Source: Verrucomicrobiota bacterium
GTDB lineage: Bacteria > Verrucomicrobiota > Verrucomicrobiia > CAIQCK01
DNA length: 32,353 bases
Reading direction: 5' to 3'
NCBI GenBank assembly: GCA_016219905.1
Contig: JACRKA010000228.1
Location: forward strand, 1 to 32,353
This document shows, in pieces, positions 1-32,353 of the stretch; position 1 is the first letter of the stretch, and every line of letters begins with the position of its first letter. The position numbers were made by a program, and so were the translations under genes. The notes under the pieces were generated by a model. The model had not been told where the DNA came from. It ran no database searches and was given only the letters and a program-made list of their open reading frames with translations.

Positions 1-1
1 C

Positions 2-1189
2 GGCGTCTGCGCGCTGCTGGCGCTGATGGAAACCCCGATGGCGTTGGTGCTGCCGGTCATCGTCCTCGCCTACGACCTCTGGTTGAAACCGGCCGGCAAA
101 CGCAAAGACACGCGCGCGCCGTTCATCACGTTCGGCATCATCCTCATCTCGATCTTCGCCGGACAAGTCCTCCTTTCCTGGTGGCTCGGCGGCCACGGCC
201 TCTCACGGCCGGAAAGCTGGGAACTGGCGCCCGCGGCGGGCGACTGGCCGCTCCGGTTCCTGCGCGACTGGCCGGCGGGCGTTCTCGCGGCGCTGCGTTG
301 GGCCGTCGTGCCCGAGCCGTTCACCATGGACTACGCGGTGACGCCGGCGGCGTGGTATGAAACGCTCGGCGGCTGGATCATCGCCAGCAGCCTCGTGCTG
401 GCCATCTGGGCGCAATCCTCCCGCCGCCCCGCGCTGGCGTTCGGGCTGACGTGGCTGCTGGCCGCCGCGGCCGTCGCGGCGGCGTGCGTCTTCCGCCACT
501 GCCACGGGGCCATCCTAGAGCAGCCGCTTTACACGCTCGGCATCGGCATCGCCCTGGTCGTCGGCTTCGCGATCGAGAGCGCCGGCCGGTTCGAACCGCG
601 CGGCACGCGCCGCTGGATCGAGGCCGGCGGACTGGCGGTGGGGGCGCTCGCGTTGCTCGGCTGGGCAAATTACCGCGCAGCCGACTGGAGTTCGGAGCCG
701 AAGATATTGGACGCCACGCTGCGGCAGCAGCCGTCGTCGGGACTCGCCCACCTCCAGCTTGGCCGGCTTTACCTCGACGCCAAGCGCGTGGCCGAAGCCG
801 AGAAGTGTTTCCTCCGGGCCGCGGCGGCCAACTGGAACTACTACGAGCTCTACGGCAACCTCGGCGAGACCGCGCTGGTGAAGAAGGAATACGCCCGCGC
901 CGAGAAGTGCTATCGCGAGGCGCTCGCGCTCAACCCCGACAGCTCGGGCGCGCGGTTTCATCTCGGCCATGCGCTCTTCGGCCAGAAGCGTTATGCGGAG
1001 GCGCGCGAGTGCTATCAGGAGTTGCTCGCCAAATCGCCCCGCTCGCCGACGCTCTACCAGTGGGTCGCCAACACCTACGAGGCCGAGGACCGGACCTACG
1101 AGGCCAACCAGGCGCTCGAGCAGGCCAAGCGGTTGTTGGAGGAGGAACGCGAACGGCTGAAAGCCGAGCGTCGCAAGGCGGCCGAATAG
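2..1189 (+). CDS. Membrane protein with C-terminal TPR repeats (5' end outside the window)
   Basis: The reading frame is open from base 2, so the gene is probably cut by the window edge. The first ATG in frame is at 26, but the residues before it continue a hydrophobic run typical of the middle of polytopic TPR proteins. About six hydrophobic segments are seen, followed from roughly residue 240 (counted from base 26) by four tetratricopeptide repeats with the usual spacing (LGRLYLDAKRVAEAEKCFLR, then LGETALVKKEYARAEKCY and two more) and a charged coiled-coil tail. The pattern (membrane glycosyltransferase-like N-terminus plus TPR) resembles GT-C / O-mannosyltransferase-like TPR proteins common in PVC bacteria. 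The catalytic N-terminal part is not in view, so enzyme activity cannot be judged. It converges on lemA with a 14-base gap. Confidence 0.75.
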   Translation, partial: GVCALLALMETPMALVLPVIVLAYDLWLKPAGKRKDTRAPFITFGIILISIFAGQVLLSWWLGGHGLSRPESWELAPAAGDWPLRFLRDWPAGVLAALRWAVVPEPFTMDYAVTPAAWYETLGGWIIASSLVLAIWAQSSRRPALAFGLTWLLAAAAVAAACVFRHCHGAILEQPLYTLGIGIALVVGFAIESAGRFEPRGTRRWIEAGGLAVGALALLGWANYRAADWSSEPKILDATLRQQPSSGLAHLQLGRLYLDAKRVAEAEKCFLRAAAANWNYYELYGNLGETALVKKEYARAEKCYREALALNPDSSGARFHLGHALFGQKRYAEARECYQELLAKSPRSPTLYQWVANTYEAEDRTYEANQALEQAKRLLEEERERLKAERRKAAE

Positions 1190-1203
1190 CCCGCCCCGGC
1201 CAT

Positions 1204-1776
1204 CTACTTGAACTGCACGGGCGGTGCCTGCCGCTCGATGGCCGCCTCGATCTCGAAGAAATCCGCCGGCATGAATCCAAACATCCCCGCGATGAGATTC
1301 GAGGGCAGCGTCTGGCAACGCGTGTTGTAGTCGCGCACGTTGGCGTTGTAGAACCGCCGCGCCGCCTGGATGCGGTCCTCGGTGTCCACCAGCGACTGTT
1401 GCAGCTTCAGGAAACTCTGGCTGGCCTGGAGTTGCGGATAGTTCTCCACGACCGCGAAGAGCGACTTCAGCGCGTGCACCAGCACGTTCTCGTCCGCCGC
1501 CTGGCTTGCCGGCCGGCCCGTCGAGGCCACCGCCGCCGCGCGCGCCCGCGCCACCTCCTCCAGCACGCCGCGCTCGTGCGTCGCATAGCCGCGCACCGTC
1601 TCGACGAGGTTGGGGATGAGGTCGTAGCGCCGCTTCAGTTCCGTGTCCACGTTGGCCCAGCTCTCGCGCACGAGGTTGCGCAGGCCGACCAGCCGGTTGT
1701 AGAGCGCCGCGAAGACCAGCAGCGGCACGCCGATGACGATCAGCAGCGGGATGAGCGGCGAGTAATCAGGATTCAT
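1204..1776 (-). CDS. lemA: LemA family protein
   Basis: 190 aa with one N-terminal membrane segment (about residues 8-25). A LemA-type helical domain follows: LRNLVRESWANVDTELKRRY, DLIPNLVETVRGYATHE, then the NPQLQA-like block (here YPQLQASQSFLKLQQSLVDT) and RFYNANVRDYN. The family forms a coiled, largely helical domain anchored to the membrane; its biochemical role is unknown. The start at 1776 is chosen over a longer in-frame extension because it overlaps the stop of the upstream gene as ATGA and has a GAGGAA ribosome site just before it. That overlap implies translational coupling with the 1773-2507 membrane protein, a pairing often seen for lemA. Confidence 0.93.
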   Translation of the reverse strand: MNPDYSPLIPLLIVIGVPLLVFAALYNRLVGLRNLVRESWANVDTELKRRYDLIPNLVETVRGYATHERGVLEEVARARAAAVASTGRPASQAADENVLVHALKSLFAVVENYPQLQASQSFLKLQQSLVDTEDRIQAARRFYNANVRDYNTRCQTLPSNLIAGMFGFMPADFFEIEAAIERQAPPVQFK

Positions 1777-2507
1777 GTTCCTCGTTGCATCCGTTCGCGC
1801 AGTTTCTCGAACAGGTAGTTGGGCAGACCTTCCGCCAGCGAGCGCGCGAAGTCCAGCGCCGCGCCGAACTGCTCCGGCGTCCACGTCGTCTCCTCGAACA
1901 CCAGCACCGCCGGGCCGTTGAACTCGATGCGCCGGAACGGGCCGGCCAGCAGCCGCTGCATCGTCTGCGCGTTCAGGATGTCGAAGGCGATCTCACGGTC
2001 GGCCGCCTTCACGTGGAACGCGCGGTTGAACTCGTCGCTCTCGAACTCCAGGTCGTGGAAACCGACGACGGCCGCCGCCTTGTCGAGGAAGTTCTCCGGC
2101 CGCAGCCATAACGCCGGCACCGGGTAGTTCAGCTCGGCGATCGCCGCCGAACAATAGGTCGTCACGTCGTGCCGCTGCATGTTGCCCTTGCTGTCGGTCG
2201 TGTAGGTGGTGGCGGTGTATTGGAAGTCGCACGCGCAGTAGTTGCGCATCCCGATGGCGCCGTGGATGACGTTGTAGGCGTAGCGCGTGTCGCCGCGCTG
2301 GAACAGCTCGAACTGCGCGAACGTGCCCGGCACGCGGATCGGGTCCGCGCGGTTGAATGCCAGCCCCCGCGACGCGGCCAGCGCCGCCAGCGCCTGCCGC
2401 CGCTGCTCCTCGCGTTTGGCCGCCAGCCAGGCCAGCACGGCAAACACCGCGCCGATGACGACGACGATCCAGAAAAAACCGGCGTTGATGTCCCAGGGCA
2501 CGCGCAA
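1773..2507 (-). CDS. Membrane-anchored protein of unknown function, lemA partner
   Basis: 244 aa. A single N-terminal membrane segment (about residues 10-30, FFWIVVVIGAVFAVLAW) is followed by a charged stretch and a soluble domain of about 200 residues. It resembles the DUF3137-like proteins often encoded beside lemA, but the match is by general shape and context only. No catalytic motif is seen. The stop codon overlaps the lemA start (ATGA), so the two proteins are probably made together. The upstream 133-base gap separates it from the divergent HzsA-related gene and must hold both promoters. Confidence 0.8.
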   Translation of the reverse strand: MRVPWDINAGFFWIVVVIGAVFAVLAWLAAKREEQRRQALAALAASRGLAFNRADPIRVPGTFAQFELFQRGDTRYAYNVIHGAIGMRNYCACDFQYTATTYTTDSKGNMQRHDVTTYCSAAIAELNYPVPALWLRPENFLDKAAAVVGFHDLEFESDEFNRAFHVKAADREIAFDILNAQTMQRLLAGPFRRIEFNGPAVLVFEETTWTPEQFGAALDFARSLAEGLPNYLFEKLRERMQRGT

Positions 2508-2640
2508 CCTCTAGCAAGCAGGCGCGCTGTTTGCGAACCGAAACCGTGATGACGACAGCCGCGGCGCGGCGGCCGAAGAATGAGTTTGACGCGATGCGGC
2601 GCGATGCGGGAGAAATGGGTGCGGCAGCCCAGGTGATGCG

Positions 2641-5577
2641 ATGGCCCGGCCATTCACAACAACACGCGGTGTGCGCTTCGTCGTCCGCGGCCCGGACACG
2701 GGCTTGGGCGTGGCGTCGCTGGCAGCCGTCCTTGGAAGCGCGGTTTTTCTCATGGCGGCTCCGGCTGCGGAGATGTCCATCAACCCCTCCGCGCCGAATG
2801 CCGTCGCGTTCCCGCCGCAGCGCGCGAAGTTCGTGCAGTTCGTCGTCCACGCCAGCAGCGCGGGCCAGCCGTGCATTGACGAACTGGAGGTCTTCGAGCC
2901 GGACGGCGCGCGCAACCTCGCGCTGTCGAAGGATGGCGCGAAGGCCAGCGCGTCGTCGTGCCTGGGCGGCCATGCCATCCACCGCATCGAGCATCTCAAC
3001 GACGGCCTTTATGGCAACAGCCACAGTTGGATCGCGGCGACGGGCGGTGAGGAATGGGCGCAGATCGAGTTGCCGCGGCCGGCGCAGGTGGCAAAGGTCG
3101 TCTTCTCCCGCGACCGCGACGGCCAGTATCACGACCGTGTGCCGGTGGAGTTTGAAGTCCGGCTTTCGCTGGACGGCCGGCGGTGGCAGACGGTCCGCCG
3201 CGTGAAGGCGGCCAACCTGGCCGCGCAATCGAAGGCCCGCCAGGCGCCGCCCTACGTCCCGCCCGCGCCGTTGCCGGAGCCGGTGACGCATGACGGGCTG
3301 GTGCGCTACGCGTTCCTGTGCGAGCGGGCGACTTGGCAGCGGATGAACGCCGACGATCATCTCTCGCCGCTGCACATGGACCGGCCCGCGTTGCCGGGCG
3401 GCGGGCCGTATTGGGGGCGCATGGCGCGGTTGAAACCAACCGACCGCGTGCTGGCGCAAATGGAGGAGATGATTGCGCGGCTGGCGGCGAAGGGGTTGGA
3501 TGTTGCCGCGGAGCGAAAAGATCTGGCGTCGTTGCGCAAACGACAGGCAACGGCCGACGACGAGGCGCTCTACCTCGACGCGCGGCTGGCGAAGCGGCGG
3601 TTGATGTTCCGCGATCCCGACCTGGCGGCGCTGCAACAAGTCCTTTTCGCCAAACGTCATCCCTACCTCTCGTCCCACAACTACAGCGACGTGCTCGACT
3701 CGCAGTTCAAGCCCGGCGGCGGCGTGTGCGTGCTGGAGATTCCGCGCCGCGACGGGCGGCTGGAGCCGGCGGACGCGAAGCTGGTGACGCTCTTCGACGG
3801 CAGCGGCGGCATCGCGCGCGATGTGATGGCGGATTTCGAAGCGCGGAAGGTCTACTTCGCGTATCGGCCCGACAAGGCCCGGAGCGGCGAGGAGCAGCCT
3901 TATTGGCACCTGATGGCGATGAACGCCGACGGTAGCGGCCTGCGGCAGCTCACCGACGGGCCGTTCCATGATTACTATCCGTGCCCGCTGCCCGACGGCG
4001 GGCTGGCGTTCATCTCGACGCGTTGCAAGGCGCGGTTCCTGTGCTGGCGTCCGCAAGCGTTTGTGCTGTTCCGCATGGACGGGGAAGGCTCGACGGAGTC
4101 TCGCCCCGCCAACATCCGCCCGCTGTCGTTCGCCAACCTGAGCGAATGGACGCCGACGGTGGCGCGCGACGGGCGCATCCTGTGGACGCGCTCGGAATAC
4201 ATAGACAAGGGCGCCGACTTCGGCCACACGCTCTGGGCGACGCGGCCGGACGGGACGCACCCGGAACTGATCTTCGGCAACAACACGCCGAACTGTTACA
4301 TCAACGGCCGCGAGGTGCCCGGCACGCGCGAGATTCTCTGCACGATCTTCTCCCACGGCGGCGACCACAACGGGCCGTTGGGCTTGATTGACCTCGCGAA
4401 GGCGAACGGCCCGTCCGACTCGAACGCCGTCACGAACATCACGCCCGACACGACGCCGCGCTACAACATGAACTGGCCGCGGCAGGAGTGCTGGCGCGAC
4501 CCGGTGCCGGTGACGCGCGATTATTTCCTGGCGAGCCACGCGCCGGCGGACCGGTTCGGCCTCTACGTCGCGGACCGCTACGGCAACCGCGAGCTGCTCT
4601 ACCTCGACCCGTCCATCGGCAGCATGTGCCCGTCGCCGTTGCGGCCGGAGCCGATGCCGCCGGCGCTTGGCCCGAACGTCCCGGCGCTGGCCGGTTCACA
4701 ACTCGGCCAGTTCACCGTGGCCGATGTGTATCAGGGGCTGGAGCCGGCCGTGCCGCGCGGCAAGGTGAAATACATCCGCGTCTGCCAGGAGGTGCGCGCA
4801 AACCTGGAGCAGTTGGCCAGCGGCGAATTCCGGCGCGACCACGGGCCGGTGTTCCAGGATTTCTACGCGACGCCCGTCCACAAGGTGAACGGCCCGAACG
4901 GCTGGCCCACCTACGTCGCGAAGGCGGCGCTCGGCATCGCCCCCGTCGAAGCCGACGGCTCGGCCAGCTTCTTCGCGCCGGCGGGCAAGGTGCTTTACTT
5001 CGAGGTGCTCGACGAAAACCTGAACGAGTTGCAGCGGATGCGGAGCGTGGTGCAGTTGCAGCCGGGCGAACAGCGCAGTTGCGTCGGCTGCCACGAACAC
5101 CGCCAAACCGCCGCGCCGGTAAAGCCGACGCTGGCCGCGCGCCGGCCGCCCAGCAAGCTCCAGCCGCCGCCGTGGGGCACGCAGGCGTTTGCTTACGAGC
5201 GCGTCGTGCAACCGGTGTGGGACGCGAAGTGCGTGCGCTGCCACGGCGCGGACGACACACACAAGATCAACCTGGCGTCCACCCTCGACGCCGAGCGCGT
5301 GCCGGCGTCCTATCGCACGCTCGTCAGCGGCGGCTGGGTCCACTACTTCGACATGACCTACCGGCTGCGCCACCACAAAGCCGGGCCGCTGAGCTTCGGC
5401 ACGTTGCAGAGCAAGTTGTGGAAGCTGTTGGAGGCCGGCCACCACGACGCGAAACTGACGCGCGACGAGATGCACGCGGTGAAGTGCTGGATTGACCTCA
5501 ACTGCCCGCTCTGGCCCGACTACCTCCCGCGCGACCAGCGGCCGCAGGCGTTGCCGCAAGTCACCCAGGCCCACTGA
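2641..5577 (+). CDS. HzsA-related secreted protein: discoidin-like, beta-propeller and cytochrome c regions
   Basis: 978 aa. The N-terminus has a hydrophobic stretch (about residues 20-43, ending AAPAAE) that fits a signal peptide. Residues about 60-195 look like an F5/8 type C (discoidin) domain (KFVQFVVHAS, IDELEVFEPDG, WAQIELPRPAQVAKVVFSRD). Residues about 370-700 contain TolB/propeller-like blades (MNADGSGLRQLTDGPFHDYY, PDGGLAFISTRC, ARDGRILWTRSEY), the region shared with the middle domain of hydrazine synthase alpha. Two heme c motifs follow, CVGCH at 814-818 and CVRCH at 864-868, so covalent heme in the periplasm is likely. In PVC genomes such proteins are labelled HzsA-related. Nothing else here suggests anammox. 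The sulfatase starts 54 bases downstream on the same strand, so co-transcription is likely. The start at 2641 lacks a clear ribosome site. Confidence 0.85.
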   Translation: MARPFTTTRGVRFVVRGPDTGLGVASLAAVLGSAVFLMAAPAAEMSINPSAPNAVAFPPQRAKFVQFVVHASSAGQPCIDELEVFEPDGARNLALSKDGAKASASSCLGGHAIHRIEHLNDGLYGNSHSWIAATGGEEWAQIELPRPAQVAKVVFSRDRDGQYHDRVPVEFEVRLSLDGRRWQTVRRVKAANLAAQSKARQAPPYVPPAPLPEPVTHDGLVRYAFLCERATWQRMNADDHLSPLHMDRPALPGGGPYWGRMARLKPTDRVLAQMEEMIARLAAKGLDVAAERKDLASLRKRQATADDEALYLDARLAKRRLMFRDPDLAALQQVLFAKRHPYLSSHNYSDVLDSQFKPGGGVCVLEIPRRDGRLEPADAKLVTLFDGSGGIARDVMADFEARKVYFAYRPDKARSGEEQPYWHLMAMNADGSGLRQLTDGPFHDYYPCPLPDGGLAFISTRCKARFLCWRPQAFVLFRMDGEGSTESRPANIRPLSFANLSEWTPTVARDGRILWTRSEYIDKGADFGHTLWATRPDGTHPELIFGNNTPNCYINGREVPGTREILCTIFSHGGDHNGPLGLIDLAKANGPSDSNAVTNITPDTTPRYNMNWPRQECWRDPVPVTRDYFLASHAPADRFGLYVADRYGNRELLYLDPSIGSMCPSPLRPEPMPPALGPNVPALAGSQLGQFTVADVYQGLEPAVPRGKVKYIRVCQEVRANLEQLASGEFRRDHGPVFQDFYATPVHKVNGPNGWPTYVAKAALGIAPVEADGSASFFAPAGKVLYFEVLDENLNELQRMRSVVQLQPGEQRSCVGCHEHRQTAAPVKPTLAARRPPSKLQPPPWGTQAFAYERVVQPVWDAKCVRCHGADDTHKINLASTLDAERVPASYRTLVSGGWVHYFDMTYRLRHHKAGPLSFGTLQSKLWKLLEAGHHDAKLTRDEMHAVKCWIDLNCPLWPDYLPRDQRPQALPQVTQAH

Positions 5578-5631
5578 ACCGGGATCGCCTGCAAGCTTGG
5601 CAGAGAGCGGACCGTCCATCATGATGCATGC

Positions 5632-6978
5632 ATGAAGCTCCCGGGCCGCTTTCTGCCGCTGCTGTTCGCCTCTTTCGCGCTTGCCGCCGAACAGCCGGAC
5701 CTTCTTGTCATCCTCACCGACGACCAGGGCCGCGGCGACTACAGCGCGTTCGGCACGCCGGACATCCGCACGCCGGCGATGGACCGGCTGTTCCGCGAAG
5801 GCATGACGTTCGACAACTTCTACGCCAGCAGTTGCGTCTGCTCACCGACGCGCGCGGCGCTGCTCACCGGCTGCCATCCCGACCGCGTCGGCGTGCCGGG
5901 CGTCATCCGCCACACGCCGGAGAACTCGTGGGGCTGGCTGTCGCCACGCGCGACGCTGCTGCCGCAACTGCTCAAGCGCGCCGGTTACCACAGCGCCGTC
6001 GTCGGCAAGTGGCACCTCGGCCTGGAGTCGCCGAACACACCGACGGAGCGCGGCTTTGATTTCTTCCACGGCTTCCTCGGCGACATGATGGAGGACTATC
6101 GGACGCACCGGCGCGGCGGGCAGAACTTCATGCGCCGCAACCGCGAGGTGATTGACCCGCAGGGCCACGCCACCGACCTCTTCACCGACTGGGCGTGCGC
6201 CCACCTCGCCGAGCGCGCCCGCGCGAAGAAGCCGTTCTTCCTCTACCTCGCCTACAACGCGCCGCACGACCCGATCCAGCCGCCGCCGGAGTGGCTGGAG
6301 CGCGTCAGGCAGCGCGAGCCGGCGATGGACCCGAAACGCCAGAAGCTCGTCGCGCTCATCGAGCACCTCGACGCCGGCATCGGCCGCGTGCTCGACACGC
6401 TCGACCGGCTGAAGCTCGCCGGCAACACGCTGGTCCTCTTCACCTCCGACAACGGCGGCGTGCTCGACTCCGGCGCGAACAACGGCCCGTGGCGCAGCGC
6501 CAAGCAGCACATGTATGAAGGCGGCCTGCGCGTGCCCGGCGCCGCGCGCTGGCCCGCCGCGATCCAACCCGGCAGCCGCACCGCTCGGGTCGCGCTGACG
6601 ATGGACATCTTCGCCACGGCGCTTGACGCCGCCGGCGTGGCGCGGCCCGCGGAGATTGACGGCGTGAGCTTCCTGCCGGCGCTGTTGGGAAAAACGGACG
6701 CCGGGCCGAAGCGCGACCTTTACTTCGTCCGGCGCGAAGGCGGCGTCGCCTACGGCGGCAAGACAATCGAGGCGTTGCGCCGCGGCGACTGGAAGCTGCT
6801 CCAGGACAGCCCGTTCGCGCCGCTCGAACTCTACAACCTCGCCGCCGACCCGAAAGAGACCACGGACCTGGCGAAGCGTGAGCGGAAGATTTTCAACGAA
6901 CTGGCCGCCGCTCTCCGCGCGCAAATCCAGCGCGGCGGCGAGGTGCCGTGGCAGCCGCCGGCGCGGACAGCGCAATAG
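5632..6978 (+). CDS. Secreted sulfatase (formylglycine-dependent, arylsulfatase type)
   Basis: 448 aa. It hydrolyses sulfate esters, probably on polysaccharides outside the cytoplasm. A short signal peptide ends near residue 19 (LLFASFALAAE). The metal-binding start motif LTDDQG has D30 and D31. The formylglycine signature CSPTRAALLTG begins at C70, with S71, P72 and R74 following the C/S-x-P-x-R rule. GKWHLG (K126, H128), APHDP (H212) and TSDNGG (D273, N274) supply the remaining active-site residues. Full family length, no lesion. Maturation needs a formylglycine-generating enzyme or anSME, neither in this window. It lies 54 bases after the HzsA-related gene, a pairing that suggests a shared degradative locus. 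Natural substrate unknown. Confidence 0.95.
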   Translation: MKLPGRFLPLLFASFALAAEQPDLLVILTDDQGRGDYSAFGTPDIRTPAMDRLFREGMTFDNFYASSCVCSPTRAALLTGCHPDRVGVPGVIRHTPENSWGWLSPRATLLPQLLKRAGYHSAVVGKWHLGLESPNTPTERGFDFFHGFLGDMMEDYRTHRRGGQNFMRRNREVIDPQGHATDLFTDWACAHLAERARAKKPFFLYLAYNAPHDPIQPPPEWLERVRQREPAMDPKRQKLVALIEHLDAGIGRVLDTLDRLKLAGNTLVLFTSDNGGVLDSGANNGPWRSAKQHMYEGGLRVPGAARWPAAIQPGSRTARVALTMDIFATALDAAGVARPAEIDGVSFLPALLGKTDAGPKRDLYFVRREGGVAYGGKTIEALRRGDWKLLQDSPFAPLELYNLAADPKETTDLAKRERKIFNELAAALRAQIQRGGEVPWQPPARTAQ

Positions 6979-7037
6979 AAACTGTTGCACGCGTTTTCCG
7001 TTGCCATCGCCGCCGCTTTTCGTGATTGTCGGCGGCG

Positions 7038-7694
7038 ATGCAACTGCTCGCCGCCACGAGGAACAAACACAAGCTGGCCGAGCTGCGCGCCATCCTCGGC
7101 GCGCCGTGGGAGATCCTCGGGCTTGAGACCGCGCCGGGAATGCCGGAGGTCGTGGAGGACGAAGCGACGTTCGTCGGCAACGCGATCAAGAAGGCCGTGC
7201 GCGCCGCCAGCTTTGTGCAGGGGAAGATGCTGACGATGGCGGACGATTCCGGCCTTGAGGTGCTGGCGCTCGACCTGGCGCCGGGCGTGAGGTCGGCGCG
7301 CTACGCGGGCGAGCCGGGCAACGACCAGCGCAACAACGAGAAGTTGTTGCGCGAGATGGCCGGCGTGGGCGACGCCCAACGTGTGGCGCGGTTCTCGTGC
7401 GTCATCGCCATCGCGGGCGCGTCATTCGCGCTGGCCCAAGCCGCGCGGAAGGCGGACGTGGCGTTCACGCTGCGCGACCCGTTCATCGTGGCCGTGTGCA
7501 GCGGCGTGTGCGCGGGCCGGATCGTGCGCGAGCCGCGCGGGACGAACGGCTTCGGCTACGACCCGCTGTTCGTGCCAGAGAACTACGACCAGACCTACGC
7601 GGAACTGCCCGACACGGAGAAGAACAAGATCAGCCACCGCGCGCGGGCGTTGGAGAAGGTGAAGGAGTTGCTGGCGGCGATGAAGGATGGCTAG
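7038..7694 (+). CDS. rdgB: RdgB/HAM1 family non-canonical purine NTP pyrophosphatase (dITP/XTP)
   Basis: 218 aa. It hydrolyses dITP, ITP and XTP to monophosphates, keeping deaminated purines out of DNA and RNA; cytoplasmic. Diagnostic blocks are all present: ATRNKHKLAEL at the N-terminus (residues 5-15), MADDSGLEV (67-75), the FGYDP motif in GTNGFGYDPLFVP, and the C-terminal ISHRARAL. ATG at 7038 places MQLLAATRN at the family-typical start; an in-frame TTG at 7026 would add only four residues. It follows the sulfatase by 59 bases on the same strand, but a metabolic housekeeping role makes the link incidental. Confidence 0.95.
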   Translation: MQLLAATRNKHKLAELRAILGAPWEILGLETAPGMPEVVEDEATFVGNAIKKAVRAASFVQGKMLTMADDSGLEVLALDLAPGVRSARYAGEPGNDQRNNEKLLREMAGVGDAQRVARFSCVIAIAGASFALAQAARKADVAFTLRDPFIVAVCSGVCAGRIVREPRGTNGFGYDPLFVPENYDQTYAELPDTEKNKISHRARALEKVKELLAAMKDG

Positions 7695-8143
7695 CGGGCG
7701 GCGGTGGCGGCTGCGGTCCTTGGCGAGGCGCCAGTTAAGAGTTCGAAGTTGGTTCTTCGCTATTTCCGGTGGAACAAGAGGCTCCTCGCTATTTCCGGTG
7801 GGCGGAGAAAGGGGCGCGGTTGACTCCTCACCCCATGGAAGTCCACTCAAACCACAAAGCGCCAGAGGACTGGCGCAGTCCAAGACGCTTGCGCACCTTT
7901 GAAAGGGGACACTGCCAACGCGGCAGCGTCTTGGACTGCGCGCGGCCCTCCGCCGCTTTTCCCGCGCCTGCGGAGAACACCAGGCCAACGTCACACCCTT
8001 CATCCGTTCATGGGAAAGACAGCCGCAACGAGTTCCACCGAAAACAGCGAGGAATCTCAAAGTTAAGAGTTCCGGAACTCTGCAAACACCATTCACCAAT
8101 CACCAGTCACTTCCTCCACTCTTAACTCTGCACTCTTAACTTC
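7695..8143. repeat. Gene-free stretch made of direct and inverted repeats
   Basis: This 449-base interval between two genes holds several repeat units. A 16-base direct repeat, TCGCTATTTCCGGTGG, occurs at 7757-7772 and 7786-7801. A diverged inverted copy lies at 8032-8053 (GTTCCACCGAAAACAGCGAG). Between them is a perfect 17-bp inverted repeat (7873-7889 with 7925-7941). Short AACTCTTAAC-like copies occur at both ends (near 7734, 8064, 8121 and 8137). No convincing coding potential is seen. It looks like a composite repeat element rather than a regulatory region. Confidence 0.7.
7873..7941. repeat. 17-bp perfect inverted repeat with 35-base loop
   Basis: The left arm at 7873-7889 reads GCGCAGTCCAAGACGCT and the right arm at 7925-7941 is its exact reverse complement. 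The 35 bases between them could form a loop. The unit resembles the interspersed palindromic repeats of Verrucomicrobia genomes. It could act as a bidirectional transcript-end structure for the convergent genes on each side, although no T run follows. Confidence 0.8.
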
Positions 8144-9442
8144 TCACTTCCGTTTCCCCTTCCCCGCCGCCTCATTCACCGGCCGGTCCAGATGCGCCAC
8201 CCAGGCTTCGAGGTGGTCTTTGTGAATACCGTTGCCAATAATGGTCTTTCTATCTATGGAGATGCCGGTGGCTTTTATCAGCGTCCAAGCGGTCAAGTCC
8301 AAGTTGTAGTCTTTGGTCAGAACCGAGTGCAGCCTGCGCATGCCATTGCGACTGTCCCAAACAAACGCTTCGGTTCCAGAACCGGACCTCCATTGCCCCA
8401 GTCTCCAGCCGCCAGTGCTGAAATACATCAGGCCAGCGGTTTCAGAAATCGAACTACTCTCCCCAAGGACCACGGAGCCATCACTGGAGACGGCGAAGGC
8501 GCAGCTATCCTTGCCCTCGCCAGGTAAGAAGCCGAGACCAACCATGCCGGTTTTCGCTGTCCAACGAAAGGCTTCCGAGCCCGAAGCTGAGTTGCTGTCG
8601 CCGACGATTACCCTGCCATCGCTGGAGACGGCACAAGCCCGGCTCCTATCACACTTGCCGGGGAGATGGCCAAGACCAACAATGCCGCCGCGCACCGTCC
8701 AGCGAATAGCTGCAACGCCCGCAACCGGCCATCTCCAGCCTACAATCACCTTGCCATCGCTGGAGACGGCGCTGGCGCAACTGTCGAAGCCGCCGGGTGG
8801 GCAGCCGAGCACCATGCCACCCGCCGCCGTCCATCGAAAAGGTTGGGTGTGCGGAGATGAGTCACTCCGGCCAACCGTGCCCACGACCACCTTGCCGTCA
8901 CTGGAGGCATCATTGGTCACGATTTGCAGGCCCTCGCCACACAACTTGCCAAGGCTGACCATCCCACCGGTCGCCGTCCAGCGAAACACCTGTATGCCTG
9001 ATTCGGAATAGCTCACGCCCGTTACCGCCGAACCGTCACCGGAGACACTTAGTGGGGAACAGGTGTTTTCTTTGCCGGCCATAGGGCCGACGCTAACCAC
9101 GCCGTCGGCTCCGCTCCAGCAGAACGCATGGTCGGGACCGCCGGTCTGGATCTCTCCGCCAGCTTCGACCCAACCCACGACACCCTTGCCGTTAGCGGAA
9201 ACAGACTTGGCCCAACTGTTGGTGCCAAGGCCGGTGAAAGAGGATTCGGCGAAACTGGAGGCGAGCGAGCCGGCCAGCAGCAGCGCGATGACGAGGGCGT
9301 GCGCCAACGCGCTGACGTGACTCGTAGAACGGGCTTCCAAGCCCGTTGTCAAACGGACGTGGACGTCCGTTCTACAGGGGATGCGCACCCACGCGCCGCG
9401 TCGCGGGCGAGCGGGCTTGCCATCGGTCGGTGCGCAGTTCAT
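8144..9442 (-). CDS. HAF-repeat secreted protein (propeller-like)
   Basis: 432 aa from ATG 9442, which has GGAGG at 9456-9460. A strong hydrophobic export segment (ALVIALLLAGSLASSFAESS) begins about 45 residues after this start. At least six HAF-type repeats of 44-48 residues follow, each pairing an xFRWTxxGGMVxLG strand with an AVSSDGKVIVG strand; similar units are known as extracellular HAF repeats and probably build a propeller-like fold. The repeats are also visible in the DNA at a spacing of 132-144 bases. The long pre-signal region is partly encoded by a palindromic element (9324-9375), so a TTG start at 9307, right before the hydrophobic segment, is a serious alternative. Function unknown; probably cell surface or exported. 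Confidence 0.8.
   Translation of the reverse strand: MNCAPTDGKPARPRRGAWVRIPCRTDVHVRLTTGLEARSTSHVSALAHALVIALLLAGSLASSFAESSFTGLGTNSWAKSVSANGKGVVGWVEAGGEIQTGGPDHAFCWSGADGVVSVGPMAGKENTCSPLSVSGDGSAVTGVSYSESGIQVFRWTATGGMVSLGKLCGEGLQIVTNDASSDGKVVVGTVGRSDSSPHTQPFRWTAAGGMVLGCPPGGFDSCASAVSSDGKVIVGWRWPVAGVAAIRWTVRGGIVGLGHLPGKCDRSRACAVSSDGRVIVGDSNSASGSEAFRWTAKTGMVGLGFLPGEGKDSCAFAVSSDGSVVLGESSSISETAGLMYFSTGGWRLGQWRSGSGTEAFVWDSRNGMRRLHSVLTKDYNLDLTAWTLIKATGISIDRKTIIGNGIHKDHLEAWVAHLDRPVNEAAGKGKRK
9324..9375. repeat. Palindromic twin-hairpin repeat inside the 5' end of the HAF gene
   Basis: The 52-base unit is bounded by GTAGAAC and its complement GTTCTAC. It contains two palindromes, AACGGGCTTCCAAGCCCGTT (9328-9347) and ACGGACGTGGACGTCCGT (9353-9370). 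It falls inside the open frame of the HAF-repeat gene, where it encodes about 17 residues before the export segment. The same two-hairpin design is seen at 16451-16513. Confidence 0.85.
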
Positions 9443-9531
9443 GGCGTCATCATTTCCTCCAACCGCCGGCAATAGGCCACACTGCCCGCCGCCCTGTCAA
9501 CGTCACACTACGGCCACCCACGGGACGGTTT

Positions 9532-9616
9532 GGTTCGTAGTAGCGCGATTCATAGCGCCTCGGGCTGGTCCTGCGCCCCGCGCACGCACGCGCGATGAAT
9601 CGCGCTACTACGAACC
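9532..9616. repeat. 22-bp perfect inverted repeat with 41-base loop
   Basis: The left arm, 9532-9553, begins GGTTCGTAGTAGCGCGATTC and the right arm, 9595-9616, is its exact reverse complement. The spacer is GC-rich. It sits 31 bases beyond the stop of the minus-strand response regulator gene (9648) and could end or stabilise that transcript, though no T run is present. It looks like another member of the palindromic repeat families in this window. Confidence 0.85.
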
Positions 9617-9647
9617 CTCGAAAACCGCGCCGCCGCGTCCCGATGAA

Positions 9648-11045
9648 TCAGGCCGTCCCGCCTGCCGCGGGCGGAACCACGGGATGCTCGTCGGTGTTGC
9701 TCTGGCCGTATTCCTTGAGCTTGGAGTGGAGCGTGCGCAGGCCGATGGCCAAGGCGGCGGCGGTCTTGGTCTTGTTGCCGCCGTGGAGCTTGAGCGTCTC
9801 CAGGATGGCGACGCGCTCCAGTTCGGCGAGGGTCATGCCGACCTGGAACTGGTCCGCGGCAATGGTGCTCTGGCGGATGTGCAGCGGCAGGTCGTCGGGG
9901 GTGACGGCGTCGCCGCGGGCCAGCACGACGGAGTGCTCGATGGCGTTCTCCAGTTCACGGACGTTGCCGGGCCAGGCGTAGCGGACCAGCAGCCGCATGG
10001 CTTCCTCGGTGACACCGGTGACGCCTTTCTTGTTCTGGTCGGCGAATTTCCGGATGAAGTGCTCGATGAGATACGACCCGTCCTCCTTGCGCTCCCAGAG
10101 GCTGGGCAGGCGGATCTGGATGACGTTGAGCCGGTAGAACAGGTCGCGGCGGAACTCGCCGTGGGCGACGGCTTCTTCGAGGTTCTGGTTGGTGGCGGCG
10201 AGCACACGGATGTCCACGGTCATCGGCTGGGAACTGCCGACGCGCTCGAAGGTGCGCTCCTGGAGCACGCGCAACAGCTTGGCCTGAGCGGCGAGCGGCA
10301 GCGTGTGGATCTCGTCGAGGAGGATGGTGCCGCCGTCGGACTGCTCGAACCGGCCGACGCGCAGCCGGTCGGCGCCGGTGAACGCGCCGCGCTCGTGGCC
10401 GAACAGCTCGCTTTCCATGAGTGTCTGGGGGATGGCGCCGCAGGCGACGGCGACGAAGGGTTTCTCGGCGCGCGGGCTGTTGAAGTGAATGGCGCGGGCG
10501 ACGAGTTCCTTGCCGGTGCCGGTCTCGCCGGTGATGAGGACGGTGGCGCGGGTGGGCGCGACGCGGGCGACCTGGCTGAGGACCTCCTGCATCTGCTTGG
10601 AGGTGCCGACGATGCCCTCGAAGCGGTAGCGGGTGCGGAGTTGCTCGCGCAGTTGCTGGACTTCCTCGGCGAGGATGCGGTTCTGGAGGGCGCGGGCGAT
10701 GTCCATCTTGAGCTGGTCCACGTCGAGCGGCTTGGTGACGTAGCTGTAGGCGTCGCGGCGCATGGCCTCGACCGCGCCCTCGATGCTGCCGTAGGCGGTG
10801 ACGATGATGACCGGCACGCGCGGGTCAATGTCCTTGACGGCCCGCATGATCTCGACGCCGCTGATGTCGGGCAGGCGCAGGTCGCTGATGACGAGGTCTA
10901 TTCTCTCATTCTGGAACTTCTCAAGCGCCTCCTGGCCGTCGCGCGCGGTGGAGACGTGGTAGCCGGCGACGGTGAGGTGTTCGCTGAGGATCTCGCGTTC
11001 GCTCGCGACGTCCTCGACAACCAGCAGGTGATAGGGTCGGCTCAT
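9648..11045 (-). CDS. NtrC-family sigma-54-dependent response regulator
   Basis: 465 aa. Domain order: receiver (residues 1-120; acidic pair E11 and D12, phosphoacceptor D55 in ISDLRLPD, T83 region, K105), sigma-54 AAA+ domain (Walker A GETGTGKE 173-180, GAFTGA at 220-225, Walker B ILLDEI 241-246, [10 protein letters not shown] near 400), and a C-terminal Fis-type helix-turn-helix ([29 protein letters not shown] region). It should open sigma-54 promoters by ATP hydrolysis after phosphorylation by the kinase encoded immediately upstream. The gap to the kinase stop is 8 bases. All key residues, including the full GAFTGA loop, are intact. Target genes are not fixed by sequence, but a sigma-54-like site lies in the intergenic region upstream of the operon. 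Confidence 0.95.
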
Positions 11046-11053
11046 AAGGGGTC

Positions 11054-13180
11054 TCAGAGGGTTTCGCCAAACTCGACGGGCAGCAGCCAGCGGAACGTGG
11101 TGCCGGCGCCGGGCGCGCTCTCGAACTCGACGAGGCCGCCGTGGTTGAGGGTGATGGAATAGACCAGCGCCAGCCCGAGGCCGGTGCCGCTTTGTTTGGT
11201 GGTGAAGTAGGGGTCGAAGACGCGGTCGCGGTGCTCGGGCTTGATGCCGACGCCCGAATCGCTGACGGTGATCTCGACGCCGTCGGCTTCGTCGGGGGCC
11301 TGGGCGGGCACGAACGCGGTGCTGAGCTTGATGACGCGCGGGGCGTCCTTCGGCAGGGCGGCGACGGCCTGGATGGCGTTGATGATGAGGTTCAAGAGCG
11401 CCTGCTGGAGCTGGGCTTTGTCGGCCTTGATGTGCGGCACGCTGGTGCCGGGCTGCTTGACGACCTGGATGTGGTAGCGTGTGAACTCCTCGGCCTCCAC
11501 CAGCAGGGCGTGCTCGACCAGGCCGTTGACGTCCACGTTGCTGAGGCTGGACTCCGGCGGGCGGGCGATCTCCAGGAACCGCCGCACGATGAGGTCCAGC
11601 CGCCGCACTTCTTCGCGGATGGCGCGCACGTAGCGGTCGAATTTCTCGCGGTGCGGCGCGTCGGCCGGCGCGAACTGGGTCTGGACGTGCTGGGCGGTCA
11701 TTTCGATCGCGTTGAGCGGGTTGCGGATCTCGTGGGCGACGCCGTGGGCGAGCTGGCCCATGGCGGAGAGCCGTTCGTTGCGGCGCAGGCGCGCCTCGAG
11801 GCGGCGCTGCTCGCTGATGTCCTCGATGAGGGCGATGGCGCCGGGCCGGCTGCCGGAAAGTTCCAGCCGCGAGGTGGAGACCCGCAACGGCACGGTGGTT
11901 CCGTCGGGTTTGCGGAACGCCAGCTCGTGGTCGGAGTAGAGCCGGCCGTTGTGAAGCGTGTCCAGCAGCACGTAGTTCAGCTCCTTCTCGTCCTCGAACG
12001 CGCGCTGGTAGGGCTGGCCGACGATCCGGTTGCGCCCGCGGCCGGTGATCTCCTCGGCGCGGCTGTTGACGGCAACGATGACGGCCTCGTTGCTGATCGC
12101 CAGCAGGCCGCTGGAGATGGTTTCGAGGATGTTCTGCGTGTCGTGCTCCAATCGCGCCGTCGTGAGGGCTGCGGTCCGGCGGCCATAGAACTGGATCAGC
12201 CCGAGCAGCAGCCCCGTGAGAATCACGCCGACCACAAACGCCGGCGCCAGGTTCGGGAAAGGCCGGCGTGTCGCGGTGACGCGGAACCCGGCGATCAGGA
12301 TGCCGCGCGGCGGCGCGCCCTCCACCAGCCGCTCGCCCGCGGCGTGGAACGGATAACAAATCTCGATGAGGCGTTCACCGCGGGTGGAGGCCAGTTCGCT
12401 GACCTGCGGCTGGCGGCTTTGCGCGAGCACCTTGAACGGTTTGTGGGCGCGCTTGAGCCGTCCCACCTCGCCCGCATCGCGGGAAATCACATGGCTGATC
12501 AGGTTGTTCGGCTCCAGCAGGGCGATATAGACCGCCGTCGGCGACGAGTCGAGGAACCGTTCGAGGAACTTCGTATAGAGCGAACTCCAGTCGCTGACCA
12601 ACTGGAAATCCTCCGCCGTCTGGACCATGACGATGGATCCCTGCGTCTTCGGCCGCGGCCAGATCATGACGTAGAGCGGCTCGACGCCCTTGCCGTGCGG
12701 CGGGACGCGCTTCACCCACGGCGTGCCGACCGGCTTGGCCAGCCGGGCCTTCACCTCCGGCAGGTCGCGAAACCACTCCGGTTGCGACTGCGCGCCCGAC
12801 CGTCCCACCGTCTGGCCTTTGGCGTCCAACAGGTAGATCGCCTCCAGCCGCAGCGCCTGCTCCGCGAACCGCAACAACGTCGCCATGTCCGCGCCCGCCA
12901 TGAGGTTCCGGTGCAGGCTCGCGGCCGCGGCGGCCAGGAACGCCTGCCCCTGGGCCAGCGCGAAGTCCGCGATCGCCTGCTCTGCCGCAAAGGTGCTGGC
13001 AAACGCCGTCAGCATCTTCTCGTCCGCCTCGACCTGCTCGGCGTGCTCGCGTTGCGCGGGCGACGGCTCGGTCAACGCCAGCACCACCGCGAAGGCGGCC
13101 GTCACGACCGCCACGATCACCATCGCCGCGATGATCAGCGGGAACGACTGGCGGTGATAAGGTTGGAACAACGCGGTCAT
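11054..13180 (-). CDS. PAS-containing membrane sensor histidine kinase
   Basis: 708 aa. An N-terminal membrane segment (about residues 13-36) and a second one (about 310-331) bracket a sensor region of about 270 residues outside the cytoplasm. A PAS domain follows (about 345-455, ISSGLLAISNEAVIVAVNSR), then HisKA with H483 in GVAHEIRNPLNAIEM, and HATPase_c with N601 in LLNLIINAIQ, the G1 box DSGVGI 641-646, and G2 GTGLGL 665-670. This is the architecture of NtrB/AtoS-type kinases that feed NtrC-family regulators, and the partner is encoded 8 bases downstream. The sensed signal is not identifiable. A 9-bp dyad lies 25 bases upstream of the start. Confidence 0.93.
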   Translation of the reverse strand: MTALFQPYHRQSFPLIIAAMVIVAVVTAAFAVVLALTEPSPAQREHAEQVEADEKMLTAFASTFAAEQAIADFALAQGQAFLAAAAASLHRNLMAGADMATLLRFAEQALRLEAIYLLDAKGQTVGRSGAQSQPEWFRDLPEVKARLAKPVGTPWVKRVPPHGKGVEPLYVMIWPRPKTQGSIVMVQTAEDFQLVSDWSSLYTKFLERFLDSSPTAVYIALLEPNNLISHVISRDAGEVGRLKRAHKPFKVLAQSRQPQVSELASTRGERLIEICYPFHAAGERLVEGAPPRGILIAGFRVTATRRPFPNLAPAFVVGVILTGLLLGLIQFYGRRTAALTTARLEHDTQNILETISSGLLAISNEAVIVAVNSRAEEITGRGRNRIVGQPYQRAFEDEKELNYVLLDTLHNGRLYSDHELAFRKPDGTTVPLRVSTSRLELSGSRPGAIALIEDISEQRRLEARLRRNERLSAMGQLAHGVAHEIRNPLNAIEMTAQHVQTQFAPADAPHREKFDRYVRAIREEVRRLDLIVRRFLEIARPPESSLSNVDVNGLVEHALLVEAEEFTRYHIQVVKQPGTSVPHIKADKAQLQQALLNLIINAIQAVAALPKDAPRVIKLSTAFVPAQAPDEADGVEITVSDSGVGIKPEHRDRVFDPYFTTKQSGTGLGLALVYSITLNHGGLVEFESAPGAGTTFRWLLPVEFGETL

Positions 13181-13204
13181 TGGTGGCGGCGTCCTTCAGG
13201 CGGC

Positions 13205-13227
13205 TGACGCGCAAACGATGCGCGTCA
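13205..13227. promoter_or_regulatory. 9-bp dyad (TGACGCGCA-N5-TGCGCGTCA), possible regulator binding site
   Basis: Two perfect complementary 9-base arms flank AACGA. The dyad is 25 bases upstream of the histidine kinase start and about 170 bases upstream of the predicted start of transcription from the sigma-54-like site at 13363-13377. Size, symmetry and distance fit an enhancer site for an NtrC-type regulator. That role is inferred from position; the dyad could instead be a leader hairpin of the kinase mRNA. Confidence 0.5.
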
Positions 13228-13362
13228 TCGGGCAATCCAGCCATGCTGTTTTAGCAACCGTCGGCCCTCTTGTCGTGCGGAATATGCACCGCGCGCCGAT
13301 TGTAGCAACCGCTAATTGTCGCAAGACGGCGTGGCGCAACGGCCAAGCCGCACTCCCCCCGG

Positions 13363-13378
13363 TGGCACTGCCTGTGCT
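13363..13378 (+). promoter_or_regulatory. Sigma-54-like -24/-12 promoter
   Basis: TGGCACTGCCTGTGCT matches the consensus TGGCACG-N4-TTGC at 9 of 11 fixed positions, with the essential GG and GC twelve bases apart. It points toward the structured element at 13424-13506 and the MFS gene at 13630. Transcription would begin near 13389. Chance matches occur in GC-rich DNA, but its place upstream of a sigma-54 activator operon supports it. Confidence 0.4.
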
Positions 13379-13423
13379 TCCCTTTCCCGGCAGTCGGATC
13401 TTTGAGAACCGAATCCAGTCTTA

Positions 13424-13506
13424 GTGGGAGGTGGCTCCTCAGACGGCTGGCCGACTCGGCGGTTCGGCCGTTCCCCTCACTGGTTGAGGGGCCTCCCACA
13501 TTTTTT
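13424..13506 (+). ncRNA. Candidate structured RNA: three-way junction ending in T6
   Basis: GTGGGAGG (13424-13431) pairs with CCTCCCAC (13492-13499), closing two internal hairpins. The first uses GGCCGA (13449-13454) with TCGGCC (13464-13469). The second is a perfect 7-bp stem, CCCCTCA (13473-13479) with TGAGGGG (13485-13491), and a 5-base loop. A run of six T starts one base after the closing stem, as in an intrinsic terminator. It could be a small RNA, a leader with attenuator for the MFS gene, or a palindromic mobile repeat. I know of no named RNA family that matches. Confidence 0.45.
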
Positions 13507-13629
13507 CCAAGACGCGACCAAAGCTGGCGCATGGGATTCGCGATTCAGTCTTTGCGATTCGTGACCCGGAAAACGGGTGTTGACGCACAAGAACGAATCA
13601 CGAATAACGAGTCACGAACAACGACACCC

Positions 13630-14760
13630 ATGCGCCAGCTTTGTGCTTTCTACTTCGTGGTCTGCGCCGCCGCCGGCATCCTGCTGCCGTTCTTCAACCT
13701 GCACCTGAAGCAACTCGGCTTCAGCGACTGGCAGATCGGCATCGTGGCCGCGCTCGCGCCGTTGGGCCGCGTCGTGTTTCCCGGCTTCTGGGGCGCCCTC
13801 GCCGACCGCTCGCGCCGGCGCAACCTGCTGCTGGCGGCCTCCTGCGCGTGCATGGCGCTGGCCTTCGGCGGCGTCCTCACGGCAAAGACCTTCGCGTGGA
13901 TGATCGTCGCGGTCACGACGGTGCAGTTCTTCAGCACCCTCACCGGCCCGCTGGTGGACGCCAGCACGCTGGAGATCGCCCGGCGCGAGGGCTTCGATTA
14001 CGGCCAGGTGCGCGCGTGGGGTTCCATCGGCTTCGTCGTCGCGGCGATGGTCGTCGGCAAACTGCTCGACTCGTTCCCCACCCTCGCCGGCCTCGCTGCT
14101 GCGGCGCTCTGTTATGTGGTGATGGCCGGCATCGCGCTGCGGTTGCCGCCGCTGCCCGTGTCGCCGCCGAAGCCTGAGGGCGAACGCGCGCGCCGGCGCG
14201 ACGTGCTGCGCCAGCCGCTGGTCGCCGCGCTGCTCGCCGCCAGCCTCCTCAACCAACTCGCCCACGGTGTCTATTATAACTTCTTCACCATCCACCTCCG
14301 CGAGGTCGGCTACACGCCGTTCACCATCGCCTTCTTCTGGTCGTTCGCCGTCGCGGCGGAGGTGTGGTTCATCTTCAAGTCGGGCGCGCTGATCCGCCGC
14401 TTCGGCGCGGTGCCGTTGATCGTGATCTCGCTGGTGGCCGGCGCGCTGCGCTGGGGCGCCTACGCGTTGAGCGCGTCGTGGTGGGTGCTCCTGCTGATGC
14501 AGCCGCTGCACGCGCTCACCTTCGGCGCGTTCCAGATGTCGGCGATGCACATCATCCACGACCGTTTCCCGGAAGAACTGCGCGTCAGCGGCCAGAGCTA
14601 CCTCACCATCGCGTCGTGGGGCGCAGGTTCGCTCATCGGCGCGCTGGTGGCGGGCTGGGCCATGCACGCCATCGGCGCATCGGGGTCCTACGCGCTCTGC
14701 GCCGCCGTCGCGCTGGCTGGGGCAGGCTTGGCGCTTGCCGGGCTGCGCGGGCGCCGTTAG
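13630..14760 (+). CDS. MFS transporter (MFS_1-like)
   Basis: 376 aa with about twelve hydrophobic segments, so an inner-membrane secondary transporter. The start at 13630 gives MRQLCAFYFVVCAAAGILLP, an immediate first membrane helix. A longer in-frame extension to 13402 would run through the structured repeat and has no membrane or domain signal, so it is rejected. The loop after helix 2 carries the MFS-type GALADRSRRRN motif (family A-motif, about residues 55-66). Overall it resembles the MFS_1-like group related to nucleoside/H+ and phenylpropionate permeases, but the substrate cannot be called. The next gene starts 12 bases after its stop, implying an operon. Confidence 0.88.
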   Translation: MRQLCAFYFVVCAAAGILLPFFNLHLKQLGFSDWQIGIVAALAPLGRVVFPGFWGALADRSRRRNLLLAASCACMALAFGGVLTAKTFAWMIVAVTTVQFFSTLTGPLVDASTLEIARREGFDYGQVRAWGSIGFVVAAMVVGKLLDSFPTLAGLAAAALCYVVMAGIALRLPPLPVSPPKPEGERARRRDVLRQPLVAALLAASLLNQLAHGVYYNFFTIHLREVGYTPFTIAFFWSFAVAAEVWFIFKSGALIRRFGAVPLIVISLVAGALRWGAYALSASWWVLLLMQPLHALTFGAFQMSAMHIIHDRFPEELRVSGQSYLTIASWGAGSLIGALVAGWAMHAIGASGSYALCAAVALAGAGLALAGLRGRR

Positions 14761-14772
14761 ACTGCGCGCGCT

Positions 14773-17613
14773 GTGAAAACTCCCGCCCTCTGTCTCACAC
14801 TGGCGCTGCTCGCAACCTCAGCCCGCGGCGAAAACATCAGCCTCTGGCTCACCCTCGACGAGAAGACGATCGGCCCCGCCGTGGCGTGGGACGGCTCCGC
14901 TCGCGTCAGCGACGGCGGCAAGGTCGCCGTGCGCGAGTGGTTGTTCGACGAGAGCGACTCGATCAAGGACGCGACGTGGCAGGCGAGCACGCAACACGAC
15001 AAGGACACCGCCGAACAAGCCGCGGCGCGTGGCAAGCGCGCCCCGGTGTCCGAGTATGGCGTGCCGAAGGAGCGGTTCGCCCAAGGCCGCCCCCCCCGCC
15101 GTTCCACGCTGGGCAAAGGGTTGCTGCTCGACGTCAGCGGCCCGCCGTCGGGAACGCTGAACATCACGACCAAGCTTGGCGACATCAACATCACGCTGGC
15201 TGACATCGCGAAGCGCCGCGACATGAACTTCCTCGATGGCCGGATGCGACTGCGCTGCCTGCCCGACGTGCAATCGCTGACCAGCGGCCGCGAGGCCGAG
15301 GAGGAGTTCCCTAGCATCGCCGTCCTGCCCGATGGCCGCGCCGCCGTCGCCTACGTCGCATGGGACGGCAAGAAAGACCGCATCTGGCTGCGCGTCGCTG
15401 ACAAGGCCGAGGCGCTGACCGGGGCCGGCGACTTCCACGACCCGCGCGTCGCCGTCAACGGCCGTGGCGAACTCTGGTGTGTCTGGGCCGCCAACGACGG
15501 CAAGCAATGGGACCTCTGGGCGCGCACGCCCGGCAAGCCCGCCATCCGGCTCACGCGTTCACCGCAGAACGATTTCTGGCCGCGGCTCGCCCGCGACAAG
15601 CGCGGCGACCTCTGGCTCGCGTGGCAAGCCGTCGCCGACGACCTGCACTACGAAGTCATGCTCGCCCAACTCGGCAGCGACGGCCTCAGCACGCCCATCA
15701 ACGTCAGCGAGCACGCAGCGGACGATTGGGAGCCTGCCATCTGCGCCGCGCCCGACGGCCGCATCGTCGTCGCGTGGGACACCTACCGCAACGGCAGCTT
15801 CGACATCTACCTGCGCGAGTTCCGCGACGGCAAACCGCTCGGCCCCGCGATGCCCGTCGCCGCGTCCGCCGAACGCGAAGCCCACGCCTCCGTCGCCGCC
15901 GATTCGAAAGGCCGCGTCTGGATCACCTGGGACGTGAGCATGGCCGAATGGGGCAAACATCCCACGCCGACCGGCACGCTCCACGCCTGGCGCCGCAGCG
16001 AGGTCGCTTGTCTGGAAAACGGCAGGCTCGCACGGCCCGCGCAGCCGTTGATGGACGCTCTGCCGGTGCTTGGCGCGCGATGGATCGAGTATCCCGCCGT
16101 CGCCGTGGACGGCCGCGACCGCGTGTGGGTCATCTACCGATTTGCGAACGACGTGCATCCCGTCGCGCCGCCGGCCAAGCGGGGCGGCTCCGCGCAAACG
16201 CACACGATGTGGATTCTGTTCGCCCACTGCTACGACGGCGACAAGTGGTCGCGGCCGGTTTTGTTGTCGCAGAGCAACGGCCGCCAGGACATGCGGTTCG
16301 ACACCGCGCTCGACCGCGACGGCAACCTCCTCGTCGTCTTCGCTGGCGACAACCGCACGCGCCAGCGCCCCGCGATGCCCGTAGATCACGACGTGTTCGT
16401 CGCGTCCCTGCGCGGCTTCGGTGCCGAGCCGCGCCCGCCGCAGTTCATGACAAGGAGGGGCGACACTCCTGTCGCCCCTGCAGAATCGGCGGCAGGAGTG
16501 CCGCCGCTCCTTGAAACGGCGGCTGGCACCGACCTCGGCAAAATCACGCCCGTTGCCGCTGATCCCGAACAGAAACCGTTGCCGCGCGAGTGGACTGTCG
16601 GCGGCAAGACCTACAAGCTGCTGGTGGGCGACACACACCGACACACCGACATCAGCCAGTGCAGCAACGGCGGCGACGGCTCGTTGCAGGACGCCTACCG
16701 TTACGCGCTCGACTGCTACCGGCTCGACTGGCTGGCCATCAGCGACCACGACCAGGACATCCTCAAGCACCGCACCGACCGCATCGCTCGCCCGCGCCAG
16801 GACTACGCATGGTGGCGCTCGCAGAAATATTGCGACCTCTACACCATCCCCGGCCGGTTCCTCGCCCTTTACGGATACGAACACGGCGGCTCCTACGCCG
16901 ACCGCGGCGGCCACAAGAACGTCGTCCTGCCCGTGCGCGGCCAGCCCGTGCGCGAGGAGGACTCGCCGGAGGAATTCTTCAAGGTGCTCGCCAACAGCGG
17001 CTGCATCGCCATCCCCCACCAGCTCGCCGACGCCGGCTCGCGCATGGACTGGGACAAGTGGAACAAGGACTACGAGCGCGTGGCCGAGATCTTCCAGATG
17101 CGCGGCAACTACGAGTTCGCCGAGTGTCCGCGCGCCGCGCGCATCATGACGCCGGGCAACTTCATGTGGGACGCGCTCGCCAAGGGCGTCCGCATCGGCA
17201 TCATCGCCTCCAGCGACCACGGCCAGACCCACATCGCGCTCGCCGGCGCGTGGGCCACCGACTTCACCCGGCCCGCAATCCTCGAAGCGTTGCGCGCGCG
17301 CCGCACCTTTGGCGGCACCACGAAGATCTCCATCGAAACCCGCATTGGCGACAGGCCGCAAGGCAGCGAGATCGAATTGACCGCCGCGCCGAAGATCGAA
17401 GCCCGGCTCGAAGCGCCGTCACCCATCGCGCTGGTCCAGATCGTCCGCGATGGCCAGTTCATCTACACCTCCAGGCCGGAGCAGCCCGCAGTCACGCTCT
17501 CCTTCACCGACCCCGGCCTGAAACCCGGCCAGAGCGCCTACTACTACGTCCGCGCCCAAGTCGGCTCCAACGATCTCGCCTGGACCTCGCCGATCTGGGT
17601 GAGCAGGAAGTAA
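14773..17613 (+). CDS. Secreted beta-propeller protein fused to a DUF3604-like PHP domain
   Basis: 946 aa from a GTG start at 14773, followed by a short signal peptide (LCLTLALLATSARGE). Residues about 170-560 form BNR/TolB-like propeller repeats (FPSIAVLPDGRAAVAYVAWD, WPRLARDKRGDLWLAWQ and more). From about 610 a metal-dependent PHP-type domain begins: GDTHRHTD (619-626, H622, H624), ISDHDQD (D658, H659), YEHGG, IPHQ and SSDHGQT (D815, H816). These match the ligand pattern of DUF3604/PHP hydrolases, so a multi-metal hydrolase of unknown substrate is likely. A palindromic element (16451-16513) lies in frame in the linker between the two parts and adds 21 codons without breaking the frame. It follows the MFS gene by 12 bases. 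Confidence 0.87.
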   Translation: MKTPALCLTLALLATSARGENISLWLTLDEKTIGPAVAWDGSARVSDGGKVAVREWLFDESDSIKDATWQASTQHDKDTAEQAAARGKRAPVSEYGVPKERFAQGRPPRRSTLGKGLLLDVSGPPSGTLNITTKLGDINITLADIAKRRDMNFLDGRMRLRCLPDVQSLTSGREAEEEFPSIAVLPDGRAAVAYVAWDGKKDRIWLRVADKAEALTGAGDFHDPRVAVNGRGELWCVWAANDGKQWDLWARTPGKPAIRLTRSPQNDFWPRLARDKRGDLWLAWQAVADDLHYEVMLAQLGSDGLSTPINVSEHAADDWEPAICAAPDGRIVVAWDTYRNGSFDIYLREFRDGKPLGPAMPVAASAEREAHASVAADSKGRVWITWDVSMAEWGKHPTPTGTLHAWRRSEVACLENGRLARPAQPLMDALPVLGARWIEYPAVAVDGRDRVWVIYRFANDVHPVAPPAKRGGSAQTHTMWILFAHCYDGDKWSRPVLLSQSNGRQDMRFDTALDRDGNLLVVFAGDNRTRQRPAMPVDHDVFVASLRGFGAEPRPPQFMTRRGDTPVAPAESAAGVPPLLETAAGTDLGKITPVAADPEQKPLPREWTVGGKTYKLLVGDTHRHTDISQCSNGGDGSLQDAYRYALDCYRLDWLAISDHDQDILKHRTDRIARPRQDYAWWRSQKYCDLYTIPGRFLALYGYEHGGSYADRGGHKNVVLPVRGQPVREEDSPEEFFKVLANSGCIAIPHQLADAGSRMDWDKWNKDYERVAEIFQMRGNYEFAECPRAARIMTPGNFMWDALAKGVRIGIIASSDHGQTHIALAGAWATDFTRPAILEALRARRTFGGTTKISIETRIGDRPQGSEIELTAAPKIEARLEAPSPIALVQIVRDGQFIYTSRPEQPAVTLSFTDPGLKPGQSAYYYVRAQVGSNDLAWTSPIWVSRK
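16451..16513. repeat. 63-base twin-hairpin palindromic repeat inside a coding sequence
   Basis: The unit is bounded by CAAGGAG and its complement CTCCTTG. Inside are two perfect hairpins: a 10-bp stem AGGGGCGACA/TGTCGCCCCT with loop CTCC (16456-16479), and an 8-bp stem CGGCGGCA/TGCCGCCG with loop GGAG (16487-16506). The length is exactly 21 codons, so the host frame is kept. It encodes a Pro/Ala/Gly-rich linker between propeller and PHP domain. Confidence 0.88.
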
Positions 17614-17643
17614 CCGCAGAACCGCTCTCAAGAAGGACTTCAC

Positions 17644-18033
17644 ATGGACATCTTCGATTTAGTTTGGAACGTTCAGCAGCAAGCGAAACTTGGCGAGTTG
17701 GAGACCGAAGTTCATTTCGCTAAGGGCGATGCTCAGGCCGCAGCACAAAGCGTTCTGATGAACATTGTGGTTCCGCTGGAACAGCGTGTGGACCGGCTCG
17801 CGCTCGTCACGCGCGCGATGTGGGCGCTCATTCGTGAAAACACGCAACTGACCGAGACCGACTTGGTGAAGCGCATCACGGAGATTGATGCGATGGACGG
17901 GGCCGTGGACGGCAAGGTGCTGAAGCCGCCGATGCAGTGCCCCAAGTGCGACAGCATGGTGTGCCGTCAGTTCCGCCGCTGCCTCTTTTGCGGCTACGAA
18001 GACGAGACCGCCAATCCGTTCGATGCGGTTTAG
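17644..18033 (+). CDS. Small protein with C-terminal zinc ribbon, function unknown
   Basis: 129 aa. A helical N-terminal two-thirds (FDLVWNVQQQAKLGELETEV, then VPLEQRVDRLALVTRAMWAL) leads to a C-terminal four-cysteine zinc ribbon, CPKCDS near residue 98 and CLFCGYE near 113. A good ribosome site (AAGAAGGA) lies just before ATG 17644. The composition is less GC-rich than in its neighbours, so it may be a more recent arrival. It starts 30 bases after the PHP gene and could be read through from it. No known family recognised; binding of nucleic acid or protein is only a guess from the ribbon. Confidence 0.8.
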   Translation: MDIFDLVWNVQQQAKLGELETEVHFAKGDAQAAAQSVLMNIVVPLEQRVDRLALVTRAMWALIRENTQLTETDLVKRITEIDAMDGAVDGKVLKPPMQCPKCDSMVCRQFRRCLFCGYEDETANPFDAV

Positions 18034-18082
18034 CACTCCACGCTGTGTCGGCACCAACAACCCTCACAGCCTCTTCCCTGCC

Positions 18083-19441
18083 TCAGGGTTTGGCCTTCGG
18101 CGCTGCTGCGGCTGAGTCGCCTTCGATCCGGTAAAGGTGCGTCTTGGTTCGCAGGAACAGCGCCTTTCCTGATACCGCTGGAGAGGCCATGCAACCGATA
18201 TCGAGCGTGTTCGTCGCCAGCACCTCGAACGTGCGGCCGGGTTTCAGCACGGTGGTCTTGCCTTGCTGGTTGAAAAAGTAAAGCCGGCCATCGGCGTAGA
18301 TCGGCGAGGACGCGTATTTGCCGCCGATTCGTTCCCTCCAAACCTCCTTGCCCGTCGCAACCTCCAGACACGTCACGACGCTGTCGTCGCTCACCATGTA
18401 AAGCAAGTCGCCCACAATCACCGGCGAAGCGGTTCGGGGCACACTGTTGCCAAACTTCCACGCCACATGAGAATCGGTCACGTCGCCTTGGCCGCCAACG
18501 CGCACCGCCCAGACTTCAGTCGTGCCCGACCCGGTGACGAACAGGGCCATTCCCTGGCTGAACAGCGGACACGGCGCGGCCGACCAGCAGCCATGACGGA
18601 CCATCCAAAGTTCCCGGCCCGTGCGCGGGTCATAGGCATAGGCGGCTTTCGCGCCGGGGCTGAGCATCTGCGGCTGGCCGTTGACGCTGACAATCAACGG
18701 CGTGCTGTGCGCCTTGCGCAGGTCGCCGTCCTTGGCAAACTTCTGGAAACCTTCCGCGTCGTTGAACTTCACCGAGCGGTTGGTCTTCCAGACCGTCTTG
18801 CCGGTCTGTTTGTCCAGCGCCGCATGATACTGCACGTCGGCGCCGTCCATGGTGAGGATCAACAGGTTCTCGAACAGGATCAGCGACGAAGCCGGCCCGC
18901 GATAATGACGGCAGGGCAGGTCCTGCCGCTGCCAGAGAACCTTGCCCGTCGCGCTGTCGAGGCACGCCGTGCCGTAGCAGCCGAAGTGGACATAGACGCG
19001 GCCTTTCTCGATCGCCGCGGAGGGCGTCGCGTAGCCGTTGACGATGTTGCCGAGCGGTTCGGGATTGTCGCAGTGGAAGAGTTTCTGATTCAGCCGGACC
19101 TTGCCCGTCCCGGCATCCACACAGATCACGAAAAAGTCGTGGCCATCCTCCGTCGCCGTCGTCAGCCAAACCTGACCGTCCATCACCACCGGCGTGGACC
19201 AGCCGCGAAAAGGAATCTCGATCTTCCATTTCACATTCCCGGTCTCGCTCCAGTTCAGGGGCAGGCCGATGGGCTTGCTGTCGCCCGGCGCGGACACATG
19301 GCCATCGCCCCAAGGCCCGCGAAACTCCGGCCAGTCAGCCCGGGCCTGGGCCATCGGCCAAAACGATCCCAACAGCAACAACAAACCAATGATTGTGGGT
19401 CGCAAAACACTCATGGAGACCGCCGCAAGCTTCGTTGTCAT
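18083..19441 (-). CDS. Secreted PQQ-like beta-propeller repeat protein
   Basis: 452 aa. A signal peptide is clear (IIGLLLLLGSFWPMAQARADW), then the start typical of this group, WPEFRGPWGDGH. Propeller blades with the PQQ-enzyme-like pattern recur: VICVDAGTGKVRLNQ, ACLDSATGKVLWQRQ, HAALDKQTGKTVWKTN, YAYDPRTGRELWMVRHG and CLEVATGKEVWRERIGG. Such outer-membrane or periplasmic propellers are abundant in Verrucomicrobia and Planctomycetes. True PQQ binding is not implied, since dehydrogenase residues are not evident. ATG 19414 is an alternative start that gives a shorter n-region. It converges on the zinc-ribbon gene with a 49-base gap. Confidence 0.9.
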   Translation of the reverse strand: MTTKLAAVSMSVLRPTIIGLLLLLGSFWPMAQARADWPEFRGPWGDGHVSAPGDSKPIGLPLNWSETGNVKWKIEIPFRGWSTPVVMDGQVWLTTATEDGHDFFVICVDAGTGKVRLNQKLFHCDNPEPLGNIVNGYATPSAAIEKGRVYVHFGCYGTACLDSATGKVLWQRQDLPCRHYRGPASSLILFENLLILTMDGADVQYHAALDKQTGKTVWKTNRSVKFNDAEGFQKFAKDGDLRKAHSTPLIVSVNGQPQMLSPGAKAAYAYDPRTGRELWMVRHGCWSAAPCPLFSQGMALFVTGSGTTEVWAVRVGGQGDVTDSHVAWKFGNSVPRTASPVIVGDLLYMVSDDSVVTCLEVATGKEVWRERIGGKYASSPIYADGRLYFFNQQGKTTVLKPGRTFEVLATNTLDIGCMASPAVSGKALFLRTKTHLYRIEGDSAAAAPKAKP

Positions 19442-19578
19442 TCCCCGTTCTTACACGAGTTCCAATGCCGTTGCCAAGATGTTGCTGCTGCGCGAAGTCG
19501 CAAGTCATGGCTAACCGCTATTGCCGGGGCTACTCAACGCCGAGGCGATGTGTTAGTGTCCGCGGCCAAATCAACGCC

Positions 19579-19983
19579 ATGGCCGCCTTCCAAAAACTTC
19601 CCGTCCGGACCCGCGAGCACACACAGCTTGTGGACGTGACCGATCTGGTCCGGCGTGAGGTGCGCGCGGTGGGGCTGCGCGAGGGCGTGGTGACGTTGTT
19701 CGTGCCGCACACGACCGCTGGCATCACGATCCAGGAGAACGCCGACCCCGACGTGGCGCGCGACCTGATCGTGGCGCTGGAGCGGGCGGTGCCGTGGGAA
19801 TCGGGCGATTACCGGCACAGCGAGGGCAACACCGCCGCGCACGTGAAGGCGTCGTTGATGGGCAGCTCGGCGCAAGTGTTCGTGCATGACGGCGACCTGG
19901 CGCTCGGCACGTGGCAGGCGATTTACTTTTGCGAATTCGACGGCCCGCGCTCGCGCGAGCTGTGGATGCGAGTTTCCGAATAA
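19579..19983 (+). CDS. YjbQ/UPF0047 family protein (secondary thiamine-phosphate synthase type)
   Basis: 134 aa, the normal length. Signature blocks are intact: VPHTTAGITIQENADPDV (H44, N54, D56) and RHSEGNTAAHVKASLMG (H80, E82, N84, H88). The family forms a small barrel; the E. coli member YjbQ shows weak thiamine-phosphate synthase activity, but the natural role is unsettled. The start at 19579 is chosen because homologous sequence begins at MAAFQK and the longer upstream frame is low-quality. A TauE/SafE-like gene follows after 21 bases, so the two are probably one operon. Confidence 0.92.
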   Translation: MAAFQKLPVRTREHTQLVDVTDLVRREVRAVGLREGVVTLFVPHTTAGITIQENADPDVARDLIVALERAVPWESGDYRHSEGNTAAHVKASLMGSSAQVFVHDGDLALGTWQAIYFCEFDGPRSRELWMRVSE

Positions 19984-20004
19984 CAACCCAACGAGGACAC
20001 GATC

Positions 20005-20361
20005 ATGGCTCAACTCGGCGCAATGCTCATCGGTTTGGCGTCCGGCTTTCTCGGCGGACTCATCGGCGTGGGCGGCGGCATCATCATGGTGCCGCTGTTC
20101 CGGCTCGCGGCGGGCCTCGACATGCAGAAGGCCGTCGGCACGTCGCTGGCGATCATGGCGCCGATGGCCATCGTCGGCGCGTTGACCAAGGCGCGCTCCG
20201 GCCACTGGGACGCCCCCTCGTTCGCGTGGGCCGTCGGGCTGGCGGTCGTGGGTGGCTGGCTCGGCGCGACCTACGGCAACAGCCTCCGCAGCGAACTGCT
20301 GCAGAAAATCTTCGCCGTGTTCATGGTGGGCATCGGCGTCTATATGTTCTTCAAGAAGTAG
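20005..20361 (+). CDS. TauE/SafE family membrane protein, half length
   Basis: 118 aa with about four hydrophobic segments. The N-terminal GFLGGLIGVGGGIIMVPLF and the following KAVGTSLAIMAPMAIVGALT carry the TauE/SafE signature. Usual members have about 250 residues made of two such halves; this protein has one, and may work as a dimer, as in other half-sized transporters. Known members export sulfite or organosulfonates, but substrate cannot be assigned here. A GAGGA ribosome site precedes ATG 20005. Stop follows FFKK with no sign of a broken second half in the downstream DNA, which is repeat material. Confidence 0.88.
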   Translation: MAQLGAMLIGLASGFLGGLIGVGGGIIMVPLFRLAAGLDMQKAVGTSLAIMAPMAIVGALTKARSGHWDAPSFAWAVGLAVVGGWLGATYGNSLRSELLQKIFAVFMVGIGVYMFFKK

Positions 20362-20378
20362 CCCGCGCCAACGGGTGT

Positions 20379-20660
20379 GATTGAAAGTGTCGGTCGGCAG
20401 CTCATCGCCCCGAAGGGGCCGTGGTAAGTCAGCCCAGGGCAAGCGAGTCTGCGAGCGCCGCCCTGGGTTCACGTTTCGGAAAAACGACGCGCCCTGAAAG
20501 GGCGCGAGTAAGAGAGCCACTGGGGTCCGCCCCTTCTCCTTGCGCCCTTTCAGGGCGCATAGGATTGCTTGATTCTATCCCAGGGCGGCGCTCGCAGACT
20601 CGCTTGCCCTGGGCTGGTATATTCCTGCGCCTTCAGCGCGTTTGACCGACACTTCCAATC
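20379..20660. repeat. 282-base nested palindromic element
   Basis: Outer ends 20379-20395 and 20644-20660 are 17-base inverted repeats with one mismatch. Inside is a 38-bp perfect inverted repeat (20430-20467 with 20579-20616). Within that are two short hairpins built on GCGCCCT/AGGGCGC (20491-20507 region and 20542-20558), themselves inverted copies of each other, and a GCCCCGAAGGGGC hairpin near 20407. No reading frame is credible. The nested, symmetric design without transposase fits a MITE-like or REP-type element. It fills most of the 374-base gap between the TauE-like and pseudopilin genes. Confidence 0.88.
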
Positions 20661-20735
20661 GCACCCCGCGCCAACAACCTCCTTGACGCGCTGCGGCCGG
20701 GTGGACGAAAGTTCAAGGCAGTTGAGGATATTGAA

Positions 20736-21365
20736 ATGATCAAGAGCAAGCTGCGCGGGTTCACCTTGGTGGAGTTGTTGGTGGTGATGGAGATCCTGGT
20801 CGTCCTCATCGGCCTGCTGCTGCCGCAGGTGGGCCGCGTCACCGAGAAGGCCAACCGCGGCAAGTGCGCCTCCAACCTCAAGCAGATGCTCATCGGCTTC
20901 AACACCTTCATGGCCGAGGAGGGCGCCTACCCGAAGTCTTCCGCGTCCAACATCGGCGGGTCCACGGGCTGGAAGGAGGCGGTCGAAAAATACTGGGGCG
21001 GCAAGAACGAGATCACCATGTGCCCGACCGCGGTCAAGACCCATGGCGTGAAAAGCTGGACGTTGATGATGAACCAGAACCTGGCCGGCCGCTCGTTTGG
21101 CGGCGCCCAGCCCGGCTCGACGCCGTTGCCCGCCAACCGCACCACCAAGACTATCCTCTGCGGCGACGGCCATTACACCGGGCAGGGCGCCGACGACAAC
21201 CGTTGGACCGGCATTGACTGCGAGAAGGAGCCGCCGGACTTCGAGCACGCCGGCGGCGCCAACTTCCTCTTCTGCGACGGTCACTTGCAGTATCTGGTCA
21301 AGGAGAAGGCCCTGCAGCCGTATCTGTGGGATCCTTTGAGGCCGTTGCCGGCGAGCGCGCAATGA
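20736..21365 (+). CDS. Type II secretion-like pseudopilin with H-X9-DG motif
   Basis: 209 aa. The class III signal peptide is short and basic, MIKSKLRG, cleaved before F9, with the conserved glutamate E13 in GFTLVELLVVMEILVVLIGL forming the pilin helix. The globular part ends in HAGGANFLFCDGH, where H is followed by nine residues and DG, the H-X9-DG signature of a large Verrucomicrobia/Planctomycetes/Lentisphaerae pseudopilin family. The usual VVIAIIAILA helix is altered (VVMEILVVLI), which puts an extra acidic residue in the membrane segment. A GAGG site precedes the ATG. Probably processed by a prepilin peptidase encoded elsewhere; role in a surface or secretion structure unknown. Confidence 0.92.
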   Translation: MIKSKLRGFTLVELLVVMEILVVLIGLLLPQVGRVTEKANRGKCASNLKQMLIGFNTFMAEEGAYPKSSASNIGGSTGWKEAVEKYWGGKNEITMCPTAVKTHGVKSWTLMMNQNLAGRSFGGAQPGSTPLPANRTTKTILCGDGHYTGQGADDNRWTGIDCEKEPPDFEHAGGANFLFCDGHLQYLVKEKALQPYLWDPLRPLPASAQ

Positions 21366-21407
21366 CCCCGACGGGCACGCGCCACCGGCCATGCTGAGGG
21401 CCTTGTG

Positions 21408-22685
21408 ATGAACGTCCGCCTCGCCTACGGCAAGACCGGCCTCGACGTCGAACTGCCCGACGCCCGCACCACCGTCATCGAGCCGTCGCCCGTCGCCGGC
21501 CTGCCCGACGAGCGCGCCGCGTTTGCCGCCGCGCTGGAGCAGCCCATCGCCTCGCCGCCGTTGCGCGCGATGGTCCGGCCCGACGACCGCATCTGCATCG
21601 TCTTCTCCGACATCACCCGCGCCACGCCGAACGAGCGCATCATCCCGTGGCTGCTCGCCGAACTCGAACGCCTCGGCGCGCGGCGCGAGCGCATCACGCT
21701 GCTCAACGGCCTCGGCACCCACCGGCCCAACTCGAAAGCGGAACTCGAAAAGCTGCTCACGCCGCAAGTCGTGGCGGACTACCGCGTCGTCAACCACGAG
21801 CCGGCCAGCGACGCCGCGCTGGTGGAAGTCGGCGTCACCCGCGCCGGCAACCGCGCCCTGCTCAACCGCCACCTCGTCGAGGCCGACCTGCGCCTCATCA
21901 CCGGGTTCATCGAGCCGCACTTCTTCGCCGGGTTCAGCGGCGGCCCCAAGGGCGTCATGCCCGGCGTTGCCGGCCAGCGCACCGTCGAGCGCAACCACGG
22001 CGCGGCGATGATCGCCCACCCCAACGCGACATGGGGCGTCACCTTCGGCAACCCGCTCTGGGAAGAGATGCTGGAGGTCGCGCAGATGGTGAATCGCCGG
22101 CTCTTCCTTATCAACGTCACGCTCAACGAAGCGAAGCAGATCACGCGCGTGTTTGCCGGCGACCTCGTCGAAGCCCACCGCGCCGGCTGCGCGTTCGTCA
22201 AGCAGACCGCGATGCGGCCCGTGGACGCGCCGTTCGAGGTCGTCGTCACCACCAACAGCGGCCACCCGCTCGACCTCAACCTCTACCAGGCCGTCAAAGG
22301 CATGTCCGCCGCCGCGCGCATCGTCCGGCCGGGCGGCACGATCCTCATCGCCGCCGAGTGCGGCGACCCGCAGGGCCGCGGCGGGCCGTTCTACGAACTG
22401 CTGGGAAAACGCGACGGCCCGGACGGTCTGCTGGAACTCATCCACTCGCCCGGCTTTTGCTTCCCCGAGCAGTGGCAGGTGCAGATCCAATCGCTCATCC
22501 AGAAGAAGGCGCGCGTGCTCGTGCATTCGTCGCTGCCGGCGGATTTCGTGCGCGGCGCCCACCTCGAACCGTGCGAAGACATCGGCGCCGCGGTGCGCGA
22601 CCAGCTTGCCCGCCACGGCCCCGCCGCGCGCGTCGCCGTCCTGCCCCAAGGCCCGCTGACGATCCCGTATCTGCGCGAAGGCTGA
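21408..22685 (+). CDS. larA: LarA-family nickel-pincer-dependent racemase/epimerase
   Basis: 425 aa. The family interconverts 2-hydroxy acid stereoisomers (lactate in the founding member) by hydride transfer using the nickel-pincer nucleotide. All residues important in Lactobacillus plantarum LarA appear with a constant offset of three: D68 and R71 in SDITRATP, H105 in GTHR, H171 and K181 in PHFFAGFSGGPKGVMPG, and H197 in ERNHGAAM. K181 would be the cofactor attachment site. The cofactor makers LarB, LarC and LarE are not in this window. Substrate may be a hydroxy acid other than lactate. ATG 21408 is used; a GTG lies one codon earlier. Confidence 0.93.
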   Translation: MNVRLAYGKTGLDVELPDARTTVIEPSPVAGLPDERAAFAAALEQPIASPPLRAMVRPDDRICIVFSDITRATPNERIIPWLLAELERLGARRERITLLNGLGTHRPNSKAELEKLLTPQVVADYRVVNHEPASDAALVEVGVTRAGNRALLNRHLVEADLRLITGFIEPHFFAGFSGGPKGVMPGVAGQRTVERNHGAAMIAHPNATWGVTFGNPLWEEMLEVAQMVNRRLFLINVTLNEAKQITRVFAGDLVEAHRAGCAFVKQTAMRPVDAPFEVVVTTNSGHPLDLNLYQAVKGMSAAARIVRPGGTILIAAECGDPQGRGGPFYELLGKRDGPDGLLELIHSPGFCFPEQWQVQIQSLIQKKARVLVHSSLPADFVRGAHLEPCEDIGAAVRDQLARHGPAARVAVLPQGPLTIPYLREG

Positions 22686-22749
22686 CGGATGCTTGAGCCG
22701 GCTGCCGAAAGCTGCCGGAAACGCTGCCCTCGCACTGCCGAAAACCCTG

Positions 22750-22777
22750 TTGACGCTGCGGCGGCCTTCTGTTTAAC
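22750..22777 (+). promoter_or_regulatory. Candidate sigma-70 promoter of the cold-shock gene
   Basis: TTGACG (22750-22755) and TTTAAC (22772-22777) are separated by 16 bases. Transcription would start near 22785, leaving a leader of about 160 bases before the csp ATG at 22944. A leader of this length is typical for cold-shock genes whose mRNA responds to temperature. Confidence 0.5.
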
Positions 22778-22943
22778 TCGCCCCGCTGTTCGGAGTTTGT
22801 CGTTCGTCGTTTTGGCCGGGCCGCGAACTCACGAAGCGCTGGCGGGAAAGACCGAGACGCCGGCCTTTGTGAGTTTTGTTTTGTGGCCCGGGCGGAACGG
22901 CCCGACGAGTGCGTGTAACAGGAAGGAAGTTGAAAGGAGTAAA

Positions 22944-23144
22944 ATGGCAACAGGTAAAGTGAAGTGGTTCGACAACAAGAAGGGCTATGGTTTCATCGAG
23001 ATGCCGGGAAGTCCGGATGTGTTCGTGCATCATTCGAACATTGAAGGCACCGGCTTCAAGACCCTCAACGAGGGCGATATGGTCTCGTTCGAGGTGATGG
23101 CCGCCGACAAAGGCCCCAAAGCCCAGAATGTCCAAAAGGTGTAA
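22944..23144 (+). CDS. Cold-shock protein (CspA family)
   Basis: 66 aa, one cold-shock domain. RNP1 is KGYGFIEM (residues 13-20) and RNP2 is VFVHHSNI (26-33), preceded by [13 protein letters not shown]. It binds single-stranded RNA or DNA and melts secondary structure in the cytoplasm. ATG 22944 is set by a strong AAGGAG ribosome site; the frame is open further upstream to 22689 but that part has no family match and would cover the promoter. A strong terminator lies 20 bases after the stop, so it is monocistronic. Confidence 0.97.
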
Positions 23145-23164
23145 ACCCACTCTTTGAGTGAAGT

Positions 23165-23204
23165 GACCCCCTCGTCGCGCAAGCGGCGAGGGGGTCTTGC
23201 TTTT
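23165..23204 (+). terminator. Intrinsic terminator of the cold-shock gene
   Basis: A 14-bp stem (23165-23178 with 23183-23196, one G-T pair) closed by a GCAA tetraloop is followed by TTGCTTTT. It lies 20 bases after the csp stop codon. Confidence 0.9.
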
Positions 23205-23281
23205 CCGCCCTCGTCCTCGCTCCCTTGGGCCAACGCGGCTCTTCGACCGCGGTCGCGTTTCCTCACGCCGCGCCGCCGGCC

Positions 23282-24535
23282 TCAAGGCCCGACGCGAACC
23301 GCGTCCAGCGGGACCTCCGGAGTATCGCCGACACGGAACGTGCCCTGGACGCGCGCGGGCATTTGCGGGAAAAGGGCAGGCGCAGCGGGCGCGGCCGCCG
23401 CGGCAGCAGGGGCGTTGCTGCTTGCGACAAGCACAGCGCCAAAGCTGGCGGGCGGGCTGGCAACGGCAGTGATGCTGCTGATCACCGCGCCGGCGAGGTT
23501 CAACTCCCCCGTGATGACGACCCGCTGCCGGAGGCTGCGGTTGGTGCCGGCCGCGGTGAAGAAAAGCTGCTGCTGGCGTTGCTCCTGCCCGGTGGCGGCT
23601 TCGGCGAATTTGCCGCCGGCGATGGCCGTTCCAGTCTGGGGGACGGCTTTGGCCGGTTGCGGCTGTTCTTTCGCGGGCGCTTCGGCCCGCGCCGGGACGG
23701 CCCGGGCGAGCGTCACCCGGCGGCCCGCCGTTGCGTCCTGATGCGACGGCGCTGCCTGCGTGGATTGGATCTGGCCTTCGTAGGTCGAGCCATCGGCGTC
23801 CACGATCACCACGCGGTCGCCGCTTTGCTCGAACTGGAACGAAGCGAGCACTTGCTGCTGGACCTGCGGCTGTTTCCTCGCTTCGGCATCGCGGACGGAC
23901 GGGACTTGTGCGAAGCGCATCCGTTGCGCCAGGGGCGCTATGTTTTGGACACCCGCTGTGATCATGCGGGACTGGCCGCCCTGGCCGGCGGGCGCTGGTT
24001 CGGCCGGGGCCGGTGTTCGTATCGGCATCGCTGCAGGCGGCAGTGCTGCCGCAGCCACTTTCGTGTCTTTGAGTTTGCCGGCGGATTCGCCCGCAACACG
24101 CCCGGCCTCCAGAGCGGGCGCGGGCCGGGCCATCGCGACTTGGGGTTGGCCGGCGAGCATTTCATCAAGCTTCTTGCCGGACCCTTCGCGCGTTGCGGCA
24201 CGGTCGGCCAAGCGCAGATCGGTCCCGCGTTGCACCTCGGCCTTCGCCATCTCCGCAACGCCCCCCGGCTTCTTGCCGGCCTGCTGCAGCATGACAACCG
24301 CGGCGACAGCGACGACGGCCACGCCCGCCCCGCCGAACGCCAGCCGCGGCCACCACAGCCGCAGTGTGTCCCAACGCGCCGTCGCCGCGCGCTTGCCGAG
24401 CGTGCGGGCGACCTCGCCTTGCAGCATCCGCCGCGTGGCGGGGTGCATCTCGAACGGCTCGCCCGCCCGCTGCCGGCGCTGTTTCGCGTAGGCCTTCAGC
24501 GCGTCGTCCATCCGGTTGTTCGGTTCCTGCGCCAT
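23282..24535 (-). CDS. Membrane protein paired with an ECF sigma factor, candidate anti-sigma factor
   Basis: 417 aa. The N-terminal 60 residues are basic and helical, likely cytoplasmic. One membrane segment lies at about 63-83 (WPRLAFGGAGVAVVAVAAVV). A long Ala/Pro/Gln-rich, low-complexity region outside the membrane follows, with a short ordered part near residues 220-250 (ASFQFEQSGDRVVIVDADGS). No HxxxCxxC zinc-binding anti-sigma motif is present. The start at 24535 lies 8 bases after the sigma factor stop. That position is where anti-sigma factors are normally encoded, and the topology fits, so the role is inferred from context only. Confidence 0.75.
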   Translation of the reverse strand: MAQEPNNRMDDALKAYAKQRRQRAGEPFEMHPATRRMLQGEVARTLGKRAATARWDTLRLWWPRLAFGGAGVAVVAVAAVVMLQQAGKKPGGVAEMAKAEVQRGTDLRLADRAATREGSGKKLDEMLAGQPQVAMARPAPALEAGRVAGESAGKLKDTKVAAAALPPAAMPIRTPAPAEPAPAGQGGQSRMITAGVQNIAPLAQRMRFAQVPSVRDAEARKQPQVQQQVLASFQFEQSGDRVVIVDADGSTYEGQIQSTQAAPSHQDATAGRRVTLARAVPARAEAPAKEQPQPAKAVPQTGTAIAGGKFAEAATGQEQRQQQLFFTAAGTNRSLRQRVVITGELNLAGAVISSITAVASPPASFGAVLVASSNAPAAAAAAPAAPALFPQMPARVQGTFRVGDTPEVPLDAVRVGP

Positions 24536-24543
24536 GTCAGTAG

Positions 24544-25164
24544 TTAGACGGGAGACAGCAACGCATCCCTCCCGGCCGGCAGGCCGCGCACGATGGCCTC
24601 CAGCCGGTCCAAGCACTTGCTGAGGCGGCTGCTCACCGTCTTCAGGTTCAGTTTCAAACTCGCGCCGATCTCCTCATAGCTCAGATCGCCGAAGTAACGA
24701 AGCTCGATGATCTCGCGGCACGGGTCGCCCAGCGTGTCCAGCGCCTGCCGCAACAGCGCCGCGCGCTCGGCCGACAGCAGCGCCGCGTCCGGCCCCGGCG
24801 ACGCGGCCGGCGGGTCGGGTGCGCGGCCGTTTTCGTCCTCGGCTTGCAACGAGACGGGTGTCTGGCCGCCGCCGCGTTTGGCGGCCCGCTGCCGCTCGCG
24901 GTAATCGCGCGCCTTGTTGGCCGCGATGCGGAACAGCCACGTCTGGAGCCGGCTGTCGCCTTTGAAACTCGCGATGTTGCGGATGACCGACAGGAACGCC
25001 TCCTGGCAAACTTCCTCCACGTCCTCGCGCGTGAAGTCGGACGCGAGCTGGAACACAAACCGGCCTGCCGCCGCGTAGTGCAGGTCGAAGAGCTGGTCCC
25101 ACGCCTGCGCGTCGCCCTCGCGGCAGCGTGCGACCAGCCCGGCTTCGTCATCAGGGGCCGTCAT
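24544..25164 (-). CDS. ECF-type RNA polymerase sigma factor
   Basis: 206 aa. Sigma-2 region at about residues 20-90 (DQLFDLHYAAAGRFVFQLAS, EEVCQEAFLSVIRNIASFKG, LQTWLFRIAANKARDY) and sigma-4 at about 140-195 (LDTLGDPCREIIELRYFGDL, SYEEIGASLKLNLKTVSSRL). Sigma-1 and sigma-3 are absent, as in ECF factors. The linker is longer than average and rich in Pro/Ala/Gly. ATG 25164 is preferred over an in-frame TTG at 25173. It is followed 8 bases later by the candidate membrane anti-sigma gene. Target promoters are not identified. Confidence 0.95.
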   Translation of the reverse strand: MTAPDDEAGLVARCREGDAQAWDQLFDLHYAAAGRFVFQLASDFTREDVEEVCQEAFLSVIRNIASFKGDSRLQTWLFRIAANKARDYRERQRAAKRGGGQTPVSLQAEDENGRAPDPPAASPGPDAALLSAERAALLRQALDTLGDPCREIIELRYFGDLSYEEIGASLKLNLKTVSSRLSKCLDRLEAIVRGLPAGRDALLSPV

Positions 25165-25240
25165 GCGGGCCAAACTTAACCGACCCGGCGGCCGTTGGCG
25201 AGGCTGGGCCGGCGGAGCGCGCGGGCGCGGGAGTTTGGCG

Positions 25241-25269
25241 TTGACCGTCCCGAAGGGCGTGAATATAGT
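25241..25269 (+). promoter_or_regulatory. Sigma-70 promoter of tRNA-Asn
   Basis: TTGACC (25241-25246) and TATAGT (25264-25269) are 17 bases apart. Transcription would start near 25276, 36 bases before the tRNA. Confidence 0.7.
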
Positions 25270-25311
25270 CCGCGCGCAATCGCCGCTGGATTCAGCGGTT
25301 TTTCTTTGTGT

Positions 25312-25386
25312 TCCGGGGTAGCTCAGCGGTAGAGCGGTCGGCTGTTAACCGATTGGTCGTAGGTTCGATCCCTACCCCCGGAGCCA
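25312..25386 (+). tRNA. tRNA-Asn (anticodon GTT), CCA encoded
   Basis: All four stems form: acceptor TCCGGGG (25312-25318) with CCCCGGA (25376-25382), D stem GCTC/GAGC, anticodon stem GTCGG/CCGAT around loop CTGTTAA with GTT at 25344-25346, and T stem GTAGG/CCTAC with loop TTCGATC. The discriminator base G is followed by an encoded CCA. No integrase or attachment duplicate is seen next to it. Confidence 0.97.
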
Positions 25387-25448
25387 TTTCTTTTTTCTCA
25401 GATAGGCGAAGGTGCGTTGCGGCAACCCGGCTGCCTTCAAGGAACTGA

Positions 25449-26288
25449 ATGCGTCCAGGAGCTTTGCCCAATCTGATCATCATCGGCGCCCAGAAGTGCG
25501 GCACCACCAGCCTGCACTTCTACCTCGGCCTGCATCCGGAAATCTTCATGTCCCGACGGAAGGAGATGGATTTCTTCTCGGACGACCGGAACTGGGAGAA
25601 GGGCGCCGGCTGGTATGCGCGGCACTTCGACGGCCGCTATCGCTGGCGTGGCGAAGCGTCCCCTTTCTACACCACCTACCCTCGTATGCCGGACTGCCCG
25701 CGGCGCATGCACTCGCTGATTCCCGATGCCCGCCTGATCTACATGGTCCGCGACCCGCTGGAACGCATCGTGTCGCATTACATCCACAACCTCGACGCCG
25801 GCATTGAGCGGCGCGAGTTCGCCGAAGCCGTCCGTCAAGACCCGTTCTACTGCGACGTGAGCCGGTATGGTTTGCAGTTGGGCCGGTATCTGGAGTTTTA
25901 CCCGCGGGACCGGATCCTGGTGGCGACGGCGGAGCGGTTGCTGACGGACCGCGCAGCGGTCCTGGAAAGCATCTTCCGGTTTCTCGGCGTGGACGCCGGT
26001 TTCGCCAGCGCCCGGTTCCGGCTGCGCCTGCACCAATCCGCATTCAAACGCCGGCTGACCCGCTTCATCAGTTCCGGGAAGGACATTCCTGGCAGCAGCG
26101 TCTTTGGGAAGATCTCGCCACACGTGGCGGCGCTTTACCGAAAAATCGCCCGCTATCCGTTTTCGGCCCGCATTGAACGGCCGGAGTTTGACGGCTGCAC
26201 GAAAGAATTCCTGAGGGACCAGTTGGCTGAAGACATTGCGCGGTTTCGCAAGATGACCGGACTGGACTTGGCTCATTGGAAAGTCTAA
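25449..26288 (+). CDS. PAPS-dependent sulfotransferase
   Basis: 279 aa. It transfers sulfate from PAPS to a hydroxyl or amine of an unknown acceptor. The 5'-phosphosulfate loop is GAQKCGTTSL (residues 13-22, K16) and the 3'-phosphate site is YMVRDPLERIVSHY (98-111, R101, S109). Length and order match the bacterial Sulfotransfer family related to heparan-sulfate N-deacetylase/sulfotransferase domains. No signal peptide, so cytoplasmic or peripheral. AAGGA precedes ATG 25449. The OCD-like gene follows after 32 bases on the same strand, so the two probably share a transcript; together they could modify or make a small metabolite. Confidence 0.93.
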   Translation: MRPGALPNLIIIGAQKCGTTSLHFYLGLHPEIFMSRRKEMDFFSDDRNWEKGAGWYARHFDGRYRWRGEASPFYTTYPRMPDCPRRMHSLIPDARLIYMVRDPLERIVSHYIHNLDAGIERREFAEAVRQDPFYCDVSRYGLQLGRYLEFYPRDRILVATAERLLTDRAAVLESIFRFLGVDAGFASARFRLRLHQSAFKRRLTRFISSGKDIPGSSVFGKISPHVAALYRKIARYPFSARIERPEFDGCTKEFLRDQLAEDIARFRKMTGLDLAHWKV

Positions 26289-26320
26289 GAGGGCATACTT
26301 GGTTGGAGTCTTTGCTACCC

Positions 26321-27322
26321 ATGACCGGAAGAAACGAATTGGTTGAACGGATCCTGCGCCTCCATCCGGAGGCATGTCGCCACATTGACGACCGCACGGT
26401 GCACCGGCTTTTGACAGCGAATCCTGCCGGCTACCTCACCCATCTCGAAACGGCCTTGACCGCCATCGCCAACGGTAAAGCGCAACTCGAGCGTCCGCCG
26501 AAGATGATTTTCGATGACGGGCCGGGCAAGGGTGACTTCCGGGTCATGCCTTGCGTCTTCCGGCAGGGCGCGTCGGTGATCAAGACGGTGAAAGTGGTGG
26601 GGACCAACGTCACTTCCCGCGTCGTGCCGGACCAGGTCACAGTGGGCAAGGCCCTCGCGCTCCATCCGGAGGACAACTTCGTCACCCACATCTTTGATGC
26701 GTGCGCGCTCTCGTCGGCGCGGACCGGCGCCTGCGTGGCGGTGGCGGCAAAGCGGCTGGCGTCGAAACGGGAACGGATCCGGATCGTTGGCTCCGGCCGG
26801 GTGGCGCTCTATGCGGCGCTCTATCTCCATGCGCTGGGAGGGGTGAAGGGAATCTGCTTTCAGGATCCGGTGCCGGGTCGCGCCTCGGCGTTGGCTGCGT
26901 GGGCGCGCGAGCGTTTGGCGGGAACGGCTGCTTCGGCAGGCACGACGGCAGACCCCGCATCGGAAGACATCCTCGTGCTCGCCACGACCGCGACCGCCCC
27001 CATCTGCCGGCCGCAAGACACCGGGGCCAACCTGATCATCAGTGTCGGCGCCGACACGGATGACCAGCGGGAGCTGGACAGTTCGTGGGCAACGGCCGCG
27101 GCGATCTACGTGGATGTGATGGATTCATTTGGAGTAGGGGACTTGCGGGCTTGGCGCAAAGAAGGCGTCATCTCCGAGGGCCAGGTGGTGGAACTGCTTC
27201 AACTGCTGCGCGACGGAAACGGCGATCCGCCCCCGGACAAGCGCCGCGCCTTCATCTCGACCGGCTCGGCCATCTTCGACAACCTGACCATCAAGTATCT
27301 GCTGGACCAGGGCCTCGCCTGA
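26321..27322 (+). CDS. Ornithine cyclodeaminase / mu-crystallin family protein
   Basis: 333 aa. The family are NAD(P)-dependent imine or amino-acid enzymes. Seen here: the substrate-side block VIKTVKVVGTN (residues 87-96, K88 and K91), the family motif SARTGA (132-137, R134) and a Rossmann entry IRIVGSGRVALYAALYLHAL (153-172). The glycine pattern GSGR is looser than the usual GAGxQA. In the C-terminal part, NLIISVGADTDDQRELD resembles the family block in which an Asp-rich motif follows the nucleotide domain. ATG 26321 is used because the longer frame starts at TTG. Reaction not predictable: cyclodeaminase, ketimine reductase and amino-acid dehydrogenase activities all occur in the family. Confidence 0.88.
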   Translation: MTGRNELVERILRLHPEACRHIDDRTVHRLLTANPAGYLTHLETALTAIANGKAQLERPPKMIFDDGPGKGDFRVMPCVFRQGASVIKTVKVVGTNVTSRVVPDQVTVGKALALHPEDNFVTHIFDACALSSARTGACVAVAAKRLASKRERIRIVGSGRVALYAALYLHALGGVKGICFQDPVPGRASALAAWARERLAGTAASAGTTADPASEDILVLATTATAPICRPQDTGANLIISVGADTDDQRELDSSWATAAAIYVDVMDSFGVGDLRAWRKEGVISEGQVVELLQLLRDGNGDPPPDKRRAFISTGSAIFDNLTIKYLLDQGLA

Positions 27323-27338
27323 CAGAGCGCGCGCTTGC

Positions 27339-28409
27339 TCAGGGCCGCCGTTGGCGCCGGGCGCAGGCCACGATGACGTGGCCGCAAAGTTCCAGCGGCG
27401 ACCACAAAACGTTCTCGCGGTATTTCATGCTGGCCCGTTGCAGCTTGCGGCGCACCCACGCACACGGAGACAACCGTGCTCGCAGCAGCGGGATCGCCTC
27501 CACGCGCGCTTTCCACGCTGCGTCCGCTGGACCGCGGTCAATCTTCTCAAACAGTTCCCTGATGCGGGGCGAAAACCGTTCCTGGGCGGGGATGTGCAGC
27601 GGGTCATACGCCTCCGGAAACCGGAAGATGATCGGGTTGGTGTTGACCTCCCATGCCTGCAAGCGGCCATCCAGCATGGAGTAGTCAATCCGTCCATAGT
27701 CTATCCCGGCCAGGTCGAAAACCGCCTCCACTTGTTGCCGGTGGGGATTGGTCTCCACGTAGTCGTTCTCTTCGGCAACAAGACGTTCATCCAGCAGCGT
27801 CGGGTATTTGAGCACCCAGTTGTGGCTGAAGATGAGATGGCGGGGAATGATGCGCCGGCCGACGCGAAAGGCCGCATACTTGCGATACACACCGGCAGTG
27901 TCCTGGGTGTCACAGAACTCCACGATGATCAGGTCCCGCAACGGCCAGCCGCGCCCCACCAGCCGGCCCAAGGCGCGCGTCAGCGAGCGATGATCCCCGA
28001 TCAACCCCGTGAACGAACCGAGATGCTCCCTCGCGTGCCGGACGAACACCGGGAAACGCGGCCGGATCCCCGCGTCGGTGGCCGGGTGGATGCGAAACGC
28101 GTTCTCGCCACGCTCCGAAAGCGCCGTCAGCAAGTCCACCCGGCTCATGACTTGGCCAGGGTTGTTGAGCCGCAGGACGCGGTCGCCGCGGGAACCCAGG
28201 CTCTGCCACAGGCCGGCCGCCGCAGCCTGCATCGGCGGTGTCAGACGTTCCAGATCCGAAAACAGGTAGGTCGCATCGGGGAACTCCCGCACCGCCGACA
28301 ACTTCTCGTAGGGGAGGATGCAGACGCGGTCTTCCAACGCCCGTCCCCAGCTCTGCAAATAATCGCCCATTGTGTAGGCGTTGTCCGCGGTAACCAGATA
28401 GACAATCAT
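27339..28409 (-). CDS. ATP-grasp-like protein, function unknown
   Basis: 356 aa from ATG 28409 (MIVYLVTADNAYTMGDYLQS). The C-terminal half ends in IDYGRIDYSMLDGRLQAWEV followed by NTNP, which fits the Mg-ATP ligands of ATP-grasp enzymes (D242, E254, N256). An earlier region, DLIIVEFCDTQDTAGVYRKY, resembles the ATP-grasp strand with an acidic nucleotide contact. ATP-grasp enzymes join a carboxylate to an amine or thiol through an acyl phosphate. The specific partner is unknown. It converges on the OCD-like gene with a 16-base gap and lies 62 bases after the small exported protein on the same strand. A longer in-frame extension upstream is rejected as it has no family-like sequence. Confidence 0.75.
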   Translation of the reverse strand: MIVYLVTADNAYTMGDYLQSWGRALEDRVCILPYEKLSAVREFPDATYLFSDLERLTPPMQAAAAGLWQSLGSRGDRVLRLNNPGQVMSRVDLLTALSERGENAFRIHPATDAGIRPRFPVFVRHAREHLGSFTGLIGDHRSLTRALGRLVGRGWPLRDLIIVEFCDTQDTAGVYRKYAAFRVGRRIIPRHLIFSHNWVLKYPTLLDERLVAEENDYVETNPHRQQVEAVFDLAGIDYGRIDYSMLDGRLQAWEVNTNPIIFRFPEAYDPLHIPAQERFSPRIRELFEKIDRGPADAAWKARVEAIPLLRARLSPCAWVRRKLQRASMKYRENVLWSPLELCGHVIVACARRQRRP

Positions 28410-28471
28410 CGGCAGCTCTTTGGCGAACGGATGCGAGAAACCGGCGAAGCTACTTCCACTCGCACAAGCTA

Positions 28472-28795
28472 TCAAGCTGCGCCACGGATCGTCGCCAGTT
28501 GGTCTTGATACAGGCTGGCCCGCAAAGCCTGCAACTGGGCTTGCTGTTCTACTGTCAGGGTGAGCCGACTCCACTTCTCAGCGGGAATCATCAGTGGCAA
28601 GGTTTCAGCCGGCGCAGGTGTTGCATCGGTTTGAGTCGAAGACACTGCTGGCGACGGCGCCTGACTTGACGACTGGGCTTCATCTGCGGCAACAGCGAGA
28701 CCACCGGCACACAAAACGGTTGCACCGATCAGGAGCCAGTTCCGAAGATTCACCGCCACCAGTGAACCGTTTGCACATTTCACGATCCTATTCAT
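28472..28795 (-). CDS. Small exported protein of unknown function
   Basis: 107 aa. An N-terminal signal peptide is likely (LLIGATVLCAGGLAVAADEA, cut near residue 37). The mature part is a Ser/Thr/Pro/Ala-rich linker followed by a short helical C-terminus (LTLTVEQQAQLQALRASLYQ). A strong AAGGAG ribosome site precedes ATG 28795. It is 62 bases upstream of the ATP-grasp-like gene in the same direction and may be co-transcribed. A ribosomally made precursor for ATP-grasp modification is possible in principle, but a Sec-type signal on a precursor would be unusual. No family recognised. Confidence 0.75.
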   Translation of the reverse strand: MNRIVKCANGSLVAVNLRNWLLIGATVLCAGGLAVAADEAQSSSQAPSPAVSSTQTDATPAPAETLPLMIPAEKWSRLTLTVEQQAQLQALRASLYQDQLATIRGAA

Positions 28796-29058
28796 AACGC
28801 ACTCCTTTGTTGCTGCTTGAGTTCATGCCAAATCTGAACATCTGAGACCAGTCCCGCCACTGGCATGGGTGGGCCATAGATCGAGGCACCAACGTGCCGC
28901 CGTGTGAGACGGATGCTTGGGTAGAGAACAAAGCTGCGACCAACGAACGCAGGCCTGCCAGCGATATCACGCAGTCACTTCGCTTGTTCGTCGTTCTCAT
29001 CTTCTCACATGTTTGTTCTGGCTGCGGCATCCAAACACGATGGTCGTGAGTCCGCCCC

Positions 29059-29373
29059 CTACTTCAGCAGGCGACTCGATTTGATCAAACCGTCTCGAAT
29101 GTTGATTTCATACTCTGCCCCATCAAAGTTATATCCACGCAGCTCGCCATCTGATCCCAGATACACATTGGTGAACCTCGATAGACCCGGCACACCATTA
29201 TATTCGGCGACTCGCCACACGACATTGCCTGTGTCGTCAACCCGGTAAACATTTCGCTGAAGTTCTTTCTCTGAGGCGATCATTTTCTCCTTGGAAAGAT
29301 CAACGACCAGTATCATCCCTCCAATATCTAACGGCAGAGATGTGATTATGGTTTTGAATGTCGGATGAATCAT
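29059..29373 (-). CDS. Candidate immunity protein for the 29370-30383 RHS-tip protein
   Basis: 104 aa, no signal peptide, mostly beta-rich by inspection (NVYRVDDTGNVVWRVAEYNG, NVYLGSDGELRGYNFDGAEY). Its ATG overlaps the stop of the RHS-tip gene as ATGA, so it is translated right after it. Small, soluble, family-less genes coupled to the 3' end of a polymorphic toxin gene are usually cognate immunity genes, and that is the only ground for the call. Base composition is low for the window (29 of 60 G+C at 29101-29160). Confidence 0.7.
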   Translation of the reverse strand: MIHPTFKTIITSLPLDIGGMILVVDLSKEKMIASEKELQRNVYRVDDTGNVVWRVAEYNGVPGLSRFTNVYLGSDGELRGYNFDGAEYEINIRDGLIKSSRLLK

Positions 29374-30383
29374 GGTAGTGGTGTGGACTTGCCAAATGGC
29401 TCAAGACCGATGTCTTCCAAGAGCTCATATTGAAAACCGCCGTTATTTGGCACGCCAAAACCCGGCTGCGCCGAGACTCTGCCGACTTGGATCCGCGTTC
29501 CTGCGCGAACACTCACCGGTCGAACGTGGGTTGGTAGTTCTGGCAAAGCAAGGTATTGCTGAATTTGGGCGGGCGTCATCCCTGCAATCGCGTCCTCTCG
29601 AACCAGGAACCTTCCCTCCGGATTCTTACTCGTATGCACCCTAACGAACCTGATGTCCGTGCCTGCAGTAAACTGCCTCACCCTTGTCCCGGTCGCATAC
29701 GGAGGATTCCAGCCGCGTGCAACAAACGGAGCGTTAGCCCCCACTGAACTAACGGCACGCAGATTGGTGACGGTCTTTGGTGCATATGTCGGCATTTCCA
29801 TCCTTGCTACCGACCTCGGCATCAGGCTCGATTGCAACGGTGAGGGCCTCACCCCCATGCTTGCCATCGGCAGGGTTGCCGCCACCGACAGGCCGAAGTT
29901 CAGCAATGCCCGGCCTCCGCCGATTCGCTCGCCGGTGAACATGTCCCTCCCGTTGACTGCTTCAAAATAGCTGGTCAACAACGGCACCATCGGAACCACG
30001 CTGACAGCCGTTCGGAGCAGGCCCATATAATACTGCTGCCTTGCCGCTCCCTCGGCATCCATCCCACTGTCTATCGCCGCCTGTGCCTTCAAGGCATCCG
30101 TGTATGGCTTCAGCACGTCGCTGTAGGAGCCGTCCCAGTTCATCGAGAGCTGGGGCGACATCCCCTGCGATGCCGCCGCGTTCTTCCCAAACCGCCCGTC
30201 GGGATCCATGAAATTTACCGGATCGCCATTCGCGTAGCTGTAAAGATCCATGCTTGCTTCATGGCCCAGCGGGTCAGGAGAGAGGAACCGGCCAGCGACC
30301 GGATCATAGTAGGCGGACAATGTTCCCGTGAGCATCAGCAGAACGCCGATCACCGCCGTTACAAGGAGCATGGTTCGTCGCAT
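29370..30383 (-). CDS. Signal-peptide RHS-core protein with C-terminal toxin-like domain
   Basis: 337 aa from ATG 30383, which has AGAGG seven bases away; ATG 30389 is two codons earlier. Residues 1-24 are a signal peptide (ends GTLSA) that runs directly into the RHS core at 25, YYDPVAGRFLSPDPLG and LYSYANGDPVNFMDPDGR. No RHS shell repeats are present. A pre-toxin-like region follows (YFEAVNGRDMFTGERIGGG), then the linker MASMGVRPSPLQSSLMPRS shared with the protein at the window's end. The C-terminal domain has RFLVREDAIAGMTPAQIQQY and GTRIQVGRV, ending NNGGFQYELLEDI; a GG-x-QYEL ending is reminiscent of some NAD-targeting toxins, weakly. Toxicity is inferred from architecture. The downstream gene overlaps its stop. 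Confidence 0.85.
   Translation of the reverse strand: MRRTMLLVTAVIGVLLMLTGTLSAYYDPVAGRFLSPDPLGHEASMDLYSYANGDPVNFMDPDGRFGKNAAASQGMSPQLSMNWDGSYSDVLKPYTDALKAQAAIDSGMDAEGAARQQYYMGLLRTAVSVVPMVPLLTSYFEAVNGRDMFTGERIGGGRALLNFGLSVAATLPMASMGVRPSPLQSSLMPRSVARMEMPTYAPKTVTNLRAVSSVGANAPFVARGWNPPYATGTRVRQFTAGTDIRFVRVHTSKNPEGRFLVREDAIAGMTPAQIQQYLALPELPTHVRPVSVRAGTRIQVGRVSAQPGFGVPNNGGFQYELLEDIGLEPFGKSTPLP
29810..29863. repeat. Diverged direct repeat shared by the two RHS-tip genes (copy 1)
   Basis: This stretch and 32220-32278 encode the common linker MASMGV-x-PS-x-LQSSLMPRS and are clearly similar as DNA (for example CTCGATTGCA, then CCCATGCT and GCCATCG in the same order). Similarity stops on the toxin side, which marks the swap point between tip domains. 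Confidence 0.75.
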
Positions 30384-30393
30384 GTTCATTCCT

Positions 30394-31320
30394 CTATTTG
30401 GCTGACGGGTTCTCTGCACCGACCACGGCCGCGTAACGCTGGATCTTCGGGGCCAACCGGCTAGCATGGATCATCGCTTCCCGCGCCTCCGATGCACGCC
30501 CATTCCGGGCAAGACAGCAGGCTCTGTTGACCAAAAACTCAGCCACCTCTTCGGCAGCCGTCAGGTTCTTCAAATACTGCCCGTCCAGGATTTCCTTCTC
30601 CTCTATCGGGAACGGCCAGCTCTTGTAGTGTTCGTCCGGGTGCGTCACAAGCCCCCGTGCACTGCCCTCGATGTTCAACCGCTCTTTGCCATCCGAGGTT
30701 TCCCATCGCACAAACAGGTGGGACTTGCCCCGCACCAGATGCAGCGGATAGCCCAACCGACGCCCCACTGCGACATACAGCACAGGCATCGAGGCACACG
30801 TGCCCATCCGCCGTTCACCTAGCAATCCGTGCAAAAACAGATCCTTCGAGTCAGAGAAGAATTCTCCTGAGTTCAAATCCGCCGCCGTGGGTGCCGCGAT
30901 GCGGCCGGGGTTGTAGCGGAGGCCCAGGTCACGCTGTAGAACGGTGATCATCACCAACATCCTGAAGTAAGCCTCTGATCGTTCATACTCCTCCGGGCGA
31001 TGCTGAAAGCGGTAGAGATTACGTAACGTGGCCACCCGGACCTGGTTCGCCCAGTCATCCAGCGTCTTCAACAGCCGTTCCACAACCAGATTCTCGGCCC
31101 CCGGCAATCCCTCCGCACACAACAGATTCAGCCTCGCCACATCCATCCCTTGAAGCGGTGAGGAGTTCGCCTTCAGAAGCTGGATCAATCCCTTCGGCGG
31201 CTCTGAAGCAACCGCCTGTGCCGTTGACAGAACAATTGCCCACACGGCAGCGGCCGCCAGCAACAACACAACGCCGGTCAGCAGCCGCCACCGAATCTGA
31301 ATTGTCCGTTCAACCTTCAT
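30394..31320 (-). CDS. Membrane-anchored transglutaminase-like protein
   Basis: 308 aa. An N-terminal hydrophobic segment (about residues 12-35) places the rest outside the cytoplasm. The papain-like triad can be read in RRMGTCASMPVLYVAVGRRL (C175), GKSHLFVRWE (H201) and LNIEGSARG (N216/E218), the layout of the SirB1/transglutaminase-core group. Such domains act as transglutaminases, proteases or amidases. The C-terminal part has TPR-like helices (EEVAEFLVNRACCLARNGRA). Its stop is 10 bases before the signal-peptide RHS gene, so the two are made together; a job in maturing or anchoring that effector is a reasonable inference. No ribosome site is evident before ATG 31320. Confidence 0.83.
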   Translation of the reverse strand: MKVERTIQIRWRLLTGVVLLLAAAAVWAIVLSTAQAVASEPPKGLIQLLKANSSPLQGMDVARLNLLCAEGLPGAENLVVERLLKTLDDWANQVRVATLRNLYRFQHRPEEYERSEAYFRMLVMITVLQRDLGLRYNPGRIAAPTAADLNSGEFFSDSKDLFLHGLLGERRMGTCASMPVLYVAVGRRLGYPLHLVRGKSHLFVRWETSDGKERLNIEGSARGLVTHPDEHYKSWPFPIEEKEILDGQYLKNLTAAEEVAEFLVNRACCLARNGRASEAREAMIHASRLAPKIQRYAAVVGAENPSAK

Positions 31321-31383
31321 CGTTCACAACAACACCGCGTTCGTCTGATGTTCAGACCTGATCTCGGTTCCCACATCACGCAT

Positions 31384-31845
31384 TTATCGGACTTCGTTGA
31401 GGATTCGATCCGAGCCGCCCAACACGTCCTGCGCGTAGTTCCTTAGCATCCGCGCACTTCCTTCAAGCCTCCTTCGATACTTTGCCCGGCGTTGACTCAA
31501 GCCATTCTCGACCGCTGGCTGCGGGAAACTGATGTCAGATACGCCTCGATGCAGCAATAGTTCAGTCAGGTATTCGCGGACAACAACGCCAGCGTCGTCT
31601 TTTCGATAAACAGTTGGCCTATTCCCACTGATCAAACGGATGACTTTCACGGACGCGTCATCGTCGCGCTGCTCGAACATGCACTCAATACCTACCGTCC
31701 CTTTCTGGTAGGTCGCAAATACTAGACCAGGCGTGGAGACGTCCACCTCCGGTCCAGCGAAGCCGTGTTCCTGAACCAAAAAGGCGAAGGCACGCTTGCA
31801 CTCAGCCACGAAATCGTTTTGAGGAGATTGCTGTTCAATGTCCAT
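31384..31845 (-). CDS. Candidate immunity protein for the RHS-tip protein at the window's end
   Basis: 153 aa, soluble, no signal peptide. The central part is a beta-rich stretch (GLVFATYQKGTVGIECMFEQ, SVKVIRLISGNRPTVYRKDD) and the C-terminus is basic and helical (SQRRAKYRRRLEGSARMLRN). GGGAG precedes ATG 31845, which is 3 bases after the upstream RHS-tip stop. It shares no similarity by eye with the 29059-29373 protein, as expected when each pairs with its own toxin domain. Family unknown; the immunity call is from position only. Confidence 0.7.
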   Translation of the reverse strand: MDIEQQSPQNDFVAECKRAFAFLVQEHGFAGPEVDVSTPGLVFATYQKGTVGIECMFEQRDDDASVKVIRLISGNRPTVYRKDDAGVVVREYLTELLLHRGVSDISFPQPAVENGLSQRRAKYRRRLEGSARMLRNYAQDVLGGSDRILNEVR

Positions 31846-31848
31846 AGA

Positions 31849-32353
31849 CTATTCTCCCAGAAATGGCGAGCCGCCCTGGAATTTCTTCAAACGCTTCCAG
31901 AGTTTAGTAACAGGATAATTAAGGGTTTCCATTCGTTCCATACCGTAATAAATACTATCGGGACGCTCGTTAGCTTTCAGCCGCTCCCGTCTTCGCGAGA
32001 ACGCAGGTCCAATATCATAGACTTCATACCCCTCCGCCAGTTTTGAGCGAATCCAAGCACGATTGGCTTCCATTCCTGAGCCTTCAAAGGTTTCAGCGCC
32101 AAGCTTCTTCGCGGCTGCTCGGACACGCTCCATGGCCTCACCAATTACAATTCGTTGAGGTGATGTCTTTGCGCCAAAAGTTGGTCCTCCTGACAACGTC
32201 GGCAGTTCGATTCTCGCGGCCGATCTCGGCATCAGACTCGATTGCAGCGACGAGGGACTCACGCCCATGCTCGCCATCGAAACCGTCCCTAGCGCCGCCA
32301 TGCCAAATCCCATCAGCGCCTCTCCCTGGCTCATCTGCTGGCCAGTGAACAAC
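31849..32353 (-). CDS. RHS-associated toxin tip (C-terminal part; N-terminus outside the window)
   Basis: The frame is open to the window edge, so the gene continues beyond base 32353. The first residues visible, FTGQQMSQGEALMGFGMAAL, line up with FTGERIGGGRALLNFGLSVA in the 29370-30383 protein, and the linker SMASMGVSPSSLQSSLMPRS is nearly identical. After it the sequence is unrelated: RIVIGEAMERVRAAAKKLGA, ETFEGSGMEANRAWIRSKLA, YDIGPAFSRRRERL and LNYPVTKLWKRLKKFQGG. The ending is a compact, basic domain, probably an enzyme toxin, but I cannot name the family. Whether an RHS shell precedes it cannot be seen. Confidence 0.8.
   Translation of the reverse strand, partial: LFTGQQMSQGEALMGFGMAALGTVSMASMGVSPSSLQSSLMPRSAARIELPTLSGGPTFGAKTSPQRIVIGEAMERVRAAAKKLGAETFEGSGMEANRAWIRSKLAEGYEVYDIGPAFSRRRERLKANERPDSIYYGMERMETLNYPVTKLWKRLKKFQGGSPFLGE
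32220..32278. repeat. Diverged direct repeat shared by the two RHS-tip genes (copy 2)
   Basis: This is the partner of 29810-29863. It encodes SMASMGVSPSSLQSSLMPRS of the RHS-tip gene that leaves the window. Confidence 0.75.

Follow-up and report, generated by a model that had tools for sequence, protein, structure and literature searches.

A covarying structured RNA with paralogous copies in one family of Verrucomicrobiia

Our analysis of a 32,353-nucleotide stretch of Verrucomicrobiota DNA (the window) identifies a folded RNA, here termed R, which spans positions 13424-13508 in the gap between a histidine kinase operon and a transporter gene. Once its relatives are compared, R is a real structured RNA, far beyond chance. 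Genome and database searches indicate an RNA family that had not been catalogued and that occurs in a single family of Verrucomicrobiia. We consider it reasonably probable that R is a structured small-RNA gene of about 80-95 nt, with its own promoter and intrinsic terminator, belonging to a paralogous family confined to these genomes and most likely acting in trans as a regulatory RNA. To our knowledge few small RNAs have been described in Verrucomicrobiota, and R, which is well delimited, covaries and has paralogues within one family of genomes, is ready for Northern blot or RNA-seq.

Results

The core of R (13424-13499, forward strand) is closed by the helix P1, whose arms in the window are GTGGGAGG (13424-13431) and CCTCCCAC (13492-13499), and contains two or three inner helices: P2, a possible short hairpin; P3, which is long and capped by a nearly invariant ACUCGG loop; and P4. 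Taken as a single sequence, R folds only moderately better than its shuffles (z = -2.5); the case for the structure comes from its 15 homologues. The consensus folded from 14 copies (alignment A4) comprises 8 pairs in P1, 3 in P2, 12 in P3 and 7 in P4. Two-sided changes that keep the pairing are found at 9 of these 30 pairs (23 cells), and pairing holds in 98% of cells. Covariation scores 0.257, against 0.162 (sd 0.012) in shuffled alignments, none of 500 scoring as high; with the partner slid, the score does not exceed 0.107. All of this covariation sits in P3 and P4; P1 and the 5' segment GUGGGAGGUGANUCCUCAG are almost without variation. The core is 75-78 bases long across the copies and changes in single-base steps. 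We also considered coding capacity: one mostly open frame runs through R, but 1-base indels shift it in three copies and a stop interrupts it in another. With such indels separating the copies, a conserved reading frame is excluded.

When 39 related genomes were searched with a 98-base RNA segment, every one of the seven in the window's family, the window's own included, gave a match. These genomes, all of them drafts and several incomplete or fragmented, hold 15 copies of R, with 1-4 per genome and 2-4 in those of the sister genus. A covariance model scores the 15 copies at 86-104 bits, with the next matches in the family genomes at 23 bits or less, and it recovered one copy (G002:C32, 91 bits) that had not been used in building it. 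Those of the weak matches (13-23 bits) that were opened proved to be REP-like palindromes or chance. With the same model, no copy was found outside the family in samples of the class (286 genomes) and the phylum (289 genomes). A pattern scan of about 85,000 GTDB species genomes returned 41 stretches, of which the model confirmed 14; these are known copies, all in six named family genomes, and their records are labelled Verrucomicrobia or Verrucomicrobiia, apart from one 'uncultured bacterium' and one 'Methylacidiphilum sp.'. The other 27 are chance matches and give no sign of a wider spread, and carriage by phages was likewise rejected, as none of the three pattern matches in viral contigs was scored well by the model. 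R has no match in Rfam 15 at gathering score, at which a tRNA is the only family found in the window. When the region 13150-13700 was searched at E values up to 10, the best chance matches had an E value of about 8, the sole hint for R being ar15 (E 8.2; 12.4 bits, where the gathering score is 40). A limited literature search on Verrucomicrobia RNA motifs and Shine-Dalgarno-like small RNAs gave no matching description.

The flanks of R carry candidate signals of a separate transcription unit. A probable -10 region is placed by upstream alignment at 13396-13404 (forward strand), reading GATCTTTGA in the window and GNTATTTGA in most other copies; its TTTGA recurs in every one of the 15 copies, at a distance of 13-20 bases from the GTGGGAGG downstream. 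In several copies GTGACG or TTGACG precedes this element at a spacing of 16-17 bases, so that, read from the sequences, the upstream elements look like an ordinary vegetative promoter. The upstream sequence is partly common to the copies despite their unrelated flanking genes. At the other end, P1 is followed by an A and six T (13500-13506, forward strand; T6 at 13501-13506). Several copies have an imperfect T run and most have a T-rich 3' flank; the combination of a GC-rich P1 with a T-rich stretch looks like an intrinsic terminator. Second hairpins lie behind R at the loci with a downstream alanine dehydrogenase gene (ald), reaching -44.6 and -47 kcal/mol in two of them and accompanied by T runs. 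At four further loci (group C) a hairpin TTAGCACA...TGTGCTAA lies 3' of R and is mostly followed by T6.

A second conserved element is seen behind R in four genomes of the sister genus, with the form TTAGCACA-...GTTCCTGACGTGAAACTCAGAAC...-TGTGCTAATTTTTT and z of about -1.5 to -2.8 (L012:5805-5893, L018:6418-6508, L020:6222-6312 and L079:1780-1872). Its sequence is strongly conserved and its flanking genes differ.

The gene order of the window is an rdgB-like gene (7038-7682, forward strand; 58% identity by tblastn), an unidentified gene, an NtrC-type response regulator and a PAS histidine kinase (11054-13180; Pfam), both on the reverse strand, then R and an MFS_1_like transporter of 376 aa (13630-14760; PF12832, E 3.9e-76) on the forward strand. 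The congener, G001, keeps the order rdgB, regulator, kinase, R and MFS. In four genomes of the sister genus, rdgB lies directly upstream of R with ald downstream and neither kinase nor regulator present, so that R adjoins the NtrC-type pair in a single genus. At the rdgB locus R persists as its neighbours change, from rdgB-R-ald in the sister genus to rdgB, regulator/kinase and R-MFS in the window's genus. Together with the hairpin that the MFS loci share with most of the ald loci (below), this suggests to us a single ancestral locus where R was retained and the genes on either side of it were exchanged. The other copies of R precede genes for a hemerythrin, URO-D, a glycoside-hydrolase-like protein, a DUF7544 protein and unidentified products, with no consistent class of downstream gene. 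R is therefore independent of its neighbouring genes, the kinase operon and the MFS gene included.

These loci also bear on the possibility that R is a cis-acting leader, a riboswitch or attenuator of a mixed regulon in which P1 and the T run terminate transcription until a GAGG/CCUC hairpin, a ligand or a ribosome disrupts P1 and lets polymerase enter the downstream gene. At each of the nine distinct loci the downstream gene shares R's strand, as would be expected of a leader more than of a gene placed at random, and the GAGG/CCUC hairpin, exclusive with P1, can form in all 14 aligned copies. However, that hairpin shows one-sided changes only and hence lacks covariation support, the downstream genes are unrelated and are swapped at syntenic loci, and at the ald and group-C loci a second terminator-like hairpin separates R from the gene. 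Like riboswitch and attenuator leaders, R is a compact junction with a closing stem and a T run after it, and it lies ahead of genes on its own strand; unlike them, it has no common downstream function, is often followed by the second hairpin and has changed neighbours between genera. We think a leader unlikely. The suggestion in the earlier note of an attenuated leader for the MFS gene is accordingly unlikely to describe a general role, since R precedes different genes elsewhere and mostly behind terminator-like hairpins; its other guess, a small RNA, is supported.

At two paralogous loci of one genome, a 141-aa protein (MRTRAGLWIDHRKAVIV..., no Pfam match) is encoded beside R (L012:6721-7143 and L019:5695-6117), on different sides of R at the two.

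Behind R a long hairpin (13518-13646, forward strand; arms AAAGCTGGCGCATGGG / CCCATGCGCCAGCTTT) folds at -67.1 kcal/mol with a z of -6.2, and the MFS start codon (13630) falls within its right arm. The G001 counterpart, despite a diverged interior, still pairs, at -77 kcal/mol. A transcript reading through R would, by this fold, hide the start codon, and the MFS gene is presumably expressed from within the hairpin loop or only upon opening of the hairpin. The arms AAGCTGGCGCRTG / CAYGCGCCAGCTT follow R at the MFS loci and also at three of the four sister-genus rdgB-ald loci; at the fourth ald locus the hairpin is degenerate, and elsewhere in those genomes it was not found. The interior in the window is a GATTCG/CGAATC-type sequence that diverges in the congener.

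The earlier note had seen in the gap a possible sigma-54 control unit, in which the NtrC-type regulator would act from a dyad on a -24/-12 promoter serving the RNA or the MFS gene. The three elements that it named are all present in the window: a 9-bp dyad with perfect arms (TGACGCGCA-AACGA-TGCGCGTCA, 13205-13227, with no strand assigned), a sigma-54-like site (TGGCAC-N5-GTGCT, 13363-13378, forward strand), neither of them counted within R, and the folded sequence with T6 at 13424-13506, which alone survives comparison. For the regulator (9648-11048, reverse strand), translation and Pfam show a full NtrC type with receiver, sigma-54 AAA+ and Fis HTH domains and an intact GAFTGA. Moreover, rpoN was found in all seven family genomes, the spacing from dyad to site is plausible, and the TGGCAC...GC spacing beside an NtrC-type regulator is that of known promoters of this class. 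Against this, six perfect 9-bp dyads with spacers of 3-10 occur in the window where shuffles give 2.7 (maximum 10), so the dyad at 13205-13227 is not exceptional. The exact sigma-54-like match is the only one in the 32 kb window, against 0.15 expected; if one mismatch is tolerated, the window has 3 matches where chance would give 5. When the gap was aligned base by base with that of G001, the only other genome of the window's genus, the dyad arms were found to be scrambled with their pairing lost, and TGGCAC was retained while the -12 element had changed from GTGC to CCGT. The dyad and promoter-like site are thus not conserved beside the orthologous kinase of the congener, an outcome that the note itself had named as refuting the control unit; in the congener R, 35 bases past the site, is 80-83% identical to the window copy. 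No such pair was evident upstream of the other R copies, and the sister genus has R with no kinase or regulator. With the dyad and the -12 element lost in the congener and both features near chance frequency, the control unit is unsupported; we regard it as extremely improbable, and the proposed promoter and enhancer around R are probably chance. A sigma-54 reading that is plausible from one sequence fails once a single relative is compared.

In the seven genomes, matches to PF04552, the sigma-54 DNA-binding domain, are split in two, roughly 130-195 bases apart and near profile position 58 (for example G000:C303:2006-2674, with matching places in G001-G006), within long open frames of 393-846 aa. 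The split may reflect an insertion in the RpoN DNA-binding domain that is specific to this lineage.

Discussion

Our structural and comparative data suggest a model for R as a small-RNA gene. Transcription would start from the -10-like element and end at the T run after P1, giving an RNA of 80-95 nt, and the frequent second terminator-like hairpin would allow read-through products of about 170-230 nt. We propose that R acts in trans as a regulatory RNA, with the invariant 5' arm GUGGGAGGUGANUCCUCAG and P1 as the probable contact surface and with P3 and P4 as a scaffold whose sequence may change freely while its pairing is kept. Hfq was not detected in any of the seven family genomes, so a trans-acting R would need another chaperone or none.

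Multi-copy paralogous small-RNA families are known in other bacteria, among them LhrC in Listeria, Qrr in Vibrio and alpha-r15/AbcR in Rhizobiales. R resembles them in having several similar intergenic genes per genome, with a conserved core and different neighbours, and in its C-rich CCUCCC stretch and terminal T run. It differs in having no sequence homology to them, in that its CCUCCC is locked in P1 and not in a loop, and in the lack of a detected Hfq in the genomes that carry it.

The invariance of the 5' arm also admits a ribosome-directed role. The arm, which contains GGAGGTG at 13427-13433, can pair as GGAGGUGG(C)UCC (13425-13437, forward strand) over 11 bases with the 16S 3' tail, with one bulge, and in all 15 copies GGAGGUGANUCC, with small variations, pairs 11-12 bases with the 16S 3'-end GGAUCACCUCC, some with a one- or two-base bulge. 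The duplexes range from -17.1 to -20.9 kcal/mol over the 15 copies, stronger than in almost every mononucleotide shuffle of the copy concerned, and the 16S tail GGATCACCTCCTTT, which could be located in three relatives, is canonical in all of them. The pairing requires P1 to open. On this hypothesis the arm, GGAGGUGA(N)UCC, would act as a super-Shine-Dalgarno that occupies the anti-Shine-Dalgarno of free 30S subunits once P1 opens, either restraining initiation globally or letting 30S binding to the nascent RNA prevent the P1 terminator from forming, which would couple downstream transcription to ribosome availability. We consider this very improbable, because the local GAGG/CCUC hairpin explains part of the conservation and the match was noticed after the fact. 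Such a contact between the arm and the 16S tail, if it truly takes place, would be an unusual means of regulating translation or of sensing free ribosomes.

A different origin was considered for R, namely that it is no RNA gene and is instead a REP/BIME-like mobile palindrome or the domesticated descendant of one. Palindromes of the form GTGGGAGGGGCCTCAGCG...CGCTGAGGCCCCTCCCAC occur in six of the seven genomes, with 1 to 34 half-sites each, Y1-type (RAYT) transposases are present in these genomes, and R carries the same GTGGGAGG/CCTCCCAC ends, with a local similarity of p 0.001-0.05. The likeness is nevertheless weak and confined to the ends, and the genome G003 has R where neither such repeats nor Y1 transposase matches were found. 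Unlike REP elements, R is low in copy number (1-4) and kept at a syntenic locus, and its interior is asymmetric with inner helices that covary on one strand, the reverse complement scoring at most 18.6 bits. We therefore judge a mobile palindrome improbable and retain the small-RNA gene as our preferred explanation.

The copy number of the palindromes roughly tracks the presence of Y1 transposase genes, neither having been found in G003; half-sites number 23 each in G000 and G001 and 34 in G006. Examples of the form GAATGTGGGAGGGGCCTCAGCGCCCCGAC...GTCGGGGCGCTGAGGCCCCTCCCACATTC (L084:2209-2286 and 4946-5032; L086:2601-2680) lie apparently inside or adjoining coding sequence.
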